55,782 bases of DNA from Clostridia bacterium (lineage in GTDB: Bacteria; Bacillota; Clostridia; Oscillospirales; Acutalibacteraceae), in contig JAFUPA010000019.1 of NCBI GenBank assembly GCA_017481575.1, positions 1 to 55,782 of the forward strand, written 5' to 3'. Below are positions 1 through 55,782 of this stretch, piece after piece. The notes beneath the pieces were generated by a model that ran no database searches, was not told the origin of the DNA, and saw only the letters and a list, made by a program, of their open reading frames with translations. The stretch's first letter is position 1; the number at the start of each line of letters is the position of its first letter. The translations under genes and the position numbers were made by a program.

Positions 1-1
1 G

Positions 2-124
2 CTCGCACAGCGTGCCAAGGACAAAGGCATTGAAGAATGCGTATTTGACCGCGGCGGCTATATCTATCACGGCCGTGTTCAGGAACTGGCCGAAGGCGCC
101 CGTGAGGGTGGCCTCAAGTTCTAA
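2..124 (+). CDS. rplR: 50S ribosomal protein L18, C-terminal fragment
   Basis: The window opens inside this gene. The readable part encodes 40 residues ending in [10 protein letters not shown], and [14 protein letters not shown] is the characteristic C-terminal block of bacterial L18, the protein that binds 5S rRNA in the central protuberance of the large subunit. The stop at 122-124 lies 17 bases before rpsE, which is the normal neighbour in the spc operon. The 5' two thirds lie outside the window. Confidence 0.93.
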
Positions 125-141
125 GTAAGGAGGAATTACTT

Positions 142-642
142 TTGGCTAAGATTGATGCATCGGCTATGGAGCTTCAGGAGCGCGTTGTTACTATCAACCG
201 TGTTTCTAAGACAGTTAAAGGTGGTCGTATCTTCAAGTTTGCTGCTCTCGTAGTAGTAGGCGACGGTAACGGAACAGTAGGTTTCGGTATCGGTAAGTCA
301 GGCGAAGTTCCTGATGCTATCCGTAAGGGTATTGAAGATGCTAAGAAAAACCTTATTAAAGTATCTCTCAGAGGAACAACAATTCCTCACGAGATTATCG
401 GTAAATATGACGCAGGCGTTGTTCTTCTTAAGCCCGCTGCACCCGGTACAGGTGTTATCGCAGGCGGTCCGGTTCGTGCCGTTCTCGAAGCAGTTGGTAT
501 TAAGGACATCCGTTCAAAGGCATTGCGTTCAAACAATCCGTGCAATGTAGTTAGAGCTACTATTGACGGTCTCTCAAAACTCCGCACTGTTGACGAGGTT
601 GCTGAAATTCGCGGCAAGTCAGCAAAGGAAATTTTAGGTTAA
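142..642 (+). CDS. rpsE: 30S ribosomal protein S5
   Basis: 166 residues, the usual length for S5, which sits at the decoding-centre side of the small subunit and affects translational fidelity. The N-terminal double-stranded-RNA-binding-like domain (about residues 10-75) holds [16 protein letters not shown]; the C-terminal domain (about 85-160) holds [15 protein letters not shown]. The start is TTG at 142, supported by AAGGAGG at 127-133; there is no ATG upstream and the N-terminus would be too short from any later one. It lies between rplR and rpmD as in other Firmicutes. Confidence 0.97.
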
Positions 643-657
643 GGAGGGCGGTTCAAA

Positions 658-837
658 ATGGCAGATGTTAAGGTAAAGCTTGTTAAGAGCTTAATCGGAA
701 GCAAAAAGGACCAGATTGCCACCGCTCATGCACTTGGTCTTCATAAAATCGGGGATGTAGCTGTTCAGCCGAACAACCCCCAGACTCTCGGTAAGGTGAA
801 GAAAATTTCACACCTTCTCGAAGTAACTGAAGCATAA
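658..837 (+). CDS. rpmD: 50S ribosomal protein L30
   Basis: 59 residues beginning [16 protein letters not shown], typical of bacterial L30, a small large-subunit protein. The motif [16 protein letters not shown] fits the conserved L30 core (an ALGL-K-hydrophobic pattern followed by V-N-P). AAGGAGG at 641-647 precedes the ATG by about 10 bases. The gene lies between rpsE (15-base gap) and rplO, the standard spc order. Confidence 0.95.
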
Positions 838-854
838 GCAAGGAGGTGCGAATT

Positions 855-1298
855 ATGAAGTTGCACGAACTTTCACCGGCAGCTGGCTCAACAAAGGAGC
901 GCAAGCGTATCGGTAGAGGTGCAGGTTCCGGTCAGGGTAAAACTGCAGGTAAAGGTCATAAGGGTCAGAAAGCTAGAGCAGGCCGTGGTATGCGCGCAGG
1001 CTTTGAAGGTGGCCAGATGCCTTTACAGAGACGTCTTCCCAAGAGAGGTTTCAACAATATTTTCCGCAAGGAGATCGTTGCAGTTAATGTAGCTGATCTT
1101 AATGCGAGATTCGAAGACGGTGCTGTTGTTGACGTTGAGTCACTCAAGCAGGCAGGTCTTGTAAAGAATTCTTTTGATGGTATCAAAATCCTCGGCAATG
1201 GCGAGCTCACAAAGAAGCTCACTGTAAAAGCTGACGCTTTCTCAGAGTCTGCAAAGCAGAAGATTGAGGCAGCAGGCGGAAATGCAGAGGTGATCTGA
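855..1298 (+). CDS. rplO: 50S ribosomal protein L15
   Basis: 147 residues starting [18 protein letters not shown]. The glycine- and basic-rich N-terminus ([20 protein letters not shown] is the diagnostic stretch) threads into 23S rRNA, and the C-terminal globular part follows. An in-frame GTG at 846 overlaps the ribosome-binding site AAGGAGG (840-846), so the ATG at 855 is the real start. The stop at 1298 is one base before the secY start, implying translational coupling. Confidence 0.96.
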
Positions 1299-1299
1299 C

Positions 1300-2637
1300 A
1301 TGTTGAAGACACTTGCGAACGCATGGAAAATTCCTGATCTTCGTAAGAAGATCCTGTTCACAGCATTGATTCTTCTCATTTTCCGTATCGGTGCAGCAAT
1401 TCCTGTACCGTTCGTAAATGCCGGTGCAGACGGTATCTTCAATGATGCACAGATGTCCGGCACATTCATGGAATATCTCAATATGATGACTGGTAACGCT
1501 TTCAGTTACGGTACGATTTTCGCAATGTCAATCACACCGTACATCAACAGCTCAATCATCATCCAGTTGTTAACAGTTGCTATTCCTGCTCTCGAGCGTC
1601 TTGCAAAGGACGGCGAGGAAGGTCGTAAGAAGATTGCAACAATTACACGTTATGTAACAGTTGTTCTCGGTCTTATGCAGTCTACTGCATACTACTTCTA
1701 TCTTCGTGGTAACGGCTTCCTCCTTGAGGATGCAGAAGGCAATCCGTTCACAGGCTTTGCGGCAGTATTCCAGGCACTCGTTATTATTCTCTGCTTCACC
1801 GCTGGTACAGCACTTATCATGTGGCTCGGTGAGCAGATAAATGATAAGGGTATCGGTAACGGTATTTCGCTCATCCTTTTTGCAGGTATCGTTGCTCGTG
1901 TTCCCACAATCATCGCAACACTCTTCAGCCCCGACGGCGGTTACTTCTCATTCGGCGGTGCATACTCAGTTCTTTCAATTGCAGTTGCACTTTGCCTCAT
2001 CCTTATGATTGCTTACATCGTATGGATGGATAACGCAGAGCGTCGTATCCCCGTTCAGTACGCAAAGAGAGTTGTAGGTCGTAAGATGTACGGCGGCCAG
2101 AGCACACATATTCCAATCAAGGTTAATATGTCTGGTGTTATGCCGGTTATCTTCGCAAGCTCCATCCTTTCACTTCCTCCGACAATCAACCTTTTCGTTG
2201 GTGCAGAGGCAGGCGAAGGCTGGTACGACCACTTCTTCAAGTACTTCCAGAGTTCAAGCTGGGTATATGCAATCTTGTATTTTGTTCTCATTATCTTCTT
2301 TGCATATTTCTACGCTTCAATTCAGTACAATCCCATTGAAATGGCTAACAATATCCGTAAGAACAGCGGTGCAATCCCGGGTATCCGTCCCGGCAAGCCG
2401 ACTTCTGATTATATTCAGAGAGTTTTGTCAAGAATTACATTGCTCGGCGCACTTCTTCTTTCAGTTGTTGCATTGTTCCCGATCTTGTTCCAGTTGATTA
2501 CAACTGCATGCAAGGTTCCGATGCAGGTTTCACTCGGCGGTACATCAATCATCATTCTTGTTGGTGTAGCACTTGAAACTGTTAAGCAGCTTGAATCACA
2601 GATGATGATGCGTCACTACAAGGGATTCCTTGACTAA
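1300..2637 (+). CDS. secY: preprotein translocase subunit SecY
   Basis: 445 residues with about ten hydrophobic membrane segments. This is the pore subunit of the SecYEG channel in the cytoplasmic membrane. The N-terminal [19 protein letters not shown] and the plug/TM2 region with [14 protein letters not shown] are SecY signatures, as is the cytosolic loop with [12 protein letters not shown]. The C-terminus [11 protein letters not shown] is also typical. The ATG at 1300 follows rplO by one base. SecG is encoded separately at 17246; SecE is not in the window. Confidence 0.97.
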
Positions 2638-2653
2638 TAAAGGAGATTGCGTT

Positions 2654-3286
2654 ATGAAGTTAATTCTTCTCGGAGCCCCCGGTGCAGGTAAGGGTACACA
2701 GGCAGAGGTAATCTGCGAAGCTCTCAAAATTCCTGCAATTTCAACGGGCAACATCATCCGTGACGCCCTTGCAAAGGGTACGGAGATGGGACTTAAAGCT
2801 AAGTCTTTTATAGATGCAGGTAAGCTCGTTCCCGATGAAGTCGTTATCGGCATCATCAAGGACAGACTTGCAAAGGATGACTGTGCAAACGGCTTCATCC
2901 TTGACGGTTTCCCTCGCACAATTCCTCAGGCAGAAGCACTTGATGCTATGGGCATCGAAATCGACAGAGTTGTTGATATCGAAGTTCCTGATGAGAAGAT
3001 TGCAGCGAGAATGTCGGGCAGACGTGTATGCAAGGCATGCGGTGCTTCCTACCACTTGGAGTACAAAGCTCCCAAGCAGGAGGGTGTTTGCGATGCTTGC
3101 GGTGCTGAGCTTATTCAGCGTAAAGACGACCATCCCGACACAGTACTTGAAAGACTCGAAATCTACCACGAGCAGACCGAGCCTCTCAAGGACTACTACT
3201 CAAAGAAGGGCATCCTTCGAGTAGTTGAAGGCCAGGAGGAGGTTGCTGATACATCAGCACTCACTCTCAAGGCATTGGAGGATTAA
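2654..3286 (+). CDS. adk: adenylate kinase
   Basis: 210 residues. It catalyses ATP + AMP to 2 ADP in the cytoplasm. The P-loop [10 protein letters not shown] is at residues 7-16. The LID region contains CKACGASYH and, 16 residues on, CDACG: the C-x2-C-x16-C-x2-C structural zinc site of Gram-positive adenylate kinases. LDGFPRT is the conserved AMP-binding segment. The start is ATG 2654, preceded by AAAGGAG (2639-2645); upstream in-frame codons overlap the secY end and are unlikely to be used. adk follows secY as is usual in this operon. Confidence 0.96.
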
Positions 3287-3288
3287 GC

Positions 3289-4038
3289 ATGATAGTGCTC
3301 AAAACGAACAGAGAGCTGGCTCTCATGAGAGAAGCCTGCATCATTTCGGCAGGAGCATTAAAGTTAGCAGGAGAGGCTGTCCAGCCCGGTGTTACAACCG
3401 CTGAGATAGACAAAATAGCCTACGATTACATTAAGAAATGCGGCGCAGAGCCAAACTTCCTTAATTACAACGGCTATCCTGCTACGGCATGCATTTCCAT
3501 AAACGATGAGGTTATTCATGGAATACCAAGCAAGAAACGTGTGATTAAAGAGGGCGACATCGTCAGTATAGACCTTGGCGCAAGACTTAACGGATTCAAC
3601 GGCGACAATGCTGCTACTTTCGCAGCAGGAGCAATAAGCTCCGAAGCGAAGCGGCTGTGCGACACCACAAGAGAAAGCCTCTATGTAGGAATTCAGAAGG
3701 CTGTCGCAGGCGGCAGAGTCGGAGACATTGGTTCGGCAATCGCACAGTATTGCGAGGCAAGAGGTTTTTCAGTTGTCCGTGAGTTTGTCGGACACGGAAT
3801 CGGCCAGAAGCTTCATGAAGAACCCAGTGTACCGAATTTCGGAACACCCGGTAGGGGAGTTCGCCTGCTGCCGGGTATGACAATCGCAATCGAGCCTATG
3901 ATAAATATGGGCAAGGCGGGGGTCAAAACATTACCCGACGGCTGGACAGTAAAAACCAGAGACGGTAAGCTGTCAGCACACTTTGAACACACTGTGGCAA
4001 TAACACCAAGTGGTCCAAAGATACTAACTCTGCTTTAA
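3289..4038 (+). CDS. map: methionine aminopeptidase, type I
   Basis: 249 residues. Removes the initiator methionine from nascent proteins; dinuclear-metal enzyme of the pita-bread fold. The metal ligands are visible in order: [15 protein letters not shown] (two Asp), [12 protein letters not shown] (His), [10 protein letters not shown] (Glu) and HFEHTVAIT (Glu). No N-terminal extension is present, which indicates the short type Ia form. It starts two bases after adk, so the two are probably translationally coupled. Confidence 0.96.
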
Positions 4039-4051
4039 GGAGGTTCAGTCA

Positions 4052-4270
4052 ATGTCAAAGCAGGATATGCTTGAACTTGAAGGCGTTGTCGTAGAGGCTT
4101 TGCCTAACGCAACATTTCAGGTTGAGCTCGAAAACGGACACCAAATTTTAGCTCATATTTCGGGAAAACTCAGAATGAATTACATTCGCATCCTTCCCGG
4201 AGATAAGGTGACGGTCGAAGTTTCGCCGTACGACCTCACCCGTGGACGAATAACATGGCGATCAAAATAA
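4052..4270 (+). CDS. infA: translation initiation factor IF-1
   Basis: 72 residues, the canonical IF-1 length and a single OB-fold. IF-1 binds the A site of the small subunit during initiation. Conserved stretches are [39 protein letters not shown] and [13 protein letters not shown]. It follows map by 13 bases behind AAGGAGG. Many Firmicutes carry a small KOW-domain (L14e-like) gene between map and infA; none fits in the gap here. Confidence 0.97.
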
Positions 4271-4303
4271 GCTAAAGGCTAATTTTTCAAGGAGGGCATT
4301 CAA

Positions 4304-4417
4304 ATGAAAGTCAGACCTTCTGTAAAGAAAATTTGCGAGAAGTGCAAGATTATTAAGCGCAAGGGAAAAATCATGGTTATCTGTGAGAATCCTAAGCACA
4401 AACAGCGTCAGGGTTAA
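4304..4417 (+). CDS. rpmJ: 50S ribosomal protein L36
   Basis: 37 residues, [20 protein letters not shown] at the N-terminus; too short for most ORF callers but unmistakable. It is the zinc-binding (C+) form: Cys11, Cys14, Cys27 and His32 are the expected ligands. AAGGAGG at 4289-4295 precedes the ATG. It lies between infA and rpsM as in most bacteria. Confidence 0.96.
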
Positions 4418-4452
4418 TCCGACGCAAACCATTTATGGAGGTGCAACTGAGA

Positions 4453-4821
4453 ATGGCGCGTATATCAGGTGTTGACTTACCGAGAGATAAGAGAGTAGAA
4501 ATCGCTCTTACTTACATTTTCGGTATCGGTCGTAAGACAGCAAGCGACATTATCGCAGCTACAGGCGTAGATCCGGACGTAAGAGTTAAGGATCTTACAG
4601 AAGATGATGTAGCAAAATTGCGTGAGTACATCGATCACAACGTTAAGGTTGAAGGTGATCTCCGCAGAGAAACTGCTTTCGATATCAAGAGACTTATCGA
4701 AATCGGTTGTTATCGTGGCGTACGCCACAGAAAGGGCCTGCCTGTAAGAGGTCAGCGCTCAAAGACAAACGCTCGTACACGCAAGGGTCCGAAGAAGACC
4801 ATTGCTAACAAGAAGAAGTAA
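4453..4821 (+). CDS. rpsM: 30S ribosomal protein S13
   Basis: 122 residues beginning [19 protein letters not shown], the standard S13 N-terminus. S13 sits in the head of the small subunit and contacts the P-site tRNA and L5. The C-terminal basic tail [15 protein letters not shown] is typical. The ATG at 4453 is preferred over an in-frame ATG at 4435 because the latter overlaps the GGAGG (4437-4441) and would add six non-conserved residues. Confidence 0.97.
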
Positions 4822-4836
4822 TTTAGGAGGGATAAT

Positions 4837-5244
4837 ATGGCACCTAAGGGTTCCGCTAAGAAGGGCACTGCAACACGCAGACGCCGTGAACGCAAGAACA
4901 TTGAACGCGGCGCAGCTCATATCCAATCCACCTTCAACAATACTATCGTTACCATCAGCGATACGCAGGGTAATGCAGTATCATGGGCTTCAGCAGGTGA
5001 GATGGGCTTCAGAGGTTCAAAGAAGTCAACTCCGTTTGCAGCTCAGACTGCTGCTGAAGTAGCTGCAAAGGCTGCTATGGAGCATGGTATGAAAACTGTT
5101 GAGGTTTACGTTAAGGGTCCGGGAGCAGGACGTGAAGCTGCAATCAGAGCATTGCAGACAGCAGGTCTCGAAGTTAGTCTTATCAAGGACGTTACTCCGA
5201 TTCCTCATAACGGCTGCCGCCCGCCGAAGAGAAGACGTGTATAA
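4837..5244 (+). CDS. rpsK: 30S ribosomal protein S11
   Basis: 135 residues. S11 forms part of the small-subunit platform near the 3' end of 16S rRNA. The segments [34 protein letters not shown] and the C-terminal [15 protein letters not shown] are hallmarks of the family. The N-terminal 20 residues are basic and lysine/arginine rich. The ribosome-binding site AGGAGG lies just upstream and the gene is 15 bases after rpsM. Confidence 0.97.
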
Positions 5245-5272
5245 CCTATAATTTCAGGAGGTGTAACTACAA

Positions 5273-5896
5273 ATGGCAAGATATACCGGCGCGGTATGTA
5301 AGATGTGCCGCCGTGAGGGTAAGAAGCTTTTCCTTAAGGGCGAAAGATGCTATACAGGAAAGTGCGCTATTGAGCGTCGTTCATATGCCCCCGGCCAGCA
5401 CGGTCAGAGCCGCAAAAAGACTTCCGAGTATGGTCTCCAGCTTCGTGCAAAGCAGCAGGCTAAGAGATATTACGGTATTCCGGAGAGTCAGTTCTATAAC
5501 TATTTCCTTACAGCTGAGCGTAAGCAGGGTATGACAGGTACAAACCTTCTCAGAATCTGCGAAAGCCGTCTTGATAACGTTGTTTATCTTCTTGGCTGGT
5601 CAAGCTCAAGAGCAGAAGGCAGACAGCTCGTAACACATGGTCATTTCAAAGTAAACGGCCGTAAGGTAAACATTCCTTCATACCTCGTGAAGGCTGGCGA
5701 TGTAATCGCTATCGCTGATTCCAGCAAGGACAGTGTAAAAATCAAGGCAGTCCTTGAGTCGAACGGTGCTCGTCCTGTTCCGCAGTGGCTTGACAAGACA
5801 TCTGACACAGAAGCTAAGATTGTAGCTCTCCCCGAGAGAGATCAGATTGCTTGCCCTGTTGAGGAGCAGCTTATCGTCGAGCTTTATTCAAAATAA
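5273..5896 (+). CDS. rpsD: 30S ribosomal protein S4, zinc-binding form
   Basis: 207 residues, the full length of S4, the primary 16S rRNA-binding assembly protein that also affects fidelity. Cys9, Cys12, Cys26 and Cys31 in the first 31 residues form the zinc knuckle of the C+ type. The S4 RNA-binding domain is visible at [20 protein letters not shown] and the following [18 protein letters not shown]. In this genome rpsD is inside the alpha operon, between rpsK and rpoA. The AGGAGGTG ribosome-binding site is strong. Confidence 0.97.
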
Positions 5897-5935
5897 TAAT
5901 TAACCGTATACTTAATATAACAAGGAGGGTTTTGA

Positions 5936-6886
5936 ATGATTGGCATAGAGAAACCAAGAATCGAAACAGCCGATGTTTTACCTGACGGTACTTACGGTAA
6001 ATTTGTCGTAGAACCCTTGGAGAGAGGTTATGGTACAACTCTTGGCAACAGCCTCAGACGTGTACTCCTTTCTTCATTACCGGGCTACGCAATTACTTCC
6101 GTTAAGATTGATGGAATTCTTCACGAATTCTCTACGATTCCGGGCGTCAAGGAAGACGTTACGGAGATCGTACTTAATTTGAAGAGCGTTATCCTTAAAA
6201 TCCACGGCGACGGTCCCAAGACTATGTATGTGGATGTAAAAGGTGAAGGTGAACTCACTGCAGGCGACTTCAAGACAGATTCAGAAGTTGAGATTCTCAA
6301 TCCCGAACTTCACATCGCATCTCTTGACAGCGACGCTCATGTAGTGATGGAGATCACTTGCAGTAAGGGCAGAGGATATGTTTCTGCAGAACGCAACAAG
6401 CAGTATCTTCAGCCGCCGATAGGCGTTATTGCAATCGACTCAATTTATTCACCGGTATTAAAGGTAAATTACACAGTCGAGAACACACGTGTCGGTCAGA
6501 TTACTGACTATGACAAACTTACACTTGAGGTGTGGACAAACGGTACAATTTCCGCAAAGGAAGCCGTTTCTCTTGGCGCCAAGATCCTCAACGAGCATCT
6601 CAGTCTCTTCGGAGACCTCTCTGATGAGGCTTTTGAAACTGAGATCATGGTTGAAAAGAGCAAGAATGGTAAAGAAAAAGTCTTGGAGATGACCATTGAG
6701 GAACTTGACCTGTCTGTGCGCTCTTTTAACTGCTTGAAGAGAGCAGGTATCAATACAGTTGAAGATCTTATCGGCAAGTCCGAAGATGATATGATGAAGG
6801 TTCGTAACCTTGGTAAGAAATCTCTTGATGAGGTTGTTGCTAAGCTTACATCCCTCGGCTATGATCTTCGCAGGGACGAAGACTAA
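5936..6886 (+). CDS. rpoA: DNA-directed RNA polymerase subunit alpha
   Basis: 316 residues. The N-terminal domain (about 1-230) drives dimerisation and beta/beta' assembly; it shows [20 protein letters not shown] and the [14 protein letters not shown] block. The C-terminal domain (about 250-316) with [20 protein letters not shown] and [10 protein letters not shown] contacts UP elements and activators. The start ATG 5936 follows AAGGAGG. Located between rpsD and rplQ as expected for the alpha operon. Confidence 0.97.
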
Positions 6887-6938
6887 TAAGAAACTGTAAC
6901 AATTATTTTTACAATTAACGGTAAAGGAGTGACTTTAA

Positions 6939-7295
6939 ATGCCAGGTTCAAGAAAGCTTGGAAGAGCAAGTGACCATCGTAAGTCAATGCTCAGAGGCAT
7001 GGTAACATACCTTTTGGAAAGCGGCAGAATAGAGACCACCGTTACAAGAGCTAAGGAAGTTCGCTCAATGGCTGAAAAAATGATCACCATTGCTAAGGCT
7101 GGCGACCTTCACTCAAGAAGACAGGTTTTGGCATACGTCACAAAAGAGGACGTTGTTAAAAAGCTCTTCGAAGAGATTGCTCCTAAATATAAGGACGTAA
7201 ACGGCGGTTATTGCCGTATTATTAAGACAGGCACACGTAGAGGCGACGCTTCAGAGATGTGCATCATCGAGCTCATCGATGTTGAGTCTAAATAA
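6939..7295 (+). CDS. rplQ: 50S ribosomal protein L17
   Basis: 118 residues starting [19 protein letters not shown], the standard L17 N-terminus. L17 lies near the polypeptide exit tunnel. [17 protein letters not shown] and [20 protein letters not shown] match the family. It is the last gene of the ribosomal run and is followed within 30 bases by a strong intrinsic terminator. Confidence 0.97.
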
Positions 7296-7320
7296 TCAGG
7301 TATAATCCGAAATAATTCAA

Positions 7321-7358
7321 CACCCACAGTACCTCGGTACCGTGGGTGTTTTTTTTGT
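7321..7358 (+). terminator. terminator of the spc/alpha operon
   Basis: CACCCAC at 7321 pairs with GTGGGTG at 7342-7348, with an inner GTACC/GGTAC stem and a two-base loop, followed by a run of eight T. It ends the ribosomal operon. The convergent symporter gene ends at 7372, so the hairpin may act on both strands. Confidence 0.9.
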
Positions 7359-7371
7359 TTTGTATTAACTT

Positions 7372-8934
7372 TTACACATTTACTGCGTCGTGTTCTTCAA
7401 GGTGATTTATCTCATCAAGATTATGCTGTCTGCGAGATTCAAGTTCATCAGTAATCTCCTTGTGCTTCTTACCTGAAAGCTTATAGAAAATCATCGGTAT
7501 AACCGCAAGGAACGAGAATATTGCAGGAAGGATTGCAAACAGATACATAAGGCTTGATTTTGCCTCTGTCGGCATCAGCTCGGGAGTGTCTGCAAACTCT
7601 TTATATCCTACATAAATAAGGAAAAGGTTTGTAATATAAGTTGTGCAGTTTGCGAGGATTCTTGATAAAGTATTTTTCACCGAGCTTACCGTTGCTTCGT
7701 TTCTTTCGCTGAATTTATATTCGCCGTAGTCGTAAGCCGCCATTTGGATAAGACCCGGAATGGTGTTATAGAAGCCTGTTGTAAGACCGTGGATAGCATA
7801 CCAGATTACAACTCTTATAAAAATCTGTGCGGGAGTGTGCTCTTCGTAAGGATAAATTGAAAAGAACATCGCAGTGTAGCAGATTCCTGTGCCGAGTTTC
7901 ATTCCGATGTAAAGAATTTTATCATCAACCCATTTACGGATGATTGGTGCGAGGAAGAGCGAAAGTCCTGTTGTTACAAGGGAAGAGATAGAAGCAAACG
8001 AAAGCAATTCAGCGTAGTTGCCGTTTTCATAAACATACTCAAACTGTAACGCAGTGCCCTCAAAGAATGTAAGCGTGAAATGCTCGGTTGAGAAGCAGGC
8101 GATGAATGCATAGGTCATAACACCGTAGCCGACCGACATACCGTGAGCAAGAATTTCCGAAACCATATACATCATCAGCGGCTTGTTGCGGATGATATTG
8201 CCGTAAACGTCGCGAAGCTTCGGCACTTCAATTTTTGGCGGCTCTGCAATTCTCTCTTTTGTTACAACAATGTTCCATACTGTCAGCGGAATCGCGGCGA
8301 GTGTCACAAAGCTGAAGCCGTAGAAATATCTCTCTGCCTCAGAAAGATTGGGCATAAGATACGGCAGAAAAGCTGCGATATATGTACCGCAGGAGCCGAT
8401 GCTTGAGCCGAGAATACTCTCGATTGCCGAAATATATCCACGCTCAAGGTTATTTGTCGTGCGACGGGCGTTTAGTGCGGTGAGTGCCGCATTATAGAAT
8501 GTGCTGAATGCATCGTTGAGGAAATAAAGCAGAACAAGATAGGCTATTTTGAAGGTGTCGCTGATATCCGGGAACCATGCTCTGAGAGGCACGGTCTGCA
8601 AAATAACAATCAGGTTACAAGGAATGATCATCAGCATCAGCCACGGCTTGAAGCGGCCCCAGTTGCCGAATGTACGGCGGCTCTTATCGAGGAAGCTGGA
8701 AACAATAACGTCGTTCGCAATATCCCAGAAGCCGAGGATAAAAATAATCGTGCTGTAAATTTCGAAGGAGCGGTCGCTCAGTCCCAGATAGGTTGAAGCG
8801 ACAAGACCGCCGAAAAATCCGCTCATAGCCGTTGCGGCTTTGGAGACTGCCGTGCTTGAGCCGAATGCCGCATATTCTCGGAGCGTAATTTTTTCGTTTA
8901 CATTGGTGGCGTGTGAGTTTTTAATTCTTTTCAT
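7372..8934 (-). CDS. GPH-family (MFS) sugar:cation symporter
   Basis: 520 residues with about twelve membrane helices. It resembles the glycoside-pentoside-hexuronide:cation symporters (melibiose/glucuronide carrier type): an early GLSDRSFEIYSTIIFILGFWDIANDVIVSSFLD segment (broken here into its parts ILGFWDIANDV and SSFLDKSRR) carries the Asp and Arg residues of that family, and GRFKPWLML follows. The C-terminal tail is hydrophilic. It overlaps the end of the upstream phosphatase gene by 14 bases and has GAGGTG before its ATG, so the two are co-transcribed. The substrate cannot be read from sequence; the phosphatase neighbours suggest it is not a simple catabolic sugar locus. Confidence 0.82.
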   Translation of the reverse strand: MKRIKNSHATNVNEKITLREYAAFGSSTAVSKAATAMSGFFGGLVASTYLGLSDRSFEIYSTIIFILGFWDIANDVIVSSFLDKSRRTFGNWGRFKPWLMLMIIPCNLIVILQTVPLRAWFPDISDTFKIAYLVLLYFLNDAFSTFYNAALTALNARRTTNNLERGYISAIESILGSSIGSCGTYIAAFLPYLMPNLSEAERYFYGFSFVTLAAIPLTVWNIVVTKERIAEPPKIEVPKLRDVYGNIIRNKPLMMYMVSEILAHGMSVGYGVMTYAFIACFSTEHFTLTFFEGTALQFEYVYENGNYAELLSFASISSLVTTGLSLFLAPIIRKWVDDKILYIGMKLGTGICYTAMFFSIYPYEEHTPAQIFIRVVIWYAIHGLTTGFYNTIPGLIQMAAYDYGEYKFSERNEATVSSVKNTLSRILANCTTYITNLFLIYVGYKEFADTPELMPTEAKSSLMYLFAILPAIFSFLAVIPMIFYKLSGKKHKEITDELESRRQHNLDEINHLEEHDAVNV

Positions 8935-10354
8935 AGGTCACCTCGTTGTTTATTTTGATTTTAATTTTAATTTCACGGTCGTTACCCGTTCTTGTGTTGT
9001 GAAAAATCGGTTCAGCCAGAGTCCACAGACTGTCAAAACCGTTAATATATTTTGAAAGGCTTATTTTCAGTGTTTTCAAAATTTTATCACCCTTGTGTGT
9101 CAATCCGTAAAGCACACGGTGCTCGTAGGTGTCGGGTGTAAAGGGGGCATCACCTGTGAAGAAATGGTCAATGGCTACAAAAACCATATCAATAACCTTT
9201 TCTTCCTTGTGCGATTTACATTCAGTTTTTGTAAGCCCAGAATACTTCCTGCCAAACTTACCTGCAAAGCTCATATTCAAACTTGTAAACCACTTTAACA
9301 AGGGTTTAATGATAAAGCGATACTTCTCTGCCTTATCCGTCGGAACAAGACCTCTGCCGAGCTTCAAAAATTCGTCGTAATCTCTCACGGCGGTATCAAC
9401 AAGCCTTCGGTAGTATCCGCCAAAACAAACAGACGCAATATAATCTTTACCGCCCTTTATGCCGTCAATTTCCTCTGGAAGGTCGATTGTCGTAATATCG
9501 GCAACTCCGTTTTCAAGCCTGACCTTGCGTATTTTGCCGTATGCCGATGATACCGAGGTTGTACCCACGTCGTAAAGCTCGTTGTTGCCGTCACTTATCT
9601 TGCGTATTGTGTGAACATGTGTGTGACCTGTAAAAACAACATTGACACCGTGCTTCAACAGTATTTTTTTCAGCTTTTCGTGTCCGCCGTACATCTCTGT
9701 CGGGGCAAACGCCTCGTATAAAGGATAAGGGGCAATTACAGGGTGATGCGTAAAGAGCAGAACAGCCTCACCGTTTTGGTTGGCTTTTATAAGCTCTTCC
9801 TCGAGCCACTCGTTGCCTTTGTCATCAAGACCGCAATCCGTGTGTCCGTTACCGTCATCGTTAAGAAGTATAAACCGATATCCGCCCACGTTTATTGAAT
9901 ACGACATATCATACGCGCTGTCAGCCTGACCACGTCCGAAAGGTCGGTAAAGCTCATCAAGCTCGTGCCGTCTGGTGCAAGGGACATTGTACCTGCTGTC
10001 TTTGTCATAGCCGACGGCAACAAACTCGTTTTCGTCCTCGCCGCATCCGTTGTAGTCGTGTGTAGCGGTCAGCACAAGCACACGCTTACCTCGGATTTCA
10101 AGCAGATGAAGCCTCTCAATAAATTCCTCGTGACACAGCCGTTCACCGCAGTTTATAAGGTCACCGATAATAACAACCGTGTCCGTCTCCTTGTCGTCTT
10201 CAATAATCTTAAAAAACGCTTCGTTAACCTCGGGCGACTCCTTTATAACAACCTGGTCGCCGTGACAGCGGCTCTCAATCTCGTCACCCTCAACCCAAAG
10301 CTTTTTGGAAAAATAATGGTTATCCGCCATTACATAAAATTGAAGTTTATTCAT
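8921..10354 (-). CDS. calcineurin-like metallophosphoesterase
   Basis: 477 residues. The dinuclear-metal phosphoesterase motifs appear in order: MADNH (D-x-H, residues 9-13), VVIIGDLINCGE (GD), LTATHDYNGCG (in the place of GNHD, with Asn replaced by Thr), LLFTHHP and VVFTGHTHVH (GHxH). No signal peptide or membrane segment is seen, so it is probably cytoplasmic. The last 150 residues have no motif I recognise. It lies between a second phosphatase (9 bases upstream) and a GPH symporter (overlapping). The substrate is unknown. Confidence 0.82.
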   Translation of the reverse strand: MNKLQFYVMADNHYFSKKLWVEGDEIESRCHGDQVVIKESPEVNEAFFKIIEDDKETDTVVIIGDLINCGERLCHEEFIERLHLLEIRGKRVLVLTATHDYNGCGEDENEFVAVGYDKDSRYNVPCTRRHELDELYRPFGRGQADSAYDMSYSINVGGYRFILLNDDGNGHTDCGLDDKGNEWLEEELIKANQNGEAVLLFTHHPVIAPYPLYEAFAPTEMYGGHEKLKKILLKHGVNVVFTGHTHVHTIRKISDGNNELYDVGTTSVSSAYGKIRKVRLENGVADITTIDLPEEIDGIKGGKDYIASVCFGGYYRRLVDTAVRDYDEFLKLGRGLVPTDKAEKYRFIIKPLLKWFTSLNMSFAGKFGRKYSGLTKTECKSHKEEKVIDMVFVAIDHFFTGDAPFTPDTYEHRVLYGLTHKGDKILKTLKISLSKYINGFDSLWTLAEPIFHNTRTGNDREIKIKIKINNEVTYEKN

Positions 10355-10363
10355 AAATCACCA

Positions 10364-11482
10364 TTATTCACTATAACCGGGATAGGGGATAGAGTAGTCA
10401 ATGCCAAACTGTGTTGCATCTACAAAAATATTTTCTGCAGCAAGCTTTCCGTCAGACGAAAGTGTAAAGAGCTTGCCGCCGTTTACATCCTCATCCCAAT
10501 AACAGCCTGCGCCTGTCTTTACTGCATAGTGAAGCCATACACCCTCGTAGGGGATACTGCTGTAATTTCTGTGGTTGTGACCGCTGATAATGTTCTTTGT
10601 ACTGCCGAGCTCCTTAACAACATCAAAGAAGCCGTTGTGAACAGGAGCAGAGGAGACAACCTCACGGTTGTAACCGAAAGCACCTTCGTATTCGGGCTTG
10701 AAGCCTTGTGCCCAATAATCGTAAGCGTCATACCACGCATCAGCATATTCAACGTTCGGAATGTGATAGATTACCGTGCTTTCGACCACGGAGCCGTTCT
10801 CGGCAGTTGTGCCGTTCACAGCCCACTTGTACCACTCAATCTGGTTGTCCCAGAGGTGGTCGTAACCGTTGTATGTATAGCCGTTAACCTCGTATGTCGC
10901 ATCCTTGTGCGTGTCCATCATATAAAGCTGATGTATCGGCTTGCCGTTTTCCGTAATAGTAATTATGTAGTTTCCGTGTCCCATATCCTCGGGGCCGAAA
11001 TCAAAAATTGCATAGTCGGATTTTTTATCAACCTGCCATGCGCACCACGAAGCATAGGTAGATGTTGCACCGTCGTGATTACCGAACACGGGAGCCCACG
11101 GAATTTCGTAGCTGTCCAAAAGGTCAATCAGCCAAATCCAACCGAGCCAGCCGTAAACATTGTCACCCGAAAGGGTAATGAGGTCGGGGTCGGTGTCTTT
11201 AATCAGCTTGTCAATCGTTGCCTCTGCAAGCTCGCCGTAGTTGCCGTGTGCATCCTCGTCGGAAAGCTGAATGTCCGAAAGATTCAAAATAACAAAGTCC
11301 TTGTTCGGGTCTTTTTCAATCACAAAAGTGTTGTCCGCAATCGAGAACGAATCGCCTGCAGACCACTCGTTAAAATACTTGTGCTCGTTATTCTCGTTAC
11401 AGAAGATAATTCCGCTGAGAATCTGAATACCCGAAAGCACATAAATAAGCCCCATTTTGAGATAAAAAGCAAATGCCGTCAT
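10364..11482 (-). CDS. metallophosphoesterase with N-terminal membrane segment
   Basis: 372 residues from ATG at 11482; GGAGG (11491-11495) sits 8 bases upstream, and an in-frame GTG at 11491 overlaps it and is rejected. The N-terminal 25 residues are hydrophobic (signal anchor or signal peptide), so the enzyme probably works outside the membrane. Metal-site motifs: NLSDIQLSD (D-x-Q instead of D-x-H), LSGDNVYG, VFGNHDGATS, VIYHIPN and ISGHNHRNY. The order and the D-x-Q variant resemble the purple-acid-phosphatase/Sia1-like calcineurin group. First gene of a three-gene reverse operon. Substrate unknown. Confidence 0.8.
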   Translation of the reverse strand: MTAFAFYLKMGLIYVLSGIQILSGIIFCNENNEHKYFNEWSAGDSFSIADNTFVIEKDPNKDFVILNLSDIQLSDEDAHGNYGELAEATIDKLIKDTDPDLITLSGDNVYGWLGWIWLIDLLDSYEIPWAPVFGNHDGATSTYASWCAWQVDKKSDYAIFDFGPEDMGHGNYIITITENGKPIHQLYMMDTHKDATYEVNGYTYNGYDHLWDNQIEWYKWAVNGTTAENGSVVESTVIYHIPNVEYADAWYDAYDYWAQGFKPEYEGAFGYNREVVSSAPVHNGFFDVVKELGSTKNIISGHNHRNYSSIPYEGVWLHYAVKTGAGCYWDEDVNGGKLFTLSSDGKLAAENIFVDATQFGIDYSIPYPGYSE

Positions 11483-11513
11483 GTCTCGCACCTCCGATTA
11501 TATATACAATTAA

Positions 11514-11543
11514 ATTATATCAGTTTTGCTATTAAAACGTCAA
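11514..11543 (-). promoter_or_regulatory. sigma-A-type promoter for the phosphatase-symporter operon
   Basis: On the reverse strand TTGACG (11538-11543) is followed after 18 bases by TATAAT (11514-11519), about 30 bases before the start codon at 11482. Confidence 0.75.
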
Positions 11544-11607
11544 CACTTTGCTGATATTTTATATAAAATATCCATATTGATAGTTTTTAATTTATATCTT
11601 TTGTTTC

Positions 11608-11636
11608 TTGAACACTTTTATAAATTATAGTAGAAT
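11608..11636 (+). promoter_or_regulatory. sigma-A-type promoter for the 11667 gene
   Basis: TTGAAC (11608-11613), 17-base spacer, TAGAAT (11631-11636). The predicted transcript starts about 25 bases before the start codon of the orphan membrane-anchored gene. Confidence 0.7.
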
Positions 11637-11666
11637 GGTATCGAGAAAATAAATGAGGTGAAAATA

Positions 11667-12614
11667 ATGGCAGTAAAGAGAAGAATAGGTTCTATAACAG
11701 GCAAAATTTTTTTAGTTATGTTTATTGTTGCAATGCTTGGACTTGTTGCGTTTGGAATATTTATTCTTGTTGCAGATTCCGAAGATAAGCAAACGAGGAG
11801 TGCCGCAATGCCTTATCAGGATGCAGTAGTTATCGGTATTCCTGAAACAGCAAACAATTTTATTGATGAATGGGAATACACTATAAACGGTCAATCTTTT
11901 GAGGAAATTGCGGAAACCTATGCTCTGCCTGAAGCAGATTCGGATATTATATTTTATCCGGGCATCAAGTATGTTGCAGACGATTCAAATGCTATGACGG
12001 ACTATAAAGGAATGAATCAGACTTTTTATTTCGGCAAAGACAAAGATAACCTAGTGTGTGCCTTGGAAACTTATAATTATTATACAAGGTCAACTCATAT
12101 AAATAAAAACTATGTTTTCCCCGAGGCAGGTGAAAACAAAGCTGTAGGACTGATTCTTTGTGATGATTATGATTACCTTGCCGATTATACAACATCAAAA
12201 GAGTTGCATTTGTTTGATCCGGCTGACGAAATTCATATTGATGACCCTGCAATTGCAGAAAGAGCAGTGAACGAATACATAACAGAAACAGGAGATTTCA
12301 GTTGGCTCAAAGAAGATTTTGACTTTGAAAACGACCGTGATTATATTATATTGGTAAAATTTGAGAATGAAATTGTGTATCAGCTTATCGGTAGAGTGAA
12401 GGCAGACATAAGCAATAGAGAAGAAATAGTGTCAGCCGCATGGAAAGAGGTTTGTGACAGGGGAGGTCAACAGAATTATAACAAGGAGCGGTACGACATT
12501 TTCGTAACCAAAAATTCCTATCGTGTAAGATTTTTTGCTGATGATTCTGAATATAAATATCATGATTTAGTAAAACTTGAAAAATCGACATTAAAACCTA
12601 ACTATAACTTGTAA
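11667..12614 (+). CDS. uncharacterised membrane-anchored protein
   Basis: 315 residues from ATG 11667 (an in-frame GTG at 11658 lies inside the GAGGTG ribosome-binding site). After a short basic N-terminus, residues about 13-37 form one transmembrane helix (IFLVMFIVAMLGLVAFGIFI), and the remaining 275 residues are acidic and soluble, predicted outside the cell. I recognise no domain. The extracellular part is rich in Asp, Glu and Tyr with few Cys. It has its own promoter and a hairpin after the stop, so it is a single-gene transcript. Base composition is AT-richer than its neighbours, which may mean faster evolution or acquisition. Confidence 0.75.
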   Translation: MAVKRRIGSITGKIFLVMFIVAMLGLVAFGIFILVADSEDKQTRSAAMPYQDAVVIGIPETANNFIDEWEYTINGQSFEEIAETYALPEADSDIIFYPGIKYVADDSNAMTDYKGMNQTFYFGKDKDNLVCALETYNYYTRSTHINKNYVFPEAGENKAVGLILCDDYDYLADYTTSKELHLFDPADEIHIDDPAIAERAVNEYITETGDFSWLKEDFDFENDRDYIILVKFENEIVYQLIGRVKADISNREEIVSAAWKEVCDRGGQQNYNKERYDIFVTKNSYRVRFFADDSEYKYHDLVKLEKSTLKPNYNL

Positions 12615-12634
12615 TTTTGTAAATATCAAACTGA

Positions 12635-12670
12635 TTTTAACAGGAGTTGCATAAGCACTCCTGTTAATTT
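12635..12670 (+). terminator. hairpin after the 11667 gene
   Basis: TTAACAGGAGT pairs with ACTCCTGTTAA across a loop around ATAA, followed by a weak AT-rich tract (AATTTATATTT). Probably a terminator, though without a pure T run. Confidence 0.55.
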
Positions 12671-12724
12671 ATATTTCACAGCCCTTCATTTCGTACTCCA
12701 ACCACTTCAAATTCCACAAAAAAC

Positions 12725-12754
12725 TTGACTAAACCACAAGATATAGTGTAAAAT
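12725..12754 (+). promoter_or_regulatory. promoter for parE-parC
   Basis: TTGACT (12725-12730), 18-base spacer, TAAAAT (12749-12754), about 33 bases upstream of the parE start. Confidence 0.7.
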
Positions 12755-12787
12755 ATAAATTGGTATTTTATGAAAAGGAGTGTAGTT

Positions 12788-14770
12788 ATGGCAAAAAAAG
12801 CAAGCTACGGCAATGACGACATAGTTTCTCTCAAAGGGCCTGACCAGGTGCGTAAACGCCCTGCGGTTATTTTCGGCTCGGACGACATTGAGGGCTGTCA
12901 GCATTCCGTTTTTGAGATTTTGTCAAACTCCATAGATGAAGCCCGTGAAGGCTTTGGAGATAAAATTGTTATCACACGTTACCTTGACCATTCTGTTGAA
13001 ATTCAGGACTTTGGCCGAGGCATTCCCGTTGACTATAATACAAAGGAAAAGAAGTTTAACTGGGAGCTTGTTTTCTGCACACTTTACGCAGGCGGCAAGT
13101 ACTCAAAGGGCGGCGACAGCAGCTACGGTTACTCGCTCGGTCTCAACGGTCTCGGTCTTTGCGCAACACAGTTTGCATCCGAGTATATGGAGGCTGAAAT
13201 TCACCGTGACGGATTCTGCTACAGGATTAACTTTAAAAAGGGTAAGATAGTCGGTCAGATGGAAAAGGAGCCATACTCAAAGCGTGACACAGGCTCACGC
13301 ATCAAGTGGCGTCCCGACCTCAAGGTTTTCACCGACATTGCCGTTCCGCTTGAATATTATCAGGACACAATCAAGCGTCAGGCGATTGTTAACTCAGGCA
13401 TTAAGTTTATTCTTAAAAATCAGCTTAACAAAACACAGTTTGAAACCTTTGAATATTATTACGAAAACGGTATCTCCGACTACGTAACCGAAATCGCAGA
13501 GGATGCCGCACTCACAGGCGTTCAGTCGTGGCAGACAGAGCGTATCGGACGTGACCGTGAGGACCACAAGGATTACAAGGTGCTCATTACATCAGCCCTC
13601 TGCTTCTCAAATAAGTCGCAGAAGAAGGAGTACTACCACAACTCAAGCTGGCTTGAGCACGGTGGTGCACCCGAAAAGGCTGTCCGCAATGCCTTTACTT
13701 ATCAGATTGATTCCTACCTCAAAACAAACGGAAAGTACACAAAAACTGACCCGAGAATAAAGTTTGAGGATATCGAAGACTGTCTTGTTCTCGTTGTTTC
13801 ATCGTTCTCGACCGAAACCTCTTACGAAAATCAGACCAAAAAGGCTATCACAAATAAATTTATTCAGGAAGCGATGACGGATTTCTTCAAGCATCAGCTT
13901 GAAATTTACTTCATTGAAAACAGAACAGAAGCGGAAAAAATCGCAAATCAGGTGCTCATCAATATGCGTAGCCGTGTCAAGGCGGAAACCACACGACAGA
14001 GCATCAAAAAGACACTCACAACAGCAAATGACCTTGCAAACAGAGTGCAGAAATTTGTTGATTGCCGTGCAAAGAATGCAGAGGACAGAGAACTCTTCAT
14101 CGTGGAGGGTGACTCTGCGCTTGGTGCCTGTAAGCAGGCTCGTGACTCCGAGTTCCAGGCTCTCATGCCCGTCCGTGGTAAAATTCTCAACTGTCTTAAG
14201 TGCGAGTATGACAAGATTTTCAAGAGTGAAATCATCACCGACCTTGTCAAGGTGCTCGGTTGCGGTGTTGAGGTCAAGTCAAAGTATATGAAGGGTCTTG
14301 CAGAGTTCAATCTCGATCTGCTCCGTTATAACAAGGTCATCATCTGTACCGATGCCGACGTTGACGGCTTCCAGATTCGTACACTTATTCTCACTATGAT
14401 TTACCGACTTATGCCGACACTTATCGAAGAGGGTAAGGTGTTCATTGCGGAAACTCCGCTTTACGAAATCAACACAAAAGACCAGGTATGGTTTGCTTAT
14501 ACCGAAAAAGAAAAGACAGAAGCAATTGAAGAAATCGGCAACGCAAAATATACCGTTCAGCGTTCAAAGGGTCTTGGTGAAAACGAAGCCGAAATGATGT
14601 GGCTTACAACAATGAACCCGAAAACAAGACGTCTTGTTGAAATTCTGCCCGAGGATGCTGAACGCACCGCACAGATTTTTGAAATGCTGCTCGGCGACAA
14701 CCTTGCGGGCAGAAAAGAGCATATTGCCGACAACGGATATATGTATATCGATATGCTCGACTTAAGTTAA
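12788..14770 (+). CDS. parE: DNA topoisomerase IV subunit B
   Basis: 660 residues from ATG 12788, with AAAAGGAG upstream. The GHKL ATPase part shows ILSNSIDEARE, DFGRGIPVD and LGLNGLGLCATQF. The TOPRIM metal site is FIVEGDSALGACKQARDSEF and TDADVDGFQIR. The end YTVQRSKGLGENEAEMMW and the following block match the type IIA B-subunit tail. It lacks the insertion typical of some gyrase B proteins and is directly followed by parC, so topoisomerase IV (decatenation of daughter chromosomes) is preferred over gyrase. A separate gyrB/gyrA pair is expected elsewhere in the genome. Confidence 0.88.
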   Translation: MAKKASYGNDDIVSLKGPDQVRKRPAVIFGSDDIEGCQHSVFEILSNSIDEAREGFGDKIVITRYLDHSVEIQDFGRGIPVDYNTKEKKFNWELVFCTLYAGGKYSKGGDSSYGYSLGLNGLGLCATQFASEYMEAEIHRDGFCYRINFKKGKIVGQMEKEPYSKRDTGSRIKWRPDLKVFTDIAVPLEYYQDTIKRQAIVNSGIKFILKNQLNKTQFETFEYYYENGISDYVTEIAEDAALTGVQSWQTERIGRDREDHKDYKVLITSALCFSNKSQKKEYYHNSSWLEHGGAPEKAVRNAFTYQIDSYLKTNGKYTKTDPRIKFEDIEDCLVLVVSSFSTETSYENQTKKAITNKFIQEAMTDFFKHQLEIYFIENRTEAEKIANQVLINMRSRVKAETTRQSIKKTLTTANDLANRVQKFVDCRAKNAEDRELFIVEGDSALGACKQARDSEFQALMPVRGKILNCLKCEYDKIFKSEIITDLVKVLGCGVEVKSKYMKGLAEFNLDLLRYNKVIICTDADVDGFQIRTLILTMIYRLMPTLIEEGKVFIAETPLYEINTKDQVWFAYTEKEKTEAIEEIGNAKYTVQRSKGLGENEAEMMWLTTMNPKTRRLVEILPEDAERTAQIFEMLLGDNLAGRKEHIADNGYMYIDMLDLS

Positions 14771-14783
14771 GGGAGGTGACAGT

Positions 14784-17024
14784 ATGGCTAAAAAGAAAAA
14801 AGTTCCCGTTAAAAACGAGGAAGAAATGAATCCGAATACCCACATACTCGGTGCCGGTACGGTGTTGAGGCAGAATATTACCGAAACACTCGAAACCAAC
14901 TATATGCCTTACGCAATGAGCGTTATTCTGTCACGAGCAATTCCCGAAATTGACGGTTTCAAGCCCTCACACAGAAAACTCCTTTATACAATGTATAAAA
15001 TGGGACTTCTCACAGGTGCCAGAACAAAGTCGGCAAACATTGTCGGTCAGACGATGAAGCTCAACCCGCACGGCGATGCCGCTATTTACGACACAATGGT
15101 ACGTCTTTCCCGTGGCTACGAGGCTTTACTTCACCCGTTTGTTGACTCAAAGGGTAACTTCGGTAAGGCTTATTCAAGAGATATGCAGTGGGCGGCACCC
15201 CGATATACCGAGGCAAAGCTTGCACCAATCTGTGCCGAGCTCTTTGCCGAGATTGACAAGGATACCGTAGATTTTGTCGATAACTACGACAACACAATGA
15301 AAGAGCCGTCACTTCTTCCGGTCAAGTTCCCGACGGTTCTCACTAACCCCACAACAGGTATTGCCGTTGGTATGGCAAGCTCAATCTGTTCGTTTAACCT
15401 GCAGGAAATCTGCGACACTACAGTCGCTCTCATCAAGGACGACGAAGCCGATATTACCGAAACGCTCAAGGCTCCCGACTTCATCGGCGGCGGTCAGCTT
15501 GTTTATGACCGTGACGCAATGGATGCAATCTACCGCACGGGTCGAGGCGGATTTAAGGTAAGAGCAAAGTACCGCTACGATAAAGATAATAAATGTATCG
15601 AAATCACCGAAATTCCTCCGACCACAACTGCCGAAGCAATTATTGATAAAATTATCGAAAAATTCAAGGCAGGCTCGGTCAAGGAAATCAGCGACATCCG
15701 TGACGAAACGGACAAGTCGGGTCTTAAAATCACAATCGACCTCAAAAAGGGTATAGACCCCGACAAGCTGATGCAAAAGCTTTACAAAATGACCTCACTT
15801 GAGGACACATTCTCCTGCAACTTCAACATCCTTATTGCAGGTGTGCCGAAGGTGCTCGGTGTGCGTGACATTCTTCTTGAATGGATTGCTTTCAGAACAG
15901 AGGGTGTCCGCCGCAGAGTTTTCTTTGACCTTTCAAAGGCAAAGGAAAGGCTTCATTTGCTCGAAGGCTTGCAGAAGATACTCCTTGACATTGACAAGGC
16001 GATTATGATTATCCGCAAAACGGAAGAGGAGAGCGAGGTTGTACCAAACCTTATGATTGGCTTTGGTATCGATGAAATTCAGGCGAATTACGTTGCCGAA
16101 ATCAAGCTCCGTCACCTCAACCGTGAGTATATCTTAAAGAGAACGCAGGATATCGAAAAGCTCCGCAAGGATATTGAAGAAATGGAGGATATCCTTGCTC
16201 ACAAGTCAAAGGTTAAGAAGATTATCGTAAATGAGCTTAACGACATCGCAAAGAAATACGGTCAGCCCAGAAAGACCGAAATCATCTTTGCTGTTGACGT
16301 TGCCTACGACGAAAAGGAAGAGGAAGAGCCCGACTTCCCTGTAAATCTCTTCTTTACAAAGGAAGGCTATTTCAAAAAGATTACACCGCAGGCACTCCGC
16401 ACAAGCGGTGAGCAGAAGGTTAAGGAGGGCGACTCGGTGCTTCTTGAAATTGAAGCGACCAACAACACCGAGCTTCTTTTCTTTACCGACAAGTGCCAGG
16501 TATACAAGACAAAGGCTTCCGAGTTTGATATGGGTAAGGCAAGCGTGCTTGGTGACTTCGTTGCTTCAAAGCTCGAAATGGACGAGGGTGAAAACGCAAT
16601 TTATATGGTTGCAACTCTTGACTATAAGGGCTATGTAATGTTCTTCTTTGAAAACGGCAAGGTTGCCAAGGTTGACCTTTCGACTTATCAGACAAAGACT
16701 AATCGCAAAAAGCTGATAAAGGCTTATTCTGACAAGTTCCCGATTGGCGCAATCCGCCATGTTGTTGAGGATTGTGACCTTGTGCTTGAATCAACCTCGG
16801 GCAGACTTCTTCTCATCAACACGGGCGCAATCTCACCAAAAACCACAAAGGATACGCAGGGCGTTTCCGTAATGACGATGAAAAAAGGTCATATTCTCAA
16901 AAAGGTCAGGGATTACAGAAAGGGCGAGTTTGCAAAGCCGTACCGCTACAAGACCAAAAATCTTCCTGCCGCAGGCGCACTTTTGAGTGCCGAGGATACA
17001 GGCGAACAGATGTCGTTGATATAA
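14784..17024 (+). CDS. parC: DNA topoisomerase IV subunit A
   Basis: 746 residues, shorter than GyrA. The catalytic Tyr141 lies in AAPRYTEAKL; the winged-helix and tower regions follow, with NPTTGIAVGMASSI. The C-terminal part (about 520-746) forms a reduced beta-pinwheel with no clear GyrA box. The quinolone-pocket segment is NPHGDAAIYDTMV: the usual Ser is Ala99 here, while the acidic residue is Asp103. It starts 13 bases after parE with GGGAGGTG upstream, so both are translated from one message. It partners ParE to cut and pass DNA duplexes. Confidence 0.88.
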   Translation: MAKKKKVPVKNEEEMNPNTHILGAGTVLRQNITETLETNYMPYAMSVILSRAIPEIDGFKPSHRKLLYTMYKMGLLTGARTKSANIVGQTMKLNPHGDAAIYDTMVRLSRGYEALLHPFVDSKGNFGKAYSRDMQWAAPRYTEAKLAPICAELFAEIDKDTVDFVDNYDNTMKEPSLLPVKFPTVLTNPTTGIAVGMASSICSFNLQEICDTTVALIKDDEADITETLKAPDFIGGGQLVYDRDAMDAIYRTGRGGFKVRAKYRYDKDNKCIEITEIPPTTTAEAIIDKIIEKFKAGSVKEISDIRDETDKSGLKITIDLKKGIDPDKLMQKLYKMTSLEDTFSCNFNILIAGVPKVLGVRDILLEWIAFRTEGVRRRVFFDLSKAKERLHLLEGLQKILLDIDKAIMIIRKTEEESEVVPNLMIGFGIDEIQANYVAEIKLRHLNREYILKRTQDIEKLRKDIEEMEDILAHKSKVKKIIVNELNDIAKKYGQPRKTEIIFAVDVAYDEKEEEEPDFPVNLFFTKEGYFKKITPQALRTSGEQKVKEGDSVLLEIEATNNTELLFFTDKCQVYKTKASEFDMGKASVLGDFVASKLEMDEGENAIYMVATLDYKGYVMFFFENGKVAKVDLSTYQTKTNRKKLIKAYSDKFPIGAIRHVVEDCDLVLESTSGRLLLINTGAISPKTTKDTQGVSVMTMKKGHILKKVRDYRKGEFAKPYRYKTKNLPAAGALLSAEDTGEQMSLI

Positions 17025-17031
17025 AATAAAT

Positions 17032-17063
17032 GCCACCGAGTTGAGCATCCTCACATCGGTGGC
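17032..17063 (+). terminator. hairpin after parC
   Basis: GCCACCGA (17032-17039) pairs with TCGGTGGC (17056-17063), with an inner GAG/CTC. No T run follows on the + strand, so it may be a 3'-end stabiliser rather than a classical terminator. Confidence 0.5.
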
Positions 17064-17184
17064 AGCGGAAAAACGAGCAAACGCAAATCAATCGTTTTCT
17101 TCCGCTAAAATTATATTAACCTGATATTTATAAATAATTATCGGAAAAATATGTCTTATTTTTCGTTTTGATTTAATTTTTCTA

Positions 17185-17213
17185 TTGCATTTTCAAATAA
17201 TGTGTGTTAGAAT
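17185..17213 (+). promoter_or_regulatory. promoter for secG
   Basis: TTGCAT (17185-17190), 17-base spacer ending TGTGTGT, TAGAAT (17208-17213); about 33 bases upstream of the secG ATG. Confidence 0.7.
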
Positions 17214-17245
17214 GTCTTGGTAAAAATACTAACGGAGGTTTAATT

Positions 17246-17497
17246 ATGTCTGCTATTCAGTACGTTTTAGGTATAATCCTTATTTTACTTGCTATCGTTC
17301 TTATCGGAGCAGTTCTTCTTCAGGAGAGCCGTTCAGCAGGTCTTTCAGGTGCAATTTCAGGCGGTGCCGACACTTTCTTCGGCAAGTCAAAGGGCAAGAC
17401 AATTGAGCAGAAGCTCGCAAAGATTACAAAGTACGTTGCAATCGCTTTCTTTATCATTGCTCTTGGCGTTTCAATTGCATTTATGTTTATGTATTAA
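17246..17497 (+). CDS. secG: preprotein translocase subunit SecG
   Basis: 83 residues from ATG 17246, set by GGAGG at 17234-17238; an upstream in-frame GTG would lie inside the promoter. There are two membrane helices (about 4-22 and 58-80) joined by the conserved loop with LLQESRSAGLSGAISGGAD, which identifies SecG, the small accessory subunit of the SecYEG channel. It is monocistronic, with its own promoter and terminator. In many Clostridia secG is followed by rnr and smpB; here gdhA follows instead. Confidence 0.93.
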   Translation: MSAIQYVLGIILILLAIVLIGAVLLQESRSAGLSGAISGGADTFFGKSKGKTIEQKLAKITKYVAIAFFIIALGVSIAFMFMY

Positions 17498-17512
17498 TAT
17501 CCAATATTTATG

Positions 17513-17542
17513 CAGGGTGGCTAAAAGCCACCCTGTTTTTTT
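17513..17542 (+). terminator. terminator of secG
   Basis: CAGGGTGGC pairs with GCCACCCTG across a TAAAA loop, followed by seven T (17536-17542). Confidence 0.92.
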
Positions 17543-17564
17543 GTGATTTTTTGCAAATTTACCG

Positions 17565-17593
17565 TTGAAATTTGGGGAACAAGAGAGTATAAT
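17565..17593 (+). promoter_or_regulatory. promoter for gdhA
   Basis: TTGAAA (17565-17570), 17-base spacer, TATAAT (17588-17593). It lies 328 bases before the gdhA start, so the message has a leader of about 320 bases. Confidence 0.8.
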
Positions 17594-17599
17594 AGGACA

Positions 17600-17921
17600 T
17601 ATTTTTATTCTGCGTTATAAAAGGTTTACTCGGCATTATTTAAGATTTTTCCGAATATACATATAGGTGTGTTTTGCACCGATTATGCAAATACTATCTG
17701 TAAAAAGATAGGCACCTCGTTTTTCCATTTGTTTCGCAGAGGTAACCACTGATTAAATCTTAATTACAATTCTCAGTGGCTACTTTTCTGTCATAAACGC
17801 CAAAAATACTCGTTAATACACAAAGTATTGCCTGCGTTTTTTGACTTTTCTGACAAAAAAATATCTCACTGATAATTGCAATCCAATTTAATCAGTGATT
17901 ACTTCAAGGAGATGACCTTAC
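17600..17921 (+). promoter_or_regulatory. structured 5' leader of gdhA, candidate cis-regulatory RNA
   Basis: This 320-base stretch holds no gene. Hairpins seen in order: GGTG/CACC near 17666-17680; CTATCT(17694-17699)/AGATAG(17706-17711); ACCTC(17714-17718)/GAGGT(17739-17743); CCACTGA(17746-17752)/TCAGTGG(17773-17779); a terminator-like stem AAACGC(17795-17800)/GCGTTT(17834-17839) with inner AATACT/AGTATT and six T at 17837-17842; and TCACTGAT(17866-17873)/ATCAGTGA(17891-17898), ending about ten bases before AAGGAG. CACTGATTAAAT at 17747-17758 is also perfectly complementary to ATTTAATCAGTG at 17886-17897, so alternative folds exist. I recognise no known riboswitch class and no T-box core. 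Confidence 0.65.
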
Positions 17922-19265
17922 ATGAATTATGTAGAAAAAGTTATTGCACGTGTCGCTAAAGAGCACGCAAACGAGCCCGAGTTTGTTCAAACGGTTACAG
18001 AGGTTTTAACAAGCCTTATTCCTGTTGTTGAAAGACATCCCGAGTACGAAGCTGCAGGCTTGCTCGAGAGAATGGTTGAGCCGGAAAGACAGATTATCTT
18101 CCGTGTTGCGTGGATAGACGACAAGGGTAAGGTACAGGTTAACACAGGCTACCGTATTCAGTTCAACAGTGCAATCGGACCTTACAAGGGCGGTCTTCGT
18201 TTCCACCCATCAGTATACAGCGGTATCATCAAGTTCCTTGCTTTTGAGCAGACTTTCAAAAACAGCCTCACAAGCCTTCCTATCGGCGGTGCAAAGGGTG
18301 GTTCAGACTTCGACCCGAGAGGCAAGTCAGACGGAGAAATCCTTCGTTTCTGCCAGGCATTTATGACAGAGCTTTACAGACACATCGGTCCTAACCTCGA
18401 CGTTCCGGCAGGTGACGTTGGTGTTGGCGGCAGAGAAATCGGTTACCTTTTCGGTCAGTACAGACGCATCAAGGGTACATTCGAAAACGGTGTTATCACA
18501 GGTAAGGGCCTTTCTTACGGCGGTTCACTCGTAAGACCCGAGGCTACAGGCTACGGCGCAACATACTACGCACAGGAGGTTCTTGCTCACTTCGGCGAGT
18601 CAATCGAGGGCAAGACATTCTCTGTTTCAGGCTTCGGTAACGTTGCTTGGGGTACTGTTAAAAAGGTTACAGAGCTCGGCGGTAAGGTTGTTACAATTTC
18701 AGGTCCCGACGGCTATGTTTACGACCCCGACGGAATCAATACAGAAGAAAAAATCAATTATATGCTTGAAATGCGTAATTCAGGCCGAGACAAGGTTCAG
18801 GACTATGCTGACAAGTTCGGCGTTGAGTTCTTCCCGGGTCAGAAGCCGTGGAATGTTCCCGTTGATGTTGCAATGCCTTGTGCAACACAGAACGAGGTTG
18901 GCATAATGGAAGCAAGACAGCTTGTTGAGAACGGTGTTCAGTATTACATCGAGGTTGCTAATATGCCCTCAACAAACGACGCTCTTAAGTACCTTATGGA
19001 AAACTGCAAGGCAGTTGCTCCGTCAAAGGCAGTTAACGCAGGCGGCGTAGCAGTTTCTGCTCTTGAAATGACACAGAACTCACTTCGTTACAACTGGACA
19101 ACAGAAAAGGTTGATATGCGTCTTAAGTCAATTATGAAGGCAATTCACGACTCTTCTGCAGAAGCAGCAGAAGCTTACGGACTTGGCTACAACCTTGTTG
19201 CAGGTGCAAACATCGCAGGCTTCCAGAAGGTTGCAGATGCTATGATGTCACAGGGCGTTATCTAA
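17922..19265 (+). CDS. gdhA: glutamate dehydrogenase, hexameric class I (probably NADP-linked)
   Basis: 447 residues, the usual length of the 50-kDa bacterial enzyme. It interconverts 2-oxoglutarate + ammonium and glutamate. The substrate domain shows GPYKGGLRFHPSV, the catalytic-lysine segment LPIGGAKGGSDFDPRGKSD, and PAGDVGVGGREIGY; the dinucleotide domain has VSGFGNVAWG. Start ATG 17922 follows AAGGAG. It is monocistronic, between its own promoter/leader and a strong terminator. NADP preference is inferred from family length and anabolic context, not from a decisive residue. Confidence 0.93.
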   Translation: MNYVEKVIARVAKEHANEPEFVQTVTEVLTSLIPVVERHPEYEAAGLLERMVEPERQIIFRVAWIDDKGKVQVNTGYRIQFNSAIGPYKGGLRFHPSVYSGIIKFLAFEQTFKNSLTSLPIGGAKGGSDFDPRGKSDGEILRFCQAFMTELYRHIGPNLDVPAGDVGVGGREIGYLFGQYRRIKGTFENGVITGKGLSYGGSLVRPEATGYGATYYAQEVLAHFGESIEGKTFSVSGFGNVAWGTVKKVTELGGKVVTISGPDGYVYDPDGINTEEKINYMLEMRNSGRDKVQDYADKFGVEFFPGQKPWNVPVDVAMPCATQNEVGIMEARQLVENGVQYYIEVANMPSTNDALKYLMENCKAVAPSKAVNAGGVAVSALEMTQNSLRYNWTTEKVDMRLKSIMKAIHDSSAEAAEAYGLGYNLVAGANIAGFQKVADAMMSQGVI

Positions 19266-19277
19266 ATACAAAAAATC

Positions 19278-19316
19278 AACACGGTGCAAATCATTGAATT
19301 GCACCGTGTTTTTGCG
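19278..19316 (+). terminator. bidirectional terminator between gdhA and the GH3 gene
   Basis: AACACGGTGCAA pairs with TTGCACCGTGTT; five T follow on the + strand, and on the - strand the same stem is followed by a T-rich tract. It separates two convergent genes. Confidence 0.9.
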
Positions 19317-19321
19317 TTTAT

Positions 19322-21781
19322 TTAGATTGATTTAAGAAGAGCGGGAAGTCTTGTCAGCGCACCGGGGATTCTTACAAGAATCTTGCAAAGTCCCTTGAAG
19401 CTTGACTGTCCGTCGTTAAGAATCATAAGAAGTCCGTCAATAATTTCAGGTGAAGCAACACCCATACTCATAGCCATAAAGTTACGGATGGGGATCTGTG
19501 TTGCCATTGCGGCAATCATCTTGCCGTCGCCGTTTTCAGCAGAGCCGAATTTTGCCATAATGCCCTCGATAGCTCGGCACATTCTGCCGCCCCACTTTGT
19601 ATGTCTTGCATCGTTAAGACAGCAGTAAAGGTCAATCGGAAGTGATGTGTCACGCTTGTTTTCGGGAAGCTTTGAGCCAAGCACTGCCTCAAACTGTGCG
19701 CCATTCATACCGTTAACATCTGCTGTGTAGTATGCAGGAGCAGTTTCTCTGTAATCAGGAATTTCAGCGTTGACTGTTGACTCAACTGTAATTGTCTTGG
19801 TGAGCTTGATGTCACGGCTTGATGCACCTACAAGGATGTCGAACTCACCGTTTTCAACCATCCAGTCGCCGAGCTTAACATTGTAGAATGCAAAAGCTCT
19901 CTTTGAAAGCTCAAGTGTAACAGTTGTTTCTTCACCGGGGTTGAGGAATACCTTTTTAAATCCACGAAGCTCCTTAACGGGACGGAAGATTGTTGATTCC
20001 TTATCTGCAACGTAAAGCTGTGCAACCTCACCGCCGTAAACGTCGCCTGTATTCTTGATTTTGAAAGTAACTGTTACTGTGTCTGTATCCTTAATGCTGT
20101 CAGCAGAAACCACAAGGTCGCTGTACTCAAATGTTGTGTAAGAAAGACCGAAACCGAACGGGAAGAGAACGTCCTTATTTGCCTTGTCGTAGTAGCGGTA
20201 GCCGATGTAAACTGACTCTCTGTGCTCACTTGTAACAGGGCCTGCAGGATAGTTGCCGTATGTCGGGTTGTCGCTGTAGGCGAGGGGATATGTCTCACTT
20301 GTCTTACCTGACGGATTAACCTTACCTGTAAGAAGATTAGCTGTTGCACTGCCGACTGCCTGACCGCCGAGACCTGTGCTCAGAAGTCCCTTAACCTCGT
20401 TAATCCACGGGAGGTTGATTACAGAACCGCCTGCAAGCACAGCCGCTGTGTTCGGGTTAGCCTTTGCAACTGCAGAAACAAGGTTGCTGTGGCATTTCGG
20501 CATTTCGATGTTTTCTCTGTCGTAGCCTTCACCCTCAAATTCGTCTGTAAGACCAACGAATACAAGTGCAACGTCAGCATTCTTTGCAGCGTTAACAGCT
20601 TCGTTTACAAGGTCAACCTTGATTTCGTCCTTGTTCTTAACATAACCGGGAGCGTAAACCACGTCAACACCGAGCTTCTTAAGTTCATCAAGAGCATTGT
20701 CGAGCTTGTTGGGGTTGATAACAGAAGAACCTGCACCCTGAAAACGGGGAGAAGCGGCAAGCTCACCGATAACTGCAACCTTCTGACCTGCCTTGAGCGG
20801 AAGGATTTTATCGTCATTCTTAAGGAGTACCATTGAGCCCTCTGCAACCTTGCGTGCAATCTGATGATGAGCCTCAATGTCATATGTATGCTTTTTCTCG
20901 AGAGCGGGCTTTGACTTAACAATAAGGTCAACAACCGTGTCAACTCTCTTGTCGAGAACTGCGATATCAAGCTCACCGCTGTTTACTGCGGCAATGATTT
21001 TGTTTGTGTTAATTCTTGCAGATGACGGCATTTCAAGGTCAGTACCGTTGTAAAGTCCGGGAATTCTGTCAACAGATGAACCCCAGTCTGTTACAATAAG
21101 ACCCTTAAAGCCCCACTCACCACGAAGCACCTTTTCCTGAAGCCACTCGTTCTGTGATGAATAAACACCGTTAATGCGGTTGTAAGAGTTCATAATTGTC
21201 CACGGCTGTGCCTCTTTAACACAGATTTCAAAAGCTGTGAGGTAAAGCTCACGCATAGCTCTCTCGTCAACAACCTCGTTGATAACCATACGGAATGCTT
21301 CCTGTGAGTTACAAGCAAAGTGCTTGAGTGATGTACCCACACCCTTTGACTGAACGCCGTTTACAAAGCTTGCAGAGCATTTACCTGCAAGGTACGGGTC
21401 TTCACTGAAATACTCAAAGTTACGTCCGCAGGTCGGTGCACGCTTGATGTTTGTGCCGGGACCAAGAACAACGGAAACCTCTTCCTTAAGGCACTCTTCT
21501 GCAAGAGCAACGCCTTCTTCTCTTAACAAATCCTCGTCCCAAGAGCACGAAGAAGTTGAAGCAGGGGGGAAGCAGGTTGAAGGAACGGAGTTACCAAGAC
21601 CGATACCTTGTGAAGCCTTCTTGTCCTTGTTCTGCTTACGAAGACCGTGAGGGCCGTCAGTAACCATAATCTTCGGAAGACCAAGCTCGGGTGCTTCCTC
21701 AAGATGCCAATAGTCGAAGCCTGAAACAAAAGCAGCCTTTTGCTCGAGGCTCATTTTTTTAACAATGTCGGGATGTTTCAT
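19322..21781 (-). CDS. glycoside hydrolase family 3 (beta-glucosidase-like)
   Basis: 819 residues. Family 3 enzymes hydrolyse terminal beta-linked sugars. The (alpha/beta)8 domain contains MVTDGPHGLRKQ, KHFACNSQE (153-161) and the nucleophile Asp232 in GLIVTDWGSS. The alpha/beta sandwich follows (LLKNDDKILPL, LPWINEVKGLLSTGLGGQ), then YPFGFGLSYTTF-type sequence (here DVLFPFGFGLSYTT) and a fibronectin-III-like domain near 560-670. About 120 further C-terminal residues are of unknown role. No signal peptide, so it acts on oligosaccharides inside the cell. It is 36 bases behind the acetyltransferase gene and probably in the same operon. Confidence 0.88.
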   Translation of the reverse strand: MKHPDIVKKMSLEQKAAFVSGFDYWHLEEAPELGLPKIMVTDGPHGLRKQNKDKKASQGIGLGNSVPSTCFPPASTSSCSWDEDLLREEGVALAEECLKEEVSVVLGPGTNIKRAPTCGRNFEYFSEDPYLAGKCSASFVNGVQSKGVGTSLKHFACNSQEAFRMVINEVVDERAMRELYLTAFEICVKEAQPWTIMNSYNRINGVYSSQNEWLQEKVLRGEWGFKGLIVTDWGSSVDRIPGLYNGTDLEMPSSARINTNKIIAAVNSGELDIAVLDKRVDTVVDLIVKSKPALEKKHTYDIEAHHQIARKVAEGSMVLLKNDDKILPLKAGQKVAVIGELAASPRFQGAGSSVINPNKLDNALDELKKLGVDVVYAPGYVKNKDEIKVDLVNEAVNAAKNADVALVFVGLTDEFEGEGYDRENIEMPKCHSNLVSAVAKANPNTAAVLAGGSVINLPWINEVKGLLSTGLGGQAVGSATANLLTGKVNPSGKTSETYPLAYSDNPTYGNYPAGPVTSEHRESVYIGYRYYDKANKDVLFPFGFGLSYTTFEYSDLVVSADSIKDTDTVTVTFKIKNTGDVYGGEVAQLYVADKESTIFRPVKELRGFKKVFLNPGEETTVTLELSKRAFAFYNVKLGDWMVENGEFDILVGASSRDIKLTKTITVESTVNAEIPDYRETAPAYYTADVNGMNGAQFEAVLGSKLPENKRDTSLPIDLYCCLNDARHTKWGGRMCRAIEGIMAKFGSAENGDGKMIAAMATQIPIRNFMAMSMGVASPEIIDGLLMILNDGQSSFKGLCKILVRIPGALTRLPALLKSI

Positions 21782-21817
21782 TTGATGATACTCCTCTCAA
21801 TATTTTACAATTTAATA

Positions 21818-22429
21818 TTATATACTATTATAATCAATTTTGCAATCCTTGAAATAATACTCTTTATCGTGTTCACCGATTTCACGTAAAACCTTGCACG
21901 GATTTCCGACTGCAACCACATTTGCAGGTATGTCCTTTGTAACAATACTGCCTGCACCGATGACTGTGTTGTCGCCGATTGTAACACCGGGCACAATAAC
22001 CGCACCTGCACCAATCCAGCAGTTTTTTCCGATTTTAACACTTCTGTTGAACTGGTATGCTTTCTCACGAAGCTCGGGATTTATCGGATGCCCCGCAGTC
22101 GCAATGGTAACATTCGGACCAATAAGGGTGTAATCACCCACATAAATATGCGTGTCGTCAACCAGAGTCAGGTTAAAGTTGGCATAAACCATCTTTCCGA
22201 AATGCACGTGCTTTCCGCCCCAGTTTGCACGCAAAGGCGGTTCTATGTAACAGCCCTCGCCGATTTCGGCAAACATTTCTTTGAGCATCTTTTCACGCTT
22301 GTCCTGCTCGGTCGGACGTGTCATGTTAAAATCATACAGCTTGTCAAGACATAAAAGCTGTTCTTTCATAATTTCATCGTCACTCGGGTAGTAAATTTCA
22401 CCCGAATGGAGCTTTTCTCTGTTAGTCAT
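21818..22429 (-). CDS. maltose/galactoside O-acetyltransferase-like hexapeptide protein
   Basis: 203 residues. The N-terminal maltose-acetyltransferase domain begins MTNREKLHSGEIYYPSDDE, and the left-handed beta-helix repeats cover about 70-185 (VTIGDNTVIGAGSIVTKDIP, NCWIGAGAVIVPGVTIGD). The active-site His appears in ATAGHPINPE. Such trimeric enzymes move acetyl groups from acetyl-CoA to sugars. It is the first gene of an operon with the GH3 glycosidase, so a role in handling imported oligosaccharides or detoxifying sugars is likely but not shown. Confidence 0.85.
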   Translation of the reverse strand: MTNREKLHSGEIYYPSDDEIMKEQLLCLDKLYDFNMTRPTEQDKREKMLKEMFAEIGEGCYIEPPLRANWGGKHVHFGKMVYANFNLTLVDDTHIYVGDYTLIGPNVTIATAGHPINPELREKAYQFNRSVKIGKNCWIGAGAVIVPGVTIGDNTVIGAGSIVTKDIPANVVAVGNPCKVLREIGEHDKEYYFKDCKIDYNSI

Positions 22430-22458
22430 ACAGTATCTCCTTTAATTTTTTCAATTAT

Positions 22459-22487
22459 ATAATAATAAAAATTTTCCTTTCGGTCAA
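22459..22487 (-). promoter_or_regulatory. promoter for the acetyltransferase-GH3 operon
   Basis: On the reverse strand TTGACC (22482-22487), 17-base spacer, TATTAT (22459-22464), about 30 bases before the start at 22429. Confidence 0.65.
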
Positions 22488-22539
22488 TCAAAAAAGAAAG
22501 TTTATATCGGCAATACAAAATTTGTCGGCAAAATTATAA

Positions 22540-22567
22540 TTGATTTTACAGTTATTTTGATTATAAT
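22540..22567 (+). promoter_or_regulatory. possible promoter upstream of the repeat cluster and histidine phosphatase
   Basis: TTGATT (22540-22545), 16-base spacer, TATAAT (22562-22567). It would give a roughly 230-base leader containing the hairpin cluster at 22598-22686. Confidence 0.5.
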
Positions 22568-22597
22568 ATTTAATGAAAGGTGCAAAAAATCGAATCA

Positions 22598-22686
22598 CCG
22601 ACGGCACTATTGCACCGTCGGCGACTATTTAGAGCAGATACTTTGCCAAAAGGCGAGTTACGGCTCCCCGTAGGCAGTCGACTGCC
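22598..22686. repeat. cluster of short GC-rich hairpins (array A)
   Basis: The 375-base gap 22430-22804 holds this cluster. Hairpins: CCGACGG (22598-22604)/CCGTCGG (22615-22621); CTTTGCC AAAA GGCGAG (22641-22657); TACGG CTCC CCGTA (22659-22672); GGCAGT CG ACTGCC (22673-22686). The last three are packed end to end with loops of 2-4 bases. The segment is far more GC-rich than the flanks. It looks like a dispersed intergenic element rather than a gene. Confidence 0.6.
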
Positions 22687-22804
22687 ACCGTTCACTCATA
22701 TCCGCTTAACTTTAGTTTTCACTTCCTGTTACAGTATATGCCTGCGGATTTTGTGCGGAAACAAAAATTTTGAAAAGCTACAAAATAATTACGGAGTTTT
22801 AATA

Positions 22805-23374
22805 ATGACAACTGTTTATTTCGTCAGACACGCTGAACCAAATTATAATAACCATAATGATATGATAAGAGAACTGTCTATAAAAGGTATGGCTGACAGG
22901 AAACTGGTCACACAGTTTTTGATTGACAAAAATGTTGATGCTGTTTTATCAAGTCCGTTCAAAAGAGCTTTTGATACGGTTGCGGATTTTGCACACAAAA
23001 AAGGATTGGACATAGAAATTATTGACGATTTCAAAGAACGCAGGGTCGATAGTATTTGGATTGAAGACTTCACGACTTTCAGCAAAGCTCAATGGGCGAA
23101 TTTTGACTATAAACTATCCGATGGTGAAAGTTTAAATGAGGTTCAGAGCAGAAATATTTCCGCATTAAATGAAGTGCTAAAAAAGCACAAGGATAAAGTT
23201 GTTGTAATCGGCAGTCACGGAACAGCTTTGAGTACAATTATCAATTACTATGACAAATCATTTGGATATGATGAGTTTGAAAAAATACGCACGCTTATGC
23301 CGTGGATAGTTAAATTGACTTTTCAAGATAAAGAATGTATCGGGATAGAACAGTATAATCTGTTTTCAAAGTGA
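22805..23374 (+). CDS. histidine phosphatase (phosphoglycerate-mutase-like) family protein
   Basis: 189 residues from ATG 22805, with GGAG about 10 bases upstream; the open frame extends back through the hairpin cluster to 22580, but that extension has no family match and is rejected. The catalytic phospho-histidine motif is FVRHAEPNYN (Arg8, His9). A second conserved arginine lies in SSPFKRAFDT and the second histidine in VVIGSHGTALS. Members dephosphorylate small molecules or proteins; the substrate here is unknown. The gene is AT-rich and stands alone. Confidence 0.85.
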   Translation: MTTVYFVRHAEPNYNNHNDMIRELSIKGMADRKLVTQFLIDKNVDAVLSSPFKRAFDTVADFAHKKGLDIEIIDDFKERRVDSIWIEDFTTFSKAQWANFDYKLSDGESLNEVQSRNISALNEVLKKHKDKVVVIGSHGTALSTIINYYDKSFGYDEFEKIRTLMPWIVKLTFQDKECIGIEQYNLFSK

Positions 23375-23428
23375 GAAATTATTGCGTACAATGAGTTACA
23401 TAGGAGGAAATAGTTTGACATAAAAATT

Positions 23429-23455
23429 GCCCCTACTCGAAAAACGAGCAGAGGC
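23429..23455. repeat. short imperfect palindrome
   Basis: GCCCCT A CTCG, loop AAAAA, then CGAG C AGAGGC. The outer arms carry one mismatch. It lies between the histidine phosphatase and the converging toxin remnant, and could end transcription or be a degenerate copy of the CCCCT element seen at 27222 and 34469. Confidence 0.45.
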
Positions 23456-23479
23456 GGTAATAATTTGGCTGAAATTAAA

Positions 23480-23796
23480 TTATCTCAACAGCCAGCCATA
23501 GTCCTGACGACAGTCGATACAATAATCGACATAAACCGTTTTATCAACTATTTGGTATATCAGCATATAGCGTTTGCTGAACACAATGTATCTGTACTGA
23601 TGTTTGGGTATATTTATTCCCGAAAGCCATGGACACCTGTTTGGCATATTTTGCAAAGATAGTGCTGCTTCTTGAAACTCTTTTACAAGTTTTTCTGCCC
23701 CAAGAGGGCTAACTTTTGCTAAAATGCAGAGTGTTCAACGAGCATCTTCTTGGCTTTTTCCGAAATTATAACAGAATAAAGCTCTTTGTTATCCAT
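23480..23796 (-). pseudogene. RelE/ParE-family toxin, frameshifted
   Basis: From ATG 23796 the frame reads MDNKELYSVIISEKAKKML then VEHSAF and hits TAG. One frame over, sequence resumes as LAKVSPLGAEKLVKEFQ and continues through IPKHQYRYIVFSKRYML and IYQIVDKTVYVDYCIDCRQD to a stop at 23480-23482. Joined, it is a normal ~105-residue RelE/ParE ribonuclease-type toxin. The break is near 23720-23727, where one T appears to be missing from a T run (GCATTTTAGC). Either the toxin is dead or the base was lost in sequencing. The start overlaps the antitoxin stop by 8 bases, the usual type II arrangement. Confidence 0.82.
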
Positions 23797-24064
23797 TGAG
23801 TACCTCCGAGATTGCTGTTTTCATTGCAGATGCTACCTCTTCAATTGAATATCCTTTTTCTCCGTTCATTCGAGCTTCTTCAACGGAAAGAAGCTCCTCA
23901 CGGAGTTTAAGCATTTTTTCTCTTCTTGTAAAAGCCTCAATATCCATAACAACCAGGTCGCCCTCACCGTTTTTTGTGAGATACACAGGCTCACCCGTTT
24001 TCTTGCAAAGCTCTGCAATTTCGTTGTAGTTCTGTCTTATTGCTGCTGACGGACGTATATTCAT
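23789..24064 (-). CDS. Phd/YefM-family antitoxin
   Basis: 91 residues from ATG 24064 (an in-frame TTG at 24073 is less likely). The N-terminal part MNIRPSAAIRQNYNEI and the core GEPVYLTKNGEGDLVVMD are the DNA-binding fold of Phd/YefM antitoxins; the acidic C-terminus would wrap around the toxin. It is the first gene of the pair and normally represses its own promoter, which is a perfect consensus here (24100-24128). The cognate toxin is broken, so the antitoxin may persist as a solitary regulator. Confidence 0.85.
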   Translation of the reverse strand: MNIRPSAAIRQNYNEIAELCKKTGEPVYLTKNGEGDLVVMDIEAFTRREKMLKLREELLSVEEARMNGEKGYSIEEVASAMKTAISEVLNG

Positions 24065-24099
24065 TGCGGTCAACTTCTCGTAGTATTATTCTAACTAAA

Positions 24100-24128
24100 A
24101 TTATATATAAAAAATACTATCCTGTCAA
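24100..24128 (-). promoter_or_regulatory. consensus promoter of the toxin-antitoxin operon
   Basis: Reverse strand: TTGACA (24123-24128), 17-base spacer, TATAAT (24100-24105). Full consensus, about 36 bases before the antitoxin start. Confidence 0.8.
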
Positions 24129-24182
24129 TTGCTTTATAAAAACAACAAAAACCCCCGATTAAACAAAATTTTTCAAAAACCC

Positions 24183-24211
24183 TTTACAAATCAAAATATT
24201 TGTGGTAAACT
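24183..24211 (+). promoter_or_regulatory. promoter for rpsO
   Basis: TTTACA (24183-24188), 17-base spacer, TAAACT (24206-24211), giving a leader of about 105 bases before rpsO. Confidence 0.65.
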
Positions 24212-24218
24212 ACTTTCG

Positions 24219-24296
24219 CTATGTGTCCGTTTCTCGGATTTTGGGTCAAACCGCCAAGCGGTGTTCACCTGCCTTAACCTGGGATTCCGGAGCATA
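24219..24296 (+). promoter_or_regulatory. structured rpsO leader, probable S15 autoregulatory site
   Basis: An outer helix can form between ATGT-TCCG (24221-24229) and CGGAGCAT (24288-24295). Inside lie ACCGC CAA GCGGT (24250-24262) and GGT/ACC pairs around it. S15 is known to bind structured leaders of its own message in several bacteria; the position, size and structure here fit that role. The exact S15 site is not proven from sequence. Confidence 0.5.
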
Positions 24297-24322
24297 AAAA
24301 TATTTTAAATGAGGTGAAAATA

Positions 24323-24586
24323 ATGACACAGGCAGAAAAGCAGGCTATCATGGCTGAATACGCTCTTCACGAGGGTGATACAGGTTCACCCGAGGTACAG
24401 ATCGCTGTTCTTACAAAGAGAATCAACGACCTTACAGAGCATCTCAAGGAGCACAAGAAGGACCATCACTCAAGACGTGGTCTTCTTAAGATGGTTGGTC
24501 ACAGACGTAACCTTCTTGCTTACTTGCAGAAGGTTGACATCGAGAGATATCGTTCAATCATTGCAAGACTTGGTATTCGTAAATAA
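24323..24586 (+). CDS. rpsO: 30S ribosomal protein S15
   Basis: 87 residues from ATG 24323; an in-frame GTG at 24314 sits in the GAGGTG ribosome-binding site. The family signature [17 protein letters not shown] is at the N-terminus and [19 protein letters not shown] and [13 protein letters not shown] follow. S15 binds the 16S central domain early in assembly. It precedes pnp, as in most bacteria. Confidence 0.97.
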
Positions 24587-24599
24587 TTACGGCATTTGG

Positions 24600-24637
24600 G
24601 GCAGACAGCAAATTTCTTTTACTGTCTGCCTTGTTGT
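24600..24637 (+). terminator. hairpin after rpsO
   Basis: GGCAGACAG pairs with CTGTCTGCC across a 13-base loop, followed by TTGTTGT. The weak T tract could allow partial read-through into pnp. Confidence 0.65.
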
Positions 24638-24666
24638 GTAATTATAATCATTTAATTGGTATCTAT

Positions 24667-24750
24667 TGTCAGGCAAAAATTTGGGTTTTAGCAGTGAATT
24701 GATAACCCGAAAATCGGGCTATGAATTTATTGCTAAATCCTTGCCTGACA
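24667..24750 (+). promoter_or_regulatory. 84-nt long hairpin in the pnp leader, candidate RNase processing site
   Basis: TGTCAGGCAA (24667-24676) pairs with TTGCCTGACA (24741-24750). After an asymmetric bulge, TTTAGCA (24687-24693) pairs with TGCTAAA (24731-24737), and pairing continues almost without break to CCCG (24706-24709)/CGGG (24715-24718) around an AAAAT loop. No T tract follows, and the structure ends 30 bases before the pnp ATG, so it is not a terminator. In E. coli a comparable leader stem is cut by RNase III and then used by PNPase to control its own message. Confidence 0.75.
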
Positions 24751-24780
24751 TGGAAATAAATTTTCAGAGAGGTAAAAAAG

Positions 24781-26970
24781 ATGTTTTTTAAGGATTTCAG
24801 AACATTCGAAACAACACTCGCAGGTCGTCCGCTCGTAGTTGAAGTTGGTAAAATGGCTCAGCTCGCAGGCGGTTCCTGCCTTATCCGCTACGGTGAAACA
24901 GAAGTTCTTTGTACTGCAACAATGGCAGACAAGCCCAGAGAGGGTGTAGACTTCTTCCCGCTTTCAGTTGACTTTGAGGAGAAACTTTATTCAGTAGGTC
25001 GTATTCCCGGCTCTTTCCAGCGCCGTGAAGGCAAGGCAAGCGAAAAGGCTACCCTTGCATCACGTGTTATCGACCGTCCTATCCGTCCGCTTTTCCCGAA
25101 GGATATGCGTAACGACGTAGGCGTTGTTGCAACAGTTATGTCAGTTGACCCCGATTGCTCACCCGAAATCACAGCTATGATCGGTGTTTCAGTAGCAATT
25201 TCAATTTCAGCTATTCCATGGGACGGTCCGATTTCAGGCGTTTCAGTCGGTCTTGTTAACGGCGAGTATGTTATCAACCCGACAGAGGCACAGCGTGAGG
25301 TTTCAGAGATGGCTGTTACAGTTGCATCTACAAAGGATCTCGTTGCTATGATCGAAGCAGGTGCAAACGAAGTTTCCAACGACGATATGTTCGACGGAAT
25401 TATGTACGCTCACAAGGTTAACCAGGAAATCGTTAAGTTCATCGAGGACATCACAGCAGAGGTTGGCAAGGAAAAGATTGCATTTGAGTCAAACGATCCC
25501 GCACCCGAGATGTTCGAGGCTATCAAGGAGTTTGCTATCGACGACGTTAAGGTTGCTCTTGATACAGACGACAAGCGTGTACGTGACGAGGCTCTTCGTC
25601 CGATTTACGATGCAGTTCACGCAAAGTTTGATGAAGTTTATCCCGAAGAAATTGCAAAGATTGACGACTGCCTTTACAAGCTCCAGAAATATATCGTTCG
25701 CCGTTGGCTTCTTGACGAAGGCAAGCGTGTTGACGGTCGTGGTATCGACGAGATTCGTCCGCTTAACGCAGAGGTTGACCTCCTCAGCCGTGTTCACGGT
25801 TCAGGTATGTTCACACGTGGTCAGACACAGTGTCTCACAATCACAACTCTCGGCTCAATGAGCAATGCACAGATTCTTGACGGCATTGACAACGAAGAGA
25901 CCAAGAGATATATGCACCACTACAACTTCCCGTCATACTCTGTTGGCGAAACCCGTCCGAGCAGAGGTCCGGGACGTCGTGAAATCGGTCACGGTGCACT
26001 TGCAGAAAGAGCACTTCTTCCTGTTATCCCGTCAGTTGAGGAGTTCCCGTACTGTATCCGTACAGTATCAGAAGTTCTTTCTTCAAACGGTTCAACATCA
26101 CAGGGTTCAATCTGTGGCTCAACACTTTCACTTATGGCAGCAGGTGTTCCCATCAAGGCTCCCGTTGCAGGTATTTCCTGCGGTCTTGTTACAGAGGGCG
26201 ACCGCTTTATGACAATGGTTGACATCCAGGGTCTCGAGGATTTCTTCGGTGATATGGACTTCAAGGTAGCAGGTACTCATAAGGGTATCACAGCTATCCA
26301 GATGGACCTCAAGGTTCACGGTCTTACACCGGAAATCATCCGTGAGGCACTTGATAAGACATACAAGGCTCGTCTCTACATCCTTGACGAGGTTATGCTT
26401 CCTGTAATTTCAGAGCCGAGAGCAGAGCTTTCAAAGTATGCTCCGAAGATGCTTTCAACAAAGGTTCCTGTTGATAAGATTGCAGAGGTTATCGGTAAGC
26501 AGGGCAAGGTTATTCAGAAGATTTGCGCAGAGTGCGACTGTAAGGTTGACGTTGAGGAAGACGGTAGCGTATTTGTTTGTGCTCAGGATATCGAGAATGC
26601 AAGACGTGCAATCTTTATGATTGAAACAATTGCAAACGATCCCGAGGTTGGCGCAATCTACAAGGGCGTAGTTACAAGAATTATGGAGTTTGGCGCATTT
26701 GTTGAAATCGCACCGGGCAAAGAGGGTCTTGTACACGTAAGCCACCTTGACGTTAAGAGAACAGAGAACGTTACAGACGTTGTAAACGTAGGTGACGAGG
26801 TTATCGTTAAGGTACGTGAAATCGACGACCAGGGCAGAATTAACCTTTCACGCCGTGAGGCTCTTATCGAGGTTGAGGGTCTTGTTCCCGAAAATGAGAT
26901 TTCTGACGCACCCCGCCGCCCCTCAGGCGACCGCCGCAGAGGTAACGGCAACAGAGGCAGAAGAAACTAA
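24781..26970 (+). CDS. pnp: polyribonucleotide nucleotidyltransferase (PNPase)
   Basis: 729 residues. It degrades RNA 3' to 5' using phosphate, releasing nucleoside diphosphates. Two RNase PH cores (about 1-225 and 310-550) flank an all-helical linker; GRRWLLDEGKRVDGRG-like sequence (here RRWLLDEGKRVDGRGIDEIR) opens the second core. The GXXG of the KH domain is in VIGKQGKVIQ (about 570) and the S1 domain is GAIYKGVVTRIMEFGAFVEI (about 625-695). The tail is rich in Arg, Gly and Asn. Ribosome-binding site GAGAGG precedes the ATG. The message is probably autoregulated through the upstream hairpin. Confidence 0.96.
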   Translation: MFFKDFRTFETTLAGRPLVVEVGKMAQLAGGSCLIRYGETEVLCTATMADKPREGVDFFPLSVDFEEKLYSVGRIPGSFQRREGKASEKATLASRVIDRPIRPLFPKDMRNDVGVVATVMSVDPDCSPEITAMIGVSVAISISAIPWDGPISGVSVGLVNGEYVINPTEAQREVSEMAVTVASTKDLVAMIEAGANEVSNDDMFDGIMYAHKVNQEIVKFIEDITAEVGKEKIAFESNDPAPEMFEAIKEFAIDDVKVALDTDDKRVRDEALRPIYDAVHAKFDEVYPEEIAKIDDCLYKLQKYIVRRWLLDEGKRVDGRGIDEIRPLNAEVDLLSRVHGSGMFTRGQTQCLTITTLGSMSNAQILDGIDNEETKRYMHHYNFPSYSVGETRPSRGPGRREIGHGALAERALLPVIPSVEEFPYCIRTVSEVLSSNGSTSQGSICGSTLSLMAAGVPIKAPVAGISCGLVTEGDRFMTMVDIQGLEDFFGDMDFKVAGTHKGITAIQMDLKVHGLTPEIIREALDKTYKARLYILDEVMLPVISEPRAELSKYAPKMLSTKVPVDKIAEVIGKQGKVIQKICAECDCKVDVEEDGSVFVCAQDIENARRAIFMIETIANDPEVGAIYKGVVTRIMEFGAFVEIAPGKEGLVHVSHLDVKRTENVTDVVNVGDEVIVKVREIDDQGRINLSRREALIEVEGLVPENEISDAPRRPSGDRRRGNGNRGRRN

Positions 26971-26988
26971 TTGAATTAAAAAGATTAA

Positions 26989-27018
26989 ATGCCGGCAGAG
27001 CAATCTGTCGGCATTTTT
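26989..27018 (+). terminator. terminator of pnp
   Basis: ATGCCGGCAGA pairs with TCTGTCGGCAT (one G-T pair) across GCAA, followed by TTTTT. Confidence 0.88.
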
Positions 27019-27088
27019 ACATCTTATCGTAATTATCAAATTTAAATTTATAGGGATGTTTCCTTTTTGCACAAACTATTTTTGTGTT

Positions 27089-27158
27089 CGTAGGGGAGCA
27101 TATTATGCTCCCGCAAAATCAGCACAAAATCCGCGGGCAGATGATATCTGCCCCTACG
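27089..27158. repeat. 70-bp composite palindrome
   Basis: CGTAGGGG (27089-27096) and CCCCTACG (27151-27158) are inverted ends. Inside are two near-perfect palindromes: GGGAGCATATTATGCTCCC (27094-27112) and GGGCAGATGATATCTGCCC (27135-27153). It is non-coding, in the 500-base gap after pnp, and resembles a small non-autonomous mobile or REP-type element. Confidence 0.7.
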
Positions 27159-27221
27159 ATACAAATGTTAATTTGGCGGGGGAGATTCTCTTTTGCTGTA
27201 AACTTGGATTGTGAGGAAGCG

Positions 27222-27264
27222 CCCCTTGTCAGGGGAGCTGTCGAGTATAGCGAGACTGAGGGGT
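27222..27264. repeat. CCCCT/AGGGG element, copy 1
   Basis: CCCCT (27222-27226), loop TGTC, AGGGG (27231-27235), AG, an inner TCG...CGA stem, then AGGGGT (27259-27264). The first arm can pair with either of the two AGGGG arms. The same frame with a different inner hairpin occurs at 34469-34506. Confidence 0.65.
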
Positions 27265-27295
27265 AGTCAAGTTTTTTAATATCTCTCCCTCCTTC

Positions 27296-27372
27296 TTTTG
27301 CTTCGCAAAATCCACCGTCTCGGCTGCCGCCTCGGTCGGCGCTTCTGCTTTGCAGAGGTGTCCACCGGACAC
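27296..27372. repeat. cluster of short hairpins (array B)
   Basis: TTTTGC TTC GCAAAA (27296-27310); CGG CTG CCG and CCG CCT CGG around 27321-27335; CTTCTGC TTT GCAGAGG (27342-27358); GTGTCC ACC GGACAC (27358-27372). All loops are three bases. It lies directly after the copy of the CCCCT element. Together with the palindrome at 27089 it fills the 503-base gap between pnp and the HTH regulator; no gene is visible there. Confidence 0.65.
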
Positions 27373-27473
27373 CCGCGCCCTCGTCAAATGGAGGTAACGG
27401 CTACAATCAGTTTTATAAAAATCAAAGATACCTACAAACTCCAATTTGTCGAACCAAATCAGATTTATCCCTT

Positions 27474-28139
27474 CTATCGAATTTTACTTCGCAGTTTTTT
27501 GATCAAAAAATCAATCAAGGTACAAACTGCAATAATAACATAAGCGCCTGCCGCAAAATATAATCCTACAACAAAAACAATCAAACCGTCGCCGCTCATA
27601 TCAAAAGGATTTGCTCCGAAAAATAATAGAATGACGGCAATGGGGAACAGCCATTTCAATTGAGTTTTACTAAACCCGACAACTGCATAAATAACGGCAG
27701 AAAGAAAAATCATTGATACCAACGGTTCAAATGTGTCGGGAATAAAATTCGGATAAATAAACAGCACGAAAATTTGCAGACAAAGCAGTATAAATAACTT
27801 CAGAAAAGAATTAGTATGTCGCTTAACCGTTTTGTTTGTTTCGTGCATCATGCTTATAATTGTTTCGTCGTTCTTTTTAACTATTTCATTAACCGTTTTT
27901 ATTTCAACTGTTTCCTGCATATCAGGAATAATTTTCTCGCCGGCAAGAAGCTCGTTGACCGAAATATTTAATGCTTCAGATAAAGGAATTATGAAAGACA
28001 TATCGGGCAAGCCTTTACCCGTTTCCCAACGTGAAACAGCTTTATTGGTACAGCCGATTTTTTCTGCAAGCTCTTTTTGTGTCATATTCAAGTCAGCTCG
28101 CTGAGTTTTTATAAATGTTCCGATTTTTGCAATATCCAT
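27474..28139 (-). CDS. XRE-family HTH regulator with C-terminal membrane domain
   Basis: 221 residues from ATG 28139, supported by GAGGTG on the reverse strand; a longer frame to 28157 overlaps that site. Residues 5-60 are an XRE helix-turn-helix (MTQKELAEKIGCTNKAVSRW, then ETGKGLPDMSFIIPLSEAL). A linker of about 50 residues leads to four hydrophobic segments (about 108-215). Such proteins are widespread in Firmicutes and tie DNA binding to the membrane; the signal and targets are unknown. It stands alone, ending next to the repeat cluster. Confidence 0.85.
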   Translation of the reverse strand: MDIAKIGTFIKTQRADLNMTQKELAEKIGCTNKAVSRWETGKGLPDMSFIIPLSEALNISVNELLAGEKIIPDMQETVEIKTVNEIVKKNDETIISMMHETNKTVKRHTNSFLKLFILLCLQIFVLFIYPNFIPDTFEPLVSMIFLSAVIYAVVGFSKTQLKWLFPIAVILLFFGANPFDMSGDGLIVFVVGLYFAAGAYVIIAVCTLIDFLIKKLRSKIR

Positions 28140-28217
28140 AGTTATCACCTCACCCAAATTATAGCCTTGAGAAGATAATATATCAACCTATGAATCGTAG
28201 AATCGGCATTATTCTTA

Positions 28218-28247
28218 ATAAAAAAGACTGCGAACTTTCGTCCGCAG
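28218..28247 (-). terminator. terminator of the 47-aa peptide gene
   Basis: Reverse strand: CTGCGGAC GAAA GTTCGCAG (28228-28247) followed by a T-rich run (28216-28225 read as A on the + strand). Confidence 0.8.
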
Positions 28248-28265
28248 CCTTGTGGGGGTCAACGG

Positions 28266-28409
28266 TTAGCAGCCGCAACCGTTGTTGTTGAGGAAACCGT
28301 TGTTGTTACAGCCGCAGTTGTTATTGCAACCGCAGTTGTTGTTGCAACCGCACTCAGAGAATAAAAGGATGATTATGAGAAGAAATACCCAGTTATTACA
28401 GCAACCCAT
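28266..28409 (-). CDS. 47-aa Cys/Asn-rich membrane-anchored peptide
   Basis: Too short for usual ORF callers. MGCCNNW opens the peptide, then residues 8-17 are strongly hydrophobic (VFLLIIILLF), then SEC and three tandem CGCNNN units (20-37), then GFLNNNGCGC. There are ten Cys and thirteen Asn or so in 47 residues. The ribosome-binding site AAAGGAGG lies 7-8 bases before the ATG and a proper terminator follows, so it is a real transcription unit. It resembles in style the high-cysteine 'HCB'/spore-coat type peptides of Clostridia, but I cannot assign a family. On the reverse strand upstream, CATAAAATG with an AC pair 16 bases before loosely recalls a sporulation sigma-K promoter; that is speculative. 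Confidence 0.75.
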   Translation of the reverse strand: MGCCNNWVFLLIIILLFSECGCNNNCGCNNNCGCNNNGFLNNNGCGC

Positions 28410-28488
28410 GTCGTGACCTCCTTTCGTCTTACACTACCATTTTATGTGTAAGCGAAAGTTTGGTGATTGTCCTTTTTAAAAAGTTTTA

Positions 28489-28519
28489 TAAAAAATTATG
28501 CGGCCGAGCAATCGACCGC
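28489..28519 (-). terminator. terminator of mtaB
   Basis: Reverse strand: GCGGTCG ATTGCT CGGCCGC (one T-G pair) followed by ATAATTTTTT, starting 7 bases after the mtaB stop. Confidence 0.8.
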
Positions 28520-28525
28520 TTTTTG

Positions 28526-29806
28526 CTATATTATTTCCGCCACGCAAAAATCACCGTCAACGTCGGTAACTCTTGCCGTAACAACCCTACCGCAGGGGTG
28601 TGCGCCCTTAATCTTAACGGGTGTGTAATTTTTAGCGTAGCCCTCGGTGAATTGCTCGTCGTGCCTCGTTTCAAGCAAAACCTCAACTGTTTTTCCGATT
28701 TGTGAAGTCAGAAATCCCTGCCTTACCTTTTCGGTTTCTTCAATCATAATGTGGCTACGCTTTTCTTTCACGCTCTTTTCAATCTGTTCCATTTTTGCGG
28801 CACGTGTACCCTCACGGGGAGAGTAGGGGAAAACGTGTACCTTCTCAAAACCGATTTCCTTTGCAAAGCTTACGTTGTCCTTAAAATCCTCTTCGCTCTC
28901 TGTCGGGAAACCGACCATAATATCCGTCGTTATAGTCGTGTCTTCAAATGCCGAACGCAGTTTCTCACAAAGCTCACGGTATTCTGCACTCGTATAGTGT
29001 CTGTTCATCGCCTTAAGCGTGTTATCGCATCCGCTCTGGAGTGAAATGTGGAACTGCGGACAGAACTTCTCAATTTTCGCAAGCCTTGCAATAACCTCGT
29101 CTGTTATGTGGTCAGGCTCGAGCGAGCCTAAACGGATACGCTCAAAATTCATACTTGCCGCAAGCTCAACCGCATCGCAGATATTAAGACCGATATCACT
29201 TCCGTATGACGAAAGATTTATTCCTACAAGCACAATTTCAACAAATCCCGCATCACTCAGTGACTGCAATTCTGCTTTTAACTCATCAATCGGCTTTGAA
29301 CGCACACGTCCTCTTGAATAGGGAATAATGCAGTATGAGCAGAAACGGTTACATCCGTCCTCAATTTTTACAATCGCTCTTGTCCTGCCCTCGAAGCCTG
29401 AAATGATGTCACCCTGAAATCTGTCCCCGGTTTCGTGACTTTCAATTTCAATAACCCTTTGCGAGCAGGAAAAATATCTCTCGATAAATTCGGGCAGTCT
29501 CACGTTGTTCTTGTTACCGAGCACAATGTCCGCTTCCTTTAATGCCTCTGCATCCTCGGGGAAAGCCTGGGGCATACAACCCGTCAGCACAACAATGCTG
29601 TCGGGATTTTTTCTTTTAAATCTGCGAACGGTCTGTCTGGTTTTTCTGTCGCTTTCTGCAGTAACCGTACAGGAATTTATAACATAGACATCAGCCTTTT
29701 CATTAGGTGAAACTGTCTCAAAGCCGCACTTCACCATTCTTTCAGCCATTGCCTGCGATTCATACTGATTAACTTTACATCCGAGCGTAAAAAATGCAAT
29801 TTTCAT
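28526..29806 (-). CDS. mtaB: tRNA t6A37 methylthiotransferase
   Basis: 426 residues from ATG 29806 (GGAGG upstream). Converts t6A37 to ms2t6A37 in tRNAs reading ANN codons. The N-terminal UPF0004 domain carries Cys10, Cys46 and Cys77 for one 4Fe-4S cluster; the radical-SAM motif is GCNRFCSYC with Cys152, Cys156 and Cys159; a TRAM RNA-binding domain ends the protein (about 365-426). The pattern LGCKVNQYES separates MtaB from MiaB and RimO. It has its own promoter and terminator. Confidence 0.92.
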   Translation of the reverse strand: MKIAFFTLGCKVNQYESQAMAERMVKCGFETVSPNEKADVYVINSCTVTAESDRKTRQTVRRFKRKNPDSIVVLTGCMPQAFPEDAEALKEADIVLGNKNNVRLPEFIERYFSCSQRVIEIESHETGDRFQGDIISGFEGRTRAIVKIEDGCNRFCSYCIIPYSRGRVRSKPIDELKAELQSLSDAGFVEIVLVGINLSSYGSDIGLNICDAVELAASMNFERIRLGSLEPDHITDEVIARLAKIEKFCPQFHISLQSGCDNTLKAMNRHYTSAEYRELCEKLRSAFEDTTITTDIMVGFPTESEEDFKDNVSFAKEIGFEKVHVFPYSPREGTRAAKMEQIEKSVKEKRSHIMIEETEKVRQGFLTSQIGKTVEVLLETRHDEQFTEGYAKNYTPVKIKGAHPCGRVVTARVTDVDGDFCVAEII

Positions 29807-29830
29807 AGGGAATCCTCCAAATACCTTTAA

Positions 29831-29859
29831 ATTATAAAACAAAACCTACCCTTATGCAA
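29831..29859 (-). promoter_or_regulatory. promoter for mtaB
   Basis: Reverse strand: TTGCAT (29854-29859), 17-base spacer, TATAAT (29831-29836), about 25 bases before the start codon. Confidence 0.75.
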
Positions 29860-29907
29860 GATTAACTTTTATTTGCATATATATTTAGTTGAAATGGAGG
29901 TTTGGTT

Positions 29908-31059
29908 ATGAAAAAAATAATCAGTATTATTCTGTGCGTTGTGCTTTTTGCATTTCCGATGTGTCTGTCCGTGAGTGCAGAGGGTGAAATGCCCGTTGAA
30001 GTCAAGGCAAAAGCGGCTGTGCTTATGGACGGCACAACGGGCAAGGTGCTTATGAAAATGAACGAAAACGAAAAACTCTATCCCGCATCTGTTACGAAAA
30101 TTATGTCAATGCTTCTTGTTATGGAAGCACTCGACAACAATAAAATCCGCTTGACGGATATGATTACAACAAGTCCCGTTGCGGCTTCAAAGGGCGGCTC
30201 GCAGATATGGCTCAAAGAGGGCGAAACAATGACCGTTGACGAGCTTCTCAAAGCCACGGCGGTTTACAGCGCAAACGATGCTTGTACCGCACTCGGTGAA
30301 TACATCGCAGGCAGTGACGAGGGATTTGTGCAGATGATGAACGAGCGTGCCGCAGAACTGGGTATGAAAAATACTCATTTTGACAACTGCACAGGTCTTG
30401 ATGACGAAACAGAAACCCACCTTACAACCGCTTATGATATTGCCCTTATGTCCCGTGAGCTTATGAAGCACGAGCTTATCAAGGAATACACAACAATCTG
30501 GATGGACTCCCTGCGTGACGGTCAGACTGAGCTTGTCAACACCAATAAGCTAATACGCTTTTATAACGGTGCGACGGGACTCAAGACAGGCACAACCAAC
30601 AAAGCAGGCTGTTGTGTTGCGGCAACCGCAACAAGAGAGGGCACAAGCCTTATTGCCGTTGTAATGGGGTCGGATAACAGCACCGACCGCTTTGAGGGTG
30701 CAAAAGCTATGCTCAACTGGGGATTTGCAAATTACACCACGCTTACTCCGCAGATTGACAAGTCACTAATAACCGATGTCAATGTTCTTATGGGCGAAGA
30801 GCGCATTCTCACTCCGCAGATTCCCTCTGCCGCTTCCGTACTCGTACCGAAAGGCAGGGAAGATGACATCGTGCAGGATGTCGAGCTTGCGGCGGCGGTT
30901 GAGGCTCCCGTCGAGTCAAATCAGACCCTCGGAACGGTTACTGTCAGTCTCGACGGCGAGGTGCTTGGCAAGTATAATCTGACTGCACCGCACTATGTCG
31001 ACAGGCTGTCGTTCGGCACGGTTTTTTGTAGAATGTTGAGCGTTCTATGTAAGAAATGA
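29908..31059 (+). CDS. dacF: D-alanyl-D-alanine carboxypeptidase (class A low-MW PBP)
   Basis: 383 residues from ATG 29908; GGAGG is 7 bases upstream, and the in-frame TTG at 29902 is too close to it. Signal peptide 1-24 with likely cleavage VSA/EG. Penicillin-binding motifs: S61-x-x-K64 in PASVTK, S121-A-N123, and K226-T-G228 in GLKTGTT. It trims the terminal D-Ala from peptidoglycan stem peptides outside the membrane. A C-terminal beta domain (about 275-360) precedes a short final stretch. Clostridial genomes often carry several such genes; dacF versus dacB cannot be settled without comparison. Confidence 0.88.
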   Translation: MKKIISIILCVVLFAFPMCLSVSAEGEMPVEVKAKAAVLMDGTTGKVLMKMNENEKLYPASVTKIMSMLLVMEALDNNKIRLTDMITTSPVAASKGGSQIWLKEGETMTVDELLKATAVYSANDACTALGEYIAGSDEGFVQMMNERAAELGMKNTHFDNCTGLDDETETHLTTAYDIALMSRELMKHELIKEYTTIWMDSLRDGQTELVNTNKLIRFYNGATGLKTGTTNKAGCCVAATATREGTSLIAVVMGSDNSTDRFEGAKAMLNWGFANYTTLTPQIDKSLITDVNVLMGEERILTPQIPSAASVLVPKGREDDIVQDVELAAAVEAPVESNQTLGTVTVSLDGEVLGKYNLTAPHYVDRLSFGTVFCRMLSVLCKK

Positions 31060-31102
31060 GCCGATTTTATCGAAAAATACATTAAAAATTACTAAATAAT
31101 AC

Positions 31103-31131
31103 TTGAAAAAAGGGTTGTAATAGGGTAAAAT
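31103..31131 (+). promoter_or_regulatory. promoter for pgi
   Basis: TTGAAA (31103-31108), 17-base spacer, TAAAAT (31126-31131), about 45 bases upstream of the pgi start. Confidence 0.75.
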
Positions 31132-31182
31132 ATATCTAAATAATCGATATCTATACTCACGCATCGGAGGCACTTAATTACA

Positions 31183-32520
31183 ATGGCAGTAAAACTCAAT
31201 TCAAAATATGTTGCGGCTTTCTTACCCGACGGCTCACTCGAAAGCATCAAGCCCGAGGTTGAAGCAGCACATAATGCACTCAATAACGCAACGGGAAAGG
31301 GTAGCGACTTTTTAGGCTGGCTCACACTTCCCGAAGATTATAATAAGGAAGAGTTTGCAGAAATCAAAAAAGCGGCTGAAAAAATCCGCAGTGATTCAGA
31401 AGTTCTTGTTGTAATCGGTATCGGCGGTTCTTATCTCGGAGCACGTGCCGCAATCGAATTCATCAAGTCACAGAACTACAATCTTCTTCGCAAGGGCGCA
31501 CCCGAAATCTACTTTGCAGGTAACACAATCAGCTCAGATTCACTCAACGAGCTTGTTGAAATCATCGGCGACAGAGATTTCTCTGTTAACATCATCTCGA
31601 AGTCAGGCACAACAACAGAGCCTGCAGTCGCATTCAGAATTTTCCGTGATATGCTCGAGAAAAAGTACGGCAAGGACGGTGCTGCACAGCGTATTTACGC
31701 TACAACAGACGCTCGCAAGGGTACACTCAAGTCCCTTTCCGACACACTCGGCTACAAGACCTTTGTAGTTCCCGACGATGTCGGCGGACGTTATTCGGTT
31801 CTCACAGCCGTCGGTCTTCTTCCGATTGCTGTTGCAGGAATTGACATTGACGTTATTATGCAGGGTGCAGCAGATGCTATGAAGGCTTATTCTGTTGCAG
31901 ACCTTGATAATAATGATTGTTATAAATATGCCGCTTACAGAAACATTCTTTACAGAAACGGCAAAAAGTTTGAAATGATGGTCAGCTACGAGCCTGCTTT
32001 CACAATGATGAACGAATGGTTCAAGCAGCTCTACGGCGAAAGCGAGGGCAAGGACGGCAAGGGTATCTTCCCGTCATCTGCAATTTTCTCAACAGACCTT
32101 CATTCACTCGGCCAGTATATTCAGGAGGGTGAAAGAACTCTCTTTGAAACAGTAGTTGTTTTTGATAAGTCAAAAACAGAAGTCACAATCGGTGAGGAAG
32201 AGGGCGACTTTGACGGTCTTAACTTCCTTGCAGGCAAAAACCTTTCGTTTGTAAACAGAAAGGCTTACGAGGGAACAGTTCTCGCTCACACAGACGGCAA
32301 CGTTCCCAACATCGTTCTTGAAGTTGAAAAGATGGACGAATACAACCTCGGCTATCTTATCTATTTCTTCGAAAAAGCTTGTGCAATCAGCGGCTATGTG
32401 CTCGATGTTAACCCCTTCGACCAGCCGGGCGTTGAAAGCTACAAGAAGAATATGTTTGCTCTTCTGGGCAAACCGGGTTACGAGGACCGCAAAGCAGACC
32501 TCGAAGCAAGATTAGGTTAA
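31183..32520 (+). CDS. pgi: glucose-6-phosphate isomerase
   Basis: 445 residues, the short form typical of Firmicutes. Interconverts glucose-6-phosphate and fructose-6-phosphate. [17 protein letters not shown] and [19 protein letters not shown] hold the phosphate-binding Ser/Thr residues, and [15 protein letters not shown] is a PGI signature. The C-terminal [18 protein letters not shown] contains the conserved catalytic-region lysine. Own promoter; 49 bases to the next gene. Confidence 0.95.
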
Positions 32521-32569
32521 AATTTCGTGAAATCCACGGATTTTAAAATACACCAAGGAGGATATATTT

Positions 32570-32992
32570 ATGGTATCTCTTATTTTAGGCAAAAAAGGTT
32601 CAGGAAAGACAAAGCGTTTGATTGAGAAAGTCAACGAGGCTATCGAAAAGTCAAACGGCAATGTAGTATGCGTTGAGAAGCAGCCGAAGCTCACATACGA
32701 CGTTAACTACCGTGCACGTCTTATTGATACAGACCACTACTGCGTAAGCGGTTATGATGCATTTTACGGTTTCCTTTGCGGTATCTGCGCAGGCGACCAC
32801 GACATCACAGATGTACTTATTGACGCAACTCTTCGTATCGGCTCTCGTGATTACAACGAGCTTGCAGCATTCCTTAAGAAGGTTGACGAACTCAGCAAGA
32901 ACCACGTTGAGGAGAAGAACTTTATCTTCACAATTTCTGCTGATGAAGCAGACCTTCCTGTTGAAATCTTTGATTTCTGCAAAAAACTTTAA
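32570..32992 (+). CDS. small P-loop protein of unknown function
   Basis: 140 residues. Residues 4-14 (LILGKKGSGKT) are a Walker A P-loop, so it likely binds ATP or GTP. No clear Walker B or AAA+ core follows; the middle is a mixed segment with LIDTDHYCVSGYDAFYGFLC and a C-terminal acidic helix. The start follows AAGGAGG. It lies 49 bases after pgi and has no promoter of its own that I can see, so it may be co-transcribed. It is about the length of one nucleotide-binding lobe. Confidence 0.75.
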   Translation: MVSLILGKKGSGKTKRLIEKVNEAIEKSNGNVVCVEKQPKLTYDVNYRARLIDTDHYCVSGYDAFYGFLCGICAGDHDITDVLIDATLRIGSRDYNELAAFLKKVDELSKNHVEEKNFIFTISADEADLPVEIFDFCKKL

Positions 32993-33022
32993 TCCAAAAT
33001 TAAAATTTTTAGAGATTAACTG

Positions 33023-33051
33023 TTGACAAATGTCGGTTCAGATTATATAAT
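33023..33051 (+). promoter_or_regulatory. consensus promoter for yceD-rpmF
   Basis: TTGACA (33023-33028), 17-base spacer, TATAAT (33046-33051): a perfect sigma-A consensus, about 36 bases before the start codon. Confidence 0.88.
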
Positions 33052-33086
33052 AATCGGTGCATGACATTTGAGGTGAAGGGTAATCT

Positions 33087-33590
33087 ATGTTTTTTATTGA
33101 GCTTGAACCTGTCTTTAATAATGAAGGCTTTTCCCGCAGTGTGGATTTCACACTCGATATGAGCGATTGTTACTTCAACGGTGGTTTTCCGTTTAAGGAC
33201 AGCGTGCGTATCAGCGGCGAGGTTAAAAACTCAACTGACATTGTCAGCCTTGTGGCTTCGGCGGATTTTACCTTGAACCTTACCTGCGACAGATGTGCCG
33301 CTGATTTCAGCCGTACGTTTTCAATACCTTTGGAGCACGTGCTGGTCACAGAGCTTAATGATGACGACAATGACGATTTTATTGTTATCGACTCGTTCCA
33401 TTACGATGTTGAACCGCTTGTGAGAGAGGATATTCTGCTCTCGTTGCCCATGAAGGTGCTTTGCAGGGAGGACTGTGTCGGTATCTGTCACCGATGCGGT
33501 AAAGACTTGAATGACGGCCCCTGTGACTGCGGCAGGGAATATGACCCGAGATGGGACGCTTTGCAGCAGTTGCTGGAGGATGACCGGTAA
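33087..33590 (+). CDS. DUF177 (YceD-family) protein
   Basis: 167 residues. The family pattern LNLTCDRCAADFSRTF and the C-terminal CREDCVGICHRCGKDLNDGPC are typical of DUF177/YceD, whose gene is nearly always next to rpmF and whose members are linked to 23S rRNA maturation or ribosome supply. Cys pairs near residues 70 and 130-150 probably bind a metal. It starts behind GAGGTG and is the first gene of a two-gene operon. Confidence 0.88.
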   Translation: MFFIELEPVFNNEGFSRSVDFTLDMSDCYFNGGFPFKDSVRISGEVKNSTDIVSLVASADFTLNLTCDRCAADFSRTFSIPLEHVLVTELNDDDNDDFIVIDSFHYDVEPLVREDILLSLPMKVLCREDCVGICHRCGKDLNDGPCDCGREYDPRWDALQQLLEDDR

Positions 33591-33621
33591 AACTATTATT
33601 AGCAATAAGGAGGCGCTGAAA

Positions 33622-33804
33622 ATGGCAGTACCCAAGAGAAGAGTTTCTAAAGCCAGAAGAGACAAGAGACGTTCAAACGTTTGGAAGATGAGTGCACCTG
33701 AGCTTGTAAAGTGCTCACAGTGCGGCGAGTTCAAGAGAACTCACAGAGTTTGCGCAGCTTGCGGTTATTACAACGGTAAGCTCGTAGTAAAGAAGGACGC
33801 ATAA
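33622..33804 (+). CDS. rpmF: 50S ribosomal protein L32, zinc-binding form
   Basis: 60 residues starting MAVPKRRVSKARRDKRRS, the standard L32 N-terminus; longer in-frame reading into yceD is rejected since AAGGAGG lies directly before this ATG. Cys31, Cys34, Cys44 and Cys47 form the zinc ribbon. It pairs with yceD as in most bacteria and is followed by a strong terminator. Confidence 0.97.
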   Translation: MAVPKRRVSKARRDKRRSNVWKMSAPELVKCSQCGEFKRTHRVCAACGYYNGKLVVKKDA

Positions 33805-33829
33805 GTCTGTTCTTTTCAATGAAACGGCG

Positions 33830-33870
33830 AAAGGTAGAGATGGACCGCAAAGTCCTTTCTCTGCCTTTTT
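33830..33870 (+). terminator. terminator of yceD-rpmF
   Basis: AAAGGTAGAGA pairs with TCTCTGCCTTT (one T-G), with an inner GGAC/GTCC stem and a six-base loop; five T at 33866-33870. Confidence 0.92.
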
Positions 33871-33918
33871 GACTTTTTAGAGGGAAAAATCGTTAAATTT
33901 CAATTTGCGGAGGTTAAA

Positions 33919-34434
33919 ATGCGAACAAAAAGAGTAGTTGTTTTGCCTTATGATGCAAAATGGAAAAGTGATTTTGAAAATATAAAAAAGGAAATTTATG
34001 CCGCAATTGGTGATTTGATTATTTCTATTGAACACGTCGGAAGTACTTCGGTAGAAGGTCTGTCTGCCAAGCCTTGCATAGATATTGACGTTGTAATCAA
34101 AGATTATTCTGTTTTTGATACTGTTGTCGGCAGGCTGTTTGCGATTGGTTATTTATATGAAGGCAACCTTGGAATAGAAGGAAGAGAAGCTTTTAAATAT
34201 TCAGATAAACCACACTTACAGACCCACCATTTATACGTTTGTCCGCAACATTCTGAAGAATTACATCGACACATCACCTTCAGAGACTTCCTCAGAAGCA
34301 ATCCCGAAGCAGTAAAAAGATATGGTGCAGTTAAAGAAAAAGCGGCACAGTTATTTCCTGACGATATAGAAAAATATATTGAATATAAATCTTCTTGCAT
34401 TGAAGAATTATACGAGATATGCGGTTTGAAATAA
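33919..34434 (+). CDS. GrpB-family (UPF0157) nucleotidyltransferase-like protein
   Basis: 171 residues. The family signature IEHVGSTSVEGLSAKPCIDI holds the G-S-T-S and the D-x-D of a nucleotidyltransferase-type active site (IDIDVVI). HHLYVCPQHSEELHRHITFRDFLR is also conserved in the family. The substrate is not known; some members are fused to dephospho-CoA kinase. The gene is AT-richer than neighbours. It sits between the rpmF terminator and the hairpin array. Confidence 0.85.
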   Translation: MRTKRVVVLPYDAKWKSDFENIKKEIYAAIGDLIISIEHVGSTSVEGLSAKPCIDIDVVIKDYSVFDTVVGRLFAIGYLYEGNLGIEGREAFKYSDKPHLQTHHLYVCPQHSEELHRHITFRDFLRSNPEAVKRYGAVKEKAAQLFPDDIEKYIEYKSSCIEELYEICGLK

Positions 34435-34468
34435 TTTTCACACGTGATGTAATTAACCTATATTTTTG

Positions 34469-34506
34469 CCCCTGAAAGGGGAGATGGGTCGTAGACCCAG
34501 AGGGGT
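34469..34506. repeat. CCCCT/AGGGG element, copy 2
   Basis: CCCCT (34469-34473), loop GAA, AGGGG (34477-34481), AGA, TGGGTC GTA GACCCA (34485-34499), G, AGGGGT (34501-34506). Same frame as 27222-27264, but the inner hairpin has a different sequence. Confidence 0.7.
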
Positions 34507-34535
34507 TATTATAAATAGCAACGCAGTTCCACAAC

Positions 34536-34636
34536 TTTTGCCGAGTGGCAAAAATTTCACATCGGCAAAGCCGATATTTCACATTGCGAAAGCAATATTT
34601 CACACGACCGCAGGTCGTAATTCACTGCCGGAGGCA
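34536..34636. repeat. array of five different hairpins with ATTTCAC spacers (array C)
   Basis: TTTTGCC GAGT GGCAAAA (34536-34553), spacer ATTTCAC, ATCGGC AAA GCCGAT (34561-34575), ATTTCAC, ATTGC GAAA GCAAT (34583-34596), ATTTCAC, ACGACC GCA GGTCGT (34604-34618), AATTCAC, TGCC GGA GGCA (34626-34636). Hairpin starts are spaced 25, 22, 21 and 22 bases. Spacers are conserved while hairpin arms differ. GGAGG in the last hairpin is the ribosome-binding site of the gene at 34642. It and the element at 34469 fill the 207-base gap. Confidence 0.85.
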
Positions 34637-34641
34637 CTACT

Positions 34642-35961
34642 ATGGCTGTAAAAATCTCATCAATAAAACCACATTCGCCTGCTTCAAGACATTTTGTCAA
34701 AGCGGGCAGTAAGCTCATTTCCGTCAACGGTCACGAAATCCGTGATGTGCTTGACTATCAGTTTTATATCGATGAGGATGTCCTCGACCTTGTAATCGAA
34801 AAGCCGAACGGCAAGCGTCGTAAGGTCAGGCTCAAAAACTGCTACGGCGAAACGGGACTTGAGTTCGAAACCTACCTTATGGACAAACAGCGCCCCTGTG
34901 CCAACAACTGCATCTTCTGCTTTATTGACCAGATGCCCAAGGGTATGCGTGAAAGCCTTTATTTCAAGGATGACGATGCACGTCTTTCCTTCCTTTTCGG
35001 CAACTATATCACACTCACAAACCTCGGTGACAAGGACATCGACCGAATTATCGAAATGCACATCAGCCCTGTGAACATTTCCGTTCACACAATGAATCCC
35101 GACCTGCGTGTAAAGATGATGGGTAACAAGCGTGCAGGCAAGGTGCTTGAATATGTCAAACGTCTTGCGGCGGCAGGTATCAAGCTCAATACACAGCTTG
35201 TACTTTGTCCGGGCTACAATGACGGCGACGAGCTGACCTATTCTCTCGAGGAATTGGGCAAGCTTTATCCCGCTGTTCAGAGTATTGCGGCTGTCCCTGT
35301 GGGACTTACGTGCCACCGTGACGGACTTGCAAACTTAAATCCTTTCACAAAAGAGCAATCTTTAGATGTAATTTTTAGAATAGATAGTTACAATTCTTCA
35401 TTTTTGTGTTATAATAATATGAATATTGCTTTTGCGGCGGATGAATTCTATCTGAATGCAGGTTTACCTCTGCCCGATGTCGAGCGTTACGGCGAATTTC
35501 CGCAGCTTGAAAACGGTGTCGGAATGTGGTCTTTGCTCAAAAAAGAGTTTGATGATGCCGTTAAAGATTTGCCCGACTCATATTCACTCGCAACCGAGCG
35601 GAAAATAACAATGGTCACGGGTGTTGCCGCCTACGGACTTATAAAGTACATTGCGGACACCGTGCAGTCAAAGGTGAAAAATCTCCACATCAATGTGGTT
35701 AAAATAGAAAATAAGCTCTTCGGTGACACAATCACCGTTGCAGGACTTCTTTGCGGTAATGATATCGCAAACGCTCTTGAGGGCAAAGACCTCTTTGACG
35801 AGGTGCTTATCCCCGCTGTTTCACTTCGCAGAGAGGGCGACCTGTTCCTTGACGATATGAGTGTTGAGGAGCTTTCAGAAAGATTAAAAGCAAAAGTTAC
35901 TCCCGTTGAAAGTGACGGATATGTTTTACTCCAAAGGATTTTAGGTGAGGAGGAAGAATAA
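34642..35961 (+). CDS. DUF512 radical-SAM-like protein
   Basis: 439 residues. An N-terminal PDZ-like domain (about 8-60) with AGSKLISVNGHEIRDVLDYQ is followed by Cys86, Cys90 and Cys93 in CANNCIFC, an iron-sulfur cluster motif of the radical-SAM pattern, and FIDQMPKGMRESLYFKDDD, the hallmark of this family. DUF512 covers the C-terminal part. The function is not established; in Firmicutes the gene is regularly next to der, which suggests a role linked to ribosome assembly or tRNA/rRNA modification. The ATG is 7 bases after GGAGG, which lies inside the last hairpin of the array. Confidence 0.88.
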   Translation: MAVKISSIKPHSPASRHFVKAGSKLISVNGHEIRDVLDYQFYIDEDVLDLVIEKPNGKRRKVRLKNCYGETGLEFETYLMDKQRPCANNCIFCFIDQMPKGMRESLYFKDDDARLSFLFGNYITLTNLGDKDIDRIIEMHISPVNISVHTMNPDLRVKMMGNKRAGKVLEYVKRLAAAGIKLNTQLVLCPGYNDGDELTYSLEELGKLYPAVQSIAAVPVGLTCHRDGLANLNPFTKEQSLDVIFRIDSYNSSFLCYNNMNIAFAADEFYLNAGLPLPDVERYGEFPQLENGVGMWSLLKKEFDDAVKDLPDSYSLATERKITMVTGVAAYGLIKYIADTVQSKVKNLHINVVKIENKLFGDTITVAGLLCGNDIANALEGKDLFDEVLIPAVSLRREGDLFLDDMSVEELSERLKAKVTPVESDGYVLLQRILGEEEE

Positions 35962-35964
35962 AAT

Positions 35965-37296
35965 ATGGCAAGACCTATCGTAGCGGTTGTCGGCAGACCG
36001 AATGTCGGCAAGTCAACGCTTTTCAATAAGCTTTGCGGCCAGCGCCTTTCTATCGTTGATGACACTCCCGGTGTTACACGAGACAGAATTTACGGTGACT
36101 GCGAATGGCTTAATTATAATTTCCTGCTCGTTGATACAGGCGGTATTGAGCCTCACTCGGACGACATCATTCTTTCACAGATGCGCCGTCAGGCACAGCT
36201 TGCAATCGACAGTGCAGACGTTATTGTTATGGTAACAGATATGACAACAGGTGTTGTTGCAACGGACGAAGAGGTTGCGGCAATGCTTCAACGCAGCGGC
36301 AAGCCGGTCGTTCTTTGTGTCAACAAGTGCGACAGAGTCGGTGAGCCTCCGCTTGAATTTTACGAGTTTTATAATCTCTGCCTCGGTGATCCGATTCAGG
36401 TTTCTGCTGTTCACGGTCACGGCACGGGCGATTTGCTCGACGAGGTTGTAAAATACTTCCCTGAAGAGGAAGAGAATAACGACGAAGAAGACAAAATCAA
36501 GGTTGCTGTTATCGGCAAGCCTAACGTCGGCAAATCTTCGCTCATCAACGCTATCGCAGGCGAGGAGCGTGTTATCGTTTCAAACATTGCAGGTACAACC
36601 CGTGATGCAACAGATACAATTATCGAAAACAAGCACGGCAATTTTGTTTTTATTGATACCGCAGGTATCAGACGAAAGAGCAAGATTGACGAGGCGATTG
36701 AAAAATACAGCGTAATCCGTGCAAGAATGGCAGTCGAGCGTGCAACAGTCTGCGTTATTATGATTGATGCGCAGGAAGGCTTTACGGAGCAGGATTCCAA
36801 GGTTGCAGGCATTGCACACGACCTCGGCAAGGCTTGCATTATTGCGGTTAACAAGTGGGATGCAGTCGAAAAAGACGGCAAGACAATGGACTCTTACCGC
36901 AAAAAGCTTATGAACGATTTTTCGTTTATGTCCTACGCACCGATTATTTTCATTTCTGCAAAAACAGGTCAGCGACTTGACAGACTTTTCGAGCTTATCA
37001 AGTACGTTGACGAGCAGAACGCAATGCGAATTTCAACAGGCAAGCTCAACGACGTGCTTGCAGAAGCAACTGCAAGAGTACAGCCCCCGACGGATAAGGG
37101 CAGACGCCTTAAGATTTATTATATGACCCAGGCTTCAACCCGTCCGCCGACATTTGTCTGCTTTGTAAACAAAAAAGACCTTTTCCACTACAGCTATCAG
37201 CGTTATCTCGACAACCAGATTCGTGAGGTTTTCGGACTTGAGGGCACGCCCACTAAAATGATGATCCGAGAACGTGAGTCGAAGTATGATAAATAA
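35965..37296 (+). CDS. der: ribosome-assembly GTPase Der (EngA)
   Basis: 443 residues with two tandem GTPase domains. First G1 is GRPNVGKST (residues 10-18); second is GKPNVGKSS (about 184). Each has a DTxG (VDTGGIE, IDTAGIR) and NKxD (NKCD, NKWD) motif. A C-terminal KH-like domain (about 350-443) contains KIYYMTQASTRPPTF. Der is essential for 50S maturation. It starts four bases after the DUF512 stop, so the two are co-translated. Confidence 0.96.
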   Translation: MARPIVAVVGRPNVGKSTLFNKLCGQRLSIVDDTPGVTRDRIYGDCEWLNYNFLLVDTGGIEPHSDDIILSQMRRQAQLAIDSADVIVMVTDMTTGVVATDEEVAAMLQRSGKPVVLCVNKCDRVGEPPLEFYEFYNLCLGDPIQVSAVHGHGTGDLLDEVVKYFPEEEENNDEEDKIKVAVIGKPNVGKSSLINAIAGEERVIVSNIAGTTRDATDTIIENKHGNFVFIDTAGIRRKSKIDEAIEKYSVIRARMAVERATVCVIMIDAQEGFTEQDSKVAGIAHDLGKACIIAVNKWDAVEKDGKTMDSYRKKLMNDFSFMSYAPIIFISAKTGQRLDRLFELIKYVDEQNAMRISTGKLNDVLAEATARVQPPTDKGRRLKIYYMTQASTRPPTFVCFVNKKDLFHYSYQRYLDNQIREVFGLEGTPTKMMIRERESKYDK

Positions 37297-37318
37297 CTAA
37301 CCGAAAGGAGTACCGTAA

Positions 37319-37819
37319 ATGATTATTCTCGGAATTGACCCGGGCTACGCTATTGTCGGCTACGGTATTCTTGAATACAGCAACAACCACTTTACAATCC
37401 TGCACTACGGTGCGGTCACTACCCCTGCAGGTATGCCGTTTAACCGCAGATTACAGATTATTTACGACGAGCTTGATGTGCTCATTTCAAAATACAAGCC
37501 CGATGTTATGGCAATCGAAAAGCTGTTTTATAACACCAATGCAAAAACAGTTATTGACGTTGCACAGGCGAGGGGAGTTATTGTTCTTGTTGCACAGAAG
37601 CATGGCTTGGAAATTGCGGAGTACACACCCTTGCAGGTCAAGCAAAGCGTTGTCGGCTACGGCAGAGCGGAGAAAAAACAGGTGCAGGAAATGATGCGCA
37701 TAATGCTCAAGCTCGACAAGGTGCCGAAGCCTGACGATACAGCCGATGCCTTAGCTATGGCTATCTGCCACGCTCACACAAGCGGCTCGCTTGTCGGCAA
37801 ACTCAAAAAATACTATTAA
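37319..37819 (+). CDS. ruvC: Holliday-junction resolvase RuvC
   Basis: 166 residues. The first catalytic Asp is in LGIDPGYAIVGYG; the other acidic ligands are in MAIEKLFYNTN and at DDTADALAMAICH. RuvC cuts four-way DNA junctions symmetrically during recombinational repair. It is followed by ruvA (13 bases) and ruvB (12 bases), giving the complete resolvasome in one operon. A ribosome-binding site GAAAGGAG precedes the ATG. Confidence 0.96.
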   Translation: MIILGIDPGYAIVGYGILEYSNNHFTILHYGAVTTPAGMPFNRRLQIIYDELDVLISKYKPDVMAIEKLFYNTNAKTVIDVAQARGVIVLVAQKHGLEIAEYTPLQVKQSVVGYGRAEKKQVQEMMRIMLKLDKVPKPDDTADALAMAICHAHTSGSLVGKLKKYY

Positions 37820-37832
37820 GAGGTGAGAAACG

Positions 37833-38429
37833 ATGATATATTCATTAACGGGCGAAATTGTAAACGTTGACACGAACGGCTTTGCCATTCAGTGCGGCGG
37901 TGTTGCGTTTTTCTGCTTTTCAACAATGAATACCTTGCAAAAGGTGGGTCAGAAAGGCACACAGGCAACAGTTTTTACCTACCTTAATGTCCGTGAGGAT
38001 GCTATGGAGCTTTACGGCTTTTATACCAAAAACGAGCTCGATGCCTTCCGTCAGCTTATCACCGTTTCGGGTGTCGGTCCCAAAGCCGCACTTGCAATCC
38101 TTTCGGTTTTAACTCCCGACCAGCTTGCGTTGAGCATTGCTTCAGGCGACGTTAAAGCAATCACAAAGGCGCAGGGCGTGGGTGCAAAGATTGCACAGCG
38201 AATTGTGCTTGAACTCAAAAATAAATTCTCAACAGACCTTACCGCAGAGCAGTCAGATGTCGTTGCCGCAATTCAGTCGGCAGACTCCTCTGCAGACCTT
38301 TCTGAAGCTATTGAAGCTCTCATTCAGCTCGGCTACAGCCGTTCGGAGGCTGCTGCGGCGGTCAGCAAGCTTGATAAGTCACTTCCCGTTGAAGAGCTTA
38401 TCCGCCTTGCTCTCAAATCACTCATATAA
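37833..38429 (+). CDS. ruvA: Holliday-junction branch-migration protein RuvA
   Basis: 198 residues. The N-terminal OB fold (about 1-62) is followed by helix-hairpin-helix motifs (TVSGVGPKAALAIL and AQGVGAKIAQRIVLEL) that grip the junction DNA, a flexible linker rich in Gln/Ser/Ala, and a C-terminal three-helix domain (about 148-198) that contacts RuvB. Standard length and position between ruvC and ruvB. Confidence 0.96.
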   Translation: MIYSLTGEIVNVDTNGFAIQCGGVAFFCFSTMNTLQKVGQKGTQATVFTYLNVREDAMELYGFYTKNELDAFRQLITVSGVGPKAALAILSVLTPDQLALSIASGDVKAITKAQGVGAKIAQRIVLELKNKFSTDLTAEQSDVVAAIQSADSSADLSEAIEALIQLGYSRSEAAAAVSKLDKSLPVEELIRLALKSLI

Positions 38430-38441
38430 GGAGGTATTCGT

Positions 38442-39512
38442 ATGGACGAAATGGATTATGAAAGCAGAATAGTCGCTCCCGAATACCTTGATATGGATTC
38501 CGATGTCGAACGTCAGCTTCGTCCGAGGACGATTGACGAGTATATCGGTCAGTCCAAGGTCAAAGAAAATCTTTCAATTTATATCGAAGCGGCAAGAAAC
38601 CGAGGTGAAGCCCTCGATCACGTTTTGCTCTACGGTCCTCCGGGTCTCGGTAAAACTACGCTTGCAGGCATCATCGCTAACGAAATGGGTGTCAGCTTCC
38701 GTGTAACTTCAGGTCCCGCAATCGAAAAGCCGAAGGATTTAGCGGCACTTCTTACTAACCTTAACGAGGGTGATGTACTCTTTATCGACGAGATTCACCG
38801 TATGAACAGAAGCGTTGAAGAGGTTTTGTACCCCGCAATGGAGGACAATGCTCTTGACATCATCATCGGTCAAGGTCCCTCGGCAAGAAGTATCCGTATT
38901 GATTTGCCGAAGTTCACATTGGTAGGTGCAACGACCCGTGCAGGTCAGTTAAGCGCTCCGTTGCGTGACCGTTTCGGTGTTGTGCTTCGTCTTGAGCTTT
39001 ACTCACCCGAGGAGCTTTCAAGCATTGTAAAGCGAAGTGCAGGAATTTTAAAAATAGATATTGACGAAGACGGTGCTTTGCAGATTGCCTCACGTTCAAG
39101 AGGTACACCACGAATTGCAAACCGACTCCTGAAGCGTTCACGTGACTTTGCACAGGTTCTCGGCAACGGAATCATCACGGGCGAAAACGCAGATTTAGCA
39201 TTGAACAGGCTCGAGGTTGACCCCCTCGGACTTGACTCAATAGACAGACTTTTACTCACCTCTATGATAAGAAATTATAACGGAGGTCCGGTAGGTCTTG
39301 AAACAATCGCCGCAGCAATCGGCGAGGAAGCAATAACAATCGAGGACGTTTGTGAGCCTTATCTTATGCAGATAGGCTTCCTTTCAAGAACACCACGTGG
39401 CAGAATGGTAACACCTGCGGCTTACAAGCATTTAGGTATACCAATGCCGACACAGTGTGGTGCAACAGCAAATCCTATCCCACTGGCAGAACAACAAAAA
39501 TTTGACTTATAA
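38442..39512 (+). CDS. ruvB: Holliday-junction ATP-dependent helicase RuvB
   Basis: 356 residues. AAA+ motor of branch migration. An N-terminal [11 protein letters not shown] segment, Walker [13 protein letters not shown] (about 66-77), Walker B LFIDEIHR, sensor [20 protein letters not shown], and a C-terminal winged helix with [12 protein letters not shown] and [12 protein letters not shown] are all present. It starts behind AAGGAGG, 12 bases after ruvA. Confidence 0.97.
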
Positions 39513-39527
39513 TTAAGGAGCTTTGTT

Positions 39528-40880
39528 ATGGGCAGATTATTCGGTACGGACGGTGCAAGAGGCGTTGCAAACTCGGAGCTTACCTGCGAGCTTGCTATGC
39601 AAATAGGACGTGCGGCGGCAATGGTTCTCATTGGCGAAAACAAAAAAAGACCGAGAGTTATGATCGGTATGGATACAAGAATTTCATCAAATATGCTATG
39701 CTCTGCAATCACGGCAGGACTTTGCTCTGTCGGTGCAGATGTTATGCAGCTTGGTGTTCTTCCCACTCCGGCAGTAGCTTTCCTTGTCAAGAAGTACGAG
39801 TATGATGCGGCGGTTATGATTACCGCTTCTCACAACCCGTGCGAATATAACGGAATTAAAATTTTTCAGGCAGACGGCTACAAATTGCCCGACGAGCTTG
39901 AAGAAAAAATCGAAGCAATCATCCTTGACGGTGTAACACAGCCTCCCGTTAAAATCGGTGCTGATGTCGGCAGAATCCGCACTTCGGAAATGCCTGCTTT
40001 CGATTACACCCGTCACCTTATGTCAACTGTTGAAGGTGTTGATTTTTCAGGCTACAAGGTTGCTCTTGACTGCGCAAACGGTGCGGCAAGCGTAACTGCG
40101 CCAGACCTCTTTACCGAACTCGGCGTGGATAGCCACATCAAGTCCTCAATCCCCAACGGCATCAACATCAACCGTGATTGCGGCTCAACAAGCCTTCAGG
40201 GCTTACAGCACTATGTTAAGGAGTACAAGTGCGATGTCGGCTTTGCTTTTGACGGTGATGCAGACAGAATGTTGGCTGTTGACGAAAACGGCGATATAGT
40301 AGACGGTGATAAGATTATCGCAATCTGCGCCAAGGATATGAAGCAAAGAGGCGTGCTCGACAACGACACAGCAGTTGTAACCGTTATGAGCAATATGGGC
40401 TTCTTTGAGTTCTGCAAAAATAACGGCATAAATGTTGAAACCACCAAGGTTGGCGACAGATATGTCCTTGAAAATATGAAGGAAAACAATTATAAAATCG
40501 GCGGTGAGCAGTCAGGACACGTTATTTTCTTTGACTATGCATCAACGGGTGACGGTCAGCTTACTGCAATTCAGCTTCTCGCTGTCATGAAGAGAACGGG
40601 CAAAAAGCTCTCCGAGCTTGCCGCAGAAATGAATGTTTTCCCACAGGTGCTTATAAATGTCCGTGTTTCACAGATGGGTAAAGCACGTTATAACAAAGAT
40701 ATCGAAATCAAAAAGGCAATCGAAAGTGCCGAGCGTGAGCTCGGTGATGACGGCAGGGTTCTTGTCCGTGTTTCGGGCACAGAGCCGCTTGTACGAGTAA
40801 TGCTCGAGGGTAAGGACGAGGAAAAAATCAAAGTCCTTGCAGAAGAAATTGCCGAGGTAGTAAAAGAAAGACTTATCTAA
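39528..40880 (+). CDS. glmM: phosphoglucosamine mutase
   Basis: 450 residues. Converts glucosamine-6-phosphate to glucosamine-1-phosphate for UDP-GlcNAc and hence peptidoglycan synthesis. The phospho-Ser is Ser101 in TASHNP; the Mg-binding loop is FDGDADRML; sugar-binding EQSGHVIF (preceded by GG) and phosphate-binding RVSGTEPLVRVM near the C-terminus are clear. GlmM rather than ManB/Pgm is shown by MGRLFGTDGARG at the start. It is 15 bases after ruvB. Confidence 0.96.
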   Translation: MGRLFGTDGARGVANSELTCELAMQIGRAAAMVLIGENKKRPRVMIGMDTRISSNMLCSAITAGLCSVGADVMQLGVLPTPAVAFLVKKYEYDAAVMITASHNPCEYNGIKIFQADGYKLPDELEEKIEAIILDGVTQPPVKIGADVGRIRTSEMPAFDYTRHLMSTVEGVDFSGYKVALDCANGAASVTAPDLFTELGVDSHIKSSIPNGININRDCGSTSLQGLQHYVKEYKCDVGFAFDGDADRMLAVDENGDIVDGDKIIAICAKDMKQRGVLDNDTAVVTVMSNMGFFEFCKNNGINVETTKVGDRYVLENMKENNYKIGGEQSGHVIFFDYASTGDGQLTAIQLLAVMKRTGKKLSELAAEMNVFPQVLINVRVSQMGKARYNKDIEIKKAIESAERELGDDGRVLVRVSGTEPLVRVMLEGKDEEKIKVLAEEIAEVVKERLI

Positions 40881-40911
40881 AATTCAACTAATTTAATCGG
40901 AGGATGTCAAA

Positions 40912-41775
40912 ATGAGAATTGCGGACGGCTGGAAGGATTATGAATTGCTTGACTGTTCGGGCGGTGAAAAGCTTGAACGGTGGGGTAATGTTATACTCAT
41001 TCGACCCGACCCGCAGGTTATCTGGCAAACTCCGAAAACACATCCTTTGTGGGAAAACGCTCACGCACGCTACAACCGCTCCTCTTCGGGCGGCGGACAT
41101 TGGGAAGTCCTCAAAAAAACTCCCGATGCATGGAGGGTAAATTACGGTAATTTGAGCTTCAACGTCAAAACAATGGGCTTCAAGCACACGGGACTTTTCC
41201 CTGAGCAGGCTGTCAATTGGGACTACACCGCCGAGCTTATCAAAAACGCAGGCAGACCGATTAAGGTGTTGAACCTCTTTTCTTACACGGGCGGCGCAAC
41301 CGTTGCTTGTCTTAAAGCAGGCGCACAGGTCGTTCACGTTGATGCTTCTAAAGGTATGGTTGCATGGGCAAAGGAAAATGCAGTTGCTTCGGGTGTAAGC
41401 GACAAGCCTGTCAGGTGGATTGTTGACGACTGCATCAAATTCGTTCAGCGTGAAATCCGCAGAGGTAACAAATACGATGTAATCATCATGGACCCGCCGT
41501 CTTACGGCAGAGGTCCCGGTGGCGAAGTGTGGAAATTGGAGGACGAGATTTATAATTTTGTCGATTTGTGCTCAAATCTTCTTTCCGACGACCCGCTTAT
41601 GGTACTCATAAATTCTTACACAACGGGGCTTTCTCCCGCAGTAATGGAATATATTTTAGGCTCAATCATCACCCCGAAATTCGGCGGTAAGCTTTCCTGC
41701 AGTGAAATCGGCTTGCCCGTAACACAGACGGGAATGGTGCTTCCGTGCGGAGCATCGGCAATCTGGCAGAGGTAA
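40912..41775 (+). CDS. class I SAM-dependent methyltransferase, RlmI/RlmK-like
   Basis: 287 residues. SAM-binding motif I is [20 protein letters not shown], motif [19 protein letters not shown], and the catalytic motif [11 protein letters not shown] is typical of rRNA large-subunit methyltransferases of the RlmI/RlmK group. The usual N-terminal PUA domain is absent and is replaced by a short (about 95-residue) domain beginning [14 protein letters not shown]. The likely substrate is rRNA, but the position cannot be told. The stop is two bases before ecfA1, so it may be co-transcribed with the ECF genes. Confidence 0.82.
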
Positions 41776-41777
41776 TT

Positions 41778-42638
41778 ATGGAAGATAAGGTTATCATAAA
41801 ATTTGATAATGTTTCATTCGCTTATGAAGCAAGTGAAGAGGACACAGCCGCCACCCAAGTTGTGGACGGCTTTAGCCTTGATGTCCCAAAAGGACAGTTC
41901 CTTGCTGTTTTAGGTCATAACGGATGCGGAAAATCAACCGTTGCCAAGCTTATCAACGGTATTCTTGTGCCGTCTGCAGGCAAGGTAACTGTTGACGGAC
42001 TTGACACCGCTGACGACGACAAGGTGACCGATGTCCGCCGTACCGTCGGCATGGTTTTCCAGAACCCCGACAACCAGATTGTCGCTACAATCGTTGAGGA
42101 TGATGTTGCGTTCGGTCCCGAAAATCTCGGTATGCCTCCTCACGAAATCCGCAAGCGTGTTGACGACGCGCTCAAGGCTGTCGGAATGTACGAGTTCCGT
42201 GACCGTGAGCCTCACCGTCTTTCGGGCGGACAGAAGCAGCGTGTCGCAATCGCAGGTATAATTGCAATGAACACAAAATGCATCGTAATGGATGAACCGA
42301 CCGCAATGCTTGACCCTCACGGCAGGCAGGAGGTTATGGATACCATACAGATGCTCAACAAAGAGCGTGGAATTACCGTCATTCTCATAACTCACTATAT
42401 GGACGAGGCTGTCAAGGCTGACCGTGTTGTGGTAATGGATAAGGGCGAAATTGTTCTTGACGGTGTACCCCGTGATGTGTTCAAAAATGTTGAAAAATTA
42501 AAGTCACTCGGTCTTGATGTTCCGCAGGCAACCGAGCTTGCATACAGATTAAGAAAAGCAGGACTTGATATCCCCGACAACATTCTTGACGAAAAAGAAT
42601 GTGCCGAGGCAATTCTTGCCGCATTGGAGGTGAAGTGA
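41778..42638 (+). CDS. ecfA1: ECF transporter ATPase A1
   Basis: 286 residues from ATG 41778 (AGAGG upstream); a longer frame would run into the previous gene. Walker [14 protein letters not shown]-loop [10 protein letters not shown], signature [13 protein letters not shown], Walker [12 protein letters not shown] and H-loop ITHYMDEA are complete. QNPDNQ is typical of the EcfA1 group. With EcfA2 and EcfT it forms the shared energising module that serves vitamin- or metal-binding S components encoded elsewhere. Confidence 0.93.
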
Positions 42639-43492
42639 TGCCGATACTTTCTGCAAAAGGCGTTACTCATCTTTACAACAAAGGAACGCCGAGCCAGGCA
42701 AAGGCTATTTATAATGTAAATGTTGAAATCGAAGAGGGCGAGCTTGTCGGACTTATTGGTCACACAGGCTCGGGAAAAAGCACCCTCGTTCAGCACTTCA
42801 ACGGAATTTTAAAGCCCGACGAGGGTCAGATTTTTGTTGACGGCAAGGATATCTGGGCAGACAAAAAAGCAACCCGTGAAGCACGCTTCAAGGTCGGTCT
42901 TTGCTTCCAATATCCCGAATATCAGCTTTTTGAAGAAACAGTTTATAAAGACATTTCCTTCGGCCCTAAAAATATGGGACTTTCCGAGGAGGAGATAAAC
43001 TCGAGAGTTCTCCTTGCCGCCGAGTATGTCGGTCTCAAAAAGGAGCTTCTTGAAAAGTCGCCGTTTGACCTCTCGGGCGGTGAAAAGCGCCGTGCGGCTA
43101 TCGCAGGTGTAATTGCAATGCAGCCGAAAGTGCTCATCCTTGACGAGCCTACGGCAGGTCTTGACCCCAAGGGCAGAGACAAAATTCTGGATATGATTAA
43201 ATCCTACCGTGAAAAAACAGGCAGTACAGTGCTTCTTGTTTCTCACAGTATGGAGGACGTTGCAAAAATTGCAACAAAGGTACTTGTTATGAATAAATCC
43301 CGTGTGGAGATGTACGGCACGGTTGACGAGGTTTACTCCCACAGCGAGGAGCTTCGCAAAATCGGTCTTAACATTCCGCAGGTTTCAAAGGTTTTTGAAA
43401 TTTTAAAGCAAAAGGGCTGTGACCTGGGAACAGCCTACACCGTCGAAAAGGCGGCAGAGGTAATCCTCTCAAAGGGAGGTGCCAACGTATGA
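42638..43492 (+). CDS. ecfA2: ECF transporter ATPase A2
   Basis: 284 residues from ATG 42638, overlapping the ecfA1 stop by one base. Walker A GHTGSGKSTLVQ, Q-loop CFQYPEYQLFEETV (the QYPEYQLFEET pattern marks EcfA2), signature LSGGEKRRAAIAG, Walker B VLILDEPTAGLD, H-loop VSHSMEDV. Forms the heterodimeric ATPase with EcfA1. Confidence 0.94.
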   Translation: MPILSAKGVTHLYNKGTPSQAKAIYNVNVEIEEGELVGLIGHTGSGKSTLVQHFNGILKPDEGQIFVDGKDIWADKKATREARFKVGLCFQYPEYQLFEETVYKDISFGPKNMGLSEEEINSRVLLAAEYVGLKKELLEKSPFDLSGGEKRRAAIAGVIAMQPKVLILDEPTAGLDPKGRDKILDMIKSYREKTGSTVLLVSHSMEDVAKIATKVLVMNKSRVEMYGTVDEVYSHSEELRKIGLNIPQVSKVFEILKQKGCDLGTAYTVEKAAEVILSKGGANV

Positions 43493-44310
43493 TTAAGGAT
43501 ATAACCATCGGTCAGTATTTCATCGGCGACTCCTTGCTTCACCGACTTGATGCAAGAATGAAAATCATTCTTACGATTGCGTTTATCGTTTCAATTTTCA
43601 TCTGCAAGAGCTTTCCGGCACTCTTGCTTATGGTGCTTTTTACCTTCGTGGTTGTGCTCATCTCAAAAGTACCTGTTAAAATGGTCTTAAAGAGCGTAAA
43701 GCCGATTGCAATAATCGTTGCCTTTACCTCGATACTCAATATTTTCTACGTCAGGGGCGGCACACCGCTTGTTGATTGGAGGTTTATCCACATCACATCA
43801 AACGGTGTCTTTACGGCAATTTTTATGGCGGTCAGAATTGTATGTCTTGTTATAATCAGCTCAATGCTCACCTACACAACAACTCCCACAATGCTGACAG
43901 ATGCAATCGAAAAATTGCTTTCACCCTTAAAACTTTTCAAAATTCCCGTGTCAACACTTGCAATGATGATGACACTTGCGTTAAGATTTATACCGACACT
44001 TATCGACGAAATCGACCGCATCACAAACGCACAGAAGGCGAGAGGCGCAAATCTCGATGACGGTAATTTTATCGAAAGAGTAAAGGCGCTTGTTCCGATA
44101 ATCGTACCGCTGTTCGTTTCGTCGATAAGACGTGCTTACGAGCTTGCAGATGCAATGGACTGCCGCTGTTACACGGGCGGTCCGGGCAGAACAAGAATGA
44201 AGCAGATGAAGCTTCACCCTCGTGACTTTGCGGCACTTGCTGTTGTTGTTTTGCTTATTGCAGGCATAGTTTTACTCAACATTTACTTCAAGGCGGTGCT
44301 TGTCAGATGA
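43489..44310 (+). CDS. ecfT: ECF transporter transmembrane subunit T
   Basis: 273 residues with about five or six membrane helices. The N-terminal IGQYFIGDSLLHRLDARMKI is typical of EcfT. The coupling helices carry the Ala-Arg-Gly motif in QKARGANLDDG and a second basic motif in AMDCRCYTGG. It overlaps ecfA2 by four bases and truA by four, so the three-gene module plus truA is translated as a unit. No S component is adjacent, as usual for group II ECF systems. Confidence 0.93.
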   Translation: MIKDITIGQYFIGDSLLHRLDARMKIILTIAFIVSIFICKSFPALLLMVLFTFVVVLISKVPVKMVLKSVKPIAIIVAFTSILNIFYVRGGTPLVDWRFIHITSNGVFTAIFMAVRIVCLVIISSMLTYTTTPTMLTDAIEKLLSPLKLFKIPVSTLAMMMTLALRFIPTLIDEIDRITNAQKARGANLDDGNFIERVKALVPIIVPLFVSSIRRAYELADAMDCRCYTGGPGRTRMKQMKLHPRDFAALAVVVLLIAGIVLLNIYFKAVLVR

Positions 44311-45050
44311 GAAATCTGCTTTTACGTCTTATATATGACGGTGCGTCATATCACGGCTGGCAGGTACAGCCCAACGGCATAACCGTGCAGGAAGCCTTGC
44401 AGAACGCTGTTGAGAAAATCCTCGGTGTGCGTGAAAGTGTTGTAGGTTGCAGTCGTACGGACGCAGGTGTCCATGCAAACGATTTTTGCTGTAATATTAA
44501 AACCGAAAACGACATCGATTGCTACCGCTTGCAGGGTGCGCTCAATGCCGTTTTACCCGATGATATATGTGTGAAATCAGTCAAGGAAGTACCTCTCAAT
44601 TTCCACGCAAGATACAATTGTGTAACCAAGCAGTATGTTTACAGAGTCTGGAACGCAAATTACAAAAATCCCTTTCTTGTAAACCGTGCATGGCACTACA
44701 AAAATAAACTCAACGAGAAATTTCTGAACGAGCAGGCACAAGCCTACATCGGCACTCACGATTTCAAAGCCTTTTGCTCGGCAGGCAGTACCGTGGAGGA
44801 TACCGTCCGCACAGTCAAATCTTTCACAGTTGAAAGAAACGGTGAAGAGGTTATCTTCAAGGTTGAAGCTGACGGCTTTCTTTACAATATGGTGCGTATA
44901 ATGGTCGGCTCGTTAATAGAAATTTCAGAAAATAAAATAGAAAAAGACAAACTTAATGATATAATAGAAAGTAAGGACAGAACGCTTGCAGGCAGAACAG
45001 CTCCGCCGCAGGGTCTCTACCTTAACAAAGTAAATTACGGGGAGGATTGA
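44307..45050 (+). CDS. truA: tRNA pseudouridine38-40 synthase
   Basis: 247 residues. Makes pseudouridine at positions 38-40 of the tRNA anticodon arm. The catalytic Asp52 is in GCSRTDAGVHA; YDGASYHGWQ and LYNMVRIMVGSLIE are further TruA signatures. It overlaps ecfT by four bases. The ecfA1-ecfA2-ecfT-truA order is common in Firmicutes. Confidence 0.96.
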   Translation: MRNLLLRLIYDGASYHGWQVQPNGITVQEALQNAVEKILGVRESVVGCSRTDAGVHANDFCCNIKTENDIDCYRLQGALNAVLPDDICVKSVKEVPLNFHARYNCVTKQYVYRVWNANYKNPFLVNRAWHYKNKLNEKFLNEQAQAYIGTHDFKAFCSAGSTVEDTVRTVKSFTVERNGEEVIFKVEADGFLYNMVRIMVGSLIEISENKIEKDKLNDIIESKDRTLAGRTAPPQGLYLNKVNYGED

Positions 45051-45051
45051 C

Positions 45052-46221
45052 GTGGAAGAAAACAAAAGAAAATTCAAGCCATTGAGCAAGCAATCAAAAC
45101 TCATACTTTCGGTTTTTCTCGTTGTCGTGGCGGCTTTGCTGATTGTTTTTACAGCGGCACAATCCCTCGGTAATATGACAATCCGCAATATGGCAGATAA
45201 CGTCAAGGCTTATTTCGTCAGCCTCGGTGCAGGTGACGGCTACCCCTACGACATTGATGCCTTGAGTGTTGAGGATATCAAAATCAACAACTCAAATATC
45301 CAGCTTCTTTTAAGCGACAAAACACTTGTTCTTAACCAGACGGCAAAGGAAATTATGCCGAGAGAGCATACCTACTCCAATCCTGCAATGAAAACAAAAG
45401 AGTCAAAGCTTATAATCTACGACCTTGACTCTGCCCGTTTCAGACTTCAGAACTCAACGGAAATTACCTACGAGGGCGAAGCCTCGGGCAGAATTACTGC
45501 TGCGGCAATTGGTAAAAGCGGCAATTACGCTTTGAGTACTTACGGCACAAGCGTTCAGTCTGTTCTCACGGTTTATAACAATAAAAATAAAGAAATTTTT
45601 ATCTGGAACTATAAAACAGAACGAATTGTTGACATATCCCTTTCGGATAACGGCAAATATGCCGCAGTTGCAACAATTGATGCTGAAAACGGCAAGATAA
45701 ATTCAAAGCTTTATGTTTTCGATTTTAAATCGGAAGAGTATGTTTCCTGCTTCGACTACAAGGACACAACTCTTGTCAAGGTTGATTATGTGAAGAGCAA
45801 CAACATCGTTGCTGTCGGCAACAATCTGCGCTCGTACATAAAGAACAATACCGACAGGAAGGATGACACCTCCTTCGGTGCAGATGTACTTTATAACTAC
45901 TGCGTTACGGATAAGGGCAGAAATGCAATTGTCCTTTCACGTTACGGCAGCTCGTCACTTTCAAAGCTCACCGTTTACTCCAACAAAAATAAGGAGCAGT
46001 TCACGGTAAGCTTCGACAAGGAAATGCAGTGGGTGGACTGTGACGAAAAATACACAGCAGTTCTTTTTGAAAACGAGGTCAGAACCTTTAACAAAAAGGG
46101 TAAGCAGGTCGGAAGCATAACCTTTACGGGAGAGCCTGTAAGAGTTGCGGTTGACGGAACAAAAACTTATGTTTTAACAACCTCGGGTCTTCAATGCTAC
46201 GATACCAAAGGAATTGAATGA
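45052..46221 (+). CDS. DUF5711-type membrane-anchored beta-propeller-like protein
   Basis: 389 residues from GTG 45052, with GGAGG six bases upstream. A basic N-terminus is followed by one membrane helix (about 18-40, LSVFLVVVAALLIVFTAAQS) and an extracytoplasmic region with regular repeats of the type LVVNQTAKEI..., YALSTYG, SLSDNGKYAAVATID and KTYVLTTSGLQCYD, suggesting a WD40/PQQ-like propeller. Clostridial genes of this kind are labelled DUF5711. It is one base after truA and before the CvpA-like gene. Function unknown. Confidence 0.7.
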   Translation: MEENKRKFKPLSKQSKLILSVFLVVVAALLIVFTAAQSLGNMTIRNMADNVKAYFVSLGAGDGYPYDIDALSVEDIKINNSNIQLLLSDKTLVLNQTAKEIMPREHTYSNPAMKTKESKLIIYDLDSARFRLQNSTEITYEGEASGRITAAAIGKSGNYALSTYGTSVQSVLTVYNNKNKEIFIWNYKTERIVDISLSDNGKYAAVATIDAENGKINSKLYVFDFKSEEYVSCFDYKDTTLVKVDYVKSNNIVAVGNNLRSYIKNNTDRKDDTSFGADVLYNYCVTDKGRNAIVLSRYGSSSLSKLTVYSNKNKEQFTVSFDKEMQWVDCDEKYTAVLFENEVRTFNKKGKQVGSITFTGEPVRVAVDGTKTYVLTTSGLQCYDTKGIE

Positions 46222-46230
46222 GGTGATTTT

Positions 46231-46734
46231 TTGGAGCAATATATTATCGACATTATTTTAGCGGCAATTTTTCTTGCAATAACAATTAAATATTTTACAA
46301 GAGGCTTTGCCAAAACAATTTTAAAGTTCGTTGCATTCTTTCTTTCAATTGTGCTTTCCCGAACCTTGTCGGGAGAGGTAACCGATTGGGTATTCAGCAA
46401 CACCAAGCTTTTCACGGGCACAGAGCGTTACATAGCACAGCTAATCATAACCGTTCTTTGCTTTGTCGTGCTTTCAGTTCTTCTTAACTGGGCGGTAGCA
46501 CTCGTAAACAAGTTTTTCAAAATACCTGTTTTAAAGCAGGCAAACAAGCTGCTCGGCGGACTTTTAGGTGCTCTTTGCGGCGGCATAGTCGTGATAGTTC
46601 TCTGCTTCGCTTTGCAGATTTCGTCACACGTTGTTTATAACGCAAAGTTTGTCAATGCCGTTGAAAGTTCCGTAATTGTTCAAATGGTACTCTCGGACGA
46701 AAAAGTAAACGAAGGCATCGAAGCCTTAAAATAA
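46231..46734 (+). CDS. CvpA-family membrane protein
   Basis: 167 residues from TTG 46231, supported by GAGGTGAT just upstream. Four hydrophobic segments (about 5-20, 32-50, 68-90, 106-128) and the pattern FLSIVLSRTLSGEVTDWVFS fit the CvpA family (colicin V production/envelope function). TTG starts are rare in this window (also rpsE). It lies nine bases after the DUF5711 gene and before pgsA, pointing to an envelope-linked operon. Confidence 0.78.
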   Translation: MEQYIIDIILAAIFLAITIKYFTRGFAKTILKFVAFFLSIVLSRTLSGEVTDWVFSNTKLFTGTERYIAQLIITVLCFVVLSVLLNWAVALVNKFFKIPVLKQANKLLGGLLGALCGGIVVIVLCFALQISSHVVYNAKFVNAVESSVIVQMVLSDEKVNEGIEALK

Positions 46735-46747
46735 CGGAGGAATAATT

Positions 46748-47365
46748 ATGTTTAAAGATTTATTTAAAAATTGGAATACGATTCCGAACTGGATTTCCTT
46801 TGCAAGAATTATAATGATACCCATTTTCGGAGTATTGTTTTATAAAAACGAGGTTGTATGGGCAGTTTTCGTCCTTTTCCTTTCAGGCTTTTCAGATTTT
46901 ATCGACGGCAAAATTGCACGTAAGTTCAATCAGGTAAGCGACCTCGGAAAGATGCTCGACCCCGTTGCGGATAAGCTCACACAGGTTACAATCGCTGTCT
47001 TGCTTTACATCAAGTTTAATTCAAGCGATGTAGAGCTCGTTAAGACCTTCAGCTGGATTTTCCTTATTTTCATTGTAAAGGAAATCGTGATGGTTCTTTT
47101 CGGCGCATTTATGGTTGCTATCGGTCTTCGTCCGTCAGCGGCTGAAATCTGGGGAAAAGCATCAACCTTCGTGTTCTATGCAGTTATGATTTTCCTTTTT
47201 GCGTTTGCACCCGATGTCGGCGCATTCAATTCACTCTGGACAATTCCCGAGGCACTCCTTGTAGTTCTCGTTGCCGTTTCCGCAATCCTCACTGTGATTG
47301 CATTTGTCAGCTACTTACCGACAACCTACAAGCAGTTTAAGGAAAAGTATTTCAGCAAGAAGTAA
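46748..47365 (+). CDS. pgsA: CDP-diacylglycerol-glycerol-3-phosphate 3-phosphatidyltransferase
   Basis: 205 residues with about five membrane helices. It makes phosphatidylglycerol-phosphate. The CDP-alcohol phosphotransferase motif DG-x2-AR-x8-G-x3-D-x3-D is seen at DGKIARKFNQVSDLGKMLDP followed by VADK. The N-terminus PNWISFARIIMIPIF is typical of PgsA. A related synthase for another head group cannot be fully excluded. Confidence 0.9.
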   Translation: MFKDLFKNWNTIPNWISFARIIMIPIFGVLFYKNEVVWAVFVLFLSGFSDFIDGKIARKFNQVSDLGKMLDPVADKLTQVTIAVLLYIKFNSSDVELVKTFSWIFLIFIVKEIVMVLFGAFMVAIGLRPSAAEIWGKASTFVFYAVMIFLFAFAPDVGAFNSLWTIPEALLVVLVAVSAILTVIAFVSYLPTTYKQFKEKYFSKK

Positions 47366-47401
47366 ACAGCAAAATAGTCAGCAAAAGTTTAGGAGAAATA
47401 T

Positions 47402-49687
47402 ATGAAACAAATTATGTGCAGCAAATGCGGCATAAGACCTGCCGTAATTTTTATGACCCGTATGGAGGGTGATAAAAGCTCAAAGCAGGAGGGCTTGTGC
47501 CTTAAATGTGCAATGGAATCCACGGGTCCCATTAAGCAGATGATGGAAAATATGGGTATCACCGAGGATGACTACGAGGCAATGAGCGAGCAGTTCGGTG
47601 CCATGATGGGTATGGGCGACAACGGCGAAGGCTTTGAGCCGGGCGGTGTGCCGACGTTCCCGTTTATGCAGAACTTTATGCCTAAAGAAGAGGACGACGG
47701 CAAGCAGTTCACAGACGTTGACGACGAGCCGAAGGATACTAAATCAAAAAAGGCAAAAGGTGAAAAGAACAACAAAAAGAGAAAGTTTCTTCCTCTTTAC
47801 TGTACAAACCTGACACAAAAGGCACGTGACGGCAAAATTGACAGAATTATCGGCAGAGACAATGAAATCTACCGCACAATTCAAATACTTTGCCGCCGTT
47901 CAAAAAATAATCCCTGCCTTATCGGTGAACCGGGTGTCGGTAAAACCGCTATTGCAGAGGGACTTGCTTTAAGAATTGCAAGCGGTGACGTTCCTGCAAA
48001 GCTTGCCAATAAAGAAATACACCTTCTTGACCTCACCTCACTTGTTGCCGGTACACAGTTCCGTGGTCAGTTCGAGGGAAGAGTCAAGGGTCTTGTAGAG
48101 GAAGTCAAATCCGAGGGCAACATCATTCTCTTTATTGATGAGGTGCATAACCTTGTCGGTACAGGCGGTGACTCCGAGGGTGCAATGAATGCCGCTAATA
48201 TCTTAAAGCCCGCTCTTTCAAGAGGTGAGGTGCAGATTATCGGTGCAACTACCTTTACAGAGTACAGAAAATATATCGAAAAAGATGCTGCTCTCGAAAG
48301 ACGACTTCAGCCCGTTAAGGTTGAAGAGCCGTCAATTGAGGACACTTACAATATGCTCGTCGGCATCAAGAGTTATTATGAGGACTACCACAAGGTGCAG
48401 ATAAGCGACCACCTTGTGCACACAGCAGTAACACTTTCTGAACGCTTTATCAACGACAGATTCTTGCCCGATAAGGCAATCGACCTTCTTGACGAGGCTT
48501 GTACCTGCGCAAATCTTCGCAACAAAAACATCAGCGAATACGAGAAAAAGCTTGACGAAAAGGCTGACCTTATCATCCGTGAGCAAACACTTATGGAAGA
48601 GACCGAAAACCCCGATTACGAGGCTATCGCAAAGGTTAAGGCAGAGCTTATTCAATGCGAAACACGTCTTAATCAGCTTATTCCGTTGGTTGAAAATTCT
48701 CCCGTTACAGAGGAAGACCTTGCACGTGTTATTCAGCTTTGGACAGGCATCCCTGCACAGAAGATTGTTGAAAGCGACCTTCGCAGACTTGCCGACCTTG
48801 ACAAAAAGCTTAAGGCGAAAATCATCGGTCAGGACGAGGCTGTTGATGTTGTTTCAATGGCAATCCGCCGTGGCAGAATTCAGATAAGCCCACGCCGCAG
48901 ACCGTCATCATTCATCTTTGTCGGTCCGACAGGTGTCGGCAAAACAGAGCTTGTAAAACAGCTTGCAAACGAGCTTTTTGATACTCCGGAAACACTTATC
49001 CGTCTTGATATGTCCGAGTTTATGGAAAAGCATTCGGTGTCAAGAATTATCGGCTCACCTCCGGGTTATGTCGGTTATGACGAGGCTGGTCAGCTTACCG
49101 AAAAGGTACGTCGCAAGCCTTATTCAGTTCTTCTCTTTGACGAGATTGAAAAGGCTCACCCCGATGTTATGAATATTCTTCTCCAGATTCTTGACGAGGG
49201 CAAAATCAACGACGCACAGGGCAGAACGGTAAGCTTTGAAAACACGGTTATCGTAATGACCTCAAACGCAGGCAGCAGCCGTGGTGAGGGTGCTCTCGGC
49301 TTCGGCAAAACAAAGGGTGACGCAAGCCGAGACAGAGCAATGAAGGCTCTCAAGGAGTTCCTTCGTCCCGAGTTCCTCGGCAGAGTTGACGAGATTGTTG
49401 TCTTCAACGATCTTAATGAGGAAGCATTCAAGAAGATTGCTGTTCTTATGCTTGACGAGTTCAAAGGTCCGATGCAGGACAAAGCAATCAGCTTCAATTA
49501 TACTGATGAAGCTGTCGAATTCCTTGCACTCAAATCTGTAGGCGGTTCAAGAGGTGCTCGTGACCTCCGCAATGAAATCCGCCGCAGGGTAGAGGACAAA
49601 ATCGCAACAAAAATCATCGACAATATCGACACCCCCGTAACCTCAATCACGGTTGATGTCGAGAACGATGAAATAGTGCTTAAATAA
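47402..49687 (+). CDS. ClpE-like AAA+ unfoldase with N-terminal zinc finger
   Basis: 761 residues. Instead of the double Clp N-domain, residues 1-40 carry a zinc finger (Cys6, Cys9, Cys33, Cys36), then an acidic/basic linker to about 130. Two AAA+ modules follow: first Walker A GEPGVGKT (175-182) and LFIDEVHNLVG; a short coiled-coil middle domain (about 380-430); second Walker A GPTGVGKTELVKQ and LLFDEIEKAHPD. ALGFGK provides the LGF loop that docks on ClpP. The zinc finger plus ClpP loop fit ClpE, though the Firmicute ClpC group is close. It unfolds proteins for ClpP. Followed by a terminator. Confidence 0.87.
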   Translation: MKQIMCSKCGIRPAVIFMTRMEGDKSSKQEGLCLKCAMESTGPIKQMMENMGITEDDYEAMSEQFGAMMGMGDNGEGFEPGGVPTFPFMQNFMPKEEDDGKQFTDVDDEPKDTKSKKAKGEKNNKKRKFLPLYCTNLTQKARDGKIDRIIGRDNEIYRTIQILCRRSKNNPCLIGEPGVGKTAIAEGLALRIASGDVPAKLANKEIHLLDLTSLVAGTQFRGQFEGRVKGLVEEVKSEGNIILFIDEVHNLVGTGGDSEGAMNAANILKPALSRGEVQIIGATTFTEYRKYIEKDAALERRLQPVKVEEPSIEDTYNMLVGIKSYYEDYHKVQISDHLVHTAVTLSERFINDRFLPDKAIDLLDEACTCANLRNKNISEYEKKLDEKADLIIREQTLMEETENPDYEAIAKVKAELIQCETRLNQLIPLVENSPVTEEDLARVIQLWTGIPAQKIVESDLRRLADLDKKLKAKIIGQDEAVDVVSMAIRRGRIQISPRRRPSSFIFVGPTGVGKTELVKQLANELFDTPETLIRLDMSEFMEKHSVSRIIGSPPGYVGYDEAGQLTEKVRRKPYSVLLFDEIEKAHPDVMNILLQILDEGKINDAQGRTVSFENTVIVMTSNAGSSRGEGALGFGKTKGDASRDRAMKALKEFLRPEFLGRVDEIVVFNDLNEEAFKKIAVLMLDEFKGPMQDKAISFNYTDEAVEFLALKSVGGSRGARDLRNEIRRRVEDKIATKIIDNIDTPVTSITVDVENDEIVLK

Positions 49688-49691
49688 AATC

Positions 49692-49720
49692 AGACAGCCG
49701 TAAAAAGCGGCTGTCTTTTC
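49692..49720 (+). terminator. terminator of the clpE-like gene
   Basis: AGACAGCCG pairs with CGGCTGTCT across TAAAAAG, followed by TTTTC. Confidence 0.88.
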
Positions 49721-49725
49721 TCTTG

Positions 49726-49754
49726 TTGCAAAAAAAATCGATAAATGCTATAAT
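49726..49754 (+). promoter_or_regulatory. promoter for the glycan gene pair
   Basis: TTGCAA (49726-49731), 17-base spacer, TATAAT (49749-49754), about 40 bases before the glycosyltransferase start. Confidence 0.7.
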
Positions 49755-49793
49755 ATAAAAAGTATATCCCTATCAAAATATAAAGGTGATATT

Positions 49794-50705
49794 ATGAAAA
49801 AGCATTTACTCAAAATATGGAATTTTCTTTATTATTTAAAAGTCAGGTTAGTAGATATGTTCTGGCTTATCTTTGATTTCTTTTATTCACGTTTAACCAA
49901 AGCACCGGCTGTTGCAACGGTAGACGAGACAATTAAAGCCTTGGTGGAGGGGAATTACTCAATAGCACGCTACGGTGACGGTGAGATTAAACTTGTTGCG
50001 GGTAGAAATATCTCTTTTCAAGATGCAACACCGCTTGCTGTAAGCAAATTAAGGGAAGTTCTCTCAAGTGATGTTGATGGCTTGCTTGTCGGCATTGCTG
50101 ATATTTTTGGTGACAGAAGTCGCTACAACGAAAAGGCAAACAAGTATTGGAAAAAGCACCTTAATAAATTCAGAAGAGTTTGGTACAGATATCTTATAAA
50201 AGGCAAAAAATATTATAATGCCTCAATGACCAGACAGTATATTGCTTTGAACGACCGTTCACAGGGAATTGAAATATATAATAAAATGAAAAAAATCTGG
50301 CAGGACAAAGACGTTGTTTTTATTGAAGGCGAAAAAAGCCATATGGGTGTCGGAAATGATCTGTTTGACGGTGCAAAGTCGATAAAGCGCATTATAGGCC
50401 CTTCAAAACAGGCTTTTTCAAAGTATGAGGAGATTTTATCAGAAGCTTGCAAGCAGGACAAAGACATTCTTTTTCTTATTGCGCTTGGCCCTACGGCTAC
50501 AGGACTGGCCTATGATTTGCATTTGAAAGGTTACCGTGCAATTGACATCGGACATGTTGATGTTGAATATGAATGGCTGCTTATGGGAGCAGAAAAAAAA
50601 GTTGCGTTAAAGAACAAGATGGTGTTTGAAGCGACAGGCAATACACAGATAGAAAACTGTGTTGATGAAACCTATGAATCTCAGATAATTGCAAAAATTA
50701 TTTAA
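49794..50705 (+). CDS. GT-D fold glycosyltransferase (DUF1792 type)
   Basis: 303 residues. The N-terminal 35 residues are hydrophobic/aromatic and may attach the protein to the membrane. The signature IARYGDGEIKLVAG carries the D62-x-E64 metal/nucleotide motif of the GT-D fold, first known from streptococcal DUF1792 proteins that extend serine-rich-protein glycans. The IEGEKSHMGVGNDLF and LIALGPTATGLAYDL segments also match. It is a glucosyl-transferase-like enzyme by family; acceptor unknown. AT-richer than the flanking genes. It precedes a pyruvyltransferase by 14 bases. Confidence 0.82.
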   Translation: MKKHLLKIWNFLYYLKVRLVDMFWLIFDFFYSRLTKAPAVATVDETIKALVEGNYSIARYGDGEIKLVAGRNISFQDATPLAVSKLREVLSSDVDGLLVGIADIFGDRSRYNEKANKYWKKHLNKFRRVWYRYLIKGKKYYNASMTRQYIALNDRSQGIEIYNKMKKIWQDKDVVFIEGEKSHMGVGNDLFDGAKSIKRIIGPSKQAFSKYEEILSEACKQDKDILFLIALGPTATGLAYDLHLKGYRAIDIGHVDVEYEWLLMGAEKKVALKNKMVFEATGNTQIENCVDETYESQIIAKII

Positions 50706-50719
50706 TGAGGTAAGCACTT

Positions 50720-51823
50720 ATGTCACAAAACGAAAGTATAATTAAATTTAAAACTTTTTGTGCATCGGTTATTTCGGGTGCAATCAATTCACCCAAGAAA
50801 TTCCTTGCTTTTATAAAAAGGAATTATCAGATTCTACGTAACAAACAAGTAGCGGCTAATAGACAAATTCCGCAGATTTTTCTTATCGGTACTCCCGAAT
50901 ACGGCAATCTTGGTGACCAGATAATCGCTGTCAGCGAGCTTCGTTGGCTTAGTGATTTTTATCCCAATTATGGGATTAAAGAATTCACGCACGAAACGTT
51001 GATGAAAGATAAAAAATGCAGGCTGCTTCTTTCACAGATAAATAAAAAGGATTTGATTTTTCTTCAGGGCGGAGGAAATCTTAACGATCTATATTTGAAC
51101 TGTGAGAAAATTCGCCGTACAATAATCCAAAAATGTCCCGAGAATAAAATCATCCTTTTTCAGCAATCAATTTTCTTTTCCGATACACAAAAGGGCAGAG
51201 TAGTTAAAGAACAGACAGAAAAAATCTATAATAGTCATCAAAATTTTACTATTATCACAAGAGAAAACAAAAGCTTTGAATTGGCAACGGGAATTTTTAC
51301 TTCATTGAGAGTTCTCAAGTATCCTGATATGGCTACATATCTTTTCGGCAAGGTCACTTCAAAAAGCGACACGGAACGTAACGGTGTGCTTGTGTGTATA
51401 AGGGATGATGACGAAAAATATTACTCTGATTTACAGATTTCAAAGATGATTGAAATTTTAACGGTTGACAATTCTTTGGATTTTATCGATACGAACGTGC
51501 ATCGTTCGGTTTTACCCAAAAACAGACTTAAGGAAGTTCAGAACCTCATTGATGAAATTGCAAAATATAAAGTAATGGTTACTGATCGTTTTCACGGGGT
51601 CGTCTTTTCGATTCTTTCGGGAACACCTTGTGTTGTACTGCGTTCTTCCGACCATAAGATTGTAGAGGGTGTCAAATGGTTTGCTGATTATGACGGTATT
51701 TATTATGCGAAAAATATAGACGAAGTCCCTGAATTGGTAAAAAGAGCATCTGAATTGAAAAGTTTCAGAATTCCCGATTTTTCCCTATATTTTAGAGACC
51801 TTTACAATGAACTGAACAAATAA
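50720..51823 (+). CDS. polysaccharide pyruvyltransferase family protein
   Basis: 367 residues. LIGTPEYGNLGDQIIAVSEL at the start of the domain and VMVTDRFHGVVFSILSGTPCVVL near the end are the hallmarks of the CsaB/polysaccharide pyruvyltransferase family, which adds ketal pyruvate to surface sugars. FLQGGGNLNDLYL is also typical. It follows the GT-D glycosyltransferase and is followed by a terminator, so the pair is a two-gene unit that probably modifies a cell-surface glycan. Confidence 0.85.
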   Translation: MSQNESIIKFKTFCASVISGAINSPKKFLAFIKRNYQILRNKQVAANRQIPQIFLIGTPEYGNLGDQIIAVSELRWLSDFYPNYGIKEFTHETLMKDKKCRLLLSQINKKDLIFLQGGGNLNDLYLNCEKIRRTIIQKCPENKIILFQQSIFFSDTQKGRVVKEQTEKIYNSHQNFTIITRENKSFELATGIFTSLRVLKYPDMATYLFGKVTSKSDTERNGVLVCIRDDDEKYYSDLQISKMIEILTVDNSLDFIDTNVHRSVLPKNRLKEVQNLIDEIAKYKVMVTDRFHGVVFSILSGTPCVVLRSSDHKIVEGVKWFADYDGIYYAKNIDEVPELVKRASELKSFRIPDFSLYFRDLYNELNK

Positions 51824-51827
51824 CCAA

Positions 51828-51870
51828 AGCGGTGTGAAAAGACATTTCTTATCACACCGCTGTTTTATTT
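51828..51870 (+). terminator. terminator of the glycan gene pair
   Basis: AGCGGTGTGA pairs with TCACACCGCT across a 14-base loop, followed by GTTTTATTT. Confidence 0.88.
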
Positions 51871-51947
51871 ATCTCAATAAATCTCAGAATATCACTTTCA
51901 AAATTATACTATATTTTATTATGCTTGTCAAAATCGACATTTTTCTG

Positions 51948-51976
51948 TTGACAAAGCGGTAATTAAACTGTAAAAT
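51948..51976 (+). promoter_or_regulatory. promoter for the fur/zur-znu operon
   Basis: TTGACA (51948-51953), 17-base spacer, TAAAAT (51971-51976). The -10 box overlaps the palindrome at 51973-52003. Confidence 0.85.
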
Positions 51977-52003
51977 ATGAAATTGAGTTTCAGTTTCATA
52001 TTT
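51973..52003 (+). promoter_or_regulatory. 31-bp palindromic operator, probable Fur/Zur box
   Basis: AAATATGAAA (51973-51982) and TTTCATATTT (51994-52003) are exact inverted arms; TGA/TCA inside the centre keeps the symmetry. It covers the -10 box and transcription start and ends just before GAGGTG, an ideal place for autorepression by the Fur-family protein it precedes. Confidence 0.75.
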
Positions 52004-52014
52004 GAGGTGATAAT

Positions 52015-52431
52015 ATGGAAAATTCATACAACACAAAACAAGGCGAACTGATTTTAAATATTTTAAAAAGCGGTGCAGGTGAGCACTTCACCGCCGATGA
52101 CATCATAAGACTTTCCGAAAAGGAAGGTAAAAAAGTCGGCAAGGCAACCGTTTACCGCCACCTTGACAAGCTTATCCGTGCGGGCGAGGTGCGCAAGTAC
52201 ATTGTCGAAGAGGGTACAAGTGCATGCTTTGAATACATCGGTAACTCGCATTCCTGCCATTCGCACTATCATCTCAAGTGTTCTTTGTGCGGTGAGCTTC
52301 TTCATGTCAAGTGTGAATACCTTGACGAGGTTTCCGCCCACATTTCAGACCACCACGGCTTTCGGATAAAACCCGAAAAAACCGTTCTTTACGGTGTTTG
52401 CAAAAACTGCAGGGAGGCAGAAAATGTTTAA
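52015..52431 (+). CDS. zur: Fur-family metalloregulator, probably zinc-responsive (Zur)
   Basis: 138 residues. The winged helix (about 1-75) contains TADDIIRLSEKEGKKVGKATVYRHLDKL (recognition helix around VGKATVYRHLDKLI). Structural zinc Cys pairs are Cys89/Cys92 (CSLC) and Cys129/Cys132 (CKNC); HSCHSHYH gives sensory-site ligands. Zur rather than Fur or PerR is inferred because it forms one operon with znuA, znuC and znuB. It overlaps znuA by eight bases. It is probably autoregulated at the palindrome upstream. Confidence 0.83.
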   Translation: MENSYNTKQGELILNILKSGAGEHFTADDIIRLSEKEGKKVGKATVYRHLDKLIRAGEVRKYIVEEGTSACFEYIGNSHSCHSHYHLKCSLCGELLHVKCEYLDEVSAHISDHHGFRIKPEKTVLYGVCKNCREAENV

Positions 52432-53359
52432 AAAAATACTGTCAGTCATACTCGCGGCGGTGTTTTTGGCTTTATCTTTTTCGGGTTGCGTTTCACAAAA
52501 ATCAACTGACGACGGCGGACTCACGGTTGTTACAACAATCTTTGCCCCGTACGATTTTGTGCGGCAGCTTGTCGGTGACAGGGCACGGGTAATTATGCTC
52601 ATTCCACCGGGAGTTGAAAGCCATTCCTACGAGCCGACGCCATCGGATATTATAGAAATTGAAAATGCCGACCTGTTTTTCTATGTCAGCGAGCATACCG
52701 AAACGTGGGTTGAGCAGATACTTTCTGCCCTCAAAAACAAGCAAGTCGAAGTTGTTAATATAGCCGATGGCATCGGCATTGAAATTCACGGTCATGACCA
52801 CGGACACGAGCACGACCACCACGGAGATTGCGAAACAGACGAGCATATCTGGACAAACCTTGCCTATGCTGCGAAAATGGTTGATTTCATCGGCAAAGAG
52901 CTGGCTGAAAAAGACAAGGCAAACGCATCATTTTATATTGAAAATGCTCAAAAATACAGCGGTGAAATTTTAAATCTAAAAAAAGATTTTTCTTCAATGA
53001 TTTCTTCTTCAAAACGCAACGAGATTGTTTCGGGCTCACGCTTTGCATTGAAGAACTTTACAACCGAATTCGGTCTTCACTTCACAGCGGCATTTGATTC
53101 GTGCGTGGACAACACCGAACCGAGTGCGGCAGTAATGGCGAAAATCATTGATAAAATAAAAGACGAAAACATCCCCGTAATCTTTTACGAGGAACTCACA
53201 GAGCCGAAAATCGCACGTGCGGTTTCACTCGAAACAGGGGCAAAGATGTTACTTCTTCATTCCTGTCACAATGTCTCGTCAGAAGAACTCAAAAACGGCG
53301 AGACCTATGTTTCGCTTATGAAACAAAACTATGAAAACTTAAAGGAGGCGTTGAACTGA
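52424..53359 (+). CDS. znuA: zinc ABC transporter substrate-binding lipoprotein
   Basis: 311 residues from ATG 52424 (GGGAGG six bases upstream). Lipoprotein signal peptide with lipobox LSFSGC, lipid-modified Cys22. His67 (VESHSYEP) and His141 (DEHIW) are metal ligands, and the His-rich loop HGHDHGHEHDHHGD (122-135) is typical of zinc rather than manganese binders. The C-terminal lobe ends with NVSSEELKNGETYVSLM. It captures zinc outside the membrane and passes it to ZnuB. Confidence 0.9.
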   Translation: MFKKILSVILAAVFLALSFSGCVSQKSTDDGGLTVVTTIFAPYDFVRQLVGDRARVIMLIPPGVESHSYEPTPSDIIEIENADLFFYVSEHTETWVEQILSALKNKQVEVVNIADGIGIEIHGHDHGHEHDHHGDCETDEHIWTNLAYAAKMVDFIGKELAEKDKANASFYIENAQKYSGEILNLKKDFSSMISSSKRNEIVSGSRFALKNFTTEFGLHFTAAFDSCVDNTEPSAAVMAKIIDKIKDENIPVIFYEELTEPKIARAVSLETGAKMLLLHSCHNVSSEELKNGETYVSLMKQNYENLKEALN

Positions 53360-54063
53360 TGAGTATGATTTCCTGCGAAAAAGTCTATATGAATTACGAC
53401 TCGACCAAGGCTGTCAATGGCGTCAGTTTCAGCGTCGAGAAGGGCGATTTTCTGTGCATTATCGGTGAAAACGGAACAGGTAAAAGCACACTTTTAAAGG
53501 GCATTCTGGGGCTTCAGAGGCTCAATTCGGGTACGATAGTTTTTTCGGGAATAACAAACCGTGAAATGGGATATCTTCCGCAAAGAACAGTAGTTCAAAA
53601 GGATTTCCCCGCAAGCGTGCGTGAGGTTGTTTTAAGCGGCAGACAAACCAAGGGCTTCCGCCTGTTTTATACTCCGACGGACAGAAAAACAGCACAGCAA
53701 AACATTGAACTTATGGGTATCGAAGACATTAAAAACAAGCCGTTCAACGAGCTTTCAGGCGGTCAGCAGCAGCGTGTACTGCTTGCACGTGCCCTGTGTG
53801 CAACGCAAAAGCTGCTTCTTCTGGACGAGCCTACAACAGGTCTTGACCCGTTTGTCACAGCCGAGCTTTATAACCTTATCAGTAAGCTCAACCGTAAACA
53901 CGGTGTAACGGTTATAATGGTTACTCACGATATTAAAAATTCCGTCGAATATGCCAACAAAATTCTTTCAATGGAGCACGACGGTGACTTCTTCGGCACT
54001 ACCGCTGAGTATATGAAAACTCCTGCGGCAAAGCTGATTTTCGGAGGTGGGCAGAATGATTGA
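53359..54063 (+). CDS. znuC: zinc ABC transporter ATPase
   Basis: 234 residues from ATG 53359, overlapping the znuA stop by one base. Walker A GENGTGKSTLLK, Q-loop YLPQRT, signature LSGGQQQRVLLAR, Walker B LLLLDEPTTGLD and H-loop VTHDIKNS are complete. It powers ZnuB. A second ATG at 53365 could also serve as start. Confidence 0.92.
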   Translation: MSMISCEKVYMNYDSTKAVNGVSFSVEKGDFLCIIGENGTGKSTLLKGILGLQRLNSGTIVFSGITNREMGYLPQRTVVQKDFPASVREVVLSGRQTKGFRLFYTPTDRKTAQQNIELMGIEDIKNKPFNELSGGQQQRVLLARALCATQKLLLLDEPTTGLDPFVTAELYNLISKLNRKHGVTVIMVTHDIKNSVEYANKILSMEHDGDFFGTTAEYMKTPAAKLIFGGGQND

Positions 54064-54880
54064 AACCTTCCTTCAGATGTTTGAATATGACTTTATGCTT
54101 CGTGCAATAATCGTTGGCGCACTCGTCGCACTTTGCTCTGCACTTCTCGGCGTAACACTCGTGTTAAAGCGTTATTCAATGATTGGTGACGGACTTTCTC
54201 ACGTTGGCTTCGGTGCGTTGTGCATAGCACTTGCAATGAATGTTGCTCCGCTTGCGGTTTCTGTCCCTGTTGTTGTGGTTGCCGCTTTTCTTCTTTTGCA
54301 GATAAGCGAAAACAGCAAAATCAAAGGCGATGCCGCAATCGCTCTGATTTCAAGCACGGCACTTGCCGTGGGTGTAATTGTCACGTCAATGACAACGGGC
54401 ATCAATTCAGATGTCAACGGCTATATGTTCGGCAGTATCCTTGCAATGAGCGACACGGACGTGGTTGTCAGCATTGTTCTTTCAGCCGCCGTTCTTGTTT
54501 TGTATATTGTTTTTTATAACAAGATTTTTGCTGTCACCTTTGACGAAAGCTTTGCAAGGGCAACGGGCACACGCACAAAGACATACAATACTCTCATTTC
54601 ACTTTTGACAGCAATCACAATTGTAATCGGAATGCGTATTATGGGTGCAATGCTTATTTCAAGTCTCGTTATTTTCCCTGCACTCACATCAATGCGAGTT
54701 TGCTCTTCCTTTAAAAAGGTGGTAATAACCTCCGCTGTTGTGTCTGTTCTGTGCTTCTTTGTGGGATTGTTTATTTCCTTTGCTTACTCAATGCCCGCAG
54801 GTGCAAGTGTTGTTGCAGTCAATGCTGTTGCATTTTTACTTTTCTCCCTTGTCGGAATGATTAAACGAAAGATATCATAA
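54056..54880 (+). CDS. znuB: zinc ABC transporter permease
   Basis: 274 residues from ATG 54056, overlapping znuC by eight bases; GGAGG at 54043-54047 is 8 bases upstream, and an in-frame GTG at 54047 lies within it. About eight membrane helices. LGVTLVLKRYSMIGDGLSHVGFGA is the ABC-3 permease signature. With ZnuA and ZnuC it completes the zinc importer. Confidence 0.92.
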   Translation: MIETFLQMFEYDFMLRAIIVGALVALCSALLGVTLVLKRYSMIGDGLSHVGFGALCIALAMNVAPLAVSVPVVVVAAFLLLQISENSKIKGDAAIALISSTALAVGVIVTSMTTGINSDVNGYMFGSILAMSDTDVVVSIVLSAAVLVLYIVFYNKIFAVTFDESFARATGTRTKTYNTLISLLTAITIVIGMRIMGAMLISSLVIFPALTSMRVCSSFKKVVITSAVVSVLCFFVGLFISFAYSMPAGASVVAVNAVAFLLFSLVGMIKRKIS

Positions 54881-54902
54881 AATAATTTTTGAGGTGATTA
54901 CA

Positions 54903-55400
54903 ATGAAAGAGCTTAAAAATATAAAAGAGGTTAAAGAGAACCTCGTCAAAATGATTGCTGACGATTGGGCACTTGTTTCAGCCGCAGACGGCGAAAAGTG
55001 GAACACAATGACAATCAGCTGGGGCGGTGTCGGTGAGCTTTGGGGCAAGGATGTGGTTTTTGCATTCATCCGTCCGCAGAGATACACAAAAGAATTTATG
55101 GACAAGAGCGATTATTTTACCGTCAGCTTTTTTGAGGGGATTTATAGGGATGCTCTCAAAATCTGCGGCACAAAGTCGGGCAGAGATTGCGACAAGACAA
55201 CACTTGCAGGACTTTCAGCAGAGTTTGACGGCGAAGCAGTTTACCCGGCAGAGGCAAAGCTCGTTATCAAGTGCCGTAAGCTTGCGGTGCAGAAGATGGA
55301 TAACGCAGGCTTTCTTGACAAGTCAATCGAGTCAAATTACAAGGCAGGGGACTACCATTATGTCTATATTGGTGAGATTGAAAAGGTAATTGAAAAATAA
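54903..55400 (+). CDS. flavin reductase-like FMN-binding protein
   Basis: 165 residues from ATG 54903 (an in-frame GTG at 54894 overlaps GAGGTG). The split-barrel FMN-binding fold is indicated by NTMTISWGGVGELWGKDVVFAF and FIRPQRYTKEFMDKSDYFTV, and SFF. Family members reduce flavins with NAD(P)H or act as flavoprotein reductases. It follows znuB by 22 bases and may be read through from the zinc operon, but no functional link is known. Confidence 0.83.
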   Translation: MKELKNIKEVKENLVKMIADDWALVSAADGEKWNTMTISWGGVGELWGKDVVFAFIRPQRYTKEFMDKSDYFTVSFFEGIYRDALKICGTKSGRDCDKTTLAGLSAEFDGEAVYPAEAKLVIKCRKLAVQKMDNAGFLDKSIESNYKAGDYHYVYIGEIEKVIEK

Positions 55401-55423
55401 TTTAAAAATTTTTCAAAAAACAG

Positions 55424-55452
55424 TTGACAAAGTCGAAATGCTGTTATATAAT
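55424..55452 (+). promoter_or_regulatory. consensus promoter of the 5S rRNA gene
   Basis: TTGACA (55424-55429), 17-base spacer, TATAAT (55447-55452): full consensus, about 35 bases before the 5S rRNA 5' end. Confidence 0.88.
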
Positions 55453-55486
55453 AATCAAGCGCTCGAGAGTGAAACAGCTCTCAGCA

Positions 55487-55603
55487 GTCGGTGTTGATAG
55501 CGAAGAGGGTCCACCCGTTCCCATACCGAACACGGTAGTTAAGCTCTTCTGTGCTGAAAATACTTGGCGGGCAGCCGCCCGGGAAGATAAGGCGATGCCG
55601 ACA
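55487..55603 (+). rRNA. rrf: 5S ribosomal RNA
   Basis: 117 bases. Ends pair as GTCGG/CCGAC. The conserved internal segments CCACCCGTTCCCATACCGAA and CACGGTAGTTAAGCTCTTC, and the loop E/helix IV region with TACTTGGCGGGCAGCCGCCC, identify 5S rRNA. It has its own promoter and terminator, with protein-coding sequence directly upstream and no 23S rRNA, so it is a stand-alone copy within this window. An antisense frame of 69 codons over it is meaningless. Confidence 0.95.
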
Positions 55604-55612
55604 TAATTAAAG

Positions 55613-55640
55613 CAACCGCTCAATAGAGCGGTTGTTTTCT
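55613..55640 (+). terminator. terminator of the 5S rRNA gene
   Basis: CAACCGCTC pairs with GAGCGGTTG across AATA, followed by TTTTCTTTTT. Confidence 0.9.
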
Positions 55641-55663
55641 TTTTGTCTGGCAACGGATGAAAA

Positions 55664-55737
55664 CCCCCGGTTCTACCGGGGGAAAAAGAACGCTTTAGTA
55701 AAAAAAGAAAGCACCACGCAAATGAGTGGTGTAAAAA
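55664..55737. mobile_element. possible end of an IS200/IS605-type element
   Basis: GATGAAAA then the perfect hairpin CCCCCGG TTCTA CCGGGGG (55664-55682), and further in CACCAC GCAAATGA GTGGTG. Terminal hairpins of this kind mark IS200/IS605 elements. No transposase sequence is visible because the window ends at 55782, so this stays tentative. Confidence 0.35.
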
Positions 55738-55782
55738 ATAATAACCTCCTAGTATAATAGAAGCGGTTTGGCGACTGCATTA

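Follow-up and report, generated by a model that had tools for sequence, protein, structure and literature searches.

A run of short hairpins joined by a conserved heptamer stands directly before a DUF512 gene in the window, the 55,782-nucleotide stretch of a Clostridia bacterium genome (GTDB family Acutalibacteraceae; contig JAFUPA010000019.1) analysed here. The arms differ from hairpin to hairpin yet remain self-complementary, and the last stem overlaps the ribosome-binding site of the gene, which raises the question of whether the array controls this gene, encodes an RNA or is a repeat that has settled here. The array probably belongs, as a solitary and non-autonomous copy, to a family of mobile hairpin arrays, part of which is listed by Rfam as the Gut-1 RNA.

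The array and its place before the DUF512 gene

Direct reading of the sequence confirmed the five unlike stems and the ATTTCAC and AATTCAC spacers of the original prediction (Table 1), placed the stem starts 25, 22, 21 and 22 bases apart, within the 21-25 bases proposed, and located the GGAGG of the DUF512 gene within the last stem. The array is longer to the left than first described, as three further hairpins precede h1: the mini-hairpin h0 and a CCCCT/TGGGTC pair, which may be another repeat travelling with the array. Copy L002 of the same genome has an analogous hairpin run, then a similar AT-rich stretch and an identical AGCAACGCAGTTCC; another palindromic repeat family, AAGGGAGCTGTCACGAAGTGACTGAGGGATTG, was also seen at this locus. 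Among the copies, h0 reads by eye AAC-GCA-GTT, GTC-GCA-GAC or GGC-GCA-GCC and is missing in L155, L160, L179 and L214. The pattern GTGAAAT-N8-24-GTGAAAT matched twice in the window, both times within the array (mean 0.02; 0 of 100 shuffles reached 2); lone ATTTCAC words are not rare, with 22 in the window against 12.15 expected. A CRISPR-like array is rejected on its layout, since the repeated word is the short spacer and the variable parts are palindromes. Elsewhere in the window, positions 55487-55603 of the plus strand hold a 5S rRNA.

Table 1. Features at and around the hairpin array, in window coordinates
Feature	Position	Strand	Basis or remark
GrpB-family gene 5' of the array	33919..34434	+	PF04229; rpmF (L32) further upstream, PF01783
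Two extra hairpins, CCCCT-GAA-AGGGG (34469-34481) and TGGGTC-GTA-GACCCA (34485-34499)	34469..34499	+	sequence
Mini-hairpin h0, AAC-GCA-GTT	34520..34528	+	compared by eye among copies
Hairpin h1, TTTTGCC-GAGT-GGCAAAA, stem 7 bp, loop 4	34536..34553	+	sequence read, copy alignment
Gut-1 match (Rfam RF01706), model positions 1-77 of 77	34549..34627	-	61.8 bits; gathering score 50
Spacer ATTTCAC (X'; GTGAAAT on the minus strand)	34554..34560	+	word counts
Hairpin h2, ATCGGC-AAA-GCCGAT, stem 6 bp	34561..34575	+	sequence; outside RNAalifold consensus
Second spacer ATTTCAC	34576..34582	+	word counts
Hairpin h3, ATTGC-GAAA-GCAAT, stem 5 bp	34583..34596	+	sequence, copy alignment
Third spacer ATTTCAC	34597..34603	+	word counts
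Hairpin h4, ACGACC-GCA-GGTCGT, stem 6 bp	34604..34618	+	sequence, copy alignment
Spacer AATTCAC	34619..34625	+	with next bases CAGTGAATT on the minus strand, where the Gut-1 consensus starts with CAaUGAAAU
TGCC-GGA-GGCA, 4 bp, where full elements have their end palindrome (P0)	34626..34636	+	overlaps DUF512 Shine-Dalgarno
DUF512 gene with radical-SAM and PDZ domains	34642..35961	+	PF04459, PF19238, PF17820

In the window, the GrpB gene and the array both lie between rpmF and DUF512; in the other genus loci for which rpmF was located, rpmF and DUF512 are about 320 nt or less apart in six cases and about 1.3 kb apart, with other sequence between them, in two. The original prediction included a mobile repeat that had captured translation control of the gene. 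The mobile repeat stands, as set out below; conserved control does not, by the original prediction's own check on orthologues, because no array was seen before any of the 16 other DUF512 orthologues of the genus (for L293, where the scan motif was not found, this covers about 205 nt upstream, taken from an earlier reading of the locus by eye), and a conserved DUF512 riboregulator is ruled out on the same count. Close orthologues carry GGGGGCAACACTATG at the place of the window's GGAGGCACTACTATG, so the Shine-Dalgarno sequence looks inherited, with the array joined onto it. Another palindromic repeat family (CCCTCCACCGCTGACGCGGTCCCCCTCCCTTTAGGCAAGGGAGGCTTA) stands before DUF512 in L282, L283 and L285.

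As a 5' leader element, the AUUUCAC-hairpins of the plus strand might provide ribosome standby or hide the GGAGG at DUF512, and in other copies lie in a tRNA leader. Folding of positions 34530-34660 gave z -3.42 on the plus strand (reached by 2 of 200 shuffles) and z -3.75 on the minus strand (1 of 200). In the plus-strand minimum free energy (MFE) fold, some Shine-Dalgarno bases pair with the region of the start codon, which is consistent with a leader, but this is a weak alternative pairing (34627-34633 with 34640-34646), and the TGCC/GGCA stem, just 4 bp long, is absent from it. The same reading is favoured by the G..A loops on the sense strand (described below), by copies of the window's subfamily (type B, below) directly before tRNA-Ala or tRNA-Leu (four loci) or before an AGGAGG start region (L160), and by a TTGACA-17-TATAAT box upstream of the array in L003. 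However, the genes downstream of the copies are unrelated, copy L012 of the window genome lies in opposite orientation to the ATG after it, and the array-free DUF512 orthologues weigh in the same direction; we consider a leader function unlikely.

Identity, copies and folding strand of the repeat

The initial statement that no named family has such a layout fails, because the minus strand of the array scores 61.8 bits against Rfam Gut-1 (RF01706; cut-off 50), with all 77 model positions and the same hairpins and GUGAAAU words. The Gut-1 consensus starts with CAaUGAAAU and stops in the centre of the full module described below, so Gut-1 represents the left half of a module of about 205-230 bp. 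Rfam and, in the available portion of their paper, the discoverers file Gut-1 as a noncoding RNA from the human gut only (Weinberg et al. 2010, PMC2864571), and the Rfam type entry is 'Gene; sRNA'. As filed, Gut-1 is a free noncoding RNA, whereas the analysis places it as one half of a DNA module adjoining tRNAs and genes for a four-helix-bundle protein (fhb). The restriction to the human gut also fails, as six of the 23 named genomes tested were positive (controls 0 of 14), all of them from the gut of sheep, goat, water buffalo or roe deer. A literature search on 'Gut-1 RNA' as a term gave no match, and one on interspersed hairpin repeats gave nothing usable.

The repeat is dispersed and concentrated within the family. 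The window genome (2.1 Mb, 71 contigs, 72.9% complete) has 22 Gut-1 matches. In the genus, Gut-1 was found in 14 of 18 genomes at E <= 0.001, and in 10 of 18 above the gathering cut-off; the weakest of these 133 genus matches may be chance, because one of the 14 control genomes (E. coli) was also matched below the cut-off at E <= 0.001. Across the family, 48 of 120 genomes carry Gut-1 at E <= 1e-6 (controls 0 of 14). A phylum sample gave matches in 4 of 398 genomes at E <= 1e-8 (controls 0 of 14), namely the window genome and three genomes of other families with one match each; outside the family Gut-1 is rare, not absent. Six near-identical copies of about 290 bp with unlike visible flanks show that one subfamily has multiplied recently in the window genome. 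Four of the six run into contig ends, and no consistent target-site duplication, as would be expected of a MITE, was seen by eye in the uncut ones. At L164 (G016:C43), three tandem arrays with a spacing of about 290 bp stand behind a single tRNA-Leu. A pattern scan of IMG/VR found hairpins in both units in at least 9 of 120 stretches. Behind a tRNA-Ser of the window genome (L144, G000:C33) there is an array-like start with another word, AACTAAGTGTGCC, and similar starts occur in L337, L338 and L350. A second dispersed motif, TTGTTGCTATTTTGAGCTGTAAACAC, precedes terminators in L357 (2152-2183) and in L358 (reoriented; 1419-1450 and 2410-2450).

Around the best Gut-1 matches, full modules (type A) follow the order of a tRNA ending in CCA, P0, CAA[C/T][G/T]AAAT, GTGAAAT-joined hairpins, a centre and ATTTCAC-joined hairpins. 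P0 is a near-perfect, terminator-like palindrome, often GAAAA...TTTTC. In the left part, a word X (GTGAAAT in the window) follows each of three or four hairpins, and the hairpins of the right part are joined by rc(X). The left arm also pairs with the distal segment in an outer helix, with a mean of 10.6 bp within arrays against 6.8 bp when arrays are crossed (0 of 1000 permutations; 32 arrays with 25 distinct words, three of them read from the other end of the element). Two type-A arrays folded alone gave z -6.9 and -6.1. L134 and L122 share a near-identical array with different P0 sequences, so P0 may be swappable or may in part belong to the tRNA as its terminator; some tRNAs without arrays likewise have a flush terminator behind them. 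Spaced AATCGTTAAA-like repeats lie to the right of the array in L134, L162 and L235.

In the window subfamily, type B, 13 homologous copies from four genomes have a common hairpin layout; the alignment contains 13 of 24 regex matches, with near-identical, partial and type-A-like rows left out. The window copy, before DUF512 and with no fhb gene, is read as an inverted half-module. Its minus strand reads TGCC-TCC-GGCA at the P0 position and then CAGTGAATT, and other type-B copies have a longer palindrome there. We infer that type B is P0 plus the left half in reverse orientation, and read the window's P0 as shrunk to TGCC-GGA-GGCA against the DUF512 ribosome site.

The covarying arms that had been proposed as a check were found: two-sided changes with pairing kept, in one or more of the 13 copies, are present at 11 of the 16 consensus pairs, and broken or gapped cells occur at one consensus pair only. 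Neither h0 nor h2 is part of the RNAalifold consensus; the arms of these two were compared manually or by script. The modular array with variable yet self-complementary arms is thus borne out. The hairpins also differ between strands. Among 155 distinct hairpins, 132 have loops of 3-4 bases, and 79 of these 132 loops are G..A on the ATTTCAC strand, vs 2 when the GTGAAAT strand is read; the closing pair is C-G in 126 hairpins and G-C in 18. The 33 hairpins of other word classes agree in strand (18 G..A loops vs 1). GNA and GNNA loops closed by C-G are exceptionally stable in DNA, as GNRA loops are in RNA; the ratio of 30 GNRA to 14 GNYA among the G..A tetraloops does not settle between RNA and DNA. 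In a fixed-stem count, the ATTTCAC strand has 23 G-U against 9 A-C cells, a weaker bias than the 91:5 of tRNA stems and 47:5 of terminators used as controls; an earlier count of 3 against 3 was biased by picking the longest Watson-Crick core. Both strands of the window array fold, and because the G..A loops and a mild G-U excess favour the ATTTCAC strand, the better-folding strand is probably the one opposite to Rfam's, which is the GTGAAAT side. In type A, each half has a different stable strand, so DNA would fit better than a single transcript.

These observations bear on the filed identity of Gut-1 as a free-standing small noncoding RNA, by which the window would hold an antisense sRNA gene and the copies would be its paralogues. 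The Rfam type and the covarying stems fit such an RNA, but the G..A loops and the G-U excess lie on the opposite strand, the consensus covers just half of a palindromic module, and near-identical modules stand behind different tRNA genes and in two genera (below). An sRNA gene is accordingly quite improbable in our judgement.

tRNA 3' ends and the four-helix-bundle protein

In the genus, 34 of 99 Gut-1 clusters have a tRNA at most 300 bp away, and 29 of the 34 are downstream of it in sense (one of 100 clusters was dropped before counting, having no locus sequence), against a chance expectation of roughly 2% as estimated from tRNA density; the other 65 lie away from tRNAs. In an all-against-all comparison of tRNA 3' flanks, the stretch behind CCA in L122 (tRNA-Ala, window genus) matches that in L235 (tRNA-Ser, another genus) at 99.5% identity across 215 bp, beginning with the very first base, whereas the two tRNA bodies share 76.9%. 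Modules behind different tRNAs are likewise similar in L163/L202 (tRNA-Gly and tRNA-Leu, 92.6%), L337/L350 (tRNA-Asn and tRNA-Leu, 90.9%), L314/L202 (tRNA-Gly and tRNA-Leu, 84.6%) and L313/L339 (tRNA-Gly and tRNA-Leu, 83.1%). These five pairs were chosen as clear cases. In the full list, inflated by tandem tRNAs and shared T-arms, just 13 of 460 alignments of at least 60 bp start within 4 bases of the CCA end (102 start within the tRNA and 345 later), so the case for flush insertion depends on the chosen pairs. To our knowledge, no known bacterial element inserts in such a way, directly at the 3' terminus of a tRNA gene. L357, which stands behind a tRNA (Arg by eye) and has no fhb gene, matches L358, which has fhb and no tRNA within 1500 nt upstream, at 88.6% over 228 bp starting at P0. 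The similarity of L163 and L202 stops, by eye, just past the last spacer word, so module and gene can part. In L114 (before 1501), L154/L107 (left) and L324 (downstream), CCGTTATSAACACTCRYACCA, which ends in ACCA and received no tRNA call, stands directly before terminator-like palindromes and is perhaps a tRNA-like landing site.

Behind several type-A arrays follow a promoter-like box, read by eye, and a gene for a protein of about 115 residues. This fhb protein matches PF05635 (E 5e-26) and TIGR02436 (4e-29), both four helix bundle families, as well as PDB 2rld. PF05635 includes 23S-rRNA-IVS proteins and resembles Avd of diversity-generating retroelements (PMC10053308). PF05635 has 33 matches in 14 of the 18 genus genomes. 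We read 30 of these 33 loci, plus 29 further family-level loci from a longer list. A sense tRNA lies at most 450 nt upstream of fhb in 19 of the 30 genus loci (one more at 472 nt; two have less than 370 nt of upstream sequence) and at most 500 nt upstream in 13 of the 29 family-level loci, giving 32 of 59 overall. By eye, an inverted hairpin array is present in 19 of the 30 genus loci (truncated in one of these), eight have other repeats with TTACTT/ATAATA words and three have neither; between tRNA and fhb at the 19 tRNA-adjoining loci stand hairpin arrays in 11 and other-type repeats in eight. The fhb elements of L318, L321, L309, L327, L325 and L308 stand behind tRNAs and have TTACTT-type repeats, some with a third copy of the terminator arm. 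Other PF05635 subfamilies (L328, L329, L333, L335, L340, L344 and L298) have short upstream direct repeats, for example GTCAGTAAGTCAGTGAGTCAGT, AGGAATTAGGAATGAGGAATTAGG or AACGCAGAACGCAG, in place of hairpins. In L168 and L185, the fhb stop and the following start codon overlap by four bases, and the sequence of other fhb loci points to a similar overlap there.

Gut-1 and fhb co-occur across the 120 family genomes: 39 have both, 9 Gut-1 only, 12 fhb only and 60 neither (Fisher p 1.2e-12), so that 9 of the 48 Gut-1 genomes are without fhb. One fhb element of the window genome (L314) falls below the Gut-1 cut-off. At fhb loci without a Gut-1 match, the same layout can occur with other words, namely ATGAAG, GTGATG, CGATATG, TGTAATCA and TATATCATCA, which recur within the element and are inverted in the right half. 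In scans of the genus for class words, GTATATCATCA occurred in 2 of 18 genomes and CGATATG in 2 of 18, one of them without hairpin character; several spacer classes can coexist in one genome. Spacer classes, assigned by hand and including one catch-all class, change 6 times on the fhb tree (minimum 5; shuffled mean 16.9; 0 of 200 as low); linkage alone may explain this joint clustering of word and protein. The window copy has no PF05635 gene, its neighbours being GrpB and DUF512, whereas many type-A elements do carry one. The original idea of a scaffold with a protein binding the repeated units gains a candidate partner in the four-helix-bundle protein.

A DNA or mRNA feature resembling a BIME, with palindromes that follow terminators or separate convergent genes, bind gyrase or shield mRNA ends, and are kept by selection, would be in keeping with the position behind terminators, the inverted pairs and the presence of arrays at some tRNA loci in several species. 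The fhb link with its matched spacer word, the varying presence among genomes and the rarity in the phylum sample (4 of 398) argue against it, and we give it as little credence as the sRNA gene; a role of this sort is compatible with a mobile origin.

Known repeat systems and a candidate mechanism

The arrays are REP-like in being many interspersed palindromes with inverted neighbours, intergenic by eye in the loci read. As far as the available portions of the sources go, REPIN-RAYT and BIME systems (PMC3116915, PMC3733652) share the tagged, multi-copy inverted palindromes and a partner protein whose type matches the repeat. However, their partner is a Y1 transposase rather than a four-helix-bundle protein, and in contrast to them the arms here vary between copies, each element has about six hairpins, and the elements often lie at tRNA 3' ends. 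A relic of an ordinary REP/RAYT system (Y1 tyrosine transposase) is highly improbable: tagged palindromes, inverted doublets, several copies per genome and a Y1_Tnp match in 12 of 18 genus genomes would suit it, but a Y1/RAYT partner is rejected by the lack of Y1_Tnp in the array-rich G000, G008 and G017 (72.9, 97 and 91% complete), the neighbouring gene is fhb, and the tag is a class-variable GTGAAAT, not the GTAG or CGTC given for REPs in the available part of PMC3733652.

A closer likeness in protein is found in the 23S rRNA IVS fhb (PF05635/TIGR02436) and in Avd of diversity-generating retroelements (PMC10053308, available portion), which belong to the same family, with the element often against a stable-RNA gene; the IVS sits inside the 23S rRNA, whereas the elements here are at tRNA 3' ends. 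Among the open-licence matches listed in a literature search on four-helix-bundle proteins with IVS, tRNA or repeat arrays, there was no account of the element. We know of no description of a hairpin/X array for the 23S rRNA IVS or Avd systems, nor of a function for PF05635 proteins outside diversity-generating retroelements.

If the window array is a member of a mobile family, as we prefer, a full element would consist of P0 (a possible terminator), X hairpins, a centre, rc(X) hairpins and often a promoter-like box with the fhb gene. Inserted with P0 flush behind the tRNA CCA, it would leave the tRNA with a terminator; P0 would stop the tRNA transcript, making the insertion harmless. The fhb protein might recognise the X-plus-hairpin unit of its own class on a single strand (ssDNA or RNA) and, once bound, assist in copying or joining, with the tRNA CCA end as the end point of this step. 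Half-arrays would be mobilised in trans or be leftovers; because no type-B copy was seen together with fhb, mobilisation in trans is something we infer. In the DUF512 leader, the window copy would be a mere passenger with mild effects at most, presumably tolerated because the ribosome site of the gene is left usable.

More tentatively, and with a probability that we place somewhat below even, the family may represent a new class of mobile element, in which an fhb protein and a cognate stable-loop hairpin array with a class-specific word are copied by way of single strands, perhaps reverse transcripts, and attached exactly at the mature tRNA CCA end. Joining could proceed by template switching of a reverse transcriptase onto tRNA 3' ends, and the perfect yet ever-changing stems could arise from snap-back copying. 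Were such a class real, Gut-1 would be its first described part. The results give the orphan Rfam family Gut-1 an identity and suggest a revision of its strand and type, provide PF05635 four-helix-bundle proteins with a testable candidate nucleic-acid partner, and point to insertion at the exact 3' end of tRNA genes. A 73.8 kb IMG/VR contig classed as viral (L482) holds two tandem Gut-1 modules and an fhb gene, and is a possible vehicle for the element.
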